In this document: positions 1-64,000 of the stretch, piece by piece
Layout: each line of letters starts with the position of its first letter
Numbering within the stretch: the first letter of the stretch is position 1
Source of the DNA: Bacteroidia bacterium
GTDB taxonomy: Bacteria; Bacteroidota; Bacteroidia; B-17B0; Aurantibacillaceae
Assembly (NCBI GenBank): GCA_016787785.1
Contig: JAEUTO010000006.1
Coordinates: forward strand, 558,001-622,000
Reading direction: 5' to 3'
Length of the DNA: 64,000 nt
Translations under genes and position numbers: made by a program
The notes under the pieces: model-generated
What the model was told of the DNA's origin: nothing
The model's database searches: none
The model's input: the letters and a program-made list of their open reading frames with translations, nothing else

Positions 1-266
1 GAAAGGCCAGGTAAACTTTCATAGTTGCCATTAATTAAAGCTTCTTTCTTTTTTCTGCTCCATCCCTGAACCTGTTTTTCTCTATTGAATGCGAGATCTA
101 TTCTTGGATACTCTTCATAATAAACTAATTTTACAGGAAGTCTTGTTTTAGTGTAATTTGCTCCAAAACCGTTTTGATGCTGATCTACTCGTTCTCCAAG
201 CTTAATAGTACTTCCTGTATAATAACTGTCATCAGAGCATTTTAGTATGTACATAAAACCAGTCAT
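1..266 (-). CDS. GIY-YIG nuclease family protein (C-terminus outside window)
   Basis: The start is the ATG at 266 (a second ATG at 254 fits equally well), and the frame stays open to base 1, so the C-terminus lies outside the window. The translation begins MTGFMYILKCSDDSYYTGST and continues with a region ending in NREKQVQGWSRKKKEA. This is the small single-domain GIY-YIG type (UPF0213/YhbQ-like): a Y-I-L and Y-Y-T-G pair stands for the GIY and YIG motifs, and the E-K-Q-V-Q-GW-R-KK segment is the usual conserved end of the fold. Family members are putative structure- or DNA-directed endonucleases; the cellular role of this subgroup is poorly known. The gene starts 11 bases after the stop of the DUF3037 gene and probably shares its transcript. 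Confidence 0.85.
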   Translation of the reverse strand, partial: MTGFMYILKCSDDSYYTGSTIKLGERVDQHQNGFGANYTKTRLPVKLVYYEEYPRIDLAFNREKQVQGWSRKKKEALINGNYESLPGL

Positions 267-277
267 TCAAATATCAT

Positions 278-661
278 CTACAACACCAGTTCTTCAAACA
301 AACGCTTGGCAGTTTGTTCCAGGTCTGTGCACAAGCCCGGATGCGGCCTTGAGGTTTGTATCACCGAACTTTTTACAGCAGTTAGCCATCTAAAGCGCGA
401 CGCTGTATCCATCTCTGCTATTGGTCCGCCATCTTTATCACCGTTGGTTATTTTTTCAAAAGAACGTAAGTTAAGTGTGATCTGTTCAAGATCGATATCC
501 TTGCAAAAAAAACTTAATTTTTTTTCGTTCACCTCAAAATACATTTTAATGAATTTTTCTTTTTTGCAAAACAAGATAATGCCTACATTAATGAATTCTT
601 CACGTTCTACCAAAGGCACAACACGAATAACAGAATATTCATATAGATATTTATCTTGCAT
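278..661 (-). CDS. DUF3037 family protein
   Basis: This 127-residue protein carries the DUF3037 pattern near its start (YEYSVIRVVPLVEREEFINV followed by GIILFCKK). The function of the family is unknown. Its start codon lies inside the end of the upstream HipA-like kinase gene (11-base overlap), so the two are probably translationally coupled. DUF3037 genes are commonly found next to this short HipA-like kinase type, so the pair is likely a functional unit. I infer a regulatory or toxin-antitoxin-like partnership only from this association. No signal peptide or membrane segment is visible, so it should be cytoplasmic. Confidence 0.85.
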   Translation of the reverse strand: MQDKYLYEYSVIRVVPLVEREEFINVGIILFCKKEKFIKMYFEVNEKKLSFFCKDIDLEQITLNLRSFEKITNGDKDGGPIAEMDTASRFRWLTAVKSSVIQTSRPHPGLCTDLEQTAKRLFEELVL

Positions 662-1430
662 CGATCGCCTCTTTAGTGAAACTGTCTGCGTAATTTAAAC
701 GTTTTAATAAGAACTGAAGATACACTTCTTTTATTTCCTCCGGCGTTTCCTGCGTATCTTCCCAATGCAACCATTCATCAGGAATAAGCGCCACAACTTT
801 GCGGAGCTTTTCTTCCGTCAATAATTTTTTAAATTCAATATTAACCTCGTTCAATAAAGTTGCTTTTGGTAAGAGCACATGATCTTTTATAAATGCAAAA
901 GCACTTGTTGCTTTCGTTTCCCAGTTGGTCCAGGTGTATTGAAAATAAAGGCAAGAGCCATGATCGATCAACCATAGTTCTTTGTTCCATATCAACATAT
1001 TTGTGTTTCTGAAGGTGCGATCAACATTTGTAATGAATGCATCGAGCCAAACAATTTTTGAAGCGAGTTCTGCATTTATGGGACTAACTACAGGGTCATA
1101 ATTGATAGCGCCTGATAAAAAGTGAAGCGCTAAATTTAATCCCTGACTTGCTTTAAGCAGGTCCTGAATTTCTTCATCGCCTTCGGTGCGGCCAAAAGCC
1201 TCATCAAGATTGGCAAACACCAGCTCAGGAACTTTTAAACCCAACAGGCGGGCAATTTCTCCACCAATTAATTCGGCAATTAATGTTTTTACACCGTGAC
1301 CGCCACCCTTGAATTTTAAAACATATTTAAAATCGTCATCTGCTTCTGCTAATGCCGGTAACGATCCGCCTTCACGCAAAGGCTGTATGTAGCGGGTAAC
1401 ATTAACGGTGCGAAGCTTTGCTTGTGACAT
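651..1430 (-). CDS. HipA-like kinase domain protein (short, HipA_2 type)
   Basis: At 259 residues this is much shorter than canonical HipA (about 440), and it lacks the HipA N-terminal subdomain. Kinase-like motifs are visible: a G-rich segment KFKGGGHGVKT near residue 40-49, a catalytic-loop-like NVDRTFRNTN at 135-144 (D137, N144), and a metal-binding-like LIDHG with D156. These match the HipA-like PI3/4-type kinase fold, in which HipA phosphorylates a tRNA synthetase; the target here is unknown. The ATG at 1430 is the only sensible start. The gene overlaps the DUF3037 gene by 11 bases. No HipB-like DNA-binding antitoxin is encoded beside it, so this is not a classical hipBA pair. Confidence 0.8.
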   Translation of the reverse strand: MSQAKLRTVNVTRYIQPLREGGSLPALAEADDDFKYVLKFKGGGHGVKTLIAELIGGEIARLLGLKVPELVFANLDEAFGRTEGDEEIQDLLKASQGLNLALHFLSGAINYDPVVSPINAELASKIVWLDAFITNVDRTFRNTNMLIWNKELWLIDHGSCLYFQYTWTNWETKATSAFAFIKDHVLLPKATLLNEVNIEFKKLLTEEKLRKVVALIPDEWLHWEDTQETPEEIKEVYLQFLLKRLNYADSFTKEAIDAR

Positions 1431-1489
1431 AATGAGCTGTTAGTTAAACAAAAATAGTGATTTTTAAAATGATATTTAAGCCTGGCAGT

Positions 1490-1825
1490 TTAAACCAAAG
1501 CCATCACATCTTCAATACTAATTCCCATATGTGTTTGAGAGAAGATACACTTACCGTTTGAGATAATTAGTACCTGTGGTGATTCATGCATCACGCCATA
1601 ACGTTCTGCAATGGCATTTGAAATATCGCGGTGAGCTAACAGATCTAAATAGTAAGGTTTTATTTTTTTATCGTTTTCAGCGTTCCATTTTCTGTCCATT
1701 CGCCCATAGGCCGCATCGCTGATGCTGCAACGTGTGCTATGTTTAAAGATCATTACTTTTTGTTCGGTAGATTCGCGATCAATTATTTCTAATTGCGAGA
1801 TATCGTTGAGTTCATTCCATTTCAT
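1490..1825 (-). CDS. ytxJ: YtxJ family bacillithiol-system protein (monothiol)
   Basis: This 111-residue thioredoxin-fold protein of the DUF2847/YtxJ family has the active-site-like segment KHSTRCSIS with a single cysteine at C33. That is a monothiol arrangement (CxxS-like). YtxJ proteins are associated with genomes that make bacillithiol and are proposed to act as bacilliredoxin-like proteins that remove bacillithiol from oxidised proteins. The C-terminal SPQVLIISNGKCIFSQTHMG contains the cis-proline region of the fold. It is cytoplasmic and appears to be a single gene, 59 bases from the HipA-like kinase start. Its presence suggests, but does not prove, that this organism uses bacillithiol. 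Confidence 0.88.
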   Translation of the reverse strand: MKWNELNDISQLEIIDRESTEQKVMIFKHSTRCSISDAAYGRMDRKWNAENDKKIKPYYLDLLAHRDISNAIAERYGVMHESPQVLIISNGKCIFSQTHMGISIEDVMALV

Positions 1826-1892
1826 CTTATAAAGATAAAGCTTTTTTACCCGGACTTTTGTTAAGGTTTGTTAGGCTTGGGAATACGATTTT

Positions 1893-1931
1893 CCTCCTCC
1901 GTCGCTATCGCGCCACCTCCTCCAAAGGAGG
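1893..1931 (-). repeat. REP-like element, copy in reverse orientation
   Basis: Read on the minus strand, the segment has a small hairpin CCTCCTTTGGAGG, then a second hairpin with the core CGCGATAGCG, then a G-rich tail ACGGAGGAGG. The forward element at 1981-2017 has the same order of parts, so the two form an inverted pair like REP/BIME units. I see no coding potential here. Confidence 0.6.
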
Positions 1932-1980
1932 ATACTATGTGTGCTTACGCGTAATCGAACAATGCTTAGGCAGTCAGTGT

Positions 1981-2017
1981 CCCCCGCTTGAGGGGGTGGC
2001 CGAAGGCCGCGGGAGGG
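1981..2017 (+). repeat. REP-like element, forward copy
   Basis: Parts in order are a hairpin CCCCCGCTTGAGGGGG, a second hairpin GGCCGAAGGCC with a GAA loop, and the tail GCGGGAGGG. The hairpins at 9107-9133 and 13819-13845 share the GAA loop and the G-rich tail. It ends 12 bases before the stop codon of the minus-strand DUF255 gene. Confidence 0.6.
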
Positions 2018-2028
2018 AAAGACAAAAA

Positions 2029-3783
2029 TTACTTCTCCAACACCCTTTTATACATAAACTCTACAAACTCTTTTTGAGTGGGCAGGGGAGAGCTGCAATA
2101 AGAAGAAGTACACAACACCATAAAATTATCATCCAACGCATCAAAGAGATCTTTTTTATCTTCTATCACATTTTCTTTGGTGTAAATAACCGAGTTAAAA
2201 TAAAAGCGCGGAAAGGCAACTGTTTCTTTTAAGTAATCTGCTGTTAAGTCGTTATTCTTTTTTAGCATTAACGCGGCGCTGATAGGTTCGTAGCTGAGTT
2301 CTTCGGCAGCACTAAGTATGCCGGGTTCGGTAGAAAGTGTGGCGACTAATTTTTCGCTGGTTAAAAAGTTTAGAATTTCTTCTGCTGTTTTTTTGTAAGC
2401 AGGTTCGTGAAAATAATGCGAACAATAATTTAATAAACGACAGGCTTCAATGTTTTCTGTGACATTGTACGTTGATTTAATAGCGCTTTTACCAATGTAA
2501 GTATAAAAATAACCTTTGCCTGAATTAAAAGTCGATGCAATTTCTTTTACCAATTGTTCTGCTTCTGTTTTGTACGCTTGTTTTTGTGTGGCGCGGTAAA
2601 CTAACATCAATGTTTTTAGCATGGCCAAATTATCTTTTAAAGAAGTTGTTGCTGCATAATTTGCGCCGTGCATGTAAGTTGTATTTGTTTTACGTTTTGT
2701 TTTTAAAAAATCAACAGTGCTTAATGCTTTATCTAAATAGGTTTGTTTGCCGCTGGTGGCCCATAAAATTGTGAGTGCTTCTGCATAAGCTGCATTGTCG
2801 CTGGTGTATACGCTACTGTCAATTTTGGGAATTCCTTTTTTTAATCTTTCTTTATCATCCAATTCAAAATAATCTTTCGATTTTTCTCCCGGAATAAGAT
2901 CGGCATCTTGTGCGTTATAAAAACCACCGGTAGGCGAAGTTAAAAATCGGTTCACGTAGGCAACAATGCCTTCTGCTTTTTTTAAGGCTTCGGCATCGTT
3001 AAACATTTTGTAATACCAGCAATACATTTTTATGTAACGCGCCTGTATAAATAATAATTTTTCGTAATGCACATGGTCCCAATCGTTATTGGTAGAGTAC
3101 TGAAACACACCGCCCCAGGCTTTATCGTAAATACCGGTAGAGTTAACAACTGAATTGGTTAACCATCTTTTTAAAGCGGTATCTGTTTTGTAATGGGTAA
3201 AGGCATATTCGTAAGTATCAAACTCAATATATTTTTGTCCGAACACAAAACCACCGCCGGCAAGATCTAAAGATTTATTGAACATTTTTTTTAATTCGCC
3301 CAACGACGTTTTTTTAGAACTCTCTGTTGTTAGTTTTGGATCTGCATTTACCGCAGCGCTTGCCAATGGTTTTGGATCTTTTTTAAGCTTTGCCAGTGTC
3401 TCTAAAAATTCTTCTGCATTAATGTAGCCGGGTTCTTTTAAAAGCTCGTTGCCATCGCCATCAAAAATAATGGTTGCAGGCCAACCGTAATCAGAATACA
3501 AACTGGTAAGATCCTGGCGCTCGTCATGATCTTCCATGCAGGCAATGTAATTTTTGGCCAGGTAAGCGATCACTTTTGGGTCTGTATAGGTCTTTTCTTC
3601 CATTACGTGGCACCAGTGACACCAATTAGCTCGTAAATGAAGTAACACCAGCTTGTTCTCTTTTTTAGCCTTAGCAAAGATCTCTGCATCAAAATGCGAC
3701 CATTTAGGGGCGTTAATGCTTTGGGCCTTTGCAAACAATAACACAAAAGCAAAAAGGTAAAGAGTTTTAAAAACTTTTTTCAT
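2029..3783 (-). CDS. Thioredoxin-like DUF255 / YyaL family secreted protein
   Basis: I start this gene at the ATG at 3783, which gives 584 residues and a clean signal peptide (MKKVFKTLYLFAFVLLFAKA, cleaved before QS). A longer in-frame start at 3870 would only translate repeat DNA. Residues 26-140 form a thioredoxin-like domain with RANWCHWCHVM (C55 and C58), the hallmark of the DUF255/YyaL/SPATA20 group. The remaining roughly 440 residues look like the alpha/alpha-barrel part, with aromatic-rich helices and the segment GGFYNAQDADLIPGEKSKDY near the middle. The family is related by fold to N-acylglucosamine epimerases; its substrate is unknown. Export suggests a periplasmic thiol-redox or sugar-related role. 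A TAAATTTG box at 3789-3796 is close to the start. Confidence 0.85.
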   Translation of the reverse strand: MKKVFKTLYLFAFVLLFAKAQSINAPKWSHFDAEIFAKAKKENKLVLLHLRANWCHWCHVMEEKTYTDPKVIAYLAKNYIACMEDHDERQDLTSLYSDYGWPATIIFDGDGNELLKEPGYINAEEFLETLAKLKKDPKPLASAAVNADPKLTTESSKKTSLGELKKMFNKSLDLAGGGFVFGQKYIEFDTYEYAFTHYKTDTALKRWLTNSVVNSTGIYDKAWGGVFQYSTNNDWDHVHYEKLLFIQARYIKMYCWYYKMFNDAEALKKAEGIVAYVNRFLTSPTGGFYNAQDADLIPGEKSKDYFELDDKERLKKGIPKIDSSVYTSDNAAYAEALTILWATSGKQTYLDKALSTVDFLKTKRKTNTTYMHGANYAATTSLKDNLAMLKTLMLVYRATQKQAYKTEAEQLVKEIASTFNSGKGYFYTYIGKSAIKSTYNVTENIEACRLLNYCSHYFHEPAYKKTAEEILNFLTSEKLVATLSTEPGILSAAEELSYEPISAALMLKKNNDLTADYLKETVAFPRFYFNSVIYTKENVIEDKKDLFDALDDNFMVLCTSSYCSSPLPTQKEFVEFMYKRVLEK

Positions 3784-3830
3784 AGTACCAAATTTAATCA
3801 ATATACGTTTAAAAAGGGGAAAAGGATTGC

Positions 3831-3966
3831 TTCGACTCACTTCGGCAAGCTCAGCGGGACAGCTTAGCAACCTCAGTGGATAAGCTCAGCAACCTCTGAC
3901 AAGCGGAATGAGGCCCGTGAGCGGTTGTTGAGCTTGTCGAAAGCGGTTGTTGAGCCTGTCGAAACA
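3831..3966. repeat. Tandem/inverted short repeats of the TTGAGCTTGTCGAA type
   Basis: This segment is built from degenerate copies of a unit of about 22 bp with the core TTGAGCTTGTCGAAA. Two head-to-tail copies at 3921-3942 and 3943-3964 differ by one base. An opposite copy (GACTCACTTCGGCAAGCTCAG) lies at 3834-3854. A related copy sits between rpoB and rpoC (19287-19306), so this is a dispersed genome repeat. It is not coding. Confidence 0.65.
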
Positions 3967-3986
3967 CCGCACAACGATACCCCAAT

Positions 3987-4036
3987 AAATAGGTAAAATT
4001 ACCTATTTGGCGCTTTGGGAATTTCTTTTATATTTG
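3987..4036 (+). promoter_or_regulatory. Promoter of the DUF6236 gene with an overlapping 22-bp palindrome
   Basis: A -33 TTTG (4006-4009) and a -7 TATATTTG (4029-4036) are separated by exactly 19 bp, matching the Bacteroidota housekeeping promoter. A perfect dyad at 3987-4008 (10-bp arms AAATAGGTAA / TTACCTATTT, 2-base centre) overlaps the -33 box, the position expected of a repressor operator. Repressor control is inferred. Confidence 0.6.
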
Positions 4037-4140
4037 GTAAACTAAAGCAAACACTTACGAACGTTTAAAAATATTTGTAAACGGATAAAATGGCGCTTGG
4101 CGAGAAATTATTGACAGCCTTAGAAGAAATAACGACAAAC

Positions 4141-5247
4141 ATGAAAAGAACAATTTTATACTACCCGACAATAGACATTCCAAGAAAAAGTTGGCTTAGA
4201 CACGCCTTGCTTTATTGGGACGAGATAAGCTCGATTGTGCCCAAAAGTTATGATGACAGAATTCTTAACGAACTGTCACCAGACATTCATTATTTAATTG
4301 GTGAGGGACAATTCAGAGCAATCAAGCCAGAAGACCTTGTATATCAACAAGACAATTGGGAAGCATTTCATCAATTTAAAGATGAATTTATTCAGACTGT
4401 TCAATCACCAGTCTTTCAACAGTTCGTTAAGCGACAGCATAAATCAGGCTCTAGTAGAATTCATATTGATAAAATTGGAGGAAATGATGTCGCTAGAATT
4501 CACAATAATAAAATGACAGATGGCATCTTTCATTTTTTGCAACAGGAAGGTTTGGCTAAGCGTGAAAATAGACAATATGATTGGGTGTCTTTTGAAAAAA
4601 CGACCGCATTACTATATATGTCTTTACTAGCTAAGTATCTCGCAGACATTGATAGTGAGCAAACGACCATCGGGACCGATTACGCAGCCTATGAAAAATT
4701 TAATTTTAAAAGAGTAAAAGAGAAGGATGGTTTTCCAGTCGTAAGTTTCAACTTAGACAATGTTTTACCAACACCTAAGGACAATGTTCCTCTTGAAAAA
4801 ATACTTGACTTTAAACGGAAACGAAAACAGAATTTACTTCATTTTAAAAAACATCTTTCGGACTTTCAAGTAAAGGTTTCAAAAACAAAATCGCAGGCTG
4901 AACTGAAGGAAGTTGCTATTACATTTCAAGAGGGTTTAGTAACAGGAGTAGAGGATTTAAAAGCTGTTTTAGGAGACGCAAAAATTGACAGCGGTTTAAA
5001 ATCATTTAAATCATTGATAAACCTTAAATCACCGACAATGCTGGCAACAGCGGGAGCTTTTCTTAATAACAAACTTGAATTAATCAATTTACCTGTCGAC
5101 TTTACAGCAATTGGACTTACTGCAATGGGAGCAATAGAATTAACGTGTAATTATATCGAATTACGAAATAAGCAAAGAGCAAAAGAGAGAGAATCACCCT
5201 TCTCATACATTTATCAAGCACAAAAATATGGACTTGTACATCGGTAG
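4141..5247 (+). CDS. DUF6236 family protein
   Basis: The sequence from the ATG at 4141 begins MKRTILYYPTIDIPRKSWLR and continues HALLYWDEISSIVP, which is the conserved start of the DUF6236 family. An in-frame ATG at 4090 would add 17 unsupported residues, though it cannot be excluded. The family has no known function. The 368-residue protein is mostly hydrophilic; residues of about 285-345 hold a more hydrophobic glycine/alanine-rich stretch (MLATAGAFLNNKLELI, AIGLTAMGAIELTCNY) that could insert in or associate with a membrane. A promoter with a candidate operator lies directly upstream. It is an accessory gene next to a HEPN-motif gene and attC-like repeat DNA, a setting that suggests horizontal acquisition and possibly defence, but no direct evidence is visible. 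Confidence 0.8.
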   Translation: MKRTILYYPTIDIPRKSWLRHALLYWDEISSIVPKSYDDRILNELSPDIHYLIGEGQFRAIKPEDLVYQQDNWEAFHQFKDEFIQTVQSPVFQQFVKRQHKSGSSRIHIDKIGGNDVARIHNNKMTDGIFHFLQQEGLAKRENRQYDWVSFEKTTALLYMSLLAKYLADIDSEQTTIGTDYAAYEKFNFKRVKEKDGFPVVSFNLDNVLPTPKDNVPLEKILDFKRKRKQNLLHFKKHLSDFQVKVSKTKSQAELKEVAITFQEGLVTGVEDLKAVLGDAKIDSGLKSFKSLINLKSPTMLATAGAFLNNKLELINLPVDFTAIGLTAMGAIELTCNYIELRNKQRAKERESPFSYIYQAQKYGLVHR

Positions 5248-5261
5248 ACATCTGTAAAATG

Positions 5262-5376
5262 GCAGCAACTAACAAGGGTTTTGCTTGAGTGGGCGGACAG
5301 TGGGAATAGAAGTATTTGAGCAATTAATAAACGTTGGTGTTGACAAACAGTTTACGATTTCAAAAGCCCACCAACG
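5262..5376 (+). repeat. attC-like inverted-repeat segment between two accessory genes
   Basis: The segment holds ACTAACAAGGGTTTTGC, then GGCGGACA (5292-5299), and an 8-bp inverted repeat CGTTGGTG (5332-5339) / CACCAACG (5369-5376). A similar AACAAG...TTGGCGGACA arrangement with a 7-bp inverted repeat occurs at 61121-61168 upstream of another orphan gene. It may be a cassette recombination site or a decayed one. No integrase is in the window. Confidence 0.35.
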
Positions 5377-5415
5377 CAAATCCCGGAACTACTATAGCCA
5401 ATTTATAAATCAAAA

Positions 5416-6594
5416 ATGAGTTTAGACTTACCTTATATTACAGATTTCACCATTACCCCCAAAGGTAAAATTGGGTTGTCGAAATATTTGACATCTGTTA
5501 TAAATAACTTACCAGAAAACTGGATTCACCTGAAAAACGAAGACTATTTAGATGTTGATACTTTTCACATTTTAAAAACAATTTATTGCATTGAGACCAT
5601 CTACGAATTCGACAAAAACGGATTTAAACATAAAGCTAAACTATATATTGGAGTAAAAGACGAACGAGCCTTGTTATTATCAATAAAATTTCAAAAAGAT
5701 CACTTAATTTATGAAAAAATGAACCATATAAATTTTATTTTATATTGGTTTCACTATTTCATTCTGCGGAAAAATAAATATTATAAAGAATTTAATCATC
5801 AATTTGAACTAGGCGGCCCACTTGATGAAAACTGGAATGTATCAGACGTCCGGGACTTGAGGTCTATAAAAATTGCCGCGAAAAGTGAAAAAAAGACTGC
5901 TTTCCTTTCTAAAGGAGCGACAGCAAAAGTTGGCGAAAAAGAATTATATTATTTTATTCCGAATAGTATTGCATTAACACTTAGTATTACAAAAAAATCA
6001 TATAAACGAGCTCAAAAGATACACAAATCAATAGCAAGTAAAGGGAAAACGAAAACTATAAAATTAAAAGAAGAAGACAAAACAGAACTATATGATTACT
6101 TCGAAGAAATAATTACAAGTATTACATTCGCCTTTATTTCCGTAGAGGCAATGGCAAATACTGCTATTCCAGAAAATTTTATTAAGGAAATTAAAAATAA
6201 CAAAGGAGTAAAAGAAACCTGGACTAAAGAAAATATCGAACGATGGATGTCTACGGGACAAAAGATTAGTGAAATTTTGCCTGAAATTTTTAAATCTGGA
6301 GATATAAAAAACGAAGTGTTTTGGCACAAATTTATACAACTTGAAAAACTACGAAACGACATTGTACATCAAAAAACACTTACTGAAGTTATTTCAATGG
6401 ATAATCATATGTACTCAATAATGCTCGAAAATTCTGTCTTCGACAAAATTAAGTCGTCTTTTTCTGTCATTGAATACTTCTACAAATTCAATAATAGTCA
6501 TCCCTATTTCCCGCTTGGACTTGGTATTGCGAAAATGAAATTTGAAGAAGTAGATTCTTTTGACGATTTTTTTGACAAATTAAAACCAGCATAA
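5416..6594 (+). CDS. Unknown protein with C-terminal HEPN-type RNDIVH motif
   Basis: I do not recognise the family of this 392-residue protein. The N-terminal part (1-190) is a mixed beta-rich region without familiar motifs. Residues 200-392 look all-helical and contain LEKLRNDIVHQKTL, in which R313 and H318 form the Rx4H motif typical of HEPN ribonuclease folds. Proteins with an unknown sensor-like N-terminus and a C-terminal HEPN are common among toxins and abortive-infection factors, so an RNA-cleaving defence role is a reasonable guess but not shown. The gene is strongly AT-rich, stands alone between an attC-like segment and the MORN gene, and has no signal peptide. The ATG at 5416 is the clear start. 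Confidence 0.7.
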   Translation: MSLDLPYITDFTITPKGKIGLSKYLTSVINNLPENWIHLKNEDYLDVDTFHILKTIYCIETIYEFDKNGFKHKAKLYIGVKDERALLLSIKFQKDHLIYEKMNHINFILYWFHYFILRKNKYYKEFNHQFELGGPLDENWNVSDVRDLRSIKIAAKSEKKTAFLSKGATAKVGEKELYYFIPNSIALTLSITKKSYKRAQKIHKSIASKGKTKTIKLKEEDKTELYDYFEEIITSITFAFISVEAMANTAIPENFIKEIKNNKGVKETWTKENIERWMSTGQKISEILPEIFKSGDIKNEVFWHKFIQLEKLRNDIVHQKTLTEVISMDNHMYSIMLENSVFDKIKSSFSVIEYFYKFNNSHPYFPLGLGIAKMKFEEVDSFDDFFDKLKPA

Positions 6595-6652
6595 TAAACT
6601 ACCCCGTTCGCGCGGACTCGACAGTTATCGGGTTGTAATCCCTGCATTTCCA

Positions 6653-6684
6653 TTTGCCCTCCAAAAATGAAATGCTTACTTTAG
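6653..6684 (+). promoter_or_regulatory. Promoter of the MORN-repeat gene
   Basis: A -33 TTTG (6653-6656), 20-bp spacer and -7 TACTTTAG (6677-6684) precede the ATG at 6721. The stretch GAAATGCTTACTTTAGTA is nearly identical to the promoter at 10553-10584 upstream of the second TPR gene, including the same 20-bp spacing. Confidence 0.5.
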
Positions 6685-6720
6685 TACTACACTATCGTTA
6701 GGGTTTTTTATTAAACATTC

Positions 6721-7635
6721 ATGAAACAATTTTTTAGGATCATTATTTTATTTTTTTGCTCTTATGGCTTTGCTCAAGACAAATTAACTGTTGATACTAA
6801 TTTTTATGAGTATCCCGGCAAAATAAGTTCAATAGATCATAAAACAAATGGTTTAATTACTAAAAAAGTAAATTATTATAAAAGAGGCAAAGTAGCATCT
6901 GAATTCGATTTTAAAAATGGAGTTTTACACGGTCCTTCCATTAATTATTTTGAAAGCGGTAAATTAAAGTACAAAGCCAGGTTTAAAGATGGAAAGCTTA
7001 TTGATACCGTAGAGGCTTATTTCGAAAGCGGGCAAATACTCGGAAGGGGTTTTTTTAAGAACGGCGAGGCCAGCGGCCTTTACACGTCTTATTACGAGAA
7101 TGGTGTAATAAAAGATCTTACTTATTTTAAAAATAATAAACGCGATAGTATTAGCAAAGGATTTTATGAAAGCGGTAAACTATTTTATGTTTTAAATTAT
7201 AAAGCCGGCAAGATAGAAGGCGTATACAGGCATTATTATGAAAGTGGAAAAATTTCGCGCGAAAGATCTTATAAAAAAGGTAAAATAGATGGCGCTTCCA
7301 TTTATTATTATGAAAATGGAAATGTAAAAGGCCGATCGGCGTACAAAAAAAATAAAATGCATGGCGAACGCTTTTGTTATAATGAGGATGGCAAACCGGC
7401 TAACGGTAAATTTGTAGCTTACGATGAAAAAGGTAAATTAAGCAGAGAAGGTTTTTGTATTAACGGCAAACCCGAAGGAGAATTTAAAATTTATAGGGCA
7501 GCTGATTCGCTTTCGGTACTTATAAATTTAAAAGATGGAAAGAATAATGGTCTAACTTATTTTTACGACCAAAATTTAAAAATAAGATCAATTCAAAAAT
7601 ATAAGAACGGAAAATTCGTGAAAGAGGTTAAATAA
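6721..7635 (+). CDS. Secreted MORN-like repeat protein (YwqK-type)
   Basis: A signal peptide (MKQFFRIIILFFCSYGFAQ) is followed by about ten short repeats of the type YYESGKLKYKARFKDGKLID, each of 20-25 residues with the Y-x-x-G-x-x-x-x-x-x-x-Y-x-x-G-x-x-x-G pattern of the MORN_2 family. Such proteins form elongated beta-sheets. In Bacteroidota they are frequent exported proteins of unknown role, often labelled YwqK-family antitoxin on weak grounds. No toxin gene lies beside it, so I do not assign an antitoxin function. The gene is monocistronic with its own promoter at 6653-6684. It could act at the cell surface or in the periplasm. Confidence 0.82.
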   Translation: MKQFFRIIILFFCSYGFAQDKLTVDTNFYEYPGKISSIDHKTNGLITKKVNYYKRGKVASEFDFKNGVLHGPSINYFESGKLKYKARFKDGKLIDTVEAYFESGQILGRGFFKNGEASGLYTSYYENGVIKDLTYFKNNKRDSISKGFYESGKLFYVLNYKAGKIEGVYRHYYESGKISRERSYKKGKIDGASIYYYENGNVKGRSAYKKNKMHGERFCYNEDGKPANGKFVAYDEKGKLSREGFCINGKPEGEFKIYRAADSLSVLINLKDGKNNGLTYFYDQNLKIRSIQKYKNGKFVKEVK

Positions 7636-7720
7636 ACTCCTTCACAGGCAACCGAAGTCTAGCGTGTTGCATTCCCCCGTTTACCTCCAGATAGCCGATT
7701 AAAAACTGCGGGTAACAAAC

Positions 7721-7752
7721 TTTGTTTTATTTAAAAAAAATGAGCATTTTTG
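7721..7752 (+). promoter_or_regulatory. Probable promoter of the first TPR gene
   Basis: A -33 TTTG (7721-7724), 20-bp spacer and -7 CATTTTTG (7745-7752, one mismatch to TAnnTTTG) place the transcription start near 7759. That rules out the TTG at 7750 as a start and favours the ATG at 7771. Confidence 0.4.
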
Positions 7753-7770
7753 ACTTACACCTTGTCAAAA

Positions 7771-9123
7771 ATGAAATCCTTTTTGAGATCAACGCTGTTA
7801 GTTCTTTTACTGAATTTGGTATTTCAGCAAAGCGCATTTTCTCAAAACAAAAAAATAGATTCTCTAAAGCTCGTACTTAAAAGCGAAAAGGTAGATACAG
7901 CAAGGCTTTCGTTGTTGATTGCGTTGGCGGATGAGTCTACAATTTTTGATTCAACTATGAACTATTTAAATACTGCGGTGAAGCTGGCAGATAAATTATT
8001 GATCGAGAATAGGGAAAATTCACCGGCAATAAAAAAAAGCATACTCGCTAATAAAGCTGCAGCATTTCACCAAATTGCCTATGAAATAGAGAAGCGTGGT
8101 AATGTAGAGGAAGCTATACTTTATTGGGAACGATCGTTAAAAATAAGTGAGGAGATAGGAAATAAATTAGAAGCGGCTTATACACTTGGTAGCATTGCTT
8201 ATGTTTATACTACTCAACACGATTATCAAAAGGCCATTGATATTTATTTAAGAAACCTGGATTTTTACCTTAAGATCGGAAATAAGGCAAAAATTGCAGA
8301 TATGTATAATAACCTTGGTGTGATGAACAGGCAGTTGGGCAATGTAAACGATGCTTTTAAGTATTGGGAGCGTTGTCTAAAAATGCAGGAAGAGCTTGGC
8401 GATAAATTTGATCTGGGTATTACACATTATAATATGGCTATGGCATATATGGATAAAAAAAATCTGGATAAAGCCTTGGATCACTATTTTAAAAGCCTTG
8501 ATATGAACCGGCAGATAGATGATATAGACGGCGTGTCGCTTGCGTTGAGTGGTATTAGCGATGTTTATTGCGAGAAAAAAAATTATAATATGTCTCTTGC
8601 ATACATTGACAGTGCATTGACCTTATCAAAACAATTAGGGCTGGCGAGTAATTTAAAAGCAACAGAAAAAGTGGCATATAACGTTTTTGCCGCTGCCGGT
8701 GATTTTAAAAAAGCTTTTGTACATTACAAAGAATATGTGAAGTATGCCGATAGTTTAACGAATGAAAAAACACGCAAAGCGACTATAAAAAACCAATTAA
8801 AATTTGAATACGAAAAAAAAGAGGCCATTATTAAGGAGCAGCAGGAGAAAGAACGCGCTGTTGCAGAGGAAAAAGACAGGTTTCAAAAAATAGTTATTTT
8901 ATCGGTTGTAGTTGGTTTATTATTGGTACTGGTGTTTGCTGTTTTTATTTTCAGATCATTAAAAGTTACGAAGCAACAAAAACATATTATTGAAGAAAAG
9001 CAAAAAGAGATCCTTGATAGTATTCGTTATGCAAAGCGGATCCAGAATTCTTTATTACCTACCGATAGGTATATTGATAAAGTGCTTTCAGGGAATAAGA
9101 AAGACGGCAATGCGAAGCATTGA
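7771..9123 (+). CDS. TPR membrane protein, SpoIIE-less paralogue 1
   Basis: Starting at the ATG at 7771 the 450-residue protein has a signal peptide (MKSFLRSTLLVLLLNLVFQQ, cleaved near FSQ), then about five TPR units (for example KAKIADMYNNLGVMNRQLGN), a helical segment rich in E and K, one membrane helix (IVILSVVVGLLLVLVFAVFI), and a juxtamembrane coil KQKEILDSIRYAKRIQNSLL. In Bacteroidota signalling proteins this last motif normally leads directly into a SpoIIE/PP2C phosphatase domain; here the protein stops about 25 residues later with the tail KKDGNAKH. The tail and stop codon are encoded by a REP-like hairpin (9109-9123), so the phosphatase part appears to be missing or lost. It is probably an envelope sensor or scaffold. 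Its paralogue is at 10596-12077. Confidence 0.85.
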   Translation: MKSFLRSTLLVLLLNLVFQQSAFSQNKKIDSLKLVLKSEKVDTARLSLLIALADESTIFDSTMNYLNTAVKLADKLLIENRENSPAIKKSILANKAAAFHQIAYEIEKRGNVEEAILYWERSLKISEEIGNKLEAAYTLGSIAYVYTTQHDYQKAIDIYLRNLDFYLKIGNKAKIADMYNNLGVMNRQLGNVNDAFKYWERCLKMQEELGDKFDLGITHYNMAMAYMDKKNLDKALDHYFKSLDMNRQIDDIDGVSLALSGISDVYCEKKNYNMSLAYIDSALTLSKQLGLASNLKATEKVAYNVFAAAGDFKKAFVHYKEYVKYADSLTNEKTRKATIKNQLKFEYEKKEAIIKEQQEKERAVAEEKDRFQKIVILSVVVGLLLVLVFAVFIFRSLKVTKQQKHIIEEKQKEILDSIRYAKRIQNSLLPTDRYIDKVLSGNKKDGNAKH

Positions 9124-9226
9124 GCGGGGAGGGTGCGTTGACTAGCAAAAAATCTTTTTATTTATTTTTCGCCTTACTTTTCGGCTAAGGAAAAGTAAAG
9201 AAGAAAAATTGTGCTGCCGCACAAAG
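9103..9226 (+). repeat. 124-bp dispersed repeat, copy A
   Basis: It matches 13816-13939 with only about three differences over 124 bases. Parts in order are the hairpin CAATGCGAAGCATTG, the G-rich tail AGCGGGGAGGG, an AT-rich stretch, a 9-bp stem TTACTTTTC / GAAAAGTAA, and the end GCCGCACAAAG. The first 21 bases are the last codons and stop of the TPR gene. Confidence 0.85.
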
Positions 9227-9395
9227 CTGGCCCAAAGTTCGCGCAGATTTGTAATCCCTGCGTTTATCTTAAAATTCCAAATTATTTAGTCGCACTACAT
9301 TAGCCTTTAGTCTAAAACTTAAGCGCAAGCAAAACTATTGCTCAAAGCTACCGATAAATGCCTATTTTCGCGGCTTAATTTAAAATCAGATCGAA

Positions 9396-9926
9396 ATGAA
9401 AAAAATAATTTGCATTGCCATCATTGCCTTAATGAGTTTTAGCAGCTGTATGTATGTTGGCTTCTTTGGTAAACGTCCGCTTTATTTAGTAGGCGCACCC
9501 GATGATATACAAGTAAAACACAATGGCAAAAAGATAGATGTAAAAGAAATAACCATGGCAAATTTTGTTACACAACAGCATTCAGCCAACGTAAGAGAGA
9601 AAACTAAGTTTCGCCATCCGGCAGCATTAATAAAAGTAAGAAGCAAGAACAAAATTGAACTTACTTCAGACGGTAAAACAGCAACTGTTGATGTGAAAGG
9701 AAAAGCCGGAAAAGGAATACTTTTTTTGGTGCTTGAAGCCCCAATTACATTAGGTATTGGAACAATTGTTGATCTGGCCACTGTTTCTTTTTTCTACCCG
9801 GCTTCAAAATATGTTGATGTTAAAGCGGCATTTACCAATACAACACCTAAAACCAAAAAAGAGTTGTACAATATTGCTTTAGAAAATTCGAGCAAAGAGG
9901 TTACAACTGAAATAAGAACAAAATAA
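9396..9926 (+). CDS. Small predicted lipoprotein of unknown function
   Basis: The 176-residue product starts MKKIICIAIIALMSFSSCMY, a lipoprotein signal with the lipobox FSSC (cysteine 18), so it should be lipid-anchored in the outer or inner membrane. The rest (PLYLVGAPDDIQVKHNGKKI and following) is beta-rich, with one hydrophobic stretch near residues 109-135 (GKGILFLVLEAPITLGIGTI) that may be a membrane-embedded or buried hairpin. I do not recognise a named family, although short lipoproteins of this layout are common in Bacteroidota. It is followed after 2 bases by another secreted orphan, so the two probably form an operon. Confidence 0.75.
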   Translation: MKKIICIAIIALMSFSSCMYVGFFGKRPLYLVGAPDDIQVKHNGKKIDVKEITMANFVTQQHSANVREKTKFRHPAALIKVRSKNKIELTSDGKTATVDVKGKAGKGILFLVLEAPITLGIGTIVDLATVSFFYPASKYVDVKAAFTNTTPKTKKELYNIALENSSKEVTTEIRTK

Positions 9927-9928
9927 GA

Positions 9929-10552
9929 ATGAAGAGTTATATCCTGGCTTTAATTTTTCTTAGCTCCTGTTTTAATTTAATTTCTCAAAATATTAAATAC
10001 ACAGGGCTCAGTAAAATTTATTACTACAAAACAGTAGATCGTTTTTTTGCTCACAAAAAAGATTCGTTTGTAGGCAAGGATATGGTTTACAATTACGGAA
10101 AACTCTCTTACGTTGATGAAAAAACCAATAGAAAGATCAAATTCCGTCTTCATAAAGACTCTGCCATATTTGCATTTAGATTAGACAACGGTACAAGTCA
10201 TTCTCCAATTTACGCTATAAACAATGGTGAAAAAAGATATGGCGTTTACATGGGTGGTAGTAAAGACCTGTTCTTGGTTTTGTATTCTCAGCTTGATTTT
10301 TATAGCGTAAATTACGATAAAGAAAACTATGCTTTAGGATATGGAGGGGCAGTTAACCAGTTTGGTTATTACATCATGTTCACTAAAAAAGGTTTAATAT
10401 CTAAAAAGAATGGCAGTATAGAACACTTTATACAAGATAACGAAGAACTGTATAAAAAATATATGGACTTTAAAGCGAACGCCACAACGTATAACTTTAA
10501 TAAGAATTATGTGTCTATACAAATTGAATATTTGTATGCGTATAATCATTAA
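9929..10552 (+). CDS. Secreted protein of unknown function
   Basis: The 207-residue protein begins MKSYILALIFLSSCFNLISQ, an export signal. LSSC resembles a lipobox, but cleavage at ISQ is equally possible, so I cannot say whether it is lipidated. The mature part is rich in tyrosine, lysine and asparagine with beta-strand-like alternation and no motif I recognise. The start codon lies 2 bases after the stop of the preceding lipoprotein gene, indicating one transcript and possibly a joint role in the envelope. It ends at 10552, immediately before the promoter of the second TPR gene. Confidence 0.7.
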   Translation: MKSYILALIFLSSCFNLISQNIKYTGLSKIYYYKTVDRFFAHKKDSFVGKDMVYNYGKLSYVDEKTNRKIKFRLHKDSAIFAFRLDNGTSHSPIYAINNGEKRYGVYMGGSKDLFLVLYSQLDFYSVNYDKENYALGYGGAVNQFGYYIMFTKKGLISKKNGSIEHFIQDNEELYKKYMDFKANATTYNFNKNYVSIQIEYLYAYNH

Positions 10553-10584
10553 TTTGTGATCCGTTCCCGAAATGCTTACATTAG
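10553..10584 (+). promoter_or_regulatory. Promoter of the second TPR gene
   Basis: A -33 TTTG (10553-10556), 20-bp spacer and -7 TACATTAG (10577-10584) mirror the promoter at 6653-6684. The ATG at 10572 lies inside this promoter, so translation more likely starts downstream at the TTG at 10596. Confidence 0.5.
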
Positions 10585-10595
10585 TAATACATTTC

Positions 10596-12077
10596 TTGAG
10601 AACTAAAAACGTCATATCCACTCTTCTTCTTGCGCTTTTATTACAAGGGCGGTTATTTTCACAAGATAAAAATCCTGTAGTAGATAGTCTGCAAACTCTT
10701 CTGGCGAAAGCCACGCACGATACTATTCGTTGTGCTTTGCTCAACCAAATGATAGAAGCTGAGAACGATGATAAGATCTGGCCGGCATATAACGTAAAAT
10801 TAAAAGCTATTTGTGAGAAGAATATAAAAAGTAATGGTCCGTATACCAATACATTTTTAAGTTACATGGCCCAGGCCAATGGTAATGATGCTTTTTTAAA
10901 ATTGCAGGAAGGTAAAGTTACCGAGGCTTTAAAAAGCTATAAAGAGAATTTAGACATCCAGCAAAAGATAGGGGATAAGGGCGGCATGGGTAGCACCTTT
11001 TATGCCATTGGCGTTATTTACCAGAATCAGGGCGATGCACCCGGCGCATTAGAATATTATTTTAAAAGCCTGAAGATACAGGAAGAGATAAAAGATAAAA
11101 AGAACATGGCCTATACCTTAAATATTATTGGCATCATGTATAAAGAGCAGGGCAATTACGCTAAAGGACTCGACTACTATTTTAAGAGTTTAAAGCTTCG
11201 CGAAGAAGTAAAACATAAAAAGGGAATAGCGCAATCATTAAATAATATTGGCGGCGTATTTATGGAATTGCATAATACTTCAAAAGCCTTTTATTATTTT
11301 GAAAAAAGCTTAAAGATGCAGGAAGAGGTGAACGATAAAATTGGGATGGGTTATTCATTAAGTAATATTGGAAGGATCTATGAAACTATGAATGATAACG
11401 AAAAAGCTTTGGCTTCTTACAACAGGGCCTATAAGATACTTGAAGAGGCTGAAGATAAAGAGGGGATGAGCAATGCGCTGTACAATATTTCTGCATTATT
11501 ATTTAAGACCGGTAAAACCGGCGAAGCATTAAAACTTGCTGAAAGATGTTTGCAACTCTCGCAGAAATTAGGTTACCCCGACAAAATAAACGCGCCCAGT
11601 AATTTATTAAGTAAAATATATTTTAAGAACGGAGATTACAAAAAAGCCTACGAAATGCAAGTGCTCTATAAACAAATGGACGACAGTATCAATAAGGTTG
11701 TCAACCGAAAAGCTATTGCACAGAAAACATTTCAGCATGCTTACGAGAAAAAAGCAGCGCAGGATAGTTTACGGGTTCTTGAAGAGAAAAAAGTTGCGGC
11801 ACTTGAATTAAAGCAAGAGAATAACAGGGGGTATTTTTTATATGGCGGTTTGGCGCTGACTTTATTGTTTGGTGTTTTTATGTTCAATCGCTTTAGGGTA
11901 ACGCAAAAGCAAAAGAAAATCATTGAAGATCAAAAATTAGTTGTTGATGAAAAACAAAAAGAGATCCTTGATTCTATTCGATATGCAAAACGGATACAGG
12001 ATTCTTTATTGCCTACAGACAGGTATATTGATAAGGTTTTATCAGAGAATAATAAAGACGGCAATGCAAAGCATTGA
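10596..12077 (+). CDS. TPR membrane protein, SpoIIE-less paralogue 2
   Basis: I choose the TTG at 10596: it gives the signal peptide MRTKNVISTLLLALLLQGRL cleaved near FSQ, and the ATG at 10572 overlaps the predicted promoter. The 493-residue product has an N-terminal helical region, about six TPR units with the repeated pattern ALEYYFKSLKIQEEIKDKKN, a membrane helix (YFLYGGLALTLLFGVFMF) and the coil VDEKQKEILDSIRYAKRIQD. As in paralogue 1, the protein ends shortly after the motif SLLPTDRYIDKVL, which normally precedes a SpoIIE phosphatase, and its last residues KDGNAKH come from a REP-like hairpin. Such proteins are typical envelope sensors; the partner phosphatase is not encoded beside it. 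Confidence 0.85.
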   Translation: MRTKNVISTLLLALLLQGRLFSQDKNPVVDSLQTLLAKATHDTIRCALLNQMIEAENDDKIWPAYNVKLKAICEKNIKSNGPYTNTFLSYMAQANGNDAFLKLQEGKVTEALKSYKENLDIQQKIGDKGGMGSTFYAIGVIYQNQGDAPGALEYYFKSLKIQEEIKDKKNMAYTLNIIGIMYKEQGNYAKGLDYYFKSLKLREEVKHKKGIAQSLNNIGGVFMELHNTSKAFYYFEKSLKMQEEVNDKIGMGYSLSNIGRIYETMNDNEKALASYNRAYKILEEAEDKEGMSNALYNISALLFKTGKTGEALKLAERCLQLSQKLGYPDKINAPSNLLSKIYFKNGDYKKAYEMQVLYKQMDDSINKVVNRKAIAQKTFQHAYEKKAAQDSLRVLEEKKVAALELKQENNRGYFLYGGLALTLLFGVFMFNRFRVTQKQKKIIEDQKLVVDEKQKEILDSIRYAKRIQDSLLPTDRYIDKVLSENNKDGNAKH

Positions 12078-12133
12078 AAATCGAAATAGATTTCCAACTC
12101 ACTTTAACAAATAAGAAAAATATCGGATTAATC

Positions 12134-12174
12134 TTTGCCGTTACTTTTTGTGTCAAGACAAAAAGTAAGGCAAA
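12134..12174. terminator. Hairpin between convergent genes (possible bidirectional terminator)
   Basis: TTACTTTTTGT (12141-12151) pairs with ACAAAAAGTAA (12158-12168). GCC/GGC and TTT/AAA pairs extend the stem across one bulged G. It lies between the converging TPR and channel genes. Its core resembles the TTACTTTTC / GAAAAGTAA stem inside the 124-bp repeat. Confidence 0.5.
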
Positions 12175-12218
12175 AAAATAATAAAGAGATTTTTTGTAGT
12201 TAAATCTAACCGCTCACG

Positions 12219-13181
12219 CTAAGCTTTACTCGCATCCCAAATGTAATACACATTTAAAATAAGATAAATTGTAAGTAAAATTATTGATGCATACTTGTCG
12301 AAACGGTTGGCGCGTTTAATTTCGTGTTTCTTTAAAAGATTTAGCGCATAAATACTGGAAGCTATCACACCAAAAATAAAAACAAGTGTAAGACCATGCA
12401 ACGTATCTACCAAAGTAAACGAAGAAGATTCGGGTAGGGCAGAGTCGATAACATATTTGTTACCAATTACTGCAAATAACGCGCCTACACTTAAACCAAA
12501 ACGCGATTCAATACTATCTGCATGAATAAAGAAACAAGCAAAGGCAATTAAAAACGCCACGTACATACCAATGAACATTTTAAAGAAAAGGCCCATGGCT
12601 TCACGCGCCAAACCTATCTTTACTTTAAACTGGCTATACTCGGTATGCGGCTTTGGTTGCGAATCGTCGCCAAAAGCCGTTTCATATGCTTTTATTTTTG
12701 TAGACACTGCAAAAGAATCAATGCTCCAACCATTTACCGTAAAACGCGGGTCGTAATGTTTGCCAAGCGTATCAGCAACAAATATTAAGGACCTTGAATC
12801 GTATTGTGAGTTCTCTATTGAGAGTCTTAATTTCTGGCGGTCGAAGGGAAAACTGTTTATTTGCCATGAATCTTTCATCACACATTGTAATTTCATAATG
12901 ATATAGATCTTGTTGCCGGTAGTGTCGATAGTAGAAAATGATTTTACAACCGTTTTAGCCCCTGGCACTTCAAGGTTCTGTACAAAATCAAAATCTTTAT
13001 TTTTATATTTTAGCCAGAGCCAAAGGTTTACGGTGAATTCTTTTTGTTTAAAATCTATATCGTGAATGCTGGTAATGTAAATACCGGTGTAAACGGTATC
13101 GGGGGTCTCTGTTTGTGAAAATGACGTTTTGCTTAAGAAGATAAAGAAGAAAGAAAGTAGTAAAGACTTAATTAGGTTCAT
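12219..13181 (-). CDS. Pentameric ligand-gated ion channel homologue (Cys-loop family)
   Basis: The 320-residue protein matches the prokaryotic GLIC/ELIC type in length and layout. A signal peptide (residues 1-23) is followed by an extracellular beta-sandwich with NLWLWLKYK (52-60) and SFPFDRQKLRLSIENSQYD (110-128), the counterpart of the Cys-loop without its cysteines. Four membrane helices follow, at about 196-219, 227-249, 256-283 and 297-315. The pore-lining second helix is SRFGLSVGALFAVIGNKYVI. Such proteins assemble as pentamers in the inner membrane and open on binding a ligand or protons; the ligand here is unknown. The gene faces the TPR gene across a hairpin. The ATG at 13181 is well supported by the signal peptide. 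Confidence 0.85.
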   Translation of the reverse strand: MNLIKSLLLSFFFIFLSKTSFSQTETPDTVYTGIYITSIHDIDFKQKEFTVNLWLWLKYKNKDFDFVQNLEVPGAKTVVKSFSTIDTTGNKIYIIMKLQCVMKDSWQINSFPFDRQKLRLSIENSQYDSRSLIFVADTLGKHYDPRFTVNGWSIDSFAVSTKIKAYETAFGDDSQPKPHTEYSQFKVKIGLAREAMGLFFKMFIGMYVAFLIAFACFFIHADSIESRFGLSVGALFAVIGNKYVIDSALPESSSFTLVDTLHGLTLVFIFGVIASSIYALNLLKKHEIKRANRFDKYASIILLTIYLILNVYYIWDASKA

Positions 13182-13182
13182 T

Positions 13183-13215
13183 TTTGTGTTTTATAAAGAG
13201 AAATTTGTATTTTAG
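13183..13215 (+). promoter_or_regulatory. Possible promoter of the 13252 gene
   Basis: TTTG (13183-13186), a 21-bp spacer and TATTTTAG (13208-13215) give a near-consensus Bacteroidota promoter 37 bases before the ATG at 13252. It overlaps the first bases upstream of the divergent channel gene. Confidence 0.35.
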
Positions 13216-13251
13216 AATAAACAAACAAGGTACAAAATAGTTTAAGAATAC

Positions 13252-13746
13252 ATGAAGAAGGCTTTTGCATTATTATTTTTTTTACTTAGCATAAGTGGAT
13301 CTTACGCGCAGGAATTAATAGATCATCCTTCAGAAACAAACAAGGATACTATAAATAAAAAAACGAAGATCATTAATGCAATCTTTCTACAAGACCGTTT
13401 TACATTGATGACGGGCTCTAATGGTTGTTTTCATAGCGTTTCGGTAGAGTATACATTTATTAAAAAAGCCGGTAAGGTTGAAGTAACTTATGTGAAACGC
13501 TATAACCAACAGGATAAAGAACCGAAATGTAAAGGCCGAATAAAATTAACTCCTCAAAAATTAAAGGCCATACAGGATCTTTGCATACACGGTTTAAAAA
13601 TAAAACAGTCTTTTTGCACCACCAGCGTTGATTTTGAGTTGAAAGGCAAACTACAGCATGTTACTTTTAATGATAGTCGTTGCAGTGCTGATGATGATAT
13701 TATGCAACAAATAGAAAAGATAGTAGGGGTGTGTAAGGATTTTTAA
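13252..13746 (+). CDS. Secreted protein of unknown function
   Basis: The 164-residue product has a signal peptide (MKKAFALLFFLLSISGSYAQ). The mature part holds four or five cysteines, in the segments GSNGCFHSVSVEYTF, EPKCKGRIKL, DLCIHGLKI, SFCTT and DSRCSADDD, which suggests disulfides in the periplasm or outside the cell. The pattern SVEYTFIKKAGKVEVTYVKR is beta-rich. I do not recognise the family. It is divergent from the channel gene and stands alone, followed by the repeat unit at 13773-14010. Confidence 0.7.
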   Translation: MKKAFALLFFLLSISGSYAQELIDHPSETNKDTINKKTKIINAIFLQDRFTLMTGSNGCFHSVSVEYTFIKKAGKVEVTYVKRYNQQDKEPKCKGRIKLTPQKLKAIQDLCIHGLKIKQSFCTTSVDFELKGKLQHVTFNDSRCSADDDIMQQIEKIVGVCKDF

Positions 13747-13772
13747 TGCATTAAAAATCTTTAGTAGTTTTT

Positions 13773-14010
13773 GAATAATTTCTGAATTTAGTTTTGGTGT
13801 CACTTTTTGCCTGATGACGGCAATGCGAAGCATTGAGCGGGGAGGGTGCGTTGACAAGCAAAAAATCTTTTTATTTATTTTTCGCCTTACTTTTCGACTA
13901 AGGAAAAGTAAAGAAGAAAAATTGTGTTGCCGCACAAAGAAGGTCAATATGTTAAGGTATATTTACCTTTCACTAAAAGTGACGCCAAAGATTAAGTTTT
14001 CAGAAAATTC
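13773..14010. mobile_element. MITE-like unit with imperfect ~38-bp terminal inverted repeats
   Basis: The left end at 13773-13809 and the right end at 13973-14010 are imperfect inverted copies. The common core, read inward from the right end, is AAAAGTGACRCCAAA followed by TAA and CAGAAA. The unit is about 238 bp, encodes no plausible protein, and encloses copy B of the 124-bp repeat. It may be a non-autonomous mobile element or a large hairpin. No obvious target-site duplication was identified. Confidence 0.4.
13816..13939 (+). repeat. 124-bp dispersed repeat, copy B
   Basis: Copy B of the element at 9103-9226, with about three substitutions. Here it is intergenic and not part of a reading frame. 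It carries the GAA-loop hairpin (13821-13835), the G-rich tail (13836-13846) and the TTACTTTTC / GAAAAGTAA stem. Confidence 0.85.
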
Positions 14011-14051
14011 AAGGGGTAGAAAATAGTTTGAATTCTTGCGGAATGCGAGAA

Positions 14052-14810
14052 CTACTTCTTAAACGTATGGTGCAAGACCATCGCCAGGCGAATACCGGCT
14101 CTTACGAGTTGTTTTTCTATTACTGTTTTATTCTTATCAACGTAATCTTGATTTATTTTTTCTTGAAAATTATAAACTTCAGGAAGTAAGGTACGCGCTT
14201 CATTCATCCATACTTCTACATTGTTATTTTGAATTTTCTTTTTTTCTTCTGCGCTCATTTTATTGGCAAGCGTTAAGCAATCGCTTAAAGAAATGTTAGT
14301 TTCTTCAATAATTTCAGAGTCCCACACTTTATGAAGATTTGTTTTTCTTTTTAAGAATTGTAGTTCTACTTCGTTACCACCTTTATCGGCCTTGTAGCCG
14401 CAGTGCAGAGGTTGATGCAGATCGCCGATCAAATGAAAAAGAACTTTGAGTGCAAAATAAATATTTTCTTTATCGCGAGGCCCTTTTTCTTTTAAAACAG
14501 AAATATAAATTTCTATTTGATTGACAACTTCGGGATCTTTTGTTTTTACGTAAGTTTTATCTTTCTCAACATTTACGTAATGCCAGGGCTTTAAATAATC
14601 GTATTCGTGTTGCCCACGCACTTCATCCATCCAAACAGAAGCTTCTTCAAAACTCATTGCGCCTAAAAATTTTTGTACCGAATCAACCACCTGTTTTTCT
14701 AAACATTGTTTTGCAATGGCGGCAATTATTTTATGTCCCTTAACGCCCCATGCAAACGTGGAAGAGGGAAGGAGTACTGCGAAAAATAGTATGATGAGTG
14801 TCTTTTTCAA
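14052..14810 (-). CDS. S1/P1 family nuclease, secreted
   Basis: The mature protein begins WGVKGHKIIAAIAKQCLEKQ directly after a signal peptide, as in S1/P1 nucleases, whose N-terminal tryptophan helps bind zinc. Further zinc ligands are visible in KPWHYVNVEKD, FHLIGDLHQPLHCGYKAD, KGGN and NLHKVWDSEII. These match the trinuclear zinc site of the family, which cleaves single-stranded DNA or RNA. I use the TTG at 14810, which starts a normal signal sequence (KKTLIILFFAVLLPSSTFA). The upstream ATG at 14867 lies in the rpoC terminator and before a TAACTTTA box. The protein should act in the periplasm or outside the cell, probably scavenging nucleic acid. Confidence 0.85.
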   Translation of the reverse strand: MKKTLIILFFAVLLPSSTFAWGVKGHKIIAAIAKQCLEKQVVDSVQKFLGAMSFEEASVWMDEVRGQHEYDYLKPWHYVNVEKDKTYVKTKDPEVVNQIEIYISVLKEKGPRDKENIYFALKVLFHLIGDLHQPLHCGYKADKGGNEVELQFLKRKTNLHKVWDSEIIEETNISLSDCLTLANKMSAEEKKKIQNNNVEVWMNEARTLLPEVYNFQEKINQDYVDKNKTVIEKQLVRAGIRLAMVLHHTFKK

Positions 14811-14866
14811 TTTACTAAAGGTATAACGCTTCTGTAAACCTAAAGTTACGGAATTAATAATAAACA

Positions 14867-14896
14867 AAAAGCCCCGATATTTCTATCAGGGCTTTT
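14867..14896. terminator. Terminator downstream of rpoC
   Basis: AAAAGCCC pairs with GGGCTTTT, and GATA with TATC, around a TTTC loop with one mismatch in the stem. T-rich sequence flanks it on both strands. It follows the rpoC stop by 30 bases and precedes the S1/P1 gene on the same strand. Confidence 0.75.
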
Positions 14897-14926
14897 AAAT
14901 TATAAATTATGAATTTGAAATTAAGC

Positions 14927-17900
14927 TTATGCTTCTTCTTCAACTTCTTCTTTAGTTGCCATTAAGCGTTCGTATTCTTCTTTGCTTCCAACAACTAATT
15001 TTTCGTATTGACGTAAACCAGTTCCTGCAGGAATTAAATGTCCAACAATTACGTTTTCTTTTAATCCTAATAAAGTATCTACTTTACCGTTAACTGCAGC
15101 TTCGTTCAATACCTTAGTAGTTTCCTGGAATGAAGCAGCGCTTATCCAACTATTAGTTTGTAATGAAGCACGTGTAATACCTTGTAGAATTGGATTTGCA
15201 GTTGCAGGAACAGCATCTCTAGACTCTACAGTTTTTTTATCTCTGCGTTTCAATAACGAATTCTCATCGCGTAATTTACGTGCAGTGATAATTTGGCCAC
15301 GTTTTAATTCAGCGCTATCACCCGGATCTAAAATAACTTTTTTACCAAAGATCTCATCGTTTTGAGTCATGAAGTCGCCTTTGTTGATCAATTGTTGTTC
15401 CAGGAACATAGTATCACCCGGATCAACGATCTCAACCTTACGCATCATTTGACGAACGATAGTTTCGAAGTGTTTATCATTTAATTTTTGACCTTGTAAA
15501 CGGTATACCTCTTGAATTTCATTCACTAAGTATTCCTGAACAGCAGTTGGTCCTTTGATAGATAAGATATCACCAGGGCTAATAGCACCGTCAGATAACG
15601 GGTTACCGGCTTTAATGAAATCATTTTCCTGAACCAGGATGTGTTTACTTAAGTTAACAAGGTAACGACGTTGTTCGCCGGTTTTAGCTTCTACTAAAAC
15701 TTCGCGGTTACCACGTTTAATTTTACCGAAAGTAACAATACCGTCAATTTCAGAAACAACAGCAGGGTTAGATGGATTACGCGCCTCGAATAATTCAGTT
15801 ACACGTGGTAAACCACCGGTGATATCACCTGTTTTACCTGTAACGCGAGGGATCTTAACCAAAATTTGTCCTGGTTCAATTTTTGTTCCTTCGTTAACGA
15901 TGATGTGTGCGCTAACCGGAATGTTATAAGTTTTAAGAGCTTCGCCTTTTTTATCAACGATCCTCATTAAAGGACTCATTGTTTTGTCTTTACTCTCAAT
16001 AATTACTTTTTCACGGAAACCTGTTTGCTCATCAGATTCTTCACGGTAGGTTACGTTTTCTTTAATTTGTTCGTACTCTACAGTACCACCAAATTCTGAA
16101 ACGATAACCGCGTTATACGGATCCCAATCACAAATTAATTCTCCTTTTTTAACTTTAGTGCTTGGCTTAATGTAAAGCTGCGAACCGTAAGGAATATTTC
16201 CTGTAGTTAAAGTAATACCGGTATTAACATCAATGATACGCATCTCTGTAGAACGACCGATAACTACATTGGCTTTTTTGCCATCTGCATTTAAACGCTC
16301 AACAGTACGTAATTCATCAATTTCAATTATACCATCGTATTTTGCAATTAAGTTAGAAGATGCTGCAGTATTAGATGCAGTACCCCCAACGTGGAAAGTA
16401 CGTAATGTTAACTGAGTACCCGGCTCACCAATTGATTGTGCGGCAATAACACCTACAGCTTCACCTAACTGAACAATACGTCCGTTAGCTAAGTTACGTC
16501 CGTAACATTTTGCACAAACACCAACACGGCTTTCGCAGGTTAATACCGAGCGAATATCAACGGTCTCAATTGGAGACTGATCAATTAAAGCTGCGATATC
16601 TTCAGTAATGATCTCTCCACCTTCGATAATTAAATTACCGGTAGTTGGATGATAAACATCAGAAACAGTAGTACGGCCTAATAAACGATCGTATAACGTT
16701 TCAACAACATCATCATTATTTTTCAATGCTGTCATGCTTAATCCACGAAGCGTACCACAATCAGATTGTGTGATGATAACATCTTGCGCAACGTCAACCA
16801 AACGACGCGTTAAGTAACCTGCATCGGCAGTTTTTAACGCCGTATCTGCTAGACCTTTACGTGCACCGTGAGTTGAAATAAAATATTCTAAGATAGAAAG
16901 ACCTTCACGGAAATTTGATAGTACAGGATTTTCAATGATGGATGCAGTTGTATCACCAGCTTTTTGAGGCTTGGCCATTAAACCACGCATACCACTTAAT
17001 TGTTTAATTTGTTCCTTACTACCACGAGCTCCCGAATCAAGCATCATAAACACAGGGTTGAAACCTTGTCTGTCTGAGCTTAATTTATCCAACACTTTTT
17101 TAGTTACTTTAGAGTTGGTATGTGTCCAGATATCGATAATTTGATTGTAACGTTCGTTGTTGGTAATAAAACCCATGTTATAGTTACCAATAACTTCGTC
17201 AACTTGCGTTTGTGATTCTGCAATGATCTTTAATTTTTCTTCAGGGATCTGAATATCTCCTAAGTTAAATGATAAACCACCACGGAAGGCTGTTTTGAAA
17301 CCTAATTCTTTGATATCATCTAAGAATCGTGCTGTTTTAGCCATACCGGTTTTCTTAACGATCATACCGATAATATCACGCAACGATTTTTTAGTTAATA
17401 ACTCATTGATGTATCCAACTTCGTGTGGCACTACTGCGTTAAAAATAACGCGACCAACAGTTGTATCAATAATTTTAGTAACTAATTTATCGCCTTCTAA
17501 AGAGTTGGTAATTCTGATTTTGATCTGAGCGTGCATATCTACACTCTTCTCATTCAAAGCAATAATTACTTCTTCAGCGCTATAGAAAATTTTACCTTCG
17601 CCTTTAACAACGTCGTTAGGTAAATTCTTTTTTGATTTAGTTAAGTAATATAAACCAAGCACCATATCCTGCGATGGAACCGAAACCGGTGCACCGTTAG
17701 ATGGATTTAAAATGTTGTGAGATGCTAACATCAAAATTTGGGCTTCCAAAATAGCTGCATGACCTAACGGTACGTGCACTGCCATTTGATCACCATCAAA
17801 ATCGGCGTTAAACGCTGTACAAACCAATGGATGTAATTGAATAGCTTTACCCTCAATTAATTTTGGTTGGAAAGCCTGAATACCTAACCTGTGCAATGTT

Positions 17901-19222
17901 GGGGCACGGTTTAACATTACAGGATGACCTTTTAATGCGTTCTCTAAAATATCCCAAACAATTGGTTCTTTTTTATCTACGATTTTTTTAGCTGATTTTA
18001 CTGTTTTAACAATACCACGCTCAATCATTTTACGAATGATAAATGGTTTGAATAATTCAGCAGCCATATCTTTTGGCAATCCGCACTCGTGTAATTTTAA
18101 TTCTGGCCCAACAACAATTACCGAACGAGCTGAATAATCCACACGTTTACCTAATAAGTTCTGACGGAAACGGCCTTGTTTACCTTTTAATGAATCGGAT
18201 AATGATTTTAACGGACGGTTACTATCGGTTTTAACTGCATTTGATTTACGTGAGTTATCAAATAACGAATCTACCGACTCTTGTAACATACGTTTTTCGT
18301 TACGTAAAATTACATCCGGCGCTTTAATTTCAATTAAACGCTTTAAACGGTTGTTACGAATAATAACACGACGGTAAAGATCATTTAGATCTGAAGTTGC
18401 GAAACGGCCGCCATCTAGTGGCACCAAAGGACGCAATTCTGGTGGAATTACCGGAACAACTTTAACGATCATCCACTCAGGACGGTTAACCACATTTTGG
18501 TTTGCCTGACGGAATGCTTCGATAACCTGTAAGCGTTTTAATGCTTCGTTCTTACGTTGTTGAGATGTTTCTGTATTTGCTTTGTGACGCAAATCGTATG
18601 ACATTTCATCTAAGTTCAAACGTGCTAAAAGATCCTGAACTGCTTCAGCACCCATTTTAGCAATAAATTTATTTGGATCAGCATCATCTAATAATGCATT
18701 CTCTTTTGGTAATGTATCAACAACGTTTAAGTATTCTTCTTCAGTTAAGAAATCCAAATAACTTGTACCGTTCTCTGCTGCAAGACCTGCATTAATTACT
18801 ACATAACGTTCGTAGTAAATGATCATGTCTAATTTTTTTGTTGGTAAACCTAATAAGTAACCAATTTTATTTGGTAACGAACGGAAATACCAGATGTGAG
18901 CAACAGGCACAACTAAATTGATGTGGCCCATACGCTCGCGACGCACTTTCTTCTCTGTAACTTCAACACCACAACGGTCGCAAACAATGCCTTTGTAACG
19001 GATACGTTTGTATTTACCACAATGACATTCGTAATCTTTTATTGGTCCGAAAATACGCTCGCAGAACAAACCATCTCTTTCAGGTTTGTAAGTACGGTAG
19101 TTAATTGTTTCCGGTTTTAAAACTTCACCACTTGAACGACGAAGGATTGTCTCCGGCGAAGCAAGGCTGATGGTTATTTTTGAGAAATTTGATTTTTGTT
19201 TGTTATCTCTTCTTAATGCCAT
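14927..19222 (-). CDS. rpoC: RNA polymerase subunit beta'
   Basis: The 1431-residue product is full length for a Bacteroidota beta' subunit. The N-terminal zinc-binding segment reads [20 protein letters not shown] near residues 66-85. The catalytic magnesium loop [12 protein letters not shown] starts at N472. The C-terminal part carries the second zinc region ([19 protein letters not shown]) and the bridge-helix/trigger-loop region ([16 protein letters not shown]). It forms the catalytic cleft of RNA polymerase together with RpoB. It is the last gene of the minus-strand rplKAJL-rpoBC block, 95 bases after rpoB, with a terminator downstream. The ATG at 19222 is the family-typical start ([20 protein letters not shown]). 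I see no truncation. Confidence 0.98.
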
Positions 19223-19286
19223 GTTTGTTTTTTTTCTTTTACATTAATGAATTTCTTTTGATTTTACTTTTGAAAATATTTCCCGG

Positions 19287-19306
19287 CCCCTGAGTTTATC
19301 GAAGGG
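19287..19306. repeat. Dispersed repeat copy / hairpin between rpoB and rpoC
   Basis: CCCCTGAGTTTATCGAAGGG is a variant of the TTGAGCTTGTCGAA repeat seen at 3831-3966. With its flanks it forms a CCGGCCC / GGGCCGG stem (19283-19289 with 19304-19310). It may affect rpoB-rpoC messenger processing. Confidence 0.5.
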
Positions 19307-19317
19307 CCGGAAAAATA

Positions 19318-22300
19318 TTAATCCATTGTAATATCTAAAGCTAAACCTCTTAATTCGTGCAACAATACGTTAAACGATTCCGGAATACCAGGCGCAGGAA
19401 TATTATCTCCTTTTACAATTGCTTCATAAGCTTTTGCACGACCCATTACGTCATCTGACTTAACAGTTAATAATTCTTGTAACACGTTAGCTGCACCGTA
19501 TGCCTCAAGCGCCCAAACTTCCATCTCACCAAAACGCTGACCACCAAATTGTGCTTTACCACCAAGAGGTTGTTGTGTAATTAATGAGTAAGGCCCTATT
19601 GAACGTGCGTGCATTTTATCATCCACCATGTGACCTAATTTCAGCATGTAAATGATACCTACAGTTGCAGGTTGGTCAAAGCGTTCTCCTGTTCCACCAT
19701 CGTATAAGTAAGTACGGCCAAATTGCGGTAAACCTGCTTTTTGAGTATACTCATCTATTTGTTCAAGTGTTGCGCCGTCGAAAATAGGAGTAGAGAATTT
19801 CAATCCTAATTTTTGCCCAGCCCAGGCTAATACTGTTTCATAAATTTGTCCAAGGTTCATACGAGAAGGTACACCTAATGGATTTAAAACTATATCCACA
19901 GTTGTTCCATCTTCCAAGAACGGCATATCTTCTTCTTTAACGATACGGGCCACAATACCTTTGTTACCGTGACGGCCGGCCATTTTATCACCCACTTTTA
20001 ACTTACGTTTTTGTGCAATGTAAACTTTGGCTAATTGAACAATTCCGGTTGGTAATTCATCACCAACAGTGATCTGGAATTTCTCGCGTTTGTATTTTCC
20101 TAAATAATCGTTGTATTGAATTAAGAAGTTATGTAACAAACGTTCGATCTGCTCATTTTTATCTTTATCAGTAGTCCAGTTACCCGGATTTACTTCGCTG
20201 TAATCGATACGCTCTAATAATTTTTGAGTGAATTTAGTACCACGAGGGATAACTTCTTCACCTAAAATATTAGAAACACCTTGAGAAGTACGGCCATTTA
20301 CAAGAACGAATAATTTATCAACTAATTTTAATTTTAAGTTGTAAACGTTCTTTTCGTGATCTGTATCTAGTTTCTCAATTAATGGTTTCTCTTCAGCTTT
20401 TGCTTTTTTATCTTTAATAGCGCGAGAGAATAATTTTTTCTCAACAATAACTCCTTTAATTGAAGGAGAAACACGAAGAGAAGCATCTTTCACATCGCCG
20501 GCTTTATCACCAAAGATGGCACGTAATAATTTTTCTTCCGGAGACGGATCTGTTTCACCTTTTGGTGTAATTTTTCCAATTAAAATATCTCCTTCTTTTA
20601 CGTCGGCACCAATACGGATAATACCTTTTTCATCAAGATCTTTAGTTGCATCTTCACTAACGTTAGGAATATCCGGAGTTAACTCTTCCATTCCACGTTT
20701 TGTATCACGAACCTCTAATGAATACTCATCAATGTGAATAGACGTAAAGATATCTTCGCGAACAATTTTTTCGTTGATTACGATAGCATCCTCAAAGTTG
20801 TAACCTTTCCAAGGCATGAACGCAACTTTTAAGTTACGGCCTAATGCTAATTCGCCATCTTGTGTAGCGTAACCTTCGCATAATACTTGTCCTCTGCTAA
20901 CTTTATCGCCTTTTTTAACGATAGGTTTTAAGTTGATACAAGTACTTTGATTGGTTTTTTGGAATTTGGTTAATTTATAAGTTTTAACATCGCCTTCAAA
21001 GCTGATCAATTTTTCTTCATCGTTACGGTTGTAACGGATGGTGATAGATTGAGCATCTACGTATTCAACAACACCTTCTCCTTCGGCATTAATTAAAACA
21101 CGAGAATCTTCAGCAACACGCGCTTCAATACCTGTACCTACGATTGGCGCTTGTGGGCGCAATAACGGTACTGCCTGACGCTGCATGTTTGATCCCATTA
21201 ACGCGCGGTTGGCATCATCATGCTCCAAAAATGGAATCAATGAAGCTGCGATCGAAGCGATCTGGTTAGGAGCAATGTCCATTAAATGAACTTTGTCCGG
21301 CTCAAGAATAGGGAAATCACCTTCGTAACGTGCTGTTACTTTTTTGGTTTTGATATTTCCTTTATCATCAAGATCAACGTTGGCTTGTGCAATATTTTTT
21401 TGGTCTTCTTCTTCTGCAGTTAAATAAATAACCGGTTTGTTAGAATCCAATTTACCGTTTGTAACAGTACGGTATGGTGTTTCAATAAAACCTAATTTAT
21501 TAACTTTAGCATAAACACATAAAGATGAGATCAAACCAATGTTTGGTCCCTCTGGTGTTTCGATAGTACAAAGACGACCGTAGTGAGTGTAGTGAACGTC
21601 ACGAACCTCAAAACCTGCACGCTCACGAGATAAACCTCCTGGCCCTAGTGCCGAAAGACGACGCTTGTGCGTGATCTCCGATAATGGGTTGGTTTGATCC
21701 ATGAACTGTGATAATTGATTGGTTCCAAAGAACGAATTAATTACAGATGATAAAGTTTTAGCGTTGATCAAATCGGTTGGTGTGAACACCTCGTTATCAC
21801 GTACGTTCATACGCTCACGAATAGTACGCGCCATACGGGCTAAACCTACACCAAATTGAGAGAATAATTGCTCACCAACAGTACGCACACGACGGTTAGA
21901 TAAGTGATCGATATCATCCACATCTGTTTTTGAGTTAATTAACTCAATAAGATATTTAATGATCAGGATCATATCTTCTTTGGTCAATACACGGATCTCC
22001 ATTGGGATGTTTAATCCTAATTTTTTGTTGATACGGTAACGGCCAACTTCTCCTAAGTCGTAACGTTTGTCTGAGAAGAATAATTTATCAATTACTCCGC
22101 GTGCAGTTTCCTCATCAGGTGGTTCTGCATTACGCAATAAACGGTAGATAAATTCAATTGCTTCTTTTTCAGAGTTGGTTGAATCTTTTTGTAATGTATT
22201 GTAAATAATAGCGAAATCGGCAGTATTTACATCTTGTTTGTGAAGGATGATAGATTTAACGCCAGCATCAGCAATAAAGTCGATGTGCTCGTCTTCTAAA

Positions 22301-23130
22301 ATAGTTTCACGATCTAAGATAACTTCGTTACGCTCGATAGATACAACTTCCCCGGTATCCTCATCCACGAAATCTTCAATCCATGTTTTAAGAACACGCG
22401 CGGCAAGTCTACGACCTACTTCACGTTTTAAGCCTGCTTTTGAAACTTTCACCTCATCGGCAAGACCAAAAATCTCTAAAATTTGTTTATCGCTTTCAAA
22501 ACCAATAGCACGTAATAACGTGGTAACAGGTAATTTTTTCTTACGATCGATATAAGCATACATCACATTGTTGATGTCTGTAGCGAACTCGATCCAAGAA
22601 CCTTTGAAAGGGATAACACGGGCACTGTATAATTTAGTACCATTGGCATGACGGCTTTGTCCGAAGAACACACCAGGTGAACGGTGTAACTGCGAAACGA
22701 TAACACGTTCAGCACCATTTATAATAAATGAACCCTTTGGCGTCATGTACGGGATGGTTCCCAAGTACACGTCCTGCATAATAGGTTCAAAATCTTCGTG
22801 TTCAGGATCTGTACAATAAAGGTATAATTTGGCCTTTAAAGGAACAGAATAGGTAAGGCCACGTTCAATACACTCTTCAAGAGCATAGCGTGGCGGGTCG
22901 ATATAATAATCCTTAAATTCTAATACGAAATTGTTTCTCGCATCAGAGATTGGAAAATTTTCGGCAAACACTCTGAATAAACCTTCTTTTTTACGGTTTT
23001 CCGGAGTGGTTTCTAATTGAAAGAAATCCTGAAAGGATTTCACCTGAATATCTAAAAAATCAGGGTATTCGATTGGAAATTTGTTGGACGAGAAATTAAC
23101 TCGTTTTTGAATTTTTGTACTTGCAGCCAA
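19318..23130 (-). CDS. rpoB: RNA polymerase subunit beta
   Basis: The 1270-residue product is complete. Recognisable regions include the rifampicin-binding cluster around [20 protein letters not shown] and [20 protein letters not shown], the region [20 protein letters not shown], and the C-terminal clamp [20 protein letters not shown]. The rifampicin-region residues look wild type (Q, D, H, R and S are all present), so the sequence predicts sensitivity. The subunit pairs with RpoC. The gene lies 129 bases downstream of rplL, and the spacer contains a long hairpin at 23203-23242. The ATG at 23130 gives the usual short N-terminus [20 protein letters not shown]. Confidence 0.98.
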
Positions 23131-23202
23131 GGTTATTTGAGGTTTAAATAATACAATTATGTCTTTCCAAAGTTCGCTGTTCTTTTATACTTAAAAAAAC
23201 AG

Positions 23203-23242
23203 GTAAACAGTCCTTTTTGTTTACACGTAAAGGACTGTTTAC
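23203..23242 (-). promoter_or_regulatory. rplL-rpoB intergenic hairpin (attenuator candidate)
   Basis: GTAAACAGTCCTTT (23203-23216) pairs perfectly over 14 bp with AAAGGACTGTTTAC (23229-23242) across a 12-base loop. A partial terminator or RNase processing site between rplL and rpoB is known in other bacteria; this hairpin sits at the same place and probably sets the ratio of ribosomal protein to polymerase. Confidence 0.6.
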
Positions 23243-23259
23243 TAGTAAAATATACAGAA

Positions 23260-23631
23260 TTACTTAATTTCTGCTTTAGCACCAGCTTCTTCTAAAGCTT
23301 TTTTAATTGCTTCAGCTTCTTCTTTGCCTACACCTTCTTTAACCGCTTTTGGAGCACCGTCAACTAAGTCTTTAGCTTCTTTTAAGCCTAATCCTGTTAA
23401 GTCTTTTACAACTTTAACAACACCTAATTTAGCAGCACCAGCTTCTAATAACATAACATCAAAAGATGTTTTTGCAGCTGCGGCATCTCCGCCACCGCCA
23501 CCAGCAGCTACTACAACTGCAGCAGCAGCTGGTTCGATACCGTATTGATCTTTTAATACAGTTGCTAATTCTTGTACTTCTTTTACTGTTAAGCCTACTA
23601 ATTGTTCAGCTATTGATTTTATATCAGCCAT
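23260..23631 (-). CDS. rplL: 50S ribosomal protein L7/L12
   Basis: The 123-residue protein has the N-terminal dimerisation domain ([20 protein letters not shown]), an alanine/glycine-rich hinge near residues 36-55, and the C-terminal factor-binding domain with [21 protein letters not shown]7/L12 forms the ribosomal stalk with L10 and recruits elongation factors. It lies in the usual position after rplJ (68-base spacer) and before rpoB. Length and sequence are normal for the family. Confidence 0.98.
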
Positions 23632-23699
23632 TTTTATGGTTTTTTACTTGTTTATTAATTATTTAATTAAATCTATTTATTTGATTGTTTTTCAACATC

Positions 23700-24200
23700 T
23701 TAAGCGGCTTTATCTTCGCCACCCGTCTTGTTTTCCAAAGCACCTAGAACGCGTTTAATTGGAGATTGTAATAACATAATTACGTCTGCAATTAATTCGT
23801 TTTTCGATTTTAAAGCAATTAAAGTATCTAGTTGACTATCGCCCATAAATATCATGTCTTCAACAAATGCAGCTTTTAAAGCAGGCTTTTTGTCGTTCTT
23901 GCGAAATTCTTTAATTACTTTAGCCGGTGCGTTTGAAACATCGGTAAAGATCAAAGCTGTTTCGCCTTTTAAGGCAGGTATTAATTCGGCTAATTTACTG
24001 TCATTAGCTCTTTCAATTGCTTTTTTAAGTAAAGTGTTCTTTACAACAGTTACAGAGATCTTTTTCTCGAAACATTGTTTACGGAACGCGTTTACTTTTT
24101 CAACTGTTAATGTTGAACAATCTGCTAAATAGATCTTATTGTTGGCGTTTAATTTTTCCACCAAACCGTCTATTACTTCTGTTTTTTCAGTTTTATTCAT
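23700..24200 (-). CDS. rplJ: 50S ribosomal protein L10
   Basis: The 166-residue protein shows the L10 N-terminal domain (YLADCSTLTVEKVNAFRKQC; VKNTLLKKAIER) and a C-terminal helix that would bind L7/L12 dimers. L10 anchors the stalk to 23S rRNA and in many bacteria represses its own operon. The gene follows rplA with a 14-base spacer, leaving no room for a long L10 leader between them. The size is about that of family members, with a charged end GGEDKAA. No anomaly is visible. Confidence 0.97.
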   Translation of the reverse strand: MNKTEKTEVIDGLVEKLNANNKIYLADCSTLTVEKVNAFRKQCFEKKISVTVVKNTLLKKAIERANDSKLAELIPALKGETALIFTDVSNAPAKVIKEFRKNDKKPALKAAFVEDMIFMGDSQLDTLIALKSKNELIADVIMLLQSPIKRVLGALENKTGGEDKAA

Positions 24201-24214
24201 TTTAGCAGTTTTTA

Positions 24215-24907
24215 TTAGTTAAGTACTTTAGTATCGATGATGATGCCAGCGCTCATTGTACTGCTTAAAGTAACTGATTTTACATAAGTTCCTTTTGCAG
24301 AAGAAGGCTTTAATTTTACGATAGTTTGCAATAACTCATTCGCGTTCTCAGCAATTTTATCAGCGCTAAAAGACGCTTTTCCAATTCCTGCGTGAATAAT
24401 TCCTGCTTTGTCTACTTTAAAATCAATCTTTCCACCTTTTGAGTCTGTTACTGCTTTGCCGATATCCATGGTTACAGTTCCGGTTTTAGGGTTTGGCATT
24501 AAACCACGAGGGCCTAATACGCGTCCTAAAGCACCAACTTTACCCATTACTGAAGGCATAGTAATAATTACATCTACATCAGTCCATCCACCTTTGATTT
24601 TCTCGATGTATTCATCTAACCCTATGAAATCCGCGCCTGCAGCTTTAGCTTCTGCTTCCTTATCAGGAGTTACAATAGCCAAAACACGCAAAGTTTTACC
24701 TGTACCGTGAGGTAAGGTAACTGTACCGCGTACCATTTGATTAGCTTTACGAGGATCAACTCCTAAACGGACCGCTAGATCCACCGATGCATCAAATTTA
24801 GTGGTCGTGATCTCTTTCACGATCTTTGATGCTTCGGCCACTGAATAAGACTTGCTAGCGTCGAAATTCGCGGTAGCTGCTTTTCTTTTTTTAGTCAATG
24901 TTGCCAT
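24215..24907 (-). CDS. rplA: 50S ribosomal protein L1
   Basis: The 230-residue product has the signature region [20 protein letters not shown] preceded by [10 protein letters not shown], which is typical of L1. L1 binds 23S rRNA at the E-site stalk and in many bacteria controls the rplK-rplA messenger. It lies 39 bases downstream of rplK and 14 bases upstream of rplJ, so it belongs to the same operon. The ATG at 24907 gives the family-typical N-terminus [20 protein letters not shown]. Confidence 0.98.
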
Positions 24908-24946
24908 TTTGTTAAGCTTTTTTGTTTGTTAATAATTGATTAATTT

Positions 24947-25384
24947 TTAGTAAGGTTTTTGGCCTGATACTGTTACACCCATACTGCGGGCAGTTCCTAC
25001 TACCATGTTCATTGCCGACTCAATTGTAAAACAGTTCATGTCAACAATTTTGTCTTCTGCAATGGTACGTACCTGATCCCAGGTAAGTGACCCAACTTTT
25101 TTACGGTTGCTTGTTGCAGAACCAGCTTTGATCTTAGCAATTTCCAATATTTGAATTGCAACAGGCGGACGTTTGATAACGAAATCGAACGACTTATCAG
25201 TGTAAACATTAATAATAACCGGTAATACTTTACCAGGCTGTTGTTGGGTTCTAGCGTTGAATTGCTTACAGAACTCCATAATATTTACCCCTTTAGCACC
25301 TAAAGCAGGTCCAATTGGAGGAGAGGGATTAGCAGCGCCACCTTTAATTTGCAATTTTACAATTGCCGATAACTCTTTTGCCAT
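24947..25384 (-). CDS. rplK: 50S ribosomal protein L11
   Basis: The 145-residue product contains the proline-rich N-terminal segment [20 protein letters not shown] and the C-terminal rRNA-binding domain ending [10 protein letters not shown], both diagnostic of L11. L11 binds the GTPase-associated centre of 23S rRNA. It is the first ribosomal gene after nusG, separated by a 134-base spacer that contains a small hairpin CCGGTA / TACCGG at about 25433-25446, possibly part of an autoregulatory leader. It is complete and normal. Confidence 0.98.
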
Positions 25385-25518
25385 TTTATTTTATTTATTT
25401 GTTTGTTATTGTTGGTCTTTCGTTTTTAGTCCCGGTAACTACCGGTTTACTTTGAGTTGGAAGCAGCAAAGCACCTCTTAAAACTAATCAACCTTCAATG
25501 CGTTTATAATTTCTTTAA

Positions 25519-26085
25519 TTATTCTCTTTCTACCTCACCGAAATTTAATTCAACAGGCGTTTTACGTCCGAAGATCTTAACGGTAACTTTAATTTTTTTC
25601 TTGTCTTCCATAACCTCTTCAATTACGCCATTAAAGCCATTGAAAGGGCCATTGATAACTTTTACCGATTCGCCAACCATGTAGTTTGAAGCTACAGTGC
25701 CTTCGCTTTCGGTTAATTCATCTACTTTACCTAAAATACGGTTAACCTCGCTAATTCTCATTGGCACCGGATCGCCGCCTTTTGTTTCACCTAAAAATCC
25801 AATTACACCGGTAATGTTCTTAATAATGTGAGGGATCTCTCCCGAAAGGTTTGCTTCTATCAATACATAACCCGGGTAAAACGAACGCTCTTTGGTTGTT
25901 TTTTTACCGTTACGGATCTGAATAACCTTCTCCGTTGGAATAAGAACCTGCGATACAAAATCGTTCAACTTTAAACGCGTGATCTCAACTTCAATGTATT
26001 GTTTTATCTTTTTCTCTTGACCACTAATAGCACGTACTACGTACCATTTTTTGGTTGAGGTGTCAGTTTTTACTATATCAGCCAT
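25519..26085 (-). CDS. nusG: Transcription termination/antitermination factor NusG
   Basis: The 188-residue product has the NusG N-terminal domain (KKWYVVRAISGQEKKIKQYI; FYPGYVLIEANLSGEIPHII) and a C-terminal KOW domain (VGESVKVINGPFNGFNGVIE). NusG binds the RNA polymerase clamp and couples transcription to translation and Rho action. It lies directly after secE (9-base spacer), the usual arrangement. Length is typical of Bacteroidota NusG, and I see no RfaH-like specialisation. Confidence 0.97.
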   Translation of the reverse strand: MADIVKTDTSTKKWYVVRAISGQEKKIKQYIEVEITRLKLNDFVSQVLIPTEKVIQIRNGKKTTKERSFYPGYVLIEANLSGEIPHIIKNITGVIGFLGETKGGDPVPMRISEVNRILGKVDELTESEGTVASNYMVGESVKVINGPFNGFNGVIEEVMEDKKKIKVTVKIFGRKTPVELNFGEVERE

Positions 26086-26094
26086 TTTAAAAAA

Positions 26095-26289
26095 TTATTT
26101 AATAATGTCGTAAGCCTGTTCCATTAAAATTTTAAATATCCAGTCCATTCCCCAAACAACCAGTGCGATAATAACGGAAGAGATCAAAACAACAATTGCG
26201 CTGCTTTGTAGCTCAGGCCATGTTGGCCAGCTTACCTTATTAACAAGTTCGTTCTTGGTTTCTGATATGTATGTTCCTAATTTGCTCAT
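26095..26289 (-). CDS. secE: Preprotein translocase subunit SecE
   Basis: This 64-residue protein has an amphipathic start followed by the conserved SecE segment ELVNKVSWPTWPELQSSAIV and one membrane helix (residues about 28-56). It is the short single-helix SecE type normal in this phylum. It works in the inner-membrane SecYEG channel. It sits between tRNA-Trp and nusG and is probably co-transcribed with both. Confidence 0.95.
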   Translation of the reverse strand: MSKLGTYISETKNELVNKVSWPTWPELQSSAIVVLISSVIIALVVWGMDWIFKILMEQAYDIIK

Positions 26290-26320
26290 TTTATTCTTTA
26301 TTTTTAGTTACCAATCGTTG

Positions 26321-26391
26321 CACGGGCGGAGGGACTCGAACCCCCATCAGCGGTTTTGGAGACCGATATTCTACCATTGCACTACGCCCGT
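26321..26391 (-). tRNA. tRNA-Trp (CCA anticodon)
   Basis: On the minus strand the 5' arm ACGGGCG pairs with CGCCCGT over 7 bp. The anticodon loop CTCCAAA gives CCA, and the T-arm GGGGGTTCGAGTCCC is intact. CCA is not encoded. It lies between tuf and secE, the usual Bacteroidota position. Confidence 0.95.
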
Positions 26392-26421
26392 AAGCTGTGT
26401 TTTTTATGTCCGTTTATAAAC

Positions 26422-26458
26422 GGCAAAATGGCTTCCCGGTTAAAGGAGCCATTTTGCC
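26422..26458 (-). terminator. Hairpin downstream of tuf
   Basis: GGCAAAATGGCT pairs with AGCCATTTTGCC (12 bp) 20 bases after the tuf stop. There is no strong T run on the minus strand, so it may be a partial terminator or an RNA end-processing signal before tRNA-Trp. A second dyad, CCGTTTATAAACGG, follows at 26410-26423. Confidence 0.5.
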
Positions 26459-26477
26459 TATATATTTTGACTATGGC

Positions 26478-27665
26478 TTAGTCTAAAATTTCAGTTACCT
26501 GACCAGCACCAACAGTACGTCCACCTTCACGTATAGCGAAACGTAAACCTTTGTCCATTGCAATTGGGTTAATCAAGTTAACAGTAATAGTAACGTTATC
26601 TCCTGGTAAAACCATTTCACGTCCTGCTTCTAACTCGATCTCTCCAGTTACGTCAGTTGTACGGAAATAGAATTGCGGGCGATATTTGTTTTGGAATGGC
26701 GTGTGACGTCCACCTTCTTCTTTTTTCAAGATATAAACCTCAGCTTTAAATTTAGCGTGTGGTTTTACAGTTCCTGGTTTAATGATAACCATCCCACGAC
26801 GGATATCTTTTTTCTCAACACCACGTAATAATAAACCTACGTTATCTCCAGCCTCACCGTAATCTAAGATCTTACGGAACATCTCAACACCTGTTACAGT
26901 AGAAGTTAATTTATCAGCACCCATACCAATAATTTCAACGTTATCAGCAGAGTTAATTACACCTGTTTCGATACGACCTGTTGCAACAGTACCACGACCA
27001 GTGATCGTGAACACGTCTTCAACCGGCATCAAGAACGGCTTATCTTTTTCACGTGGAGGAATTGGAATGTAAGTATCTACTGCATCCATTAATTCCATAA
27101 TTTTATCAACCCATTTTGGATCGTTATTTAATCCACCTAAAGCAGATCCACGGATAATTGGTGTATTATCACCATCAAATTTATAGAAAGTCAATAACTC
27201 ACGGATCTCCATTTCAACTAAGTCTAATAACTCAGCATCTTCTACCATGTCAACCTTGTTCATGAAAACAACTAGTCTAGGTACACCTACCTGACGAGCT
27301 AAAAGGATATGCTCACGAGTTTGAGGCATTGGACCATCTGTAGACGCAACCACTAAAATTGCACCATCCATTTGAGCAGCACCAGTAACCATGTTCTTTA
27401 CATAATCGGCGTGACCTGGACAATCAACGTGTGCGTAGTGACGGTTAGCTGTCGCATACTCAACGTGTGATGTGTTAATTGTAATACCACGTTCTTTTTC
27501 TTCAGGAGCATTATCAATTGAAGAGAAATCACGGATTTCGCATAAGCCTTTAGAAGCTAATACTGTAGTAATTGCAGCAGTCAAAGTAGTTTTACCGTGA
27601 TCTACGTGACCAATTGTTCCAATGTTTACGTGTGGTTTGGAACGGTCGAATTTTTCTTTTGCCAT
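26478..27665 (-). CDS. tuf: Elongation factor Tu
   Basis: The 395-residue product has the GTP-binding motifs GHVDHGKT (residues 17-24), DCPGHADY and NKVD, then the beta-barrel domains 2 and 3 ending [19 protein letters not shown]-Tu delivers aminoacyl-tRNA to the ribosome. The gene lies between tRNA-Thr(GGT) and tRNA-Trp and is probably expressed from the tRNA-cluster promoter at 28379-28409 or from a nearer one. Length and motifs are normal, including the histidine of DCPGHADY. Confidence 0.98.
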
Positions 27666-27726
27666 AGTTGTTATTTTTTACTTTTTGTTTGTTATATATT
27701 TATTTTTAAAATCTTAATCTCTTTTG

Positions 27727-27798
27727 AGCTGTTGAGCAGGATTGAACTGCCGACCTCCTCCTTACCAAGGAGGTGCTCTACCACTGAGCTACAACAGC
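27727..27798 (-). tRNA. tRNA-Thr (GGT anticodon)
   Basis: The acceptor stem is GCTGTTG / CAACAGC. The anticodon loop TTGGTAA reads GGT, and the T-arm contains GTTCAATCC. It lies 61 bases upstream of tuf on the same strand, and no CCA is encoded. Confidence 0.95.
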
Positions 27799-27872
27799 TT
27801 ATCGTTTGCTTTTTAAGTTAAAAAGCCGCTTGTAATTCACTTTTTTAAAAGAACAGTCTGCCTCACATGCCA

Positions 27873-27895
27873 AAAGTCCCGCATTTTGGGACTTT
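27873..27895 (-). terminator. Hairpin between tRNA-Gly and tRNA-Thr(GGT)
   Basis: AAAGTCCC and GGGACTTT form an 8-bp stem with a 7-base loop, followed on the minus strand by TTTTGG. It lies in the 217-base spacer inside the tRNA cluster and may end the Thr-Tyr-Gly transcript, in which case tRNA-Thr(GGT)-tuf would need its own promoter. Confidence 0.5.
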
Positions 27896-28015
27896 CAAAA
27901 AAATAAAAAACCGTTAAGCCAAGTTTTTTATCCTTTTGTCGCCTCTCGTCTTTAGGCGTATCATCAACTTCTCATTCTCATTATCCTTTAAAGATCCACC
28001 GGACCTTCAATCTGG

Positions 28016-28088
28016 AGCGAAAGACGGGTCTCGAACCCGCAACCTCCAGCTTGGAAGGCTGGAGCTCTACCAATTGAGCTACTTTCGC
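28016..28088 (-). tRNA. tRNA-Gly (TCC anticodon)
   Basis: The acceptor stem is GCGAAAG / CTTTCGC. The loop CTTCCAA gives anticodon TCC, and the T-arm GCGGGTTCGAGACCCGT is intact. The 3' CCA is not encoded. Confidence 0.95.
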
Positions 28089-28172
28089 AGTATTATCTCA
28101 GATTTAAGACCTTTTGATTTAAGAATTACTCCTAAAATCTTAGATCTTCAACCTAAAATCAGTATTAGCCTG

Positions 28173-28253
28173 TGGGGACAGGAGGATTCGAACCTCCGAA
28201 GTCGAAACAACAGATTTACAGTCTGTCCCATTTGGCCACTCTGGTATATCCCC
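28173..28253 (-). tRNA. tRNA-Tyr (GTA anticodon)
   Basis: The acceptor stem is GGGGATA / TGTCCCC with one G-T pair. The anticodon stem-loop CAGACTGTAAATCTG gives GTA. The long variable arm makes it 81 bases, as expected for class II tRNA-Tyr. Confidence 0.95.
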
Positions 28254-28265
28254 TCACAAAAAAAG

Positions 28266-28338
28266 AGCCGAAGAAGGGACTCGAACCCCCGACCTACTGA
28301 TTACAAATCAGTGGCTCTACCAGCTGAGCTACTTCGGC
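28266..28338 (-). tRNA. tRNA-Thr (TGT anticodon)
   Basis: The acceptor stem is GCCGAAG / CTTCGGC. The loop TTTGTAA gives anticodon TGT, and the T-arm GGGGGTTCGAGTCCC is intact. It is the first tRNA after the cluster promoter. Confidence 0.95.
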
Positions 28339-28378
28339 TTTTTTGTATTTTTAAAGAACTGCCCTTAAAAAGGGATGG

Positions 28379-28409
28379 CAAAGGTAATAATACTTTTTAA
28401 TCGAACAAA
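28379..28409 (-). promoter_or_regulatory. Promoter of the tRNA-Thr/Tyr/Gly cluster
   Basis: On the minus strand, TTTG (28406-28409) and TACCTTTG (28379-28386) are separated by exactly 19 bp, an ideal Bacteroidota promoter. The transcription start falls about 30-35 bases before tRNA-Thr(TGT). Confidence 0.75.
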
Positions 28410-28489
28410 ATAATTGTGGATTTATTTTCACTTTTTTGCGATTTTTTTTTCTCCCAAAAAAACATAAACTTTTTATAACGGAATAAATC

Positions 28490-29827
28490 CTAATTTAAAA
28501 TTCGTAATTCGTTGGGAAAGTAGTTGTTTAGCCTGTTTGGCAACACTTTAGCCCAACCCAGGCCCTGATTTTTGTAGGTCACCAACACTAATCCTTTTTT
28601 TGAACTTTCGCAGGTAAAATTTTCTTTCTTCAAAAACTTCACCGCTTGCTCTTCATTTAACTCCAGTCTGGGTAGATCTTTGTTAATTGTTATAACCAGG
28701 GCTAATTCGTGATGCGGAACCATATCTTTTCCTTTAATTTCGCCAACTACGGCGCCGGCCTTTTTAAAATAAAGCTGCTTTTCATAGGCAACTAAAAAGT
28801 TTAAAGCTGCTAAGTTCAACACATGAAAAAGAGCGTTCTTTTTAATTATCAAATTATCCGAAAGTTCTAAAAATGGCGCCAATATTGAAAGTTCTGCTTT
28901 TGAGACCTCTAAAGCGCTTTTCTTTTTTGGCATAAAGCGAGCATGTTCGCCGCTCTTTTTCTTTAACACCGCGCAGAAAAAACCTTCGCTTTTTGTCAAA
29001 TGTGGGTAAAACCTGTATCCGCGCTCGGTTTCAACAATTCCCCAATCTTTTTTTATGGGTAGTGTCAAATAATCAAGATCAAATTCGGCTATCATCCATT
29101 CAACAATTTGTTCGTTCTCTTCGGCAGAATAAGAGCAGGTGCTGTACACTAAAACGCCGCCTTCTTTTAGCGACGGTATAAGATCGGCCAAGATCTTCTT
29201 TTGACGTGTACAACAAGTAGTTACGTTATCTTCGCTCCACTGATCGATCGCATCGGGTTGTTTTCTAAAAAGTCCGCTACCGCTGCATGGCGCGTCAATA
29301 ACGATAGCATCAAAAAAGGAAGTTAGTTCAGTAAATTTTTGTGTATCGTTATTTGTAACAACGGTATTGCAGGTGCCCCATTTGCTGAGGTTTTGGGCTA
29401 ACACATCGGCCCGCGAACGTATAAATTCGTTAGCTACCAACAAACTTTCTTCGTTAATTAAAGAATTTATCAAAGTGCTTTTACCACCCGGTGCCGCGCA
29501 AGCGTCCAGTATTTTCAAAGGTTTGGTAAGATCAATGGTTTGTTTTAAAGCAAACTCAATAAACATGCTTCCGGGTTCCTGCACATAATAACAACCCGCC
29601 TGAAACAAGGGATCGTGGGTAAAAGAAGGGCGTTTGTTCAAATAAAAACCCCCGTCGCTCCAAGGAACAATTTCATTCAACTCAAAATTAAGATCTGTTT
29701 TTTTGAAAGGATTTAAGCGAATGGATGTAATTTTATTTTCTTCCTTATGCGCCTCCACAAAGGCTTCGGCGTTAAAATGCTCAAATTGCGAGAGGCTGTT
29801 TAAAAGTTGTTGCGGCAGCTTTGGCAT
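28490..29827 (-). CDS. RsmB/RsmF-type rRNA cytosine-C5 methyltransferase
   Basis: The 445-residue product carries the NOL1/NOP2/Sun methyltransferase motifs: the SAM-binding LDACAAPGGKSTLI, DAPCSGSGLFRKQPDAI with the conserved cysteine that releases the base, and STCSYSAEENEQIVEW with the catalytic cysteine. The C-terminal 130 residues resemble the RNA-binding extension of RsmF/YebU-like enzymes. It should methylate a cytosine of 16S rRNA with SAM; the exact position cannot be read from the sequence. It is divergent from recX with only about 22 bases between the starts, so the promoters must overlap the coding ends. Confidence 0.9.
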   Translation of the reverse strand: MPKLPQQLLNSLSQFEHFNAEAFVEAHKEENKITSIRLNPFKKTDLNFELNEIVPWSDGGFYLNKRPSFTHDPLFQAGCYYVQEPGSMFIEFALKQTIDLTKPLKILDACAAPGGKSTLINSLINEESLLVANEFIRSRADVLAQNLSKWGTCNTVVTNNDTQKFTELTSFFDAIVIDAPCSGSGLFRKQPDAIDQWSEDNVTTCCTRQKKILADLIPSLKEGGVLVYSTCSYSAEENEQIVEWMIAEFDLDYLTLPIKKDWGIVETERGYRFYPHLTKSEGFFCAVLKKKSGEHARFMPKKKSALEVSKAELSILAPFLELSDNLIIKKNALFHVLNLAALNFLVAYEKQLYFKKAGAVVGEIKGKDMVPHHELALVITINKDLPRLELNEEQAVKFLKKENFTCESSKKGLVLVTYKNQGLGWAKVLPNRLNNYFPNELRILN

Positions 29828-29849
29828 ATTTAAATTTTAAACAGTTTCT

Positions 29850-30347
29850 TTGTTTGTGGATTTTTCGGAGCACAAAGTAAAGAAATTATTGCTAACGCCG
29901 GAAATGGCAAAGCTTAAAATAGAACAATGGTGCGCTTACCAGGAACGCTCGCAAAATGAGACCCGCAGGAAGTTATACGAATACGGTTTGCACGAACAAG
30001 ATGTTGAACAGATCATTTCGGGATTAATAAGCGAGAATTTCTTGAACGAAGAACGTTTTGCATTAGCTTTGGCAGGCGGAAAATTCAGGATAAAACATTG
30101 GGGGAAAATTAAAATTAAAATTGAACTAAGAAAACACAAGATCTCTGATTACTCGATAACTAAAGCTTTGAACACGATAAACGATGATGACTATTTGAAA
30201 ACCATTACATTAGTACTCGAAAAAAAACTACGGCAAACCAAATCAAAGGATAAACAAAAACTATTTTACGGAACTTTAAATTATGCCGTTTCCCGCGGTT
30301 TTGAAAGGGACCTGGTAACTGAACAATTAAATAAATTATTAAAATGA
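29850..30347 (+). CDS. recX: Regulatory protein RecX
   Basis: The product of about 165 residues has the RecX pattern: LTPEMAKLKIEQWCAYQERS, then NETRRKLYEYGL, and helical repeats with SENFLNEERFALALAGGKFR followed by WGKIKIKIELRKH. RecX binds and inhibits RecA filaments. The start is uncertain: TTG at 29850 or GTG at 29856 keeps the conserved KKLLLTPE segment, while the ATG at 29904 would cut into it. The stop overlaps the start of the SDR gene (ATGA), indicating translational coupling, an unusual partner for recX. recA is not in the window. Confidence 0.88.
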   Translation: MFVDFSEHKVKKLLLTPEMAKLKIEQWCAYQERSQNETRRKLYEYGLHEQDVEQIISGLISENFLNEERFALALAGGKFRIKHWGKIKIKIELRKHKISDYSITKALNTINDDDYLKTITLVLEKKLRQTKSKDKQKLFYGTLNYAVSRGFERDLVTEQLNKLLK

Positions 30348-31132
30348 ATTTAGATCTTAAAAACAAACGCGCCATTGTTTGCGGAAGCACGCAAGGTATT
30401 GGTAAGGCTGTAGCCCTCGAACTAGCTGCCATGGGAGCCAACGTAACTTTAATTGCAAGGAACGAGCAGGCTTTAAAAGATGCAAAAGCCGAACTGAGCA
30501 ACAACGGTTCGCAGCTGCACTCATATATATGTGCGGATTTTAGCGAGCCTCAAAAATTAAAAGAGTTAGTAGAGCAGTTCATTCAGCGCAGCGGGCCGGT
30601 TAATATTTTGGTAAATAACACGGGCGGTCCTCCGGCCGGACCAATAGTAAATGCCAAGCCCGATGAGTTTCTTTCTGCCTTCAATAATCATTTGATCTGT
30701 AATCACCTATTAACACAGGCCTGTATGGAAGGAATGAAACAAAGTGGTTACGGCAGAATAATAAACGTTATCTCCACATCGGTTAAGCAAGCCTTGCCAA
30801 ATCTGGGTGTAAGCAATACTATAAGGGCCGCAGTTGGCAATTGGGCAAAAACAATGGCTAACGAATTAGGTAAATTTAGTATCACTGTAAATAATGTATT
30901 ACCCGGCGCTACCGCCACGCAACGTTTATCAAACATCATCGAAAATAAAGCATTAAAAACAAATACAAATAATGATGCTGTAAAAAAAGAAATGCTGCAC
31001 GAAATTCCGTTAGGTAGGTTTGCCGAAGCGTCAGAAGTTGCAGCCGCTGTAGCCTTTCTTGCTTCGCCGGCAGCCGCTTATATCAATGGAATTAACCTTC
31101 CTGTTGATGGCGGAAGAACTTCTTCTTTGTAG
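30344..31132 (+). CDS. Short-chain dehydrogenase/reductase lacking the YxxxK catalytic pair
   Basis: The 262-residue product has the cofactor motif CGSTQGIGKAVA (residues 13-24), ARN after the second strand (suggesting NADP), NNTGG (91-95) and the conserved serine in ISTS (S144). At the position of the catalytic YxxxK the sequence reads SNTIR (157-161), so tyrosine and lysine are replaced by serine and arginine. The C-terminal NGINLPVDGGRTSSL is normal. It is therefore an atypical FabG-like SDR; activity may be altered, and the substrate is unknown. It is translationally coupled to recX by a 4-base overlap. Confidence 0.88.
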   Translation: MNLDLKNKRAIVCGSTQGIGKAVALELAAMGANVTLIARNEQALKDAKAELSNNGSQLHSYICADFSEPQKLKELVEQFIQRSGPVNILVNNTGGPPAGPIVNAKPDEFLSAFNNHLICNHLLTQACMEGMKQSGYGRIINVISTSVKQALPNLGVSNTIRAAVGNWAKTMANELGKFSITVNNVLPGATATQRLSNIIENKALKTNTNNDAVKKEMLHEIPLGRFAEASEVAAAVAFLASPAAAYINGINLPVDGGRTSSL

Positions 31133-31231
31133 AAATTAACAATCGTGTGTTTATTACAGTTAACGCGCTGGTGTTACTAAAACGTTAGGTGTGAGGCAAA
31201 ACCCGCCGCTTACTTAAGGTATTTTAGTGCC

Positions 31232-32683
31232 ATGATAAAATTCTTATTTATTCTGGTTAACGCATTTGCCGTATTTATTTATAGTTTATTCGGCGGCGAT
31301 AATGGAATTACCGTAGCTGGTAATATTCCTAAAACGATAACAGCAGGTCAGGAAGTGCCTATAGAGCTTAAGATCACAAAGGGCAGTATGAGCGGCTTCG
31401 CTAAACTTCAGTTAGAATTACCTGAAGGATTAAGTTTAAAAGAGCTTGATAACAAAGGCGCAAACTACAGCTATATGGATGGTATAGCAAAATGGGTTTG
31501 GGCATCTCTACCAAGCGAGTCTGAAATTGTTATTAAAGCAACATTGGTTGCAGGTGCTTCTGCATCGGGTGCAAAAACAATTGGTGCAAAATATTCTTTC
31601 GTAGAAAATAATGCGAAACAAGTTGTAGAAATGGTGCCTATTGAAATTACAGTAGAAGCAGGATCAGGTGCAACAACTACCGCCGCTGTAACGCCAACTC
31701 AAACCGCAGCTAATACAAATACAACATCAACAACTGCGGTAGAAACAAATACACAAACATCGTCAAACAAAGAACCTGCAGGTAATGTTACTGTTGTTAG
31801 AACAATAACCAAAGGTGCAAGCGAAGCTGAATACATTATTAACTTAAAAGTAAAAAAAGGTGCAACCAGAGGTTTTGCAAGATATAGCGACGAACTGCCA
31901 ACAGGCGTTGTTGCAAAAGCAATTAGCACTGATGGTTCTTCTTTTTCTGTTGCAGATGGCAAAGTAAAATTTGTTTGGGTATCTGTATTATTAAAAGATG
32001 AACTGGAATTGTCTTATTCATTAACAAGCACTGTTACAGTATCTATGATGCTAAAAGGTGAGTATTCTTATTTAGAAGATAACCAAAGTAAAAAATACAT
32101 TTTAACACCAGAGCCATTGGCTCTTACTGTTAACGCCGCGGTTGCAACAAATACTGAAACAGCAGTTACGCCAACTGTTGCGGTTGTTACGCCAACGGAA
32201 ACTGCGGTTACTCCTACAGTTGCTGTAGTAACACCAACAGAAACAGCAGTTACGCCAACCGTAGCGGTTGTTACACCAACGGAAACTGCGGTTACTCCAA
32301 CAGTTGCAACACCTACAGAAACTTTAGCAGTTGTTACGCCAACAGAGACTCCAACAAATACGAATACAGTTGAGAATGTTGCTAAACAAGATGGTAACGT
32401 AAATTATATGGTACAAATTGGTGCCTTTACAAATGGTAATGTTAATGCTTCTGTGCTAAAACAAAAATTCAGAATATCAGAATCTGTAAAAAGTGAATTC
32501 AGCAACGGTTTCTCTAAATTTATGGTAGGCTCTCACAGTCAATATAAAGATGCGCGTGATCAAAGAGAAAGTATTAGAAACAACAATGGCGTAAGAGGTG
32601 CGTTTGTTGTTGCCTACAACCAAAGCAAGCGTATTACAGTTCAGGAAGCATTGATGATTAGTAATCAAAAATGGTATAAATAG
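31232..32683 (+). CDS. Repeat-rich envelope protein with C-terminal SPOR-like domain
   Basis: The 483-residue protein has an N-terminal hydrophobic segment (MIKFLFILVNAFAVFIYSLF). Two similar beta-rich domains follow, at about 24-140 and 185-300; both have a segment like KGSMSGFAKLQLELPEGLSL or KGATRGFARYSDELPTGVVA and are linked by a threonine-rich stretch. Next come the tandem repeats (residues about 309-375) and a SPOR-like domain (NYMVQIGAFTNGNVNASVLK to the end). SPOR domains bind peptidoglycan stripped of stem peptides. The duplicated domain resembles adhesin or archaellin-like beta-sandwiches, but I cannot name it. It is probably periplasmic or membrane-anchored and co-expressed with the beta-barrel gene downstream (36-base spacer). 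Confidence 0.8.
   Translation: MIKFLFILVNAFAVFIYSLFGGDNGITVAGNIPKTITAGQEVPIELKITKGSMSGFAKLQLELPEGLSLKELDNKGANYSYMDGIAKWVWASLPSESEIVIKATLVAGASASGAKTIGAKYSFVENNAKQVVEMVPIEITVEAGSGATTTAAVTPTQTAANTNTTSTTAVETNTQTSSNKEPAGNVTVVRTITKGASEAEYIINLKVKKGATRGFARYSDELPTGVVAKAISTDGSSFSVADGKVKFVWVSVLLKDELELSYSLTSTVTVSMMLKGEYSYLEDNQSKKYILTPEPLALTVNAAVATNTETAVTPTVAVVTPTETAVTPTVAVVTPTETAVTPTVAVVTPTETAVTPTVATPTETLAVVTPTETPTNTNTVENVAKQDGNVNYMVQIGAFTNGNVNASVLKQKFRISESVKSEFSNGFSKFMVGSHSQYKDARDQRESIRNNNGVRGAFVVAYNQSKRITVQEALMISNQKWYK
32155..32343 (+). repeat. Coding tandem repeat, 42-bp units
   Basis: Three full 42-bp units (32155, 32197, 32239) encode ETAVTPTVAVVTPT, followed by shortened units of 36 and 27 bp. Synonymous differences between units show that the expansion is not very recent. 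The repeat forms a Thr/Pro/Val spacer before the SPOR-like domain. Confidence 0.85.
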
Positions 32684-32719
32684 GATTATTTTTGCTATTT
32701 TTACAGTAATTAATTCTTT

Positions 32720-35113
32720 ATGAGGAAACTAATACTTCTAACTATATTTTTAGTTTCTGTAACTGTTCATGCTCAAACAGATACATCGGCTAATTATTTG
32801 GATAGATTATCTCCGGACGAATTATTACAACATTACATTAACGAAAAAGAACCCACATCTTTATACAAAGGTCCTTTCGAAAAAGCCGGCGACTCTTTAT
32901 ATAACGAATTAAATCCCTTAACCATTCCAACTGCCACCGTTTCCGGTGATCCTTTGTACAGAGCTGCAATGGAAAAAGAGAATGCAAGACTTGCAAATGA
33001 AGATACCACCAATAATGCTGAACAAAAATTAAAACCAAAAATTTCTCTAGGCATGGGCCGCCTTGGTTATCATGGCGATCTTTATCAACGCCATTTTCAA
33101 TCGCCGCTTACTGCGCGCATGGCCTACGATCTTAATATCTCGCAACGCTTAACCCGTTACCTGCAGGTAAATTTTAATATCATGTTTGGTAAATTAGGCG
33201 CCAACGAATACACGCTTAACCGTAACGAGAATTTTCAATCAGAGATACGCGCGGGCGGTGTTAATTTAATGTACGATTTTGGAAATTTTATTCCCGATCA
33301 ATATAAAGTGCGTCCTTTTTTAAGCTTTGGTGTTACAGGCTTTGAGTTTTTAAGCAAAACAGATCTTTTGGATAAGGATGGCAAGGCTTATAATTATTGG
33401 AGTGACGGAAGTATTAAAGATATGCCGGAAGGTTCTCCGGGCGCGCAAAATGCAAAAGAACTCGTGCGTGATTATTATTACGAAACAGATATTCGTGAAC
33501 GTAATTTAGATGGTTTTGGAAAATATGCTGAACGCGCTTTTTCATTTCCAATAGGTGTAGGTGCCATTATGAAAGTAACCGATAGGGTTGACTTTAAATT
33601 AAATTTTCAATATTATTTTACAACTACCGATTATTTAGATGGTGTATCTAACAAAAGCCTAGGCAACAGGGTAGGTACAAAACAAAAAGATAATTTCACC
33701 TACACATCCTTCGCATTACAATATGATCTTATTGCTAAACCACGTCAAAAACAAAAACTAGGCAGAGATACGCTTAACGATGCATTCTGGTTAGCATTTG
33801 ATAAAGAAGATCGTGATAAAGACGGTGTAATTGATATGATGGACGATTGCCAGGGAACTGAACCGGGTGTAGCTGTTGATGCAAAGGGTTGCCCATTGGA
33901 TGATGATAAAGACGGTATTCCAAACTTCAGGGATGATGAATTGGCCACGCCTTTGGGTGTGCCGGTTAACGAAAAAGGAGTTGGGCAAACGGATGATTAT
34001 TGGGCTGCATGGTATGCGCAATATCTGAATGATTCAACAGGCGTAGGTGCAACCGTAGAATATGTTGGAAATATATTTGCACTCAACAAGAAAAAAACAA
34101 AGTTAGGAGTTGATAAAGAAGCGTATACTGTAGAATTAATAAGGTACAATGGTTCTATACCATCTGACGAACTATCTTTTTTATTAAGTATTGGCGACAT
34201 TAACTCCACTACTTTAGATGATGGTACAACGGTTGTTTACACGTCGGGTAATTATGATAAAGTGAGTACGGCCGTGAAACGCAGAGATGAATTCAGGAAA
34301 GACGGAAACAAGAGCGCGGGCGTATCAAGAATAAAAGGAAAAAATATTACGCAGGTAACAGATACTGAATTAGCAGAATTAATTAAGAAAGAAGACGAAG
34401 AGTTTGCCAAGTTAACTGCTTTAAATACAGCAACCGCGAACAATACCGGCACCAACAGTGCAGTTAGTAATACAGCCGCCGTTAATACCAATACAGCAAC
34501 CGAAGCAGTAGAAGAAACATTTAATAAAACCGATGTTGTTTATCGTGTGCAGTTAGGAGCCTTTAAAAATAAGATCTCTACAAGTGTATTTAATACCAGC
34601 GCCGGTGTGTTAGAATTAAAAACAGGCGAGAGCATTTACAGATACGTAACAAAAGGCTATAAAACCATCGAGGAGGCTGCATCTGTGCGCGCGGACTTGG
34701 TTGTTCAGGGTTATAGCGACGCCTTTGTAACGGCTTATAAAGAAGGAAAACGTGTAGCTTTAAATACAACCAAAGCTACGGTTGAAAAATCGTATAAAGA
34801 AGACTTGAACGAAGAGAAGATATTTAGCTCGGTAGATAAAAAATTGGTGACCTTTAAAATACAATTAGGTTCATTAAAGAAAGCAGCGCTTGAAAAAATG
34901 ATCGATGAGAAATACAAAGATCTTAAAGATGTAGAAAAACAAAATACAGTTTCAGGCAGCATCCGTTACTCATCTGGCTCATTTAACGGTTACGATGCCG
35001 CTGAAAAATACCGCAAAGAGCTTGAGACCAAAGGCTTTTACGATGCCTTTATCATTGCCACTTTTAAGAACGAGATCATCTCTATACAAGAGGCGATGGA
35101 GTTGTTGAAGTAA
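32720..35113 (+). CDS. Outer-membrane beta-barrel protein with TSP3 and SPOR-like domains
   Basis: The 797-residue protein has a signal peptide (MRKLILLTIFLVSVTVHAQ) and an N-terminal linker. A beta-barrel region at about 105-345 has alternating aromatic strands (YLQVNFNIMFGKLGANEY). Next is a calcium-binding thrombospondin type-3-like segment (DRDKDGVIDMMDDCQGTEPG; DDDKDGIPNFRDDE). The C-terminal half contains an unknown domain (about 430-520) and two SPOR-like domains (VVYRVQLGAFKNKISTSVFN and VTFKIQLGSLKKAALEKMID). It should sit in the outer membrane and bind peptidoglycan through its SPOR ends, like OmpA-type anchors. It follows the SPOR repeat protein and probably shares a transcript. 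Confidence 0.85.
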   Translation: MRKLILLTIFLVSVTVHAQTDTSANYLDRLSPDELLQHYINEKEPTSLYKGPFEKAGDSLYNELNPLTIPTATVSGDPLYRAAMEKENARLANEDTTNNAEQKLKPKISLGMGRLGYHGDLYQRHFQSPLTARMAYDLNISQRLTRYLQVNFNIMFGKLGANEYTLNRNENFQSEIRAGGVNLMYDFGNFIPDQYKVRPFLSFGVTGFEFLSKTDLLDKDGKAYNYWSDGSIKDMPEGSPGAQNAKELVRDYYYETDIRERNLDGFGKYAERAFSFPIGVGAIMKVTDRVDFKLNFQYYFTTTDYLDGVSNKSLGNRVGTKQKDNFTYTSFALQYDLIAKPRQKQKLGRDTLNDAFWLAFDKEDRDKDGVIDMMDDCQGTEPGVAVDAKGCPLDDDKDGIPNFRDDELATPLGVPVNEKGVGQTDDYWAAWYAQYLNDSTGVGATVEYVGNIFALNKKKTKLGVDKEAYTVELIRYNGSIPSDELSFLLSIGDINSTTLDDGTTVVYTSGNYDKVSTAVKRRDEFRKDGNKSAGVSRIKGKNITQVTDTELAELIKKEDEEFAKLTALNTATANNTGTNSAVSNTAAVNTNTATEAVEETFNKTDVVYRVQLGAFKNKISTSVFNTSAGVLELKTGESIYRYVTKGYKTIEEAASVRADLVVQGYSDAFVTAYKEGKRVALNTTKATVEKSYKEDLNEEKIFSSVDKKLVTFKIQLGSLKKAALEKMIDEKYKDLKDVEKQNTVSGSIRYSSGSFNGYDAAEKYRKELETKGFYDAFIIATFKNEIISIQEAMELLK

Positions 35114-35136
35114 TTGGTTATTCCCTTGATAATTTA

Positions 35137-35651
35137 TTGAATATCAAAAATTACATATTTTTTGGCTGTTTGCTTGTTTTTTTTCTTCTTCTTGCAGAAA
35201 ATTTACCGAAGATAAATTTATCAGTTTTAAAACTGTTAAAGCAAGGCTTAGAGGCAATTGGAGAGTAATTCATATAAATTACAACGGAAACGATATAACT
35301 AATACATACAATGATTCACTTAACATATCAGATATTAACGCTGTTATTTTTGGTTTTTCCTTTGATAGGGACAATGGATATAAAAACCAAACGGTAAACG
35401 ATGTTACCATTAATGGCAAAGATTTAAACGGCAACGATACCAACCTCGGACGCACTTATTTTGAACTTTATCCAAAAGATAAGAAAAAAATAAATTCAAA
35501 TCTTAATGTTTATTTTCCCTTGAATTATAGCCCTACAGCTTTAACAAGACTATTGGAGTCAAGTTATTATTTCGAGATTAAAAAACTATATAGAAATGAA
35601 CTTCACATCATAAATCCAGAATATGATATTCTCTTACATAAAATTAAATAA
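35137..35651 (+). pseudogene. Lipoprotein (lipocalin-like) gene broken by homopolymer frameshifts
   Basis: A TTG start at 35137 gives MNIKNYIFFGCLLVFF, a good lipoprotein signal start. The continuing lipobox SSSCRKF and about 125 residues of protein-like sequence (KARLRGNWRVIHINYNGNDI; LGRTYFELYPKD) lie in another frame. The two frames meet at the run of eight T at 35177-35184. Near 35580 an A run breaks the frame again: in one frame a stop follows at about 35612, while the neighbouring frame continues (LYRNELHIINPEYDILLHKIK) to a TAA at 35649-35651. The protein would be a small lipocalin-like lipoprotein of about 170 residues. It may be a pseudogene, a phase-variable gene or two sequencing errors. 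The end coordinate is approximate. Confidence 0.6.
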
Positions 35652-35670
35652 GCAAGATCTTTGAGTAAAA

Positions 35671-38600
35671 TCAAAGTTTAAACCCTATTACCAAAATATC
35701 GTCCACTTGCTCGTGTGGGCCTTTCCAGGCAAGGTGTTCGGCTTTTATGTTATCGTGTTGTGTTTTAAAATCTAAAGCAGCATTCTTAATGATGAGGTCT
35801 TTAAATTTACCGGTGCTGTATTTTTTTTCTTTGCTGCCGCCAAACTGGTCGGCGTAACCATCTGTAAAAATGTAGAAGGAATCTCCTTTATTTAAATTAA
35901 ATGTATGTGTGGTGTAAGCAATGGTTTCAACCCTGTCTTGCTGCTTGGTACCAATAGGTATTTTATCGGCTTTCACCTCGGTTAATTCGCCGTTAGATAT
36001 GATCCACAGCGGACGCATAGCCCCTGCATAATCCATTGTATTGGTCTTATGATTGATCTTGCAAATGGCACAGTCCATTCCGTCTTTAGATTCAGATTCG
36101 TTCTTATACAATGTTTCTAACACACCGTTATTCAATTCAAATAAAATATCTTTTGGGTCAATGATCTTTTGCTCGTTCACAATTTTATTTAAAATATTGT
36201 AGCCTATCAAACTCATAAAAGCTCCCGGAACCCCATGGCCAGTACAATCTATGGCTGCAATAATACTCACATCATCCATGTGTGCAAACCAATAAAAATC
36301 GCCACTCACAATATCTTTGGTCATATACAACACAAAAGAGTTTGGAATATGTTTTTGTATCAATTTGTTTTCAGGTAAAATAGCGTGCTGTATCTTGCGC
36401 GCGTAAGAGATACTATCGGTAATATCTTTATTTTTTTGCTCAATTATCTTTTGTTGTTTTTTCGACTCAGTTATATCGCTGTCAATAATAATTAGTTTTT
36501 TTATCTTATCATTTTCGTCAAAAATTGGCGTAAGCGTAGAGGCCTCCCAAACCTGGTTCTCAGGGTTTTTAGTATTGAACGATTCGTATTTGATAGAGCG
36601 TTTGGTAGCAATAGCTTCGTCTACAAAATCTTTTATTTGCGAATTATTGCTCGATGTAAAAATGTTCAACTTTTTATCTAAGATCTCTTTTAACGTAATT
36701 CTGTTCAATCTTGTAAAACTTTCGTTCACATATTCTATATCGCCATCTGGTTTTAAGATCAATACCACATTGTCTGTACGGGCTGCTACGATAGAGAGTT
36801 GCTCGAGTTCTTTATTGGCTTCAGCAATTATCTCCGATTGTTTTTCAATCTCTTTAGTACGTTGTGCTACTTTTTCTTCGAGTATTAAATTTTCTTTTTG
36901 AAGTGCTTTTAAACGGTATTTAACGAACGAATAAATCACAAGGAAAGCAATTACAATTACAAAAACCCAGAACCACCATTTTTTCCAGATAGGAGAGAGG
37001 ATGGTAAAAGAAAAAGAAGTTGGGTCACTCCAAACATCTTCTTCGTTCTTGGCCTGCACAATAAACGTATACGAGCCGGCGCCAAGGTTGTTGTAATTAA
37101 TTAATTTGCCTTCGTTGGCATATAACCAGGCATCTTCAAAGCCCGCTAATTTATAACGGTACGCTAATTTCTCGGGGTTCTTTAACCAAATGGCATCAAA
37201 TGTAAATGCAAGATTATTTTGTTTGTGCGTAAACTCAAAAATAGAATCGATAGGAAAAGGCTTGTAATTAATTTGCAATGCTTTTATAAAAGCCAATGGT
37301 TTTACCGAATCCAGAGCCTGCTGGCTTGTTCTGTAAACCAAAACACCATTGTTTGTACCGGAGTAAATTTTATCGTCGCTTAAAAAAACAGCATTTAGGT
37401 TTGGTTCAAGATCGCCGTCAAACAGATCATAATAACTGATAGAATTGTCTACACAATTAATTTTATCAATACCTTTTGAGTTGATAGAGAAAATGGTATT
37501 GTCGGTTGCAATTAATTGCTGAGGTTGTTCATCACGCAGGCCATTTAATTGCGTGAAGGAAATAATACTTTTTCCATCGTATTTTATAACACCATTAGCG
37601 TTTGAAGAAGCCCAGATGGAATTGTATTTATCTTTGCATAAAGAGGTAATGGTGTTTGAATTTAATTTAAATTTATCAGTAAGACTTACAAATTTTTCGT
37701 TCTCTAAAACCTGCAAACCACCGCCGTCCGTTGCTATATAAAGCTTCCCGTTATTATCGGTTATGGCCGCGTAAACATAATTACTTCCCAGGCCTTCGGC
37801 CTCGGTGTATGTTCTGTCAACTTTAAGATCATTCTTCTCAAGATCAACGTTTGCTTTTATTAAACCTCCGCCAAGTGTAGAAATATAAACGGTTGCATCG
37901 CTCGCAAAATAAATATTAGATACGTTGTCGTTTGAAAGTGCTTTGTTCTTAGAATTAATAATAAAGCTGTTCTTGTTCTGAGAACTTAAAACAATAAGAC
38001 CATTGCCATAAGTACCAAACCAAATGCTGCCATCGGGTGCTTTGGTAGCGCAGGAAATAGTGAACTTTGTGGCTTCCTGAATTTTTGAAACGATGAGTTT
38101 TCCTTCGTCGTCGTTCATTATTTTCGAGATACCGTTAACCGTTCCTACCCAAATAGCATGATCATTATCGGTTGCAAGGGCAAGGATCTTGTCGTCTGTT
38201 AATCCTTTATTTGCATTTATAAAATCATAACGTCTGTCGTAAAACTGGCTGATCCCTTTTTTTGAAGCGATCCAGATCTGTTTGGCATTATCAATAAATA
38301 ATTGATTGATACCGGTTGTTTGAAGATACTTTTCGTAATTGTAAATAGAGATAACGCCATTGTGAATTTGCAGGAAGCCGTTCTTCTCGGTAGCTATAAT
38401 GGTTTTGTTTACAACCTGGCCACTTGCATTAATAACGGTACCCATGCTCCAATTAGCAAAGAAAGATACACGCTCAATTTTTAGATTAACAAGATCGTAA
38501 GAGCAAACGCCCGAATCCTGCATGGAGATCATTAATTTTTTGTCTTCAAAAGAAATATCTCTTACAATATTATCCGGCAGACCAATTTTATTGGATATAA

Positions 38601-39183
38601 TCTTAAATGAAGGGCTAACGCCAATGTTCATGATCTCTGTAATGCCGGCATCTGTGGCGCACCAAACGGTATTCTTGCCGTCTGTGGTAACTTTGTAAAC
38701 AACGTTATCGCTTAATCCTTTTTCCGAATTAATATGTTTTACTTCGTTGTTGGCGTATGTATAAATTCCATTGCCGTATGTGCCAAAGCAAATAACATCA
38801 TCTATCTGGCAAATAGAAGTGATCTTTTCTTCATTTGCTTTTGCACCAAGATCAAGAGAGTCTATCTTATTGTTTTTAAAGGAATAGATCTTTCCGCTGT
38901 TCGCTCCAATCCAGGCTGTTCCTTTGCTGTCAATAAATACAGCGGTAATATTTTGTTTAAGAATAGTGCTTTCTTTTGCAATTTGCACAGAGGTTTTGCC
39001 ATCAAACCGGTAAACGCCCTCAACGGTTCCTATCCACAAAAAGCCTTGCTTATCTTGTGCAATAGTATTTACAGCAACATCTTTTTTGCCTGTAAAAGAA
39101 AAATAATTTTTTACCTGAAGTTGTGGGAATAGAAGGGAAGAATAAAAAAGTACAACGAAAAGTATTTTATTCTTTTTTAGCAC
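35671..39183 (-). CDS. Two-component-type beta-propeller sensor with PAS and SpoIIE phosphatase
   Basis: The 1170-residue protein starts with a signal peptide. Reg_prop beta-propeller repeats follow (DKQGFLWIGTVEGVYRFDG and many others, to about residue 640), then a Y_Y_Y domain (AYRYKLAGFEDAWLYANEGK), a membrane helix near 735-757 (WWFWVFVIVIAFLVIYSFVK), a coiled coil, a PAS domain (about 800-920, DGDIEYVNESFTRLNRITLK) and a C-terminal SpoIIE/PP2C phosphatase with GDFYWF, AAIDCTGHGVPGAFMSLIG and ILVIGFKL. The periplasmic propeller should sense a ligand and control the cytoplasmic serine phosphatase; the substrate is probably an anti-sigma antagonist, not found here. The start is GTG at 39183, 9 bases after the YceI gene on the same strand. 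Confidence 0.9.
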   Translation of the reverse strand: MLKKNKILFVVLFYSSLLFPQLQVKNYFSFTGKKDVAVNTIAQDKQGFLWIGTVEGVYRFDGKTSVQIAKESTILKQNITAVFIDSKGTAWIGANSGKIYSFKNNKIDSLDLGAKANEEKITSICQIDDVICFGTYGNGIYTYANNEVKHINSEKGLSDNVVYKVTTDGKNTVWCATDAGITEIMNIGVSPSFKIISNKIGLPDNIVRDISFEDKKLMISMQDSGVCSYDLVNLKIERVSFFANWSMGTVINASGQVVNKTIIATEKNGFLQIHNGVISIYNYEKYLQTTGINQLFIDNAKQIWIASKKGISQFYDRRYDFINANKGLTDDKILALATDNDHAIWVGTVNGISKIMNDDEGKLIVSKIQEATKFTISCATKAPDGSIWFGTYGNGLIVLSSQNKNSFIINSKNKALSNDNVSNIYFASDATVYISTLGGGLIKANVDLEKNDLKVDRTYTEAEGLGSNYVYAAITDNNGKLYIATDGGGLQVLENEKFVSLTDKFKLNSNTITSLCKDKYNSIWASSNANGVIKYDGKSIISFTQLNGLRDEQPQQLIATDNTIFSINSKGIDKINCVDNSISYYDLFDGDLEPNLNAVFLSDDKIYSGTNNGVLVYRTSQQALDSVKPLAFIKALQINYKPFPIDSIFEFTHKQNNLAFTFDAIWLKNPEKLAYRYKLAGFEDAWLYANEGKLINYNNLGAGSYTFIVQAKNEEDVWSDPTSFSFTILSPIWKKWWFWVFVIVIAFLVIYSFVKYRLKALQKENLILEEKVAQRTKEIEKQSEIIAEANKELEQLSIVAARTDNVVLILKPDGDIEYVNESFTRLNRITLKEILDKKLNIFTSSNNSQIKDFVDEAIATKRSIKYESFNTKNPENQVWEASTLTPIFDENDKIKKLIIIDSDITESKKQQKIIEQKNKDITDSISYARKIQHAILPENKLIQKHIPNSFVLYMTKDIVSGDFYWFAHMDDVSIIAAIDCTGHGVPGAFMSLIGYNILNKIVNEQKIIDPKDILFELNNGVLETLYKNESESKDGMDCAICKINHKTNTMDYAGAMRPLWIISNGELTEVKADKIPIGTKQQDRVETIAYTTHTFNLNKGDSFYIFTDGYADQFGGSKEKKYSTGKFKDLIIKNAALDFKTQHDNIKAEHLAWKGPHEQVDDILVIGFKL

Positions 39184-39192
39184 AAATGTATT

Positions 39193-39735
39193 TTAAGATT
39201 TTGGTTTTAGCGTTGCTTTAACATCCAACAGAATGATAGAAGCGATCTTTTGATTTACAACTTTTGGGATCTTAATGTTGTGATCTTCCAAAGGAACCTC
39301 AAAATTGGTCTCGATCGCTATCTCTTTATCTTTAACCGTGATCTTTGTTTTAACTATCTTTTCTTTTTCGGTACCGTGAATATTAAACGTTCCTTTTGCC
39401 CTAACCGTATATGTGCCGTTCTTTGTAAAATCGATATCTTCAATGATCTTGCCTTTAAAAGTAGCGTTGGGATATTTCATGGTCTCCATGTAATTCTCCT
39501 TAAAGTGCTCTTTTTGAAGACCACTGTTGAAGCCGTCAAAAGAATCAACGCTTACAGAAAAGGCCACATTTTTATTGCCACAATCCAGCGCACCAACGGT
39601 TTTGTTGGATTGCGCCTTGATAAGCTCCAGAGGAGCCTCAGAGGTAAATTTGGTAACACCATCTTTACACATATAAACCTGCGCAAAACAAGTGCTGGCG
39701 GCAATAAAGAAGAATGTAAAAAAAGTACTTTTCAT
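39193..39735 (-). CDS. YceI family periplasmic protein
   Basis: Starting at the ATG at 39735 the product has 180 residues with a signal peptide (MKSTFFTFFFIAASTCFAQV). An upstream in-frame ATG at 39783 would disrupt it. The mature part has the YceI lipocalin-like pattern: KFTSEAPLELIKAQSNKTVG, FDGFNSGLQKEHFKENYMET, and FKGKIIEDIDFTKNGTYTVR with GTFNIHG. YceI proteins bind isoprenoid-type lipids such as polyprenols in the periplasm. The gene precedes the propeller-SpoIIE sensor by 9 bases, so the two are likely co-transcribed. No unusual residues are visible. Confidence 0.9.
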   Translation of the reverse strand: MKSTFFTFFFIAASTCFAQVYMCKDGVTKFTSEAPLELIKAQSNKTVGALDCGNKNVAFSVSVDSFDGFNSGLQKEHFKENYMETMKYPNATFKGKIIEDIDFTKNGTYTVRAKGTFNIHGTEKEKIVKTKITVKDKEIAIETNFEVPLEDHNIKIPKVVNQKIASIILLDVKATLKPKS

Positions 39736-39828
39736 TAATATTTTTTTATTAGAGTAAATATAATCAATTGCTTTGTTTTTCAAAAATCAAAAAACAACTT
39801 ATCTTATAACAAAGCAATAGTCATTTTG

Positions 39829-40986
39829 CTAAGCCAAAGCCTGTTTAAGATCCTCAATAAGATCCTCAACATCTTCAACACCAACGCTTAAGCGTAATAA
39901 ATTATCTACAACGCCCGCTTTTTCCCTTTCTTCTTTAGGAATAGAAGCATGGGTCATGGTGGCCGGGTGGTTAATTAAAGATTCAACACCGCCCAAACTT
40001 TCGGCCAGCGAAAAAACTTTAAATGAGCCTGCCAGTTTAAACGTATTATCAATGCTCTTGTCTTTTAAAACGATAGAGATCATGCCGCCAAAATCGCGCA
40101 TTTGTTTTTTTGCAGTAGCGTGGTTAGGATGATCTGTAAAGCCAGGCCAGTAAATTTTGTCAATTTTTGGATGGGTCTTTAAATACTCGGCAATTTTTTT
40201 ACCGTTGTAGCAATGACGCTCCATGCGTAAGTGCAAGGTTTTAATACCACGCATTACTAAAAAGCAATCCATTGGGCCGGGATTTGCGCCACAGCTATTT
40301 AAAATAAAATATAATTGTTCGTGAAGTTTATCATCACTTACAACTAATGCGCCCATTACCACATCGCTGTGGCCTCCTAAATATTTGGTAACAGAGTGCA
40401 TAACAATATCCGCACCTAAGGCTAATGGATTTTGTAAATACGGCGAAGCAAACGTGTTATCAACCGCTAAAAGAATTTTATTTTCTTTTGCAATAGCAGA
40501 GCAAGCTTCGATATCAATTATCTGCATGGTAGGGTTGGTAGGGGTTTCGGCCCAAATCAACTTTGTATTTGCATTTACATATTTTTTGATGTTATTGGCA
40601 TCACTCAAATTAATAAAATGAAATTTGATGCCGTAGTTGGCGAAAATCTTCGTGAACATACGGTAAGAACCACCATAAAGATCATCGCCTGTAATTACTT
40701 CATCACCCGGACGTAATAATTTCATAACGGCATCTGTGGCTCCCATACCACTGCTAAAGCAAATGCAATGTTTACCGTTTTCTAAGGCTGCAATATTTTT
40801 TTGAAGCGCTTCGCGTGTTGGGTTTTTGCCACGCGCATAACCGTAACCTTTATTTTTTCCGGGAAGTTCCTGCACATACGTACTGGTTTGAAATATCGGT
40901 GTCATTATGGCGCCGGTTGATGGATCAGCGTCTGCACCGGCATGTATAGCCCTGGTGCCAAATTTATGTTTAGAGAAGTCAGCCAT
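39829..40986 (-). CDS. metB: Cystathionine gamma-synthase / trans-sulfuration PLP enzyme
   Basis: The 385-residue product belongs to the Cys/Met metabolism PLP-dependent family: TRAIHAG, GYGYARGKNPTREALQKNIA, SSGMGATDAVMKLL, the aspartate that binds the pyridine nitrogen in LLAVDNTF, and the PLP lysine in HSVTKYLGGHSDVVMGA. Family members make or cleave cystathionine. Sequence alone does not fully separate gamma-synthase (MetB) from beta-lyase or gamma-lyase, so the symbol is tentative. It acts in the cytosol in methionine/cysteine conversion. The gene lies 22 bases downstream of the YfhO gene on the same strand but is functionally unrelated. Confidence 0.88.
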   Translation of the reverse strand: MADFSKHKFGTRAIHAGADADPSTGAIMTPIFQTSTYVQELPGKNKGYGYARGKNPTREALQKNIAALENGKHCICFSSGMGATDAVMKLLRPGDEVITGDDLYGGSYRMFTKIFANYGIKFHFINLSDANNIKKYVNANTKLIWAETPTNPTMQIIDIEACSAIAKENKILLAVDNTFASPYLQNPLALGADIVMHSVTKYLGGHSDVVMGALVVSDDKLHEQLYFILNSCGANPGPMDCFLVMRGIKTLHLRMERHCYNGKKIAEYLKTHPKIDKIYWPGFTDHPNHATAKKQMRDFGGMISIVLKDKSIDNTFKLAGSFKVFSLAESLGGVESLINHPATMTHASIPKEEREKAGVVDNLLRLSVGVEDVEDLIEDLKQALA

Positions 40987-41008
40987 GTTTTAAGTTTTTA
41001 TAGAACGA

Positions 41009-43516
41009 TTATGTTGTAGTTTTTAATTCAATTTTTTTTCTTGTCATAAACCAAAATCCCGCAGCAATAATTAAGCCTGCAAGGGTCATTAGTAATCCTT
41101 TTTTAAAGAAGCGTAAATGGTATTCAAGATCGATGGTGTGATTTCCTTTTGGAACATAAACACCAGTCATACCATAGTTCACCAAAACCTTTTCTGTTTC
41201 TTTTCCGTCAACTTTTAAGTGCCAGCCTTTATCAAAGGGAAAACTGAGATACATAAGTTTATTTTCGCTCACATTAACCGTTCCCGAAATTTTATTTTCA
41301 GAAAATAAGTTCATCTTAAAGGCTTCTCTTTTTAAAGTGTCAATACCGCTTTTAAAAAGATCCCAGGTAAAGAAATTAAGATTCATCGTGTCTTTTAGTG
41401 TGAATTTTTTTAAACCCGGGCTCTTTGCAAGCTCCTGTTCATCCAATACGCAGGCTTTTAAACTTACAAGATCTTTTTGGGTGTTGTTTAAAAGATCAAA
41501 ATCTGTTTGGGCAATATACTTATCATATGTATAACCAAAAGGCAATGTGTATTTGCTTTTTAAAACTATAACATCGCCAAACTTTGCAACGGAATCGTGT
41601 GTGGCTGCCCATAACGGATTTATATTTTTGTTTTTGGTAATTACATATTTTACATTATTTAGAGGCTCTAAGAAAGGACGGTTCTTTAATCCATCAACCC
41701 AACGACTGGCGTATTCGCTATTTCTATCAATAGCATTGTAGCCTCTCATAAAGTTTATATAATTGATCTGCGCAAAAGAGTTGTAACTGCTGGTGCTATA
41801 GTAACCCTGGATCTTATGATCCTGCAAGCTGCCATGCATAGCTCCGCTTGAGAAATACATTTTATCCACACGGTAGAATTTGTCGTCTTTTTCCTGACCC
41901 TTAATGTAATTAATGGCTTCAACGGTATAATCATTATACGCTACTTTTTCTTTTAATTCTCTTACCGAAACAGCTGCAGGAACCACTCTTCCTTCTTGCT
42001 GCATTAACACACTGCGCGTGTTGAGCGTTGTGTAAGAAAAATAACCCAACTCTACAACAACTAAAAAGAGAATTAAATATTTTACGTTGGCAACGTTCTT
42101 AGACTTGCCTAAAAAATAAATAGCTATTGCATAAAAAACCAGAAACGCTTTTATAAATAAAGAAAGCGAATCATTCATTTTTAAAGCCTGTTCTGCCTGC
42201 TGGCCCGTAGGATAGGTAACAACAGCCTTATAACTTAAAGCACTTAATATTAACCAAACGCCAAGAGCTACGCCCAAAGCAACAAGACTTACCTTTTTAA
42301 ATTTGAGAATAAGATCGAGCGCGTAAACAGAGAATAAAATAAAAATAACAGAGACAAAGAAAGAGTATGCTCTAAAATAATCTCCGGTAAATAACCAAAA
42401 TGCGTAACGGAACCAAGGAAAAATGGTTGGAATGATCCAAACGATAAAAAGAGCAATGTACCAACGGCGTATTTTTTTATCTACCAAAGGAAATACCTGT
42501 GCCATTAAAAGCAGACTTAATAAGCCACAGTAGCTTAAAGGGGCCTCTAAGAAATTTTGTACACCTGTGAAGTTATTTCCTGTTCCTATTGCATCGGTGC
42601 TTAGCATACGCATTACAGAAGAACCAAATTCTACTTTGTTTGCCAGGCCAAACATTGGTGAGCCTGATAATTTATCGAAGTAGGAGTTACCACCACTGCC
42701 ACGCGGCGATTCAATGATCTGGAAGATGTTTTCGAGTAAGAATGGTCCGGCAACCAGCATGCCTATAAGTCCGGCAATTATTAGTTTCCAATAAAGTTGA
42801 AGGAATTTTTTTGTTTCGTATTTGTTTTCCTGTAAATAGCGGAAGGCTGCGTAAAGGGCAATGAATAATCCAAAAATATAAATATTGAATGGCATTGAAA
42901 GCGCAGTTAAAAAAATGCCAAACGAAAATAAGATCCATTTACCATTCTGATATAATTTCTCGAAGCCAAGAAGCAGTAAGGCAAAGGTTAAAGCTTCAAA
43001 TGTAAATACGTACCAGGCGGCGCCAATGATCATAAAGCCCGAGAAAGAAAACAGTAAACTGCCAATGATCGCCGAATAGTTAGAGATGCGGATAGATTTT
43101 AAATAAAAATAGAAAAGACTTCCACCAATTATTAATTTTAATAATTCGAGGAAAACTAAAATTTTTGGTATGCTTTGAGGGCCTGCAAAAATACCTATCC
43201 ATAAAAAAGGATCGCGGGTATACAAACCTAAAATATTTTGTCCCATACCTTCCTGGAACGACCAGCCAGGCAAACCGTTCTTTTGAAAATAATCGGCTGC
43301 AAAATAATAAGAAGGGTGCACACCGTTTAAAGTATCACTTCCAATGTCTTTAAAAAGGAAAACATTTTTAAGTAAGATAAAATCTTTAAAAACAAAAAAT
43401 GCAACAAGAAGTATAAGGCCTAGTGCTAAAAAATAAGCCTTGTTGCCAAGGTTCTCAAAAAGATCAGTTACTTTTTTGATCGGAGTATCGGTAGTTGTAT
43501 TTTTAGGTTGACTCAT
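41009..43516 (-). CDS. YfhO family polytopic membrane protein
   Basis: The 835-residue protein has about a dozen predicted membrane helices in its first 510 residues (FLALGLILLVAFFVFKDFIL to LILFLVVVELGYFSY). A large periplasmic part follows (about 515-800, with FLEPLNNVKYVITKNKNINP and FPFDKGWHLKVDGKETEKVL), then one final helix (GLLMTLAGLIIAAGFWFMTR). This is the YfhO (DUF, PF09586-type) layout, related to polytopic glycosyltransferases that use polyprenyl-linked sugars. In Gram-positive bacteria YfhO glycosylates lipoteichoic acid; in Bacteroidota the acceptor is not known. It probably modifies surface glycans. Confidence 0.88.
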   Translation of the reverse strand: MSQPKNTTTDTPIKKVTDLFENLGNKAYFLALGLILLVAFFVFKDFILLKNVFLFKDIGSDTLNGVHPSYYFAADYFQKNGLPGWSFQEGMGQNILGLYTRDPFLWIGIFAGPQSIPKILVFLELLKLIIGGSLFYFYLKSIRISNYSAIIGSLLFSFSGFMIIGAAWYVFTFEALTFALLLLGFEKLYQNGKWILFSFGIFLTALSMPFNIYIFGLFIALYAAFRYLQENKYETKKFLQLYWKLIIAGLIGMLVAGPFLLENIFQIIESPRGSGGNSYFDKLSGSPMFGLANKVEFGSSVMRMLSTDAIGTGNNFTGVQNFLEAPLSYCGLLSLLLMAQVFPLVDKKIRRWYIALFIVWIIPTIFPWFRYAFWLFTGDYFRAYSFFVSVIFILFSVYALDLILKFKKVSLVALGVALGVWLILSALSYKAVVTYPTGQQAEQALKMNDSLSLFIKAFLVFYAIAIYFLGKSKNVANVKYLILFLVVVELGYFSYTTLNTRSVLMQQEGRVVPAAVSVRELKEKVAYNDYTVEAINYIKGQEKDDKFYRVDKMYFSSGAMHGSLQDHKIQGYYSTSSYNSFAQINYINFMRGYNAIDRNSEYASRWVDGLKNRPFLEPLNNVKYVITKNKNINPLWAATHDSVAKFGDVIVLKSKYTLPFGYTYDKYIAQTDFDLLNNTQKDLVSLKACVLDEQELAKSPGLKKFTLKDTMNLNFFTWDLFKSGIDTLKREAFKMNLFSENKISGTVNVSENKLMYLSFPFDKGWHLKVDGKETEKVLVNYGMTGVYVPKGNHTIDLEYHLRFFKKGLLMTLAGLIIAAGFWFMTRKKIELKTTT

Positions 43517-43550
43517 AGATTAAACAAAGTATAAAATTGGCAAAAAAAAT

Positions 43551-44441
43551 CTAAATATTAGCAGGTTTTTTGTGTTTCCAGCGGCGATGGCTCCAAAGCC
43601 AGCTAAATGGCTGTTCTTGAATGTTCTTTTCAAGTTCACGGGTGTGTAATTCGGTTATTTTACCATCAGGCATATCTTTAGGGTTCTCGGTAATTACAAT
43701 TGCATCCATTTGGTAATGGCCGCGCTTTATTTTTTTAATAGGAAGGTAAACCACAGGATAATTAAATTTTTTGGCTAATTTTTCGGTGCCAACAAAAACG
43801 GGGGTGTCCTGGTTTAAAAAGGTTAACCAATAGGCGCTTTCAGGCGGCGCAGTTTGATCGGCAATAAGACCAATGGTAGTTGGAATATTTTTTTGCCTTA
43901 ACGTCAACAATTCTTTATATAAAGCAGTCATAGAAACAATATTGCCGCCAAAACGCCCTCTTAACTTAAGCATAAAAGCATCAAAACTCTTGTTGGATAA
44001 AGGGTGATAAACACCGGTAATAAGCTGCTTAAAGTAAACCTGGTGCGATATAGCACCCCATTCCCAGTTACCAACATGGCCTATAACGCCAACAATGCTT
44101 TGACCTTTATCAAAGAAGGAATTCATTGTTTTAATAGCATCATCTGTAAATACAATACGTTTTTTGAGGCTCTCTTGTGAAATAGTGTACAGTTTAAGCG
44201 TTTCAAAGATCACATCGCAAAAGTGTTTGTAAAATTGTTTGGTTATTTTTTTAATTTCTGCATCTGTTTTTTCGGGAAAAGAATTTTTTAAATTTTGAAT
44301 GACCACTGTTTTACGATAGCCCACAAAATAAAAAACAATTACATAAAAAAAGCTGCTAAAGGCATGCAACAGCCAAAAAGGCCAGATGGAAATAAAGTAG
44401 AGTAGTGGAAAAATAAATATTTTAAAGATCCACCCCTTCAA
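43551..44441 (-). CDS. LpxL/HtrB-like lysophospholipid acyltransferase
   Basis: The 296-residue product has an N-terminal membrane helix (FPLLYFISIWPFWLLHAFSS) and the acyltransferase motif GHVGNWEWGAISH (H-x4-E), followed by the conserved GLIADQTAPPESAYWLTFLN. These mark the lipid A secondary acyltransferase family, which transfers an acyl chain from acyl-ACP to the lipid A precursor at the inner membrane. The start is a TTG at 44441, which leaves no gap after the LOG gene stop (AA TTG AAG), so the two are translationally linked. Bacteroidota commonly have such an LpxL-type enzyme. Substrate position cannot be told from the sequence. Confidence 0.88.
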   Translation of the reverse strand: MKGWIFKIFIFPLLYFISIWPFWLLHAFSSFFYVIVFYFVGYRKTVVIQNLKNSFPEKTDAEIKKITKQFYKHFCDVIFETLKLYTISQESLKKRIVFTDDAIKTMNSFFDKGQSIVGVIGHVGNWEWGAISHQVYFKQLITGVYHPLSNKSFDAFMLKLRGRFGGNIVSMTALYKELLTLRQKNIPTTIGLIADQTAPPESAYWLTFLNQDTPVFVGTEKLAKKFNYPVVYLPIKKIKRGHYQMDAIVITENPKDMPDGKITELHTRELEKNIQEQPFSWLWSHRRWKHKKPANI

Positions 44442-44443
44442 TT

Positions 44444-45157
44444 TTAGAAATTTGGCTTTAATAAATATTTCGAATAAAAATCTACAATGTGCTTCACCGC
44501 ATCATCTGCGGTATCAACCAGTTTAAAAAGATCAAGGTCAATAGCATTTATATTCTTCTCGTCTTCCAGCATGGTTGTTTTTAACCAGTTTATCATACCA
44601 CTCCAATATTCGGTACCAACTAAAACTACCGGAAATTGTGCGATCTTATTTGTTTGTACTAATGTTAGCGATTCAAATAATTCATCCATAGTACCAAAGC
44701 CACCGGGCATACCGATAAAACCTTGTGAGTATTTTAAGAAAATGGTTTTACGTACAAAAAAGTAATCAAAGTTTATGCACTTATCCGGGTCAATAAAATC
44801 ATTGTGTTTTTGTTCAAATGGCAGATCGATATTTAGTCCCACCGATTTTCCTTTGCCTCTCATAGCGCCTTTGTTAGCGGCCTCCATAATGCCGGGGCCA
44901 CCGCCGGTAATAACACCATAACCTTCTTTTACCAGTTTAAAAGCAATTTCTTCAGCTATCTGGTAATATTTATTTTCGGGTTTTGTACGTGCGCTTCCAA
45001 ATATAGAAACGCAGGGCCCTATACGGCTCATTTTTTCAAAACCTTCAACAAACTCGCTCATTATTTTAAAGATCTGCCAGCTGTTTTGTGCTTTGATATC
45101 ATTCCAGTCTTTATGCGCGAATGCGTTACGTATTTTATCTTCTCCTTCGGGGGTCAT
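44444..45157 (-). CDS. LOG family protein (TIGR00730-type, cytokinin riboside phosphoribohydrolase-like)
   Basis: The 237-residue product has the Rossmann-like LOG pattern: VSIFGSARTKPENKYYQIAE, VITGGGPGIMEAANKGA, and the catalytic PGGFGTMDELFESLTLVQT with arginine and glutamate at the usual places. LOG enzymes release free base from nucleoside 5'-monophosphates. Bacterial members are often annotated as lysine decarboxylase, which is wrong for this family. A nucleotide-salvage or PpnN-like role is likely. It precedes the LpxL-like gene in an operon. Confidence 0.88.
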   Translation of the reverse strand: MTPEGEDKIRNAFAHKDWNDIKAQNSWQIFKIMSEFVEGFEKMSRIGPCVSIFGSARTKPENKYYQIAEEIAFKLVKEGYGVITGGGPGIMEAANKGAMRGKGKSVGLNIDLPFEQKHNDFIDPDKCINFDYFFVRKTIFLKYSQGFIGMPGGFGTMDELFESLTLVQTNKIAQFPVVLVGTEYWSGMINWLKTTMLEDEKNINAIDLDLFKLVDTADDAVKHIVDFYSKYLLKPNF

Positions 45158-45228
45158 TTTATTTTCAGTAGTTAGTGTAAGTCAATAGTCGTTAGTCAAA
45201 TCTTAAATAGAAGATCTTAATTCTGAAA

Positions 45229-46299
45229 TTACAAACCGCCTTCTTTCAATCGTTCGGCGTTCTCTGCAAACTGCAGTTTATCTATCATCTCCTGTATGTC
45301 GCCTGCCATAAAGCCAGTGAGGTCATACAGTGTTTCGTTAATTCTATGATCTGTAATTCTGTTTTGAGGGTAGTTGTACGTTCTGATCTTGGCGCTTCTG
45401 TCACCGGTACTTACCATTGTTTTTCTTTTCTTGGTTGTTTCCTCTAAGCGTTTTTGATATTCGATATCATAAATTTTTGAGCGCAACATATTCATGGCTT
45501 TTTCGCGGTTACCTAATTGGTTACGCTCTGTTTGGCATGTAACCACAAGGCCTGTGGGCTTATGCGTTAAAATAACCTTACTTTCTACTTTGTTCACATT
45601 TTGTCCGCCGGCTCCACCGCTTCGCGCGGTTGCCATTTCAATGTCAGAATCTTTAATGTCAACGTCTAACTCCTCAGCCTCAGGTAAAACAGCTAAACTG
45701 GCGGCAGAGGTGTGTACACGGCCCGAAGCTTCTGTTGCAGGAACACGTTGTACGCGGTGTACGCCGCTTTCAAATTTTAAAATACCATAAGCGCCTGGAC
45801 CTTTTACGTTAAATATGATCTCTTTAAAACCACCCATAGTACCGGGACTAGAGTCAACAACTTCTAACTGAAAACCTTTTTTCTCGCAATAGCGACTATA
45901 CATTTCAAAAAGATTTCCCGCAAAAATGGCGGCTTCATCGCCTCCGGTTCCACCCCTAAGTTCCATTACACAATTTTTATTGTCTTCCGGATCCTTTGGT
46001 ATCAGCATAAAGCGGATCTCTTCAATAAGTTTGGCCTCTTTTGCGCGGTTCTCTTCCAATTCGGCTTTGGCCATGTCTAAAAACTCTTTATCCTTTTCGG
46101 TAGCCAAAACTTCTTTAGCCTGCTCCATATCGGTAAGTACTTTCTTGTAAATATTTATCACATTTACAACTTCGCCAAGTTCTTTATATTCAATATTTAA
46201 TTTTTTAAATAATTTCATATCACCTATCACTTTCGGATCGGCTAATTTTGCTTCTACATCTTCGTATCTGCGCTTAATTTCTTCGAGTTTCTCTAACAT
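45229..46299 (-). CDS. prfA: Peptide chain release factor 1
   Basis: From the ATG at 46299 ([20 protein letters not shown]) the product has 357 residues, the normal RF1 length. A start at 46371 would add an unsupported N-terminus. RF1 hallmarks are the GGQ loop ([16 protein letters not shown]) and the stop-codon recognition region, which should be PxT-like and here shows [22 protein letters not shown]1 releases peptides at UAA and UAG. It stands alone, divergent from the DUF2142 gene. Confidence 0.95.
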
Positions 46300-46436
46300 A
46301 TCAATTTCGGAACGTAAAGGTAAGAAATTGCTTAATCTATTTGCAATATTTGTACAATATGTTTGCATCAACCTTTGATATTTGCGCTAATAGCAGTATA
46401 ATTGAACTATATAAAGCCGGTTTTTAATTAATAGCC

Positions 46437-48323
46437 ATGTTTAATTTGTTTGATAAGATAAAACCCTGGAATTTTTTTGTTTTTGCGGCAATATCCTTTC
46501 AAATACTATATACCTTGGTAACCCCGCCATTACAGGCGCCCGACGAACAGAACCATTTTTACAGGGCTTACCAGGTGGCGAATGGCGGTTTTTTGCCTGA
46601 ACGAACAACAAACAGGTTAGGTGGCCAGATACCGCTTTGTTTTAATGAATTTATTAACCCATATTTTTACGCGGCAACCAATTTAAAATATGTGTTGTAT
46701 GGCCACGAAACACAGGCTGCCAATAGCGTTGCCTTTACCGATAGCGTTACCGAATTCAAAGATTTTCCAAATACCGCTTACTATTCTGCCGTTTCTTATA
46801 TGCCGCAAGCCCTGGGCATGTACATTGTAAAACAGTTTAATTGTAGCGTGAGCAGTATTTATTACGCCGGCAGGTTTGCCGGTTTTTTATTTTGGCTCAT
46901 CATCATGTACTTGGTTATAAGAATTGTACCAGTTTACAAATGGCTTTTTACAACGCTTATTTTGTTGCCAATGAATTTGTATGTCACCAATTCGTTAAGT
47001 GCAGATACAGTTACAAATTGTTTGGGGTTTTTATTTATTGCCCTGGTATTAAAACATGTTTTTTCTGAAAAACGTATAAAGCTGAACGACCTGCTGTTAT
47101 TACTTGCGTTAGTTTTATTGATCGTTTTTGCAAAGGTAGTTTATGTAGGACTTATCGTTTTGCTATTCTTAATTCCGGCAAATAAATTTAAGAATAAAAG
47201 CCATAAGTATATCAGTATTCTTAGTATTGGCGCGGTTTCGCTGCTGGTGATCTTATGGTGGTCGGGCATAATTATGCAAAATTATATTACTTATGCAGCA
47301 TATGATCCGGCACATAATTTTTATATTGGTTTAAATTCCTGCGCAAATTATCATCTGCAAAAAGAATACATTTTATCGCATGGAACTTATTTTTTTACGG
47401 TGATGTATAATTCAATTTTCAGGCATCCGGAGCAGTTCTTAATGGGATATATAGGTGCTTTTGGACAAAGTGATATAGCTATGCGTGGCATTGTTTACGT
47501 TTTAGCTTATGCCTGTCTTTTGTTTTTAGCTTTAACGGAAAGCAACGCGTTTAAATTTAGCCTCAGGCAAAAATTAATTATTTTTGGTAGCGCTGCTTTA
47601 GCTTTTGTACTTTTGTTACTATCTCAGCATTTGCTCTGGGATTGCGTAGGAGAAGATATTGTAGACATGGTGCAGGGCAGGTATCTGATACCACTTTTTC
47701 CATTATTGTTTATTTTATGCTCTAATTCAAAGATCAAATTAAAATATCCGGCAGCTATAGTTGTTTTTGTTTTAGTGTTTGTTTTAAACGGTTATGCAGC
47801 GCGTAAGATCTATTATCGCTTTTACGTAGAATCGTTTGATAAAAGGATCGAATTTTTCTGCGACTTTGAAAAAAAAGACGGCAATGAACTTTTTATTACC
47901 ACTAACCCTGAAGTTAAAATTGAAGGTGGTAAATTTCAGGTAACAGATACTTCTTATAGTGGAAAACACTCTGCATACATAATGCCACCGTCTGAGTTTC
48001 ACTTAGAATACGGTTTTCAATATAAGTTTAAAAACTTAAACTATGGCGATGTGGTTGAGATCGAAGCTTGGGAAAAAGGAACAGGTGCATACCTTGTTAT
48101 TTCAGGGAAGGGCAAGGATTGCGAAGATTTTTTTATTCCTAAAGGATCGTTTCATCCAACATCTCAAAACGGTTGGTATAAATTTTACTCTATTTTTACA
48201 ATGACCACAAAATGCAAAAGCTCAGATGTAACGTTTTTTATATGGAATACTTCTAGAAATAAGATATACATTGATGATCTAAAATTTAGTATAAAAAAAT
48301 ACGATAAACCGTATATGAATTGA
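46437..48323 (+). CDS. DUF2142 family polytopic membrane protein
   Basis: The 628-residue protein has about ten membrane helices. The N-terminal motif PPLQAPDEQNHFYRAYQVAN and the late motif VQGRYLIPLFPLLFILC match the DUF2142 family, related to GT-C glycosyltransferases; the acidic PDE following the first helix would be the catalytic region. The last 155 residues form a soluble beta-rich domain resembling a carbohydrate-binding jelly roll (GKFQVTDTSYSGKHSAYIMP, WYKFYSIFTMTT). The family is linked to surface polysaccharide assembly. Its stop is 97 bases before the OmpA gene start, and the two are on the same strand. Confidence 0.82.
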   Translation: MFNLFDKIKPWNFFVFAAISFQILYTLVTPPLQAPDEQNHFYRAYQVANGGFLPERTTNRLGGQIPLCFNEFINPYFYAATNLKYVLYGHETQAANSVAFTDSVTEFKDFPNTAYYSAVSYMPQALGMYIVKQFNCSVSSIYYAGRFAGFLFWLIIMYLVIRIVPVYKWLFTTLILLPMNLYVTNSLSADTVTNCLGFLFIALVLKHVFSEKRIKLNDLLLLLALVLLIVFAKVVYVGLIVLLFLIPANKFKNKSHKYISILSIGAVSLLVILWWSGIIMQNYITYAAYDPAHNFYIGLNSCANYHLQKEYILSHGTYFFTVMYNSIFRHPEQFLMGYIGAFGQSDIAMRGIVYVLAYACLLFLALTESNAFKFSLRQKLIIFGSAALAFVLLLLSQHLLWDCVGEDIVDMVQGRYLIPLFPLLFILCSNSKIKLKYPAAIVVFVLVFVLNGYAARKIYYRFYVESFDKRIEFFCDFEKKDGNELFITTNPEVKIEGGKFQVTDTSYSGKHSAYIMPPSEFHLEYGFQYKFKNLNYGDVVEIEAWEKGTGAYLVISGKGKDCEDFFIPKGSFHPTSQNGWYKFYSIFTMTTKCKSSDVTFFIWNTSRNKIYIDDLKFSIKKYDKPYMN

Positions 48324-48367
48324 GTGCGAAAGCGTATTATTCCCTTGTTTTTTTATAATTATAGTAA

Positions 48368-48400
48368 TTGCTTTTTTTACAGGAAAATTAATTATATTTG
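48368..48400 (+). promoter_or_regulatory. Promoter of the DUF5723-OmpA gene
   Basis: TTG (48368-48370), a 22-bp spacer and -7 TATATTTG (48393-48400) put the transcription start near 48407, 13 bases before the ATG at 48420. This also rules out the in-frame GTG at 48324. Confidence 0.5.
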
Positions 48401-48419
48401 GTTCTATAAAATTGTCCCC

Positions 48420-50855
48420 ATGAAAAAATTTTTACCCCTATTTATTTTGTTTGCTGCCTTATCTTCAAAGTCGCAGGACTTTTTAGGTTTACAAAGTAGT
48501 AATTATGCCGGAGTTGTTGGCGTGTTTAGCAATCCCGCAAATATCGTAGATAATCGCTTGAAAGTGGATGTTGTTTTAGCCGGTTTTCAATTTGCAGTAG
48601 ACAATAATTATGTGGGTGTTAAACGCTCAGCTTTAAAATATACGGGTAAATTAACCGATCCACAATCTGTTAAATTGCCTGGAACATGGGATTCTACAAG
48701 AAAAGGCTCGCCTGATTATTGGAAGAACAATTTTATTGTAGCCAATAACAGTAAAGAGAAATCTATATATGTACAAAACAGGATCGTGTTACCATCTTTT
48801 ATGGTACAGCTTAACAAAAAAAATGCGATCGCTTTTAACTGGGGCGTTAGAACTTATGTAAATGTAGATGGTATTTCATCTGATCTTGCAAAGCTTGCTT
48901 ATGAAGAATTTAATTATCCAAGTTTTTTTGTAAATAAATTAAATAATAAACGTTTAAGTATTCAGCAAATGACCTGGGCGGAATATGGTTTAACGTACGC
49001 ACGTGTGCTTAAAGAAGATGGCCCGCACTTTTTAAAGGCCGGTGTTACTGCTAAGTTATTGCAAGGCTTAACAGCCGCTTATGTTTACATCGAAAATTTA
49101 AATTACCAGTTAGATACAACAAATGTATTTAGCTTTTTTAAATCCGATGTTGCTTATGGTCACTCTGATAATTTTGATTTTACCGACCCAAAAAATATCA
49201 AATACAAATTTACTTCTTATCCCGGTTTTGGTTTCGATTTTGGAGCAGTTTACGAATGGCGCCCTGATTATGAAAGTCATAAATACGAAATGGATGGCGA
49301 AAAAGGTTTATGGAGAAGGGATCACAACAAATATAAATTTAAAGGAAGTTTTGCGGTTAATGATATAGGTGGAATTAGATTTAAAAAAGGCGGCCTATCA
49401 AATGACTTTACCGCAGATATAAATTTATGGAATGTTAGCCAGTTAGAGTTCAATTCTGTTAATGGTTTCGATTCTTTAATGACAAACGTATTTGGTAATA
49501 AAAGCAGCGAGACAACTTTTAAAATGGCATTGCCAACTTCAATTAATGTTCAGGCAGATTACAACATCTGGAAACCATTTTATATTAACTTAACAGCAAA
49601 CATTTGTAATCTAACTCAAAAGCGTCAATCAAAAGTTCACGACTATACAAACATTAGTCTTGCACCAAGATTCGATCACAAGTGGTTTGGCGTAACACTT
49701 CCTTTCTCATACAATACCCTAGCTGCAGTTAGAGGAGATAAGTTGTTGTTTGGAACAATGGTGCGTTTAGGGCCATTAGTTGTTGGCACAAACGATCTGC
49801 CTGGAATTTTTTCTAAAGATGTTTATGGTGGTAATATTTATTTCTTACTTAAAGTTCCTATTCCTTATGGTCGTCCAAAAGACAGAGATAAAGATAAAGT
49901 AAGTGATAAAAAAGACGTTTGTAAAACAGTACCTGGTGTTTGGGAGTTCATGGGTTGTCCTGATAAGGATGGCGATCATATTCCTGATAAAGATGACAAG
50001 TGTCCTGATGTACCTGGTGTAAAAGAATTGCAAGGTTGTCCTGATAAAGATGGTGACGGCATTACTGATGCAGAAGATGCTTGTCCGGATGATAAAGGAC
50101 CGTTAGAGTTCAAAGGTTGTCCTGATAGGGACGGTGATAAGATCATTGACAAAGAAGACGAGTGTCCGGATGAAGCTGGTATTGCTGAATTTATGGGTTG
50201 CCCTGACAAGGATGGCGATGGTACGCCTGATAAATATGATGCTTGCGTGGATGTATTTGGACCGAAAGAATACAAAGGATGTCCTGATAAAGATGGCGAC
50301 GGTACTTTAGATAAAGAAGATGCTTGTGTAGACGTTGCCGGACCTAAAGAGAATAAAGGTTGCCCTTGGCCAGATACGGATAAGGATGGCATTCTGGATA
50401 AAGATGACGCTTGCCCTATTGTTCCGGGTGTTGTAGAGTACAAAGGTTGTCCTCCGCCACCGCCAATGAAAGCTGCAGAGCAAAAAATTCTTGAGCGTGC
50501 ATTCGCAAGCTTAGAATTTGCAACCGCAAAAGATATCATCAAACCTAAATCATTCCCATCATTGAATGACTTAGCTAAGATCCTGAAATTGCATGAGTCT
50601 GAATGGACATTAAAACTATCTGGCCACACAGATAACGAAGGTAATGCGGAGAAAAACTTTGTGTTATCAGAAAAACGTGCTAACGCAGTTAAGAGTTACT
50701 TGGTTAAAAAAGGTGTTAAAGCTGATAAAGTAATTACTGAATGGTTTGGACAAACTGTACCAATTGCGGATAACGCAACGCCAGCGGGACGTCAGAAAAA
50801 CCGTAGGGTAGAGATGAAGATCATTTATAAAGAGCAAGCAGCTCAACCAAAATAA
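48420..50855 (+). CDS. DUF5723-type barrel with TSP3 repeats and OmpA peptidoglycan-binding domain
   Basis: The ATG at 48420 gives a signal peptide (MKKFLPLFILFAALSSKSQD) and an 811-residue protein. Residues 20-480 match DUF5723-like outer-membrane barrels (FLGLQSSNYAGVVGVFSNPA). About seven thrombospondin type-3 repeats follow, each with a calcium-binding DKDGD segment and a CP/CPD cysteine (CPDKDGDGITDAEDACPDDK). The C-terminal OmpA domain (KLSGHTDNEGNAEKNFVLSE; GRQKNRRVEMKI) should bind diaminopimelate in peptidoglycan. The protein is an outer-membrane anchor, possibly tied to gliding or T9SS envelope structure. A strong terminator follows at 50869-50896. Confidence 0.92.
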   Translation: MKKFLPLFILFAALSSKSQDFLGLQSSNYAGVVGVFSNPANIVDNRLKVDVVLAGFQFAVDNNYVGVKRSALKYTGKLTDPQSVKLPGTWDSTRKGSPDYWKNNFIVANNSKEKSIYVQNRIVLPSFMVQLNKKNAIAFNWGVRTYVNVDGISSDLAKLAYEEFNYPSFFVNKLNNKRLSIQQMTWAEYGLTYARVLKEDGPHFLKAGVTAKLLQGLTAAYVYIENLNYQLDTTNVFSFFKSDVAYGHSDNFDFTDPKNIKYKFTSYPGFGFDFGAVYEWRPDYESHKYEMDGEKGLWRRDHNKYKFKGSFAVNDIGGIRFKKGGLSNDFTADINLWNVSQLEFNSVNGFDSLMTNVFGNKSSETTFKMALPTSINVQADYNIWKPFYINLTANICNLTQKRQSKVHDYTNISLAPRFDHKWFGVTLPFSYNTLAAVRGDKLLFGTMVRLGPLVVGTNDLPGIFSKDVYGGNIYFLLKVPIPYGRPKDRDKDKVSDKKDVCKTVPGVWEFMGCPDKDGDHIPDKDDKCPDVPGVKELQGCPDKDGDGITDAEDACPDDKGPLEFKGCPDRDGDKIIDKEDECPDEAGIAEFMGCPDKDGDGTPDKYDACVDVFGPKEYKGCPDKDGDGTLDKEDACVDVAGPKENKGCPWPDTDKDGILDKDDACPIVPGVVEYKGCPPPPPMKAAEQKILERAFASLEFATAKDIIKPKSFPSLNDLAKILKLHESEWTLKLSGHTDNEGNAEKNFVLSEKRANAVKSYLVKKGVKADKVITEWFGQTVPIADNATPAGRQKNRRVEMKIIYKEQAAQPK

Positions 50856-50868
50856 AAACTTAAATTTT

Positions 50869-50898
50869 TAAAAGCCATCAAGCAATTGATGGCTTTTT
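50869..50898 (+). terminator. Rho-independent terminator after the OmpA gene
   Basis: AAAGCCATCAA pairs with TTGATGGCTTT around a GCAA loop and is followed by a T run. It ends transcription before the accessory island. Confidence 0.9.
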
Positions 50899-50900
50899 TT

Positions 50901-51162
50901 ATTTTAACCACTTGTAACTACAATGCGAATAAAGGAAGAAACTCCCGTCTAGTCTTTAGAGACCGTTGGACAAATTCAAAATAACCATTTGTTGTAGTAA
51001 AAGGCGTGTTTGTTATTGCCCTTAGAGGCTCTTGGAAAGGAACTATAAGGATAGTTAAACCTATGGCAGATAATGCTAAGCAACGCGACTGTCTCATGTT
51101 TGCCCGCTCTTGTTCCTAATAGTCACGCGAATAGTGTTTTTTTGCATCTGTAAGATTTTAGA
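50901..51162. other. Unassigned intergenic segment at the left edge of the island
   Basis: About 260 bases between the OmpA terminator and the PBP gene show no open frame on either strand and no hairpin or tRNA that I recognise. This is the likely left boundary region of the accessory island, and may hold remnants of insertion or a leader. Confidence 0.3.
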
Positions 51163-52716
51163 TTGTTTTACTTGGAAATTCTCAAATATTTTGCTTTATT
51201 TTACTACTTTAATAGCTTAAGCCTTATGGACCCCACTAACGAAAAACCAAATAATTATTTACTTTATGGTAATTCAAAAGGGAAACCTAAACCTATAGGT
51301 GTGATAAGTGAGCTTCCTGAAATCCGCGTTACTTACAAAAAGCAACTTCCTGACTCGCTAAAACAAAACCTTATTGCAATTGAAGACAAAAGATTTTTCT
51401 CGCATAAAGGAATAGATTACAAATCGATTGCGCGAGCAATTTATGTTAATCTGAGATCCTTTTCTATTAAACAAGGAGGAAGTACCATTACTCAACAACT
51501 AGCAAGAAATTTACTAAAAGATAATCGTAAAATAATCTCCCGAAAAATTAAAGAAATTCAACTTGCGTTAGATATAGAAAGAACTCATACGAAAGATCAA
51601 ATTCTTGAACTGTACTTTAACTATGTTTATTGGGGAAAGAATTTATACGGTATTCGTGCCGCTTCAATAACTTATTTTGATAAAGAACCACATCACCTTA
51701 CAAAATATGAAAAAACACAGTTGCTAACCTTATTAAGAGGTCCGAATCTGTACTTGAGAAACTATTTAGCGTTTCAGAAAAGAGTTGCCTTGATTAATGA
51801 GATTATAGAAAAAAACAGTAAGAGTCGAAATCGATGTCGCACAAAAAAAATGGCTAAACCAATGAATGTTAAAAATTCTTTAACCACTTTTAAACCTTCT
51901 GTGCTAAAATACTTAAACCTGAAAGTAAATCATTCTAACTCATCCATCCACACCACAATTGAATTTGATTTACAGAAGATGCTGGATTTTCTGGTTAACG
52001 AAGCCAAATACCCAACGTCAATTGTGTGTTTTTACAATGGCCAGTTAGTTGGTTTTTCCAGTTTCTACGGTACCGACTATCCCTTCAGTTTTAAGTCTAA
52101 TGTCGGTTCTTTACTTAAACCGTTCATTTATACTTTTCTGAGAAAAAACGGCTTGAAAAAAGATGAACAGTTTTCGACTCAAAGTGATTCGAAATGGCAT
52201 GTTCGTGAGGTTAATAGCGATGACAAAACTTCTATGAAACTATACGAAGCCTTAAAGGTTTCCAATAACAACGTATTTATCAATGCGTCCAATAAAATTA
52301 AAATAGATAAAGTTATAAGGTTTATTGCCACCCTTACAAATAAAACGCAAGAGAAGTTGTATCCTTCAGCAATCCTAGGTGCGAGTCACACGGGTATGTC
52401 CCTTTTTGAAATAACAAAGCTTTATCACGACTACTTTAGTAAATCTAACGATACAGAAACCGCAGAATGTTTAGAAATACTAAATGAGCTACTAGTTGAA
52501 AAAACAGGATCAATAATTTCAAATGGCTTTTTCAAAACAGGCACAACCAATAATAACAGAGAACGTTTTTCGATTTTCGGAAATAAAATCATGACTGTTG
52601 GTATTTTGAGACAGAATTATTTTGAAAACGATTATACAAAAGAAGGAAATTTTCTTGGTTACGTCCGCGAAGTATTAAGGAAAATTATATCACTAAAAAG
52701 AAAATGGTTTAATTGA
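51163..52716 (+). CDS. Compact class A penicillin-binding protein-like GT51/transpeptidase
   Basis: From the TTG at 51163 the 517-residue product has an N-terminal membrane segment (YLEILKYFALFYYF). A glycosyltransferase GT51 domain (about 60-215) follows, with both catalytic motifs, EDKRFFSHKGIDYKSIARAI and QGGSTITQQLARN. A reduced transpeptidase domain (about 265-500) keeps the three active-site motifs: SxxK in SLLKPFIY, SxN in SNNNVF and KTG in FKTGTTNN. Housekeeping PBP1 proteins have about 750 residues, so linker and extra domains are missing. It should polymerise and perhaps cross-link peptidoglycan. It opens a tight unit with the nucleotidyltransferase and unknown genes, which is not a normal PBP context. 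An alternative start is the ATG at 51226. Confidence 0.78.
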   Translation: MFYLEILKYFALFYYFNSLSLMDPTNEKPNNYLLYGNSKGKPKPIGVISELPEIRVTYKKQLPDSLKQNLIAIEDKRFFSHKGIDYKSIARAIYVNLRSFSIKQGGSTITQQLARNLLKDNRKIISRKIKEIQLALDIERTHTKDQILELYFNYVYWGKNLYGIRAASITYFDKEPHHLTKYEKTQLLTLLRGPNLYLRNYLAFQKRVALINEIIEKNSKSRNRCRTKKMAKPMNVKNSLTTFKPSVLKYLNLKVNHSNSSIHTTIEFDLQKMLDFLVNEAKYPTSIVCFYNGQLVGFSSFYGTDYPFSFKSNVGSLLKPFIYTFLRKNGLKKDEQFSTQSDSKWHVREVNSDDKTSMKLYEALKVSNNNVFINASNKIKIDKVIRFIATLTNKTQEKLYPSAILGASHTGMSLFEITKLYHDYFSKSNDTETAECLEILNELLVEKTGSIISNGFFKTGTTNNNRERFSIFGNKIMTVGILRQNYFENDYTKEGNFLGYVREVLRKIISLKRKWFN

Positions 52717-53387
52717 TTTATCCATTCGAAATAAATGACTATTCACTGGATTTTGCTGAAAAACATTATCCCGACTTGGCTACTCTTAAGAAAATTAATT
52801 TGGTTAGTCATAGGGAGCGTGTTGATATCGTCAGAATTTATTTTACTGAGGGAATTCCTTTTGCCTTTATTAAAAACCCCATTCTATATGAGAAAATACG
52901 TGTTTGGCTAGCAAAGCATTTTGAAGTAGACCCGAAATCAATTTCAATAACCGGTAGTGCTAGAATTGGATATACGCTTAATCCGAATAAAGTACAGGGA
53001 ACTGCTTTCGCACAAAATTCAGATTTAGATCTCATTCTAGTTGATGAAAAGTTCTTCAACTATATGGTAGATGACTACTTTTCCTTCGTTGAGCAATTAA
53101 ATTCCAAATTATCACAAAACTACGGTCGGTACGAGCATTTGTTAAATAACACTCTGGAAATTGAAAGAAGTATAACACGTTTCGGTTTTATTGACCAATG
53201 GAAAATTCCCGATTGGTCTGGATTGCCAAAAGTAAATATAGCTTATAGTCATCTGAGACATTTAACAGAACGCATGAGTGTAACAAATAACTGCCCTAGA
53301 GTAAGCAAGGCTTCTATCCGCATCTACAAGGATTGGGAAAGTTGCGTAAATCGCCTCTCAATAAACATAAATGCCGCCTTAAAATAA
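52713..53387 (+). CDS. Nucleotidyltransferase-fold protein coupled to the PBP gene
   Basis: The 224-residue protein begins with a TTG whose last two bases are part of the PBP stop codon (TTGA overlap), which indicates translational coupling. The polymerase-beta-type nucleotidyltransferase motifs are GSARIGYTLNP (81-91) and NSDLDLILVDEK (102-113): the GS and the DxD pair needed for metal-NTP binding are both present. The first 60 residues hold a short helical region. The target of transfer is unknown; it could modify a nucleotide, tRNA or protein, or make a signal. It is not a CD-NTase by obvious motifs. The neighbours suggest a shared accessory system. Confidence 0.72.
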   Translation: MIYPFEINDYSLDFAEKHYPDLATLKKINLVSHRERVDIVRIYFTEGIPFAFIKNPILYEKIRVWLAKHFEVDPKSISITGSARIGYTLNPNKVQGTAFAQNSDLDLILVDEKFFNYMVDDYFSFVEQLNSKLSQNYGRYEHLLNNTLEIERSITRFGFIDQWKIPDWSGLPKVNIAYSHLRHLTERMSVTNNCPRVSKASIRIYKDWESCVNRLSININAALK

Positions 53388-53425
53388 CTTATCATCGGAG
53401 AAAGCTTTCGTACAAAAAATATTCC

Positions 53426-54157
53426 ATGGAAAAATTACCATTAAAAATAACCTACGACGCATTCCAATATAATTTTGGGGTAGAGGACTTTGATAAGATT
53501 GAAGACTTCAGAACTGAAATCTCAAAAGAATACTCTTCCTTTGTAAAACCAAATCCCATTGGCCGAGGAGGTGCAGCTTATCAATTTATTATTGATTTTT
53601 TTGTCGACAAAACGCTTGAAGATTATTTAAAACTTGTTGGAGAGTATCTCGCAGGGAAAGCATTAGATAAAGTCACAGACCCTATCGCCAATACATACCT
53701 TTTCAACCCCCTAAAAAAAGCCTATGAAGCTTTAAGGACTAAAAACCCTATTCTTGATTGCTATTCCCTTACTATAGAATTTTTAAATACCAAAATTTTT
53801 ATTTATTCAGTTGCTGAAAATAGCATAATGGATAACAAAGACAAAATACTCAAGTGTTTAGATGAACATTTCAAAAATCTTGTTTCTGAAGAAGGAGAAT
53901 TTCCTACTGAAATTCACGTTCCTGTTTATGATGAAATAATAGATAAAAAACTCATTTATAGACCACCATTAGGTATTGAAGAGACATTGGATACGGCTAA
54001 AGACAATAAACTTTTTAAACTTTGGGGCCTCAAATATCTGTTTACGTATCGCTCTATTGTTTACGATGTTGTAAATCGAAGAGTAATTGAGGATGCGGAA
54101 TTTTGGACAGAAGCCGAGTGGAATCATTATTATAATGAAAAAAATAAATTCTCCTAA
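53426..54157 (+). CDS. Unknown protein of the PBP-nucleotidyltransferase unit
   Basis: From the ATG at 53426 the product has 243 residues; an in-frame ATG at 53333 overlaps the previous gene and is unlikely. I do not recognise the family. The N-terminal part (LPLKITYDAFQYNFGVEDFD) is followed by a glycine-rich GRGGAAYQFIIDFFVDKTLE and a helical KLVGEYLAGKALDKVTDPIA region that looks amphipathic, then a mixed alpha/beta C-terminal half with several tyrosines and aspartates. No signal peptide is seen. It follows the nucleotidyltransferase by 38 bases and probably belongs to the same transcript. It may be a sensor, effector or adaptor. The gene ends in a 4-base overlap with the convergent HEPN gene. 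Confidence 0.65.
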   Translation: MEKLPLKITYDAFQYNFGVEDFDKIEDFRTEISKEYSSFVKPNPIGRGGAAYQFIIDFFVDKTLEDYLKLVGEYLAGKALDKVTDPIANTYLFNPLKKAYEALRTKNPILDCYSLTIEFLNTKIFIYSVAENSIMDNKDKILKCLDEHFKNLVSEEGEFPTEIHVPVYDEIIDKKLIYRPPLGIEETLDTAKDNKLFKLWGLKYLFTYRSIVYDVVNRRVIEDAEFWTEAEWNHYYNEKNKFS

Positions 54158-55290
54158 CGGGGTAAATCTTCTTTTTTAATATTCGGTGGATCCAATCTTA
54201 CCAATTCGTCGGTCAGTATCGCTAATGCCCCCAATAATACCGCTGTATTTTGAGTGTGTTGCTCGTGAAGTACCTGAAATATTTTCTTTAACGGCAAAGT
54301 TTCACTTTTTTTGCCGACATAATTGTGTGGCTGCAAATCGGCAATACCTTTCTTGTGTAACAAGCCAGTTCTATAATTATTTAGCTTTTCTAAATACTCT
54401 GGTTTAATGTATTCTAAAACAAACTGATAATAAGGCAGCGAATATAGTTCCTTTGGTATACATTCAACTAACGACTTCACTTTTCCAGCATGATTCTTTT
54501 TTGAATCCAAATTTTCCACCGAGTAAATGAGTCCTGTTAATGCAATCGTTTTTTCAATCGTTGCCTTTAGATATGAAAATAACAGATCAGCTTTCATTAT
54601 AGCATCTATTTCAGCATTGGTAAATAAAGCTCTCTTTTTTTCATCTTGCAAATGAACGATTAAACGAATATATTCATGAAGAGCGGCGGCTGTTTTTTGC
54701 TGAAGAAAAAGAATTTCATACAAATAGGAAATTAAACCGTCTGATTTTTCATGCTTGGATTGCCTGATCGAATTAAACGCAAATTCGCAATGTACATTTA
54801 GATAATAGCGTAACGATAAGATCGGAATCTTCACAACCATTGGGTGAACCAAAAGACACATGAACGGGTAGTGTGTGGCTAAATTTAAGTTCAGAAAACT
54901 GGACCTATGATCATAACGGATTCTTGTTAGTAAAACCATTCCGTCAATAGCCTCAGCCTTTTTAATATCAGCTTCCGCTAGAGAATCAAAATTCCATTCT
55001 CTGCAGTTATGCCAAGCCATTATGTTCAGTAGTTTGTGTCCGTAATCGGACTCTTCTCCAAATATGTCCCATTTAAAAGTTTGTATTCCGGCATTTGTAA
55101 GTTCTAATTCAGTAGGTTCCCAGCCCAGCTTTAAAATACTCATGAGCTTTACTCGAAAAGATTGCTTGTGCCATAGTTTTTTGATATTAACTGGCACAAA
55201 TAACGATCCTTTTTGCTTTTTATCACCTAAGAATACAAGTCGTTCGATTTCTGGGCGAAAAAAATATCTTATTAACTTTTCCTTAATCAT
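54154..55290 (-). CDS. HEPN-domain protein (Cthe_2314-like motif)
   Basis: I start at the ATG at 55290 (MIKEKLIRYFFRPEIERLVF), giving 378 residues; a start at 55371 would add a non-homologous leader. The protein is almost all helical and carries NNYRTGLLHKKGIADLQPHN: R307 and H312 form the Rx4H catalytic motif of HEPN proteins, and the downstream KKG..DLQPH resembles the Cthe_2314-like HEPN family. HEPN domains are usually RNA-cleaving toxins or tRNA-targeting effectors. The gene converges on the PBP-nucleotidyltransferase unit, sharing the 4-base CTAA stop overlap. A TATATTTG box at 55301-55308 lies just upstream. Its relation to the facing unit is inferred only from position. Confidence 0.72.
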   Translation of the reverse strand: MIKEKLIRYFFRPEIERLVFLGDKKQKGSLFVPVNIKKLWHKQSFRVKLMSILKLGWEPTELELTNAGIQTFKWDIFGEESDYGHKLLNIMAWHNCREWNFDSLAEADIKKAEAIDGMVLLTRIRYDHRSSFLNLNLATHYPFMCLLVHPMVVKIPILSLRYYLNVHCEFAFNSIRQSKHEKSDGLISYLYEILFLQQKTAAALHEYIRLIVHLQDEKKRALFTNAEIDAIMKADLLFSYLKATIEKTIALTGLIYSVENLDSKKNHAGKVKSLVECIPKELYSLPYYQFVLEYIKPEYLEKLNNYRTGLLHKKGIADLQPHNYVGKKSETLPLKKIFQVLHEQHTQNTAVLLGALAILTDELVRLDPPNIKKEDLPR

Positions 55291-55356
55291 TATAGTTATA
55301 CAAATATAGTTAACACAATTCAATTTTTTTTCGTTATACCCGGAACAGAGACTTAA

Positions 55357-55692
55357 AAGATAGTTAAACAATTTCAGAAGGAAAATAAATTAGCAGTTAC
55401 CGGAAAAGTAACGCCGGCATTATTGGGCGTAATTGATAGCAAACTACACCCAATTAAAATTGCACCTTCTAAACTAACCACCGGTTCTTTTTTAAAAAAA
55501 GGCGATTCAGGAAGTGGCGTAATAGCGCTGCAAGTTGCATTAAATAAAGCAGGAGCGAAGCCCAAAATAGCGGAAGACGGTGTGTTTGGAGATAAAACTG
55601 TAAAAGCGTTAAAGGAATTTCAGAAGAAAAATAAGTTAACTGTTGATGGAGAGGCTGGACCGCAAACATTTAAAGCACTTGGAATAAAATAA
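55357..55692 (+). pseudogene. 5'-truncated peptidoglycan-binding protein remnant
   Basis: The open frame from 55357 (KIVKQFQKENKLAVTGKVTP) holds the end of one peptidoglycan-binding PG_binding_1 repeat. A linker and a full second repeat follow (LKKGDSGSGVIALQVALNKA; FGDKTVKALKEFQKKNKLTV) to the stop at 55692. There is no start codon or signal peptide in frame: a stop lies immediately upstream (TAA at 55354), and the 5' part is missing. The gene is cut off at the right edge of the accessory island, so the island insertion or a deletion probably removed its 5' half. A TTG at 55423 could start an 89-residue fragment. Confidence 0.65.
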
Positions 55693-55693
55693 A

Positions 55694-56119
55694 TTATTTC
55701 TTCTCTAAAAATTCAGCCGTTACCGATCCATTGCTTCTTTTACCAATAAGCTTATCTCCTTTTAATTCCAACTTACCGTATTCATCATATTTTTCGATAA
55801 AGATCTGGTTGTCTTTTATGGTCCAGTAACGAACAGATTTTATTGGTTCTGCTTTGTTATTGTAATTTTCCTCGCGCTCTTTAGGAGTACAAGAGGCTTT
55901 TACGAGTTCATAAATACTTACTTTGTTTTTTGTGAATTCCATCACTTTGTAATAATCTATGTTACAACCGCCGCCTTCCATTTTTTTACAGACTGAATTA
56001 GTTAGTAAAGTATACGTTTTTCCTTCGGGAGAAAGTTGAGCTTTTATTTCTGAACTCATAAATAAGGCGATGATAAAAATGAAGCAGAAAAAAAGCGGTT
56101 TAAATTTTATTTTTTTCAT
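55694..56119 (-). CDS. Secreted protein of unknown function
   Basis: The 141-residue product has a signal peptide (MKKIKFKPLFFCFIFIIALF to IKA). The mature part, with the cysteines in TNSVCKKMEGGGCNIDYYKV, is beta-rich and resembles small lipocalin-like periplasmic proteins (YWTIKDNQIFIEKYDEYG; ELKGDKLIGKR). It is the first of a run of five small secreted proteins on the minus strand, which may be one operon or a cluster of envelope orphans. I do not recognise the family. Confidence 0.65.
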   Translation of the reverse strand: MKKIKFKPLFFCFIFIIALFMSSEIKAQLSPEGKTYTLLTNSVCKKMEGGGCNIDYYKVMEFTKNKVSIYELVKASCTPKEREENYNNKAEPIKSVRYWTIKDNQIFIEKYDEYGKLELKGDKLIGKRSNGSVTAEFLEKK

Positions 56120-56133
56120 TCTGTAAAGTAAAA

Positions 56134-56673
56134 TTATTTATCGAAGAGTTCGCTGTTAAGTTCTCCATGGCTAAACTTTAATTCTTTAACCAACGCGCTT
56201 ATATTTTTTCTTCCAAATTTACTGAAGCCGCGGGCGTAACACTCGTCACACAGATCTGTTTTGTGAGAATTTTCGGCAGGAATATCCGGCGTTGATTCTA
56301 AAAAATTGCAGCCCATGCAAATACTAATATGCCCCACTATTTTATTTTCTTTAAAAAACACAACTCCAAAATGCGGATCAAAACAAGCCGCAGTTCCTCC
56401 GCCGTATGATTTAGTATCGCCGAGGGTTTTATTGAGTTTGTTTATTTGTTCTTTTGTTAACTCAGCTTGTTTGAACATTCTTTCTTTCAGCGGCATTACT
56501 TTTTCTTCGATTACAATTTGCATTTCGGGAGAACCGTTATAATCATAAGCAATTACTTTATCGTATTTTAAAGTATCAAAAGGATTGATGTATTTTTTTG
56601 CTGCTTTATTAGTTTGAGAAATGCCTTGGTTTATAAAAGCAAAACAAATTAAAGTATAAAGCAGATTTTTCAT
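56134..56673 (-). CDS. Secreted protein with two CxxC pairs
   Basis: The 179-residue protein has a signal peptide (MKNLLYTLICFAFINQGISQ). It contains SICMGCNFLE and TDLCDECYARGF, two CxxC pairs that could bind a metal or form disulfides, plus GGGTAACFDPHFGVVF in the middle. No named family is recognised. It lies 14 bases upstream of the preceding secreted orphan and 30 bases from the S41 protease, so these may be co-transcribed. Confidence 0.68.
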   Translation of the reverse strand: MKNLLYTLICFAFINQGISQTNKAAKKYINPFDTLKYDKVIAYDYNGSPEMQIVIEEKVMPLKERMFKQAELTKEQINKLNKTLGDTKSYGGGTAACFDPHFGVVFFKENKIVGHISICMGCNFLESTPDIPAENSHKTDLCDECYARGFSKFGRKNISALVKELKFSHGELNSELFDK

Positions 56674-56703
56674 TTAAATAAAAATAGTCATTTTTCTCGA
56701 TTC

Positions 56704-58074
56704 TTATTGTTTGATCTTATTATAAAAAAAACTCGCATCGTTACGGTTAATACTCATGCCTGATACATTTCCATCTTTATCAAAAGTAAATTCAATATAG
56801 CGATTCATGTCGTCGTTATCGTAAAGAAAGCGCGTTTTGCTTATTGGAATTAATTTCCAGTCGGGCGGAACAGGGATGCTTCTGTAGACGCTTCCTCCTT
56901 TTAAAACAATAGTAGTTATATAAGGAGAAGAACCCGGGCCGGGAATAGGTTTAAATTCTCCGCAATATTTCTGAAGTTCGGCTGCAGTATAATTTAAACC
57001 ACCACTTTGAGCCAGTGCTATTTTATTTTCTACAACCGTTAAAAACCATTGTGCCAGGTGTTTCTCCTGATCATCCTTTGCTTTGGCCAAACGATCTTTA
57101 AAGATCAGGAGTTGTGCTTTTTCTAACGCCTGTTGGCCGCGTATATACACATCAGGATAAACACCTGTGCCCTCCCAATTGGTGCCAGTAAGTTCATGAT
57201 AGGAACGCGCATTTGGAATGTTCAAAACAAATCCTTGTCCAAGCGTGCCCGGGCCTGTTGGATGCGCGCCTCCGCCGGTGGTGTCACCCACAATGGTAGC
57301 ACGTTTAGCCACTTTCATAGCATAAGTAAAATCTTCTGCTCCCGAAAACGTGTTTTTGCTGGTTATTACGTAAACGGGCATGTTCAGTTTAAAAGCTGTT
57401 ACTTTAGGATCGGTATAGTTTTTTACTGTATCGTGTTTATGATCGATAATATGATTCATGGGTAATCTTTTTTCAAAAAAATAATTGAGCATAGCATTTA
57501 CCGTCTCGGGCGAACCGCCTCCATTGTATCGCATATCAATGATCAGAGCCTGAGTATTAGCTACAAATTGAAATGCACTCTCGTATGTTGGCTTAGCCTC
57601 TTTCGTAAAACCCACAAAGCCATCCCATCGCAAATAACCAATGTTGCCCGCCATGATCTCTGTTTTTACAAAATAAAAATTTTGTGTACGCTCTTCTGCT
57701 AATTCCTTTTCTGTTTCTTTTTTTTGCAGCGAATCAGGCAATACGGTGAGAAGCATTTTTTCATAGTCTGGGGCATGCATCAAACGCATGTGTCCATCGT
57801 GATGCACTTTTTGAATATCATTATTGAGCGTATTGGCTACTTCTATTTTATTTTTAAGGTCTTTATAAGCGCCTTTTTTATAATTTTCTTTAAGGGCTTT
57901 TTCTATGAGGGCTGCTTTATCAGGATAGATATAATACTTCTTAAGAGAGAAACTGATGCTATCGATCAACATTTTAATGTCTTTTGCATTCATCGCGGGA
58001 GGAAGGTCTTGCGCTTGCGCCGTAATAAAACTGGTTAATAAAAAAAAGACGGTAAGATGAATATTTTTTTTCAT
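56704..58074 (-). CDS. S41 family peptidase (C-terminal processing type), secreted
   Basis: The 456-residue product has a signal peptide (MKKNIHLTVFFLLTSFITAQ). A helical N-terminal domain is followed by the S41 fold: NIGYLRWDGFVGFTKEAKPT, ALIIDMRYNGGGSPETV, and the catalytic serine in NTFSGAEDFTYAMKVAKRAT (S244). A conserved GTGVYPDV follows. The canonical S41 lysine is probably K254 (four residues after the FTYAM segment). A C-terminal domain of about 110 residues has a lipocalin-like or tail function. No PDZ domain is visible, so it resembles the IRBP/tricorn-core type. It should degrade proteins in the periplasm. Confidence 0.87.
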   Translation of the reverse strand: MKKNIHLTVFFLLTSFITAQAQDLPPAMNAKDIKMLIDSISFSLKKYYIYPDKAALIEKALKENYKKGAYKDLKNKIEVANTLNNDIQKVHHDGHMRLMHAPDYEKMLLTVLPDSLQKKETEKELAEERTQNFYFVKTEIMAGNIGYLRWDGFVGFTKEAKPTYESAFQFVANTQALIIDMRYNGGGSPETVNAMLNYFFEKRLPMNHIIDHKHDTVKNYTDPKVTAFKLNMPVYVITSKNTFSGAEDFTYAMKVAKRATIVGDTTGGGAHPTGPGTLGQGFVLNIPNARSYHELTGTNWEGTGVYPDVYIRGQQALEKAQLLIFKDRLAKAKDDQEKHLAQWFLTVVENKIALAQSGGLNYTAAELQKYCGEFKPIPGPGSSPYITTIVLKGGSVYRSIPVPPDWKLIPISKTRFLYDNDDMNRYIEFTFDKDGNVSGMSINRNDASFFYNKIKQ

Positions 58075-58081
58075 ATGATTT

Positions 58082-58666
58082 TTATTCCTGTTTAAAGGTG
58101 GTTGTAGAGTTATCGTAATTTAATGTGTAAGTGCCTTCGGTAAGCCTGGCGTATGAAATTAGCTTAGCGTAATCTTTTTCAATTAAATTTTCTTTGGCAT
58201 CATATATTTCATAACAGGTTTCGGAGGTAAATATAATCTCTTTATTTTTTTTCTTGATCGTATAATTTACTTTAGGAATTCTGACGGCCTCCCATTCAAG
58301 TGTTTTAGAAACCGCCAGGCGAATATTGGAGTCGTTGAACAAAACTACTCTCATACTGTTAGCACCGCTATGTGGCGCAACTTTGCACGTGTATTCATGT
58401 TTTCCTGATTTTCCAAGGCTGGTGACCTTGCTCTTTTTAACCCATCTGTTCCAGCAAAAGTGCTCAATAACATAATGTGTATTTGGAACTTCATTTTGCG
58501 TATACCAGCAAAGCGTATGTTGATGTGGACCGGAAACACCGCCAACGTAACTAATGTGATAGAAAATAGTTGTGTCAATACCTGCTGTCATTTGCTGTTG
58601 AGCATTGGCCGGTTCGCAATTCATGCTAAAATATATTCCTAATATTAGCGAGAGTAGTATTTTCAT
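58082..58666 (-). CDS. Secreted protein with Fn3-like and CTD-like segments
   Basis: The 194-residue product has a signal peptide (MKILLSLILGIYFSMNCEPA cut near NAQ). The middle resembles an Fn3-like beta-sandwich (HQHTLCWYTQNEVPNTHYVI), and the C-terminal CYEIYDAKENLIEKDYAKLI, ending TYTLNYDNSTTTFKQE, is reminiscent of a T9SS C-terminal domain. No named family is clear. It ends 7 bases before the S41 peptidase start on the same strand, so the two are probably co-transcribed. Confidence 0.65.
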   Translation of the reverse strand: MKILLSLILGIYFSMNCEPANAQQQMTAGIDTTIFYHISYVGGVSGPHQHTLCWYTQNEVPNTHYVIEHFCWNRWVKKSKVTSLGKSGKHEYTCKVAPHSGANSMRVVLFNDSNIRLAVSKTLEWEAVRIPKVNYTIKKKNKEIIFTSETCYEIYDAKENLIEKDYAKLISYARLTEGTYTLNYDNSTTTFKQE

Positions 58667-58711
58667 TTTTCAATTGTTCAAGATGAAGATACGAAAGGAT
58701 TTTGGATCCGA

Positions 58712-59188
58712 TCAATTCTCCCAGGTTATTTTATGAAATTCGAACTCCTTTTTACTATTGTTATAAATATATCTTACAGTGCAGGGTCTTACCGGCGTAT
58801 AAAGGATCTTTGTTTTACCTTGGGTAACACGAAAAGTATAAATCAATATATTGATCTTTTCTTTTCCTAAATTTTGGTTTGCCGCCATATTTAAAGCAAT
58901 TAATGAGCTCTGATATTTTAAACGATCGGACATAGTTGCTCTATCCAAAAATACAACATTTATCTTCTTAATAACACCTTCTGTCTTGCGCGCGCAGCTG
59001 TCTGGAAATTCATCGTTGTTTAAAATAAATAATGTATCGAAGGTTAATTTACCTCTATTATGAATAGAATCAATATAATGTATTAAAGCGTCTTTATAAA
59101 TATCTATCTTGCCACCGTTAACTTTTAGATCGACAGGTTGTCCAAAGAGTTTTGTTGTAAGAATGAGTAGTAAGAGTAAGGTTCTCAT
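58712..59188 (-). CDS. Secreted protein of unknown function
   Basis: The 158-residue protein has a short signal peptide (MRTLLLLLILTTKLFGQP). The mature part is beta/alpha with DTLFILNNDEFPDSCARKTE and VVFLDRATMSDRLKYQSSLI, without a motif I recognise. Its ATG overlaps the stop of the next gene upstream (ATGA at 59185-59188), so the two are translated together. It ends KEFEFHKITWEN. Confidence 0.65.
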   Translation of the reverse strand: MRTLLLLLILTTKLFGQPVDLKVNGGKIDIYKDALIHYIDSIHNRGKLTFDTLFILNNDEFPDSCARKTEGVIKKINVVFLDRATMSDRLKYQSSLIALNMAANQNLGKEKINILIYTFRVTQGKTKILYTPVRPCTVRYIYNNSKKEFEFHKITWEN

Positions 59189-59607
59189 TTAATTCTTATA
59201 AATAATTGATCTATGGCACCCAAGGCTTCATCATAAACAATTAAGATCATTTGTTTTTTGTTTAACTCTTTAACTTCTATTTCTGATATACCAAGATCTT
59301 TGGTCTTTAAAAGATTTTCTAAATATTTACTTTTTTTATTGTAAAGAATAAGTTTCTTTTGCGGAGCATCGATCTTCCAGTCTCCTGTTAGAGGTCCTTT
59401 GCAATAACCCCACCTGAATTTGCCGTCATTAAAGAACGTAATGGTGTCTTTACATTTTATACCGTTATATACTTTACCGTCTTTTGTTGTATTTACTTTA
59501 TTGACATAAGTTCCGCGAAGTTCTTTAAAGTCAACTGGTTTTATGGTCTGCGAAAATTGTTGCTGAGCAACGACGCTAAGTAAAATTAAAAAAAGAGTTT
59601 TCATCAT
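59185..59607 (-). CDS. Secreted lipocalin-like protein
   Basis: The 140-residue product has a signal peptide (MMKTLFLILLSVVAQQQFSQ). The pattern LRGTYVNKVNTTKDGKVY, DTITFFNDGKFRWGYCKGPL, TGDWKIDAPQKKLILYNKKS is typical of lipocalin-like Bacteroidota proteins of unknown ligand. It overlaps the next gene by 4 bases and is probably the first of a two-gene operon. A start at the second methionine (59604) is equally possible. Confidence 0.68.
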   Translation of the reverse strand: MMKTLFLILLSVVAQQQFSQTIKPVDFKELRGTYVNKVNTTKDGKVYNGIKCKDTITFFNDGKFRWGYCKGPLTGDWKIDAPQKKLILYNKKSKYLENLLKTKDLGISEIEVKELNKKQMILIVYDEALGAIDQLFIRIK

Positions 59608-59680
59608 AGTATTTTAAATATCCTTAGTATAAACACCATCTATACAATTTTCCGTATGAGAAAGAGTTCCGTCTTTATCG

Positions 59681-60349
59681 TTATGAATCAAATTTATTTG
59701 GATCCCATTGTACTCCTTTTGGAAATAATTCTTCCTTTCTTTTTTTCATCTCTGTTGCTACCAATGCACTATTGCCACCTTTTTCTTCTAAGCGATCTAT
59801 AATATTCAAATAACTTTTTTCATCTCTGTTTTGGCTCAGTTTAAAAACATTTTCAATGGTAGAAACTTTGATCTCAAAGCCTACAATGGCAGGCAGCATT
59901 TTGCTTAAAAATTCTTTAGGCAAATTATCAAAAAATGTTGGAGAGGCTGTGTTGTTTTTCTCAAAGTGAAGGGTCGTTTTTTTCATAAGCGCAACCAAAC
60001 CTTCGTCAGATAAAAATTTTAATTGACCAGCTATGTGTATGCTCATATAATTCCAGGTAGAGCCAATTTGTGGGTTTGAATACCAGGAAGCGCTAACGTA
60101 GGCATTTGGCCCTGTAAAGACCAATAAAGCTTGTGGGTTTTCGATAAAAGCTTTATGATGATCTGTATTTCGCATAATGTGTCCTTGCAAATACAATTCT
60201 CCCTCCCGCAGCTCTGTAAGAACCGGAACTTGAGTAGCAACTTGTTCACCTGAATTAAAACTCCCTGTTAAAAACGCAAAAGGGTAATCGACAAAAAATT
60301 GCAACAATCGCTCTTTGTCTTTCTCTTTGAAATATGAAAAATGGTACAT
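59681..60349 (-). CDS. PaiB-type FMN-binding regulator
   Basis: The 222-residue product begins MYHFSYFKEKDKERLLQFFV and contains VATQVPVLTELREGELYLQG, GHIMRNTDHHKAF, VFTGPNAYVSASWYSNPQIG, and STWNYMSIHIAGQLKFLSDE, the conserved body of the PaiB/FMN-binding split-barrel family. PaiB was described as a transcriptional repressor in Bacillus. The family binds FMN, and its true role is unclear. It is cytoplasmic with a normal length. It is a single gene, and about 225 bases without a clear feature lie upstream (60350-60574). Confidence 0.85.
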   Translation of the reverse strand: MYHFSYFKEKDKERLLQFFVDYPFAFLTGSFNSGEQVATQVPVLTELREGELYLQGHIMRNTDHHKAFIENPQALLVFTGPNAYVSASWYSNPQIGSTWNYMSIHIAGQLKFLSDEGLVALMKKTTLHFEKNNTASPTFFDNLPKEFLSKMLPAIVGFEIKVSTIENVFKLSQNRDEKSYLNIIDRLEEKGGNSALVATEMKKRKEELFPKGVQWDPNKFDS

Positions 60350-60574
60350 GGTTTTTTTATTGTCTGGTTAAAGGATGCGCAGTATTAAGAAACAAGGTAT
60401 CTATTTTTGCTAAGTCCAAGGTATGCATTTGAGCGTTACTTCGCAAACTTGTCCCGATAGGAAAAAGAAAAAAACAACAGCAACGCCTTTTCCGTATCTG
60501 GGGAAATGGTCGCGAGGCCTCTACAATAGGTATGTTGAGCGAGAACAGGATGCGTCAGTGAGTTGTCTGCAAAA

Positions 60575-61096
60575 TTATTTAGCAACTTCGAGCTTTAAAA
60601 TAGAATTGCAATTGTCGCAGTAGGCTGAACCGGAGCTATAAGTAATTCGAACTTTTTGTCCGTCAAATATTACGTTATTATTAGTCTGAGAGAATGAATT
60701 GAATTTACCAAGCGCTGCGTCACCATAAGCAAATTGAATACCGTTAACTGTAAACTTTTCGATTATCTCTTTTCGTTCTCGATAGGTTCGCTCGAAATTT
60801 GAAATTATGCCTTCAACCCTTGGTGTTGTGGGCGAATTAAGCATTTCTAACGTTTTTTCGTTTGATCTGTCTTGGTAGAAAAAGGTTAACATGATATAGC
60901 CGGCAAGTCCTAGAACGGCGAAAACACCAGTCGCCCAAAGTATTATTGTTTTGTCACCGTCGCCTTTGTCTTTTTTGAATTTTTTCGCTAAGAACCAAAG
61001 AAGTGCGGCGCCGAAAGCGATGAAAAGAAAAACTGAATTTGATTGAATGCTTTTTGATGGCGTGTCGAGAATTGACCAATAAGTTGAATAGTCCAT
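60575..61096 (-). CDS. Two-helix membrane protein of unknown function
   Basis: The 173-residue protein has two membrane helices at about residues 22-38 (VFLFIAFGAALLWFLAKKF) and 50-73 (TIILWATGVFAVLGLAGYIM). A soluble domain follows with ERTYRERKEIIEKFTVNGIQ and a C-terminal CDNCNSIL pair of cysteines that could bind metal. I do not recognise the family. Directly upstream is an attC-like segment (61121-61168), as at the 5416 gene, so it may be a cassette-borne orphan. Confidence 0.6.
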   Translation of the reverse strand: MDYSTYWSILDTPSKSIQSNSVFLFIAFGAALLWFLAKKFKKDKGDGDKTIILWATGVFAVLGLAGYIMLTFFYQDRSNEKTLEMLNSPTTPRVEGIISNFERTYRERKEIIEKFTVNGIQFAYGDAALGKFNSFSQTNNNVIFDGQKVRITYSSGSAYCDNCNSILKLEVAK

Positions 61097-61120
61097 TTAC
61101 TTTTGTTGTCTTTGCAAGAT

Positions 61121-61168
61121 TGTCCGCCAATTACCTCTAACTTGTTTATACCAGCTATCTTTTGGCGG
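61121..61168 (-). repeat. attC-like inverted-repeat segment
   Basis: On the minus strand AACAAGTTAGAGGTAATTGG leads into GGCGGACA, and a 7-bp inverted repeat TTGGCGG (61162-61168) / CCGCCAA (61124-61130) flanks it. Layout and the GGCGGACA motif match 5262-5376. It lies 24 bases before the 61096 start. Confidence 0.35.
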
Positions 61169-61214
61169 TTATCCAACAAATTTTGGGTGGTTTGCCGTCA
61201 TAATTGGTTTTATT

Positions 61215-61790
61215 TTATTGTACTAAACCGTCAAACTTTTCAAGCACTTGTCCGGTATTTGCGTCAACGTAAACGTAAGGGTAACCATTGTTTCCTTGAA
61301 TTTTCCAGACTAACTTATAGGTCTGGCGTTTCATCGTATTTCCAATGTTTTTAGTTGAAGCATAAAATCCAAGTCTATACGAAATACAAGTTTTACTGAA
61401 ATTCATTTCTTGTTTAGCAATATGAACCGCGTCTTCAAATTTAAGTGTTGGAACGAGCGAAAAATTTACTTTGCTAAAATCAAGCGTGTCGTAACTAACA
61501 ATTGTATTACCTGTTCCATGATAATAAAATACATTTTGAAAGAACTTCAGGCCTTTATAAAAAATGTTGCATTTTGCAACCCAGCCGTATTGGTTACTGT
61601 GAGTTTGGTAAACCTGTAATTCAGGATGAGTCGCTAAGGAGTCCATTAATAATTTTGAACCAATGGCACCTGGGTCGACAGTGTTTTTGGCGTCTGTTAA
61701 TTCAGTAGTACTATCACATATTATTGCCTCCTTTTTACAAGCTGCCTGTAAAATTACAATCGTTAGGATATAGATGATATTTTTTTTCAA
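61215..61790 (-). CDS. PepSY-type lipoprotein downstream of an M4 peptidase
   Basis: The start is a TTG at 61790, giving 191 residues. The signal ends in the lipobox LQAACKKE (cysteine 18), so it is a lipoprotein. The C-terminal part FEDAVHIAKQEMNFSKTCIS, then YKLVWKIQGNNGYPYVYVDA and NTGQVLEKFDG, is the typical PepSY/FTP pattern (A..A...L, then Y-V-DA-TG-V-L) found in the propeptides of M4 metallopeptidases. It lies directly downstream of such a peptidase on the same strand (53-base gap), so it may be a trans-acting inhibitor or chaperone of that enzyme. Confidence 0.75.
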   Translation of the reverse strand: MKKNIIYILTIVILQAACKKEAIICDSTTELTDAKNTVDPGAIGSKLLMDSLATHPELQVYQTHSNQYGWVAKCNIFYKGLKFFQNVFYYHGTGNTIVSYDTLDFSKVNFSLVPTLKFEDAVHIAKQEMNFSKTCISYRLGFYASTKNIGNTMKRQTYKLVWKIQGNNGYPYVYVDANTGQVLEKFDGLVQ

Positions 61791-61843
61791 GTTCGTTTTT
61801 TTTAATATTTAAATAACAAGCTTATAAAAGACATAAAATTGTT

Positions 61844-64000
61844 TTACTCCTTCACAATTTTTGTACGGTAAACAGCTTTAGAGCCTTCTTTTACCTCAAT
61901 AAAATAAATGCCTTTTGCAAATTGGCTGATGTTTATTTTTTCAGAAGCAGACTTAAGTTCTTTTTTCATAATTAATCTTCCTGCTGCATCCGTTACTATT
62001 AACGTTAAACCCGCATTGTTAGTTGAGTTAACAATAAAATAATCACTCGCCGGGTTTGGATATAAAGAGAAGGACGTTGAGTTGACAACTGTTTTAATAT
62101 CGGTACAAATAGAAACAATAACGTTTACGCTATCTGTTGCCGAGCAACCATTATTATCTGTATACGCATAAACTGAATAATAACTTCCGGCGCCTGTGCC
62201 GGGGTTAAAACTGTTTCCGGTAACACCAATGCCGCTGTATGTTCCACCACTTGGTGTACCAACTAATGTTACAGGCGCATCGCTCGTACAAACCATTGTT
62301 TGCGCTGCAGTAACTGCAACAACTGGTAATGGGTTTACAATTACATTCGTTACCGAGTTATCAGAACAGTTACCTGTTGTGCCATAAACTGTATAGGTTG
62401 TATTGCTTGAAGGATTAACGGAAATATTACTTGTTGTTTGTCCGGAGCTCCACGAATAAGATGTAGCACCGCTCGCGGTTAAATTGGCGCTTTGTCCGTT
62501 ACATACAGTTGCAGAGGTTGCCGATACTGTTGGAGTAGGGTCAACGTTAACAGTTGCAGAGGCTGTTGCATTACAAGCAGGCCCGTTACTTGCTGTAACA
62601 TTGTAAACCGTTGTAACCGCGGGTGTAACGTTAATTGATTGGGCGTTAGAGCCGGTAGACCACGTGTAATTTGTTGCAGCGCTTGCATTTAAGCTAATGC
62701 TTTGTCCAGAACAAATGGTTGGAGAGTTAACGGTTAAAACCGGAGGCGTGTTAACTGTTGCTGTTACTGCAATGGCAGAGCTTGTGCAATTATCTTTTTG
62801 TACCTGCCAGTTATAAAAGAAGTAATAAAAACCACCGCCTGCACTTGAACCTGTCATGCTAACAAGGCCGCCAATATTGTATGGGTAAGCACCACCAGCA
62901 CTGTTACGGTATAAATTGATAGCTGCACCACCAATACCTAAACGGAAGCCGGTACCAGGAGTTAAAGCAAAATTTACATTTACTGTATTGGCACCAATAG
63001 CAAGGTTTGCAACCGTACTTGTAATTAATACGTTTGCCGAGTTTCTTAATTCTATTGTGCGATTACCCGCTGTACTTGCATACATAACTACAGTTTTTAA
63101 AGAAGAAGCCTGTATCACATCAAAGATCTGGTACTGGCCGGCGGTATTATAATTACCACCAGTACCTATAGAGGTATTTGTGGCTGCCCCAAACACCGGA
63201 GCGTTAGTAGAAGTATTTACAACATAATAGGTTGTATTACTACTTAAACTTGGTGTTACATAATTACTGCCAATAGTTAACGGCGTTCCTGTGGCGGTTG
63301 GCGAAGCATACCAATACAATTGAGATGTGCCACTGGCAGACAAAGAAAGTGTTCCTGAGCCACAGCGCGCCGCACCTGTTGTTACAGGGTTATTTGGAAT
63401 ACTGATAACAATATAGGCAGGTTTTGTAATAGAATCAACCGCACTTAAACAACCGTTGGCTTTTAATTTTACAGTATACGTTCCTGCAGCAGTGTAGGTA
63501 TGTGCTGGGTTTGTGGTAGTTGATGCTGCACTGCCGTCACCAAAATTCCAGGTATACGTATTACCATTTACAGTTGTATTATTAAAGATAACACTTGCCG
63601 GTAAGGAACAAAAAGATGTTGAGTTAGCAATAAAATTAGAAGCAACAACATTAGAGTAGGCCGGACCAACACCCACCGCATACCATGCGTTGGTTGTTTG
63701 CACTACTTCGTTACTGCAATTGCCAAAAATATCTTTTGCAGCTTGTATACAATAACCTCTTGCTGCCAAGTAATTTGTTGATGGGGTAAAGTAAACCGTT
63801 AAAGCCCTGAAAGCGATTTGCGCTGCCGATGCTTTTGTGATGCCCGTAACATTGTAAGCATTATTAATGTCGTTTGTACCTGTACCCCCTTGACTTAATA
63901 AATAGAACCAATAATTACTTACACCGGAGTTGGTATGAACGCCACCGTTATCGGCGGTGCCAGTGTACCAATAGGTTCCTAAATAGGTATCAGGATCTGA
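61844..64000 (-). CDS. M4-type metallopeptidase, C-terminal part, with PKD and T9SS sorting domain (N-terminus outside window)
   Basis: The frame is open from base 64000 to the stop at 61844 (about 718 residues visible). The first visible part, DNGGVHTNSGVSNYWFYLLS and AAQIAFRALTVYFTPSTNYL, belongs to the thermolysin-like M4 C-terminal domain; the histidine of GGVH is the expected transition-state residue. A PKD domain follows (VIFNNTTVNGNTYTWNFGDG), then beta-sandwich/Ig-like repeats with TVCNGQSANLTASGATSYSW. The end is a T9SS type A C-terminal domain (SLYPNPASDYFIVNSTNNAG to TKIVKE). It should be secreted by T9SS and attached to the surface. The HEXXH catalytic motif would be outside the window. 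Confidence 0.9.
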   Translation of the reverse strand, partial: SDPDTYLGTYWYTGTADNGGVHTNSGVSNYWFYLLSQGGTGTNDINNAYNVTGITKASAAQIAFRALTVYFTPSTNYLAARGYCIQAAKDIFGNCSNEVVQTTNAWYAVGVGPAYSNVVASNFIANSTSFCSLPASVIFNNTTVNGNTYTWNFGDGSAASTTTNPAHTYTAAGTYTVKLKANGCLSAVDSITKPAYIVISIPNNPVTTGAARCGSGTLSLSASGTSQLYWYASPTATGTPLTIGSNYVTPSLSSNTTYYVVNTSTNAPVFGAATNTSIGTGGNYNTAGQYQIFDVIQASSLKTVVMYASTAGNRTIELRNSANVLITSTVANLAIGANTVNVNFALTPGTGFRLGIGGAAINLYRNSAGGAYPYNIGGLVSMTGSSAGGGFYYFFYNWQVQKDNCTSSAIAVTATVNTPPVLTVNSPTICSGQSISLNASAATNYTWSTGSNAQSINVTPAVTTVYNVTASNGPACNATASATVNVDPTPTVSATSATVCNGQSANLTASGATSYSWSSGQTTSNISVNPSSNTTYTVYGTTGNCSDNSVTNVIVNPLPVVAVTAAQTMVCTSDAPVTLVGTPSGGTYSGIGVTGNSFNPGTGAGSYYSVYAYTDNNGCSATDSVNVIVSICTDIKTVVNSTSFSLYPNPASDYFIVNSTNNAGLTLIVTDAAGRLIMKKELKSASEKINISQFAKGIYFIEVKEGSKAVYRTKIVKE

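Follow-up and report, generated by a model that had tools for sequence, protein, structure and literature searches.

A family of TPR receptors without a phosphatase domain, and a helix-less PPM phosphatase found in the same genomes, suggest a split receptor–phosphatase system in Bacteroidia

Phosphatases of the PPM type are thought to be switched by linker helices within a single chain, and bacterial chemoreceptors provide the example of many receptors acting on one kinase, CheA. For the catalytic part of the system described here, the nearest characterized protein is SiaA of Pseudomonas, the PPM/SpoIIE phosphatase of the SiaABC pathway (NCBIfam NF038263, PDB 6k4e), whose SiaA-PP2C domain dimerises via helices 1–3 (PMC7647112). 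For RsbU, the linker helix is described as dimerising and activating the phosphatase (PMC12143880). SiaA is one chain, and among RsbU/RsbP-type PPM phosphatases with coiled-coil linkers the RsbU linker acts in cis; here, in contrast, the catalytic part is separate from the receptor and helix, one to many, and the proposal is that many receptors provide the helix in trans. None of the literature found on TPR, SpoIIE, Bacteroidetes/Bacteroidota or split phosphatases appeared, in the excerpts available, to describe this architecture.

The window, a stretch of 64,000 nucleotides from the genome of a Bacteroidia bacterium, contains two receptor genes and the following associated features.

7771–9123, + strand: gene 1, a phosphatase-less TPR receptor of 450 aa, with a signal peptide and a membrane helix (both assigned by eye), a TPR solenoid and a C-terminal helix
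9019–9102, + strand: the phosphatase N-terminal helix kept by gene 1, with the receptor signature (SIRYAKRIQNSLLPTDRYIDKVL...); the helix is equivalent to the helix preceding the phosphatase domain in fused relatives
9396–10552, + strand: two small genes (176 and 207 aa) lying between gene 1 and gene 2, with no Pfam match at E 0.01, belonging to a block absent from the relative G020
10572–12077, + strand: gene 2, encoding a phosphatase-less TPR receptor of 501 aa that is not gene 1's sister
11973–12056, + strand: the corresponding phosphatase N-terminal helix kept by gene 2, with its receptor signature
12127–12184, no strand assigned: strong hairpin beyond the end of gene 2 (−19.9 kcal/mol, z −6.5); part of it matches 9146–9186 in inverse orientation

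Gene 1 is read from the ATG at 7771, its listed frame opening earlier, at TTG 7750. Both genes contain the activation helix SIRYAKRIQxSLLP, as do fused paralogues, and share the C-terminus ...EILDSIRYAKRIQ(N/D)SLLPTDRYIDKVLS(G/E)N(K/N)KDGNAKH, followed by the stop codon. A Pfam search found no SpoIIE (PF07228) match in either, so that the catalytic PPM domain is absent from the chain; the proposal in the initial annotation that both are TPR sensors ending just before a SpoIIE domain is thus borne out by the open reading frames and the Pfam result. Their best NCBIfam match is to TPR sensor histidine kinases such as FimS (NF053520), with scores of 85 and 113 bits, below the cut-off of 600, and best stretches at residues 8–408 of gene 1 and 180–415 of gene 2. 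Unlike FimS-type kinases, the receptors have no detected kinase domain and their last helix is of the phosphatase type. No clear orthologue of gene 1 was seen in relatives (31 genomes, E ≤ 1e-70), the best match being 51% identical; best matches in four genomes of the same genus are 45–51% identical. The hairpin 3′ of gene 2 is a putative terminator-like element, and an Rfam scan of the window returned five tRNAs only, at gathering score.

Genes 1 and 2 belong to a large family. Across their own genome, 95 matches to the helix comprise 59 in one frame with SpoIIE and 36 in phosphatase-less genes, all of which stop at one common domain boundary, before SpoIIE. An alignment of PDB 6k4e (SiaA-PP2C) with a fused relative extends through the helix before strand 1. 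The receptors carry a C-terminal signature, SIxYAKRIQxxLLPTEKYI, whose EKYI differs from the fused proteins and which is present in 36 of 36 phosphatase-less genes versus 2 of 59 fused ones, counted in the data from which it was read. Comparison of 630 receptor pairs gave a pN of 0.13–0.29 at saturated silent sites (pS 0.79–0.80), which shows that the family is under purifying selection. A single clade for the 36 receptors was tried and rejected by an AU test on the membrane-helix region (p 0.0016), and the family has therefore either recombined or is not of single origin. The shared signature argues against independent truncations, and an exchange of C-terminal modules among receptors is a likely compromise between the two observations. 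The genes occur in tandem arrays and in-frame multi-unit fusions, such as a 2085-aa frame with three inner units; one of the 36 is a fragment in an 86-aa frame, and turnover among relatives is rapid.

A separately encoded phosphatase, which the initial annotation had suggested looking for, is present in the same genome. Among its 64 SpoIIE domains, the helix was found in 59 by search and a similar helix in four by eye; the remaining gene begins at strand 1, without the phosphatase N-terminal helix. A phosphatase-less sensor gene, whose product has that very helix at its end, precedes it by 9 nt. The helix-less gene product matches PF07228 at 73.7 bits. NF038263 was the only NCBIfam match at E 0.001, with 125 bits for the stand-alone subunit and 132 bits for a fused relative, both far below the SiaA equivalog cut-off of 700. 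Orthologues were identified in 29 genomes, one gene in each (64–100% identical, 232–248 aa), those of five genomes of the same genus being 94–100% identical to our own, against 45–51% for the best gene 1 matches in the four of these five that were searched. The PPM motifs GD, DCTGHGVPGA, DG and DD are invariant in all 29, and an activation helix in cis is absent from all 29. The gene lies directly behind a phosphatase-less receptor in 11 of the 29 genomes, with no receptor directly before it in the other 18. Receptor and enzyme share a reading frame where they adjoin in our genome, and a readthrough link was considered; two of the 11 adjacent pairs lie in different frames, and therefore separate translation is likelier as the rule. 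Two short SpoIIE frames, G347:C22 (from a receptor-negative genome) and G011:C63, were rejected as further stand-alone enzymes, being cut by the contig start and having the helix in cis.

Receptor and enzyme occur together across the class. Phosphatase-less receptors were read in 28 sampled genomes from seven families, and also in G041 (L196). The helix-less enzyme is present in 28 of 28 receptor-positive genomes searched and in none of 26 judged receptor-negative (Fisher p 5e-16, a value that ignores kinship and is inflated by it). Two genera are mixed: 13 genomes of g1 have both genes and 16 have neither, and in g23 the corresponding numbers are three and one. Receptor status was taken from the best-scoring match per genome, with profile A1 built from 32 of the 36 receptor C-termini. 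Of the 26 negatives, 17 were read, the best match being fused, and nine were called without reading: G004, G005 and G024 from weak best matches, and G042, G043, G110, G174, G204 and G347 from a 1e-17 cut-off with at most 19 candidates scored per genome. Four further receptor-bearing genomes, G041 and the MAGs ES-bin-35, nzgw122 and MGR_bin173, lie outside the enzyme search. Standing outside both the count and the A1 search are G045, which has the enzyme and showed no receptor in the 9 kb read, and G046, which gave no stand-alone match. G031 was left unclassified, its best match lying in a 62-aa frame, and G026, G032 and G033 gave matches in the receptor search that were not read.

These observations suggest that many sensors share one enzyme. 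Their best explanation, to which we give a probability of roughly 0.6, is that the receptors are interchangeable subunits, each lending its activation helix in trans to a catalytic subunit that all of them share. In this model genes 1 and 2 would be unexceptional representatives of a large membrane-receptor family, with a predicted layout in which a signal peptide is followed by a TPR solenoid, a single membrane helix and finally a helix corresponding to the N-terminal helix of the SiaA/RsbU-type PPM (SpoIIE) phosphatase of fused relatives. The stop between helix and strand 1 would be part of the family's design, and the partner would be the product of one gene per genome, a catalytic subunit that opens at strand 1 without the helix. 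The C-terminal SIxYAKRIQxxLLPTEKYI helix of each receptor likely docks onto this subunit and, acting in trans, would complete its dimerising/activating helix; one phosphatase could then be controlled by dozens of receptors. We would give even odds to the full many-to-one arrangement, in which dozens of exchangeable TPR receptors per genome serve a single highly conserved helix-less PPM subunit through a helix in trans. A SiaC-like protein is a possible substrate; of the eight SiaC-like genes in the genome, six have a SpoIIE gene within 3 kb.

Different partners for the receptors can be proposed. They might pair through the shared helix with the fused TPR-SpoIIE paralogues, modulating or blocking them as dominant regulators. 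Both groups have the same helix, and receptor clusters lie nearer to fused SpoIIE genes than expected by chance (5 of 20 within 2.5 kb against 1.6 expected, 97 of 5000 placings; more weakly at 6 kb, 6 against 3.2, 450 of 5000 placings), with the phosphatase-less gene at L108 directly 3′ of a fused one. However, fused SpoIIE genes are also found in receptor-negative genomes, whereas receptors track the helix-less subunit, and the receptors' own signature is rare in fused proteins, making this pairing unlikely. Alternatively, the conserved tail might bind a different cytoplasmic protein, the helix-less phosphatase merely co-travelling. An EKYI unlike that of the fused proteins, and the 18 stand-alone phosphatases not directly behind a receptor, would fit such an output, but the segment kept by the receptors is exactly the one that the stand-alone enzyme is without, and the other 11 enzymes directly adjoin a receptor; we regard it as distinctly improbable. 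We give very little probability to a further view, in which the receptors have no function of their own and are decaying or archival copies whose similarity is maintained by gene conversion: tandem arrays, multi-unit fusions, the 86-aa fragment, rapid turnover and the hint that genes 1 and 2 share a copied 3′ patch are of the kind expected, but pN is far below saturated pS and the same end point is found in 28 genomes of seven families.

The shared tail of genes 1 and 2 leads to a dispersed repeat. Their last six codons and stop are identical, GACGGCAATGCRAAGCATTGA (9103–9123 and 12057–12077), and contain the motif CAATGC-RAA-GCATTG. Three features in the window are relevant.

9103–9226, + strand: intergenic repeat copy of ~124 nt, the first 21 nt coding for the last six residues (DGNAKH) and the stop codon of gene 1
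12057–12077, + strand: 21-nt repeat piece coding for DGNAKH and the stop codon at the end of gene 2, the sequence diverging after these 21 nt
13816–13939, + strand: further repeat copy with 98% identity to 9103–9226 and no receptor gene before it

The 21-mer has four exact copies and one with two mismatches in the 4.6 Mb genome, and is a real dispersed repeat rather than a chance occurrence because its reversed control gave none. Of 18 repeat matches in a separate search, 12 were read. REP/BIME elements are high-copy palindromic intergenic repeats with a RAYT transposase; this 21-mer has four exact copies only in the genome. As RNA, the tail hairpins are weak (−7.1 and −5.5 kcal/mol, z −1.7 and −2.4). 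Genes 1 and 2 do not form a sister pair; only the last ~24 residues and the tail are mutual best matches, and the tail was therefore probably copied from one neighbour to the other, together with the helix-coding patch. The KDGNAKH ends are probably a neutral add-on from the intergenic repeat. The initial annotation had described a repeat-encoded KDGNAKH tail, and the hairpin repeat is indeed in both genes, but supplies the last six residues (DGNAKH) only. In the genome, the tail is limited to this pair, the other 34 of the 36 phosphatase-less genes ending at the same point without it. No SpoIIE relic was found in 32 of 33 1-kb stretches downstream of phosphatase-less genes, the window pair included, and the 33rd stretch holds the intact helix-less SpoIIE partner; these tests covered 33 of the 36 receptors, all but the three units inside the 2085-aa frame. 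The missing phosphatase of genes 1 and 2 is not caused by the repeat. That a REP-like insertion cut a fused ancestor before duplication, as had been suggested from the two repeat-encoded tails, can hardly be credited given the 34 tail-less genes, among them relatives of the same length, the missing relics and the lack of sisterhood. The other reading offered there, a stable phosphatase-less sensor family, is upheld by the 28 sampled genomes of seven families and G041, the family's own signature and purifying selection.

If the split system exists as proposed, a natural division at the boundary between helix and strand 1, kept in seven families, would mean that the helix is an activating subunit that can be separated from the enzyme, and would account for dozens of fast-evolving sensors feeding one output. 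It would be a phosphatase counterpart of chemoreceptors that share one kinase, alike in having many receptors and one catalytic output, although the proteins are unrelated and the output there is a kinase. The C-terminal ~50 residues of a receptor and the ~236-aa enzyme provide a clean testable pair. In addition, the model suggests what might be the role of genes recognized only as TPR proteins by the family libraries used here.

Two readings of the window genes had been put forward in the initial annotation: insertion of a repeat truncated an ancestor before duplication, or the genes represent a stable family of sensors that lack a phosphatase. The second reading is supported by a signature of the family's own, low C-terminal entropy, unsaturated replacement sites and a spread over seven families. 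Both open reading frames, both helices and both repeat-encoded tails were confirmed in the window. Here, receptors are TPR proteins with a predicted membrane helix and no phosphatase, ending in the SIxYA helix; in fused relatives, which carry SpoIIE (PF07228) in the same chain, this helix is the N-terminal helix of the phosphatase.

Window 7771-9123 (+): gene 1, receptor of 450 aa
Window 10572-12077 (+): gene 2, receptor of 501 aa
G000:C14:372403-373110, in the same genome: stand-alone SpoIIE gene, 236 aa, beginning METATETKNFFILYKPKDIVSGDFYY, which is strand 1, with the helix absent

Searches of the genome (G000) with the helix and with PF07228 gave 95 and 64 matches, respectively, and pairing by position placed SpoIIE behind 60 helices and left 35 without it. 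One of the 60 cases is two genes, giving 59 fused and 36 phosphatase-less genes, one of the latter being a fragment (a frame of only 86 aa). Phosphatase-less proteins stop 25-34 residues after the S of SIxYA, apart from three internal units within a 2085-aa fusion. This fusion (L092:4341-10598; G000:C14:98340-104597) is a single open frame with four receptor units in series and a signal-peptide-like stretch in each inner unit; similar multi-unit frames occur in G011 (five helices in 2412 aa, two in 1053 aa) and, with two helices apiece, in G006 (968 aa) and G020 (1017 aa). At G000:C6:276500-296000 (L100), fused SpoIIE genes are densely arrayed, and phosphatase-less receptors are scattered among them.

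Entropy in the phosphatase-less group is below that of the fused group in all three C-terminal segments, and in receptor genes silent sites are saturated and replacement sites unsaturated. A loose signature at a fixed position, [PT]-x-[ED]-[KRSN]-[YF]-[ILVM], which was derived from the same data, is found in 36/36 phosphatase-less versus 2/59 fused proteins. Profile matches were obtained in 36 of 41 genomes (this one and 40 relatives); the best match was readable in 30, being phosphatase-less in 13 (including G011, counted through a multi-unit frame and confirmed in locus L212), fused in 16 and unclear in one. At a cut-off of 1e-17, 22 of 395 genomes from the class gave a match, the best one being phosphatase-less in 21 and fused in G129. 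In total, 28 genomes from nine genera and seven families are receptor-positive, a status read from each genome's top match rather than from an exhaustive count, in genomes that are partly incomplete; G041 is a further one. The named MAGs ES-bin-35, nzgw122 and MGR_bin173 have phosphatase-less genes too.

The missing phosphatase was not caused by the repeat. Among the 36 phosphatase-less genes the repeat tail is confined to the window pair, and no SpoIIE relic was detected in 32 of 33 downstream 1-kb stretches (from 33 of the 36 genes) compared with the 59 SpoIIE domains of fused genes; in the remaining stretch lies an intact SpoIIE gene. The 21-mer encoding DGNAKH-stop has four exact copies and one with two mismatches in the 4.6 Mb genome (reversed control, 0), and its 20-mer (≤1 mismatch) occurs in 5 of 41 genomes, all five from one genus. 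The element spans about 124 nt in gene 1 versus only 21 nt in gene 2. At the 12 loci examined of 18 matches listed, the repeat forms a coding end only in the two window genes; at the other ten, the frame terminating there is open for ≤51 aa. The DGNAKH tail is thus real, local and shallow.

The window genes are not each other's closest relatives. A tree built from the 110 residues that precede the helix and a further 24 residues is poorly resolved as a whole (17/92 inner branches starred); it places gene 1 among C14/C4/C7 genes (98/100) and joins gene 2 to the C10:545-552 kb array (99/97). Compared segment by segment, the two genes rank only between 6th and 26th in closeness to one another, among 34 or 35 sequences, in all but one of the eight segments. 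The segment that departs from this is the stretch of 24 residues beginning at SIRYA, which is 96% identical (rank 1 of 35; DNA 83% identical over 66 nt). A copied 3′ patch that includes the tail would be the simplest account of this likeness, and such a patch would be old, since the last 34 codons differ at 16 sites, 10 of them silent. The site is variable: the whole block 7637-12212 is missing in the relative G020; there, the same two conserved neighbours (proteins 93% and 88% identical) are separated by about 465 bp that contain a different small frame. Window 12219-13181 (−), 84-90% conserved in three relatives, matches PF02931 (33.8 bits), the ligand-binding domain of a pentameric ligand-gated channel, in a Bacteroidia-type bacterium.

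A separately encoded phosphatase, for which the initial annotation proposed a search, was found in the 236-aa gene. It is the exception to a helix in cis at 63 of the genome's 64 SpoIIE domains, a similar helix being seen by eye in four domains missed by the helix query. A 441-aa receptor ending SLLPSEKYIARNLQHLNKKP lies 9 nt upstream, and the pair (G000:C14:372403-373446; L102) is near an apparent Y-family DNA polymerase gene, judged by eye. With this enzyme as query, 29 of 56 hand-chosen, non-random genomes yielded orthologues (frames of 236-277 aa, 64-100% identity). Next-best matches had ≤63% identity and longer frames, save those of 252 aa (G347), 265 aa (G011) and 337 aa (G067); the first two are rejected as further stand-alone enzymes, both carrying the helix in cis and being cut by a contig start. 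The helix in cis is absent from 29/29 orthologues, and 11 of the 29 lie immediately downstream of a phosphatase-less receptor (gap 4-57 nt). At G171:C5:78072-78740 a SpoIIE match falls inside what is listed as an open frame of 24,677 aa, perhaps through masked sequence or an assembly effect.

The enzyme was found in 28/28 receptor-positive genomes searched versus 0/26 judged receptor-negative (p 5e-16, uncorrected for kinship), 17 of the negatives having a fused best match on inspection and the other nine being classed as negative solely from a weak or missing match. G045 (enzyme present) and G046 (enzyme absent) were searched for the enzyme only and lie outside this comparison. Within genus g23, both occur in G272, G358 and G377 and neither in G129; within g1, both occur in 13 genomes and neither in 16.

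In the predicted model of gene 1 (pLDDT 83.6, pTM 0.65, 9 sequences), the TPR solenoid is followed by a long helix (312-396) and two further helices (401-428, 432-443), and the tail (445-450) is of low confidence; the model of a fused relative (pLDDT 77.1, pTM 0.44) has helix 389-444 and strand 1 from 456. Because the modelled helices of gene 1 stop where the fused chain passes to strand 1, the receptors end at the handover point from helix to enzyme. Alignment of the fused relative with the SiaA phosphatase domain (6k4e) extends through the helix. That domain is described as dimerising via helices 1-3 (PMC7647112), and the RsbU linker helix as dimerising and activating the phosphatase, with truncated RsbU coeluting with the full-length protein (PMC12143880). 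By analogy with these precedents, it is plausible that receptors would donate their helix in trans to the stand-alone enzyme. In NCBIfam the enzyme matches SiaA alone, with a score below cut-off; the genome has two STAS matches and eight SiaC-like genes, six of them ≤3 kb from a SpoIIE gene, and any role of a SiaC-like protein as substrate is conjecture. Between this genome and G018, G020, G386, G006 and G011 the catalytic subunit shows 94-100% identity; tested neighbours of the window pair are 87-93% identical in G018 and G020, and gene 1 finds at best 45-51% identity in G018, G020, G006 and G011. Across the 29 enzyme sequences 85 of 236 positions are invariant, including the GD, DCTGHGVPGA, DG and DD motifs, and this pattern of conservation fits a hub role for the enzyme.
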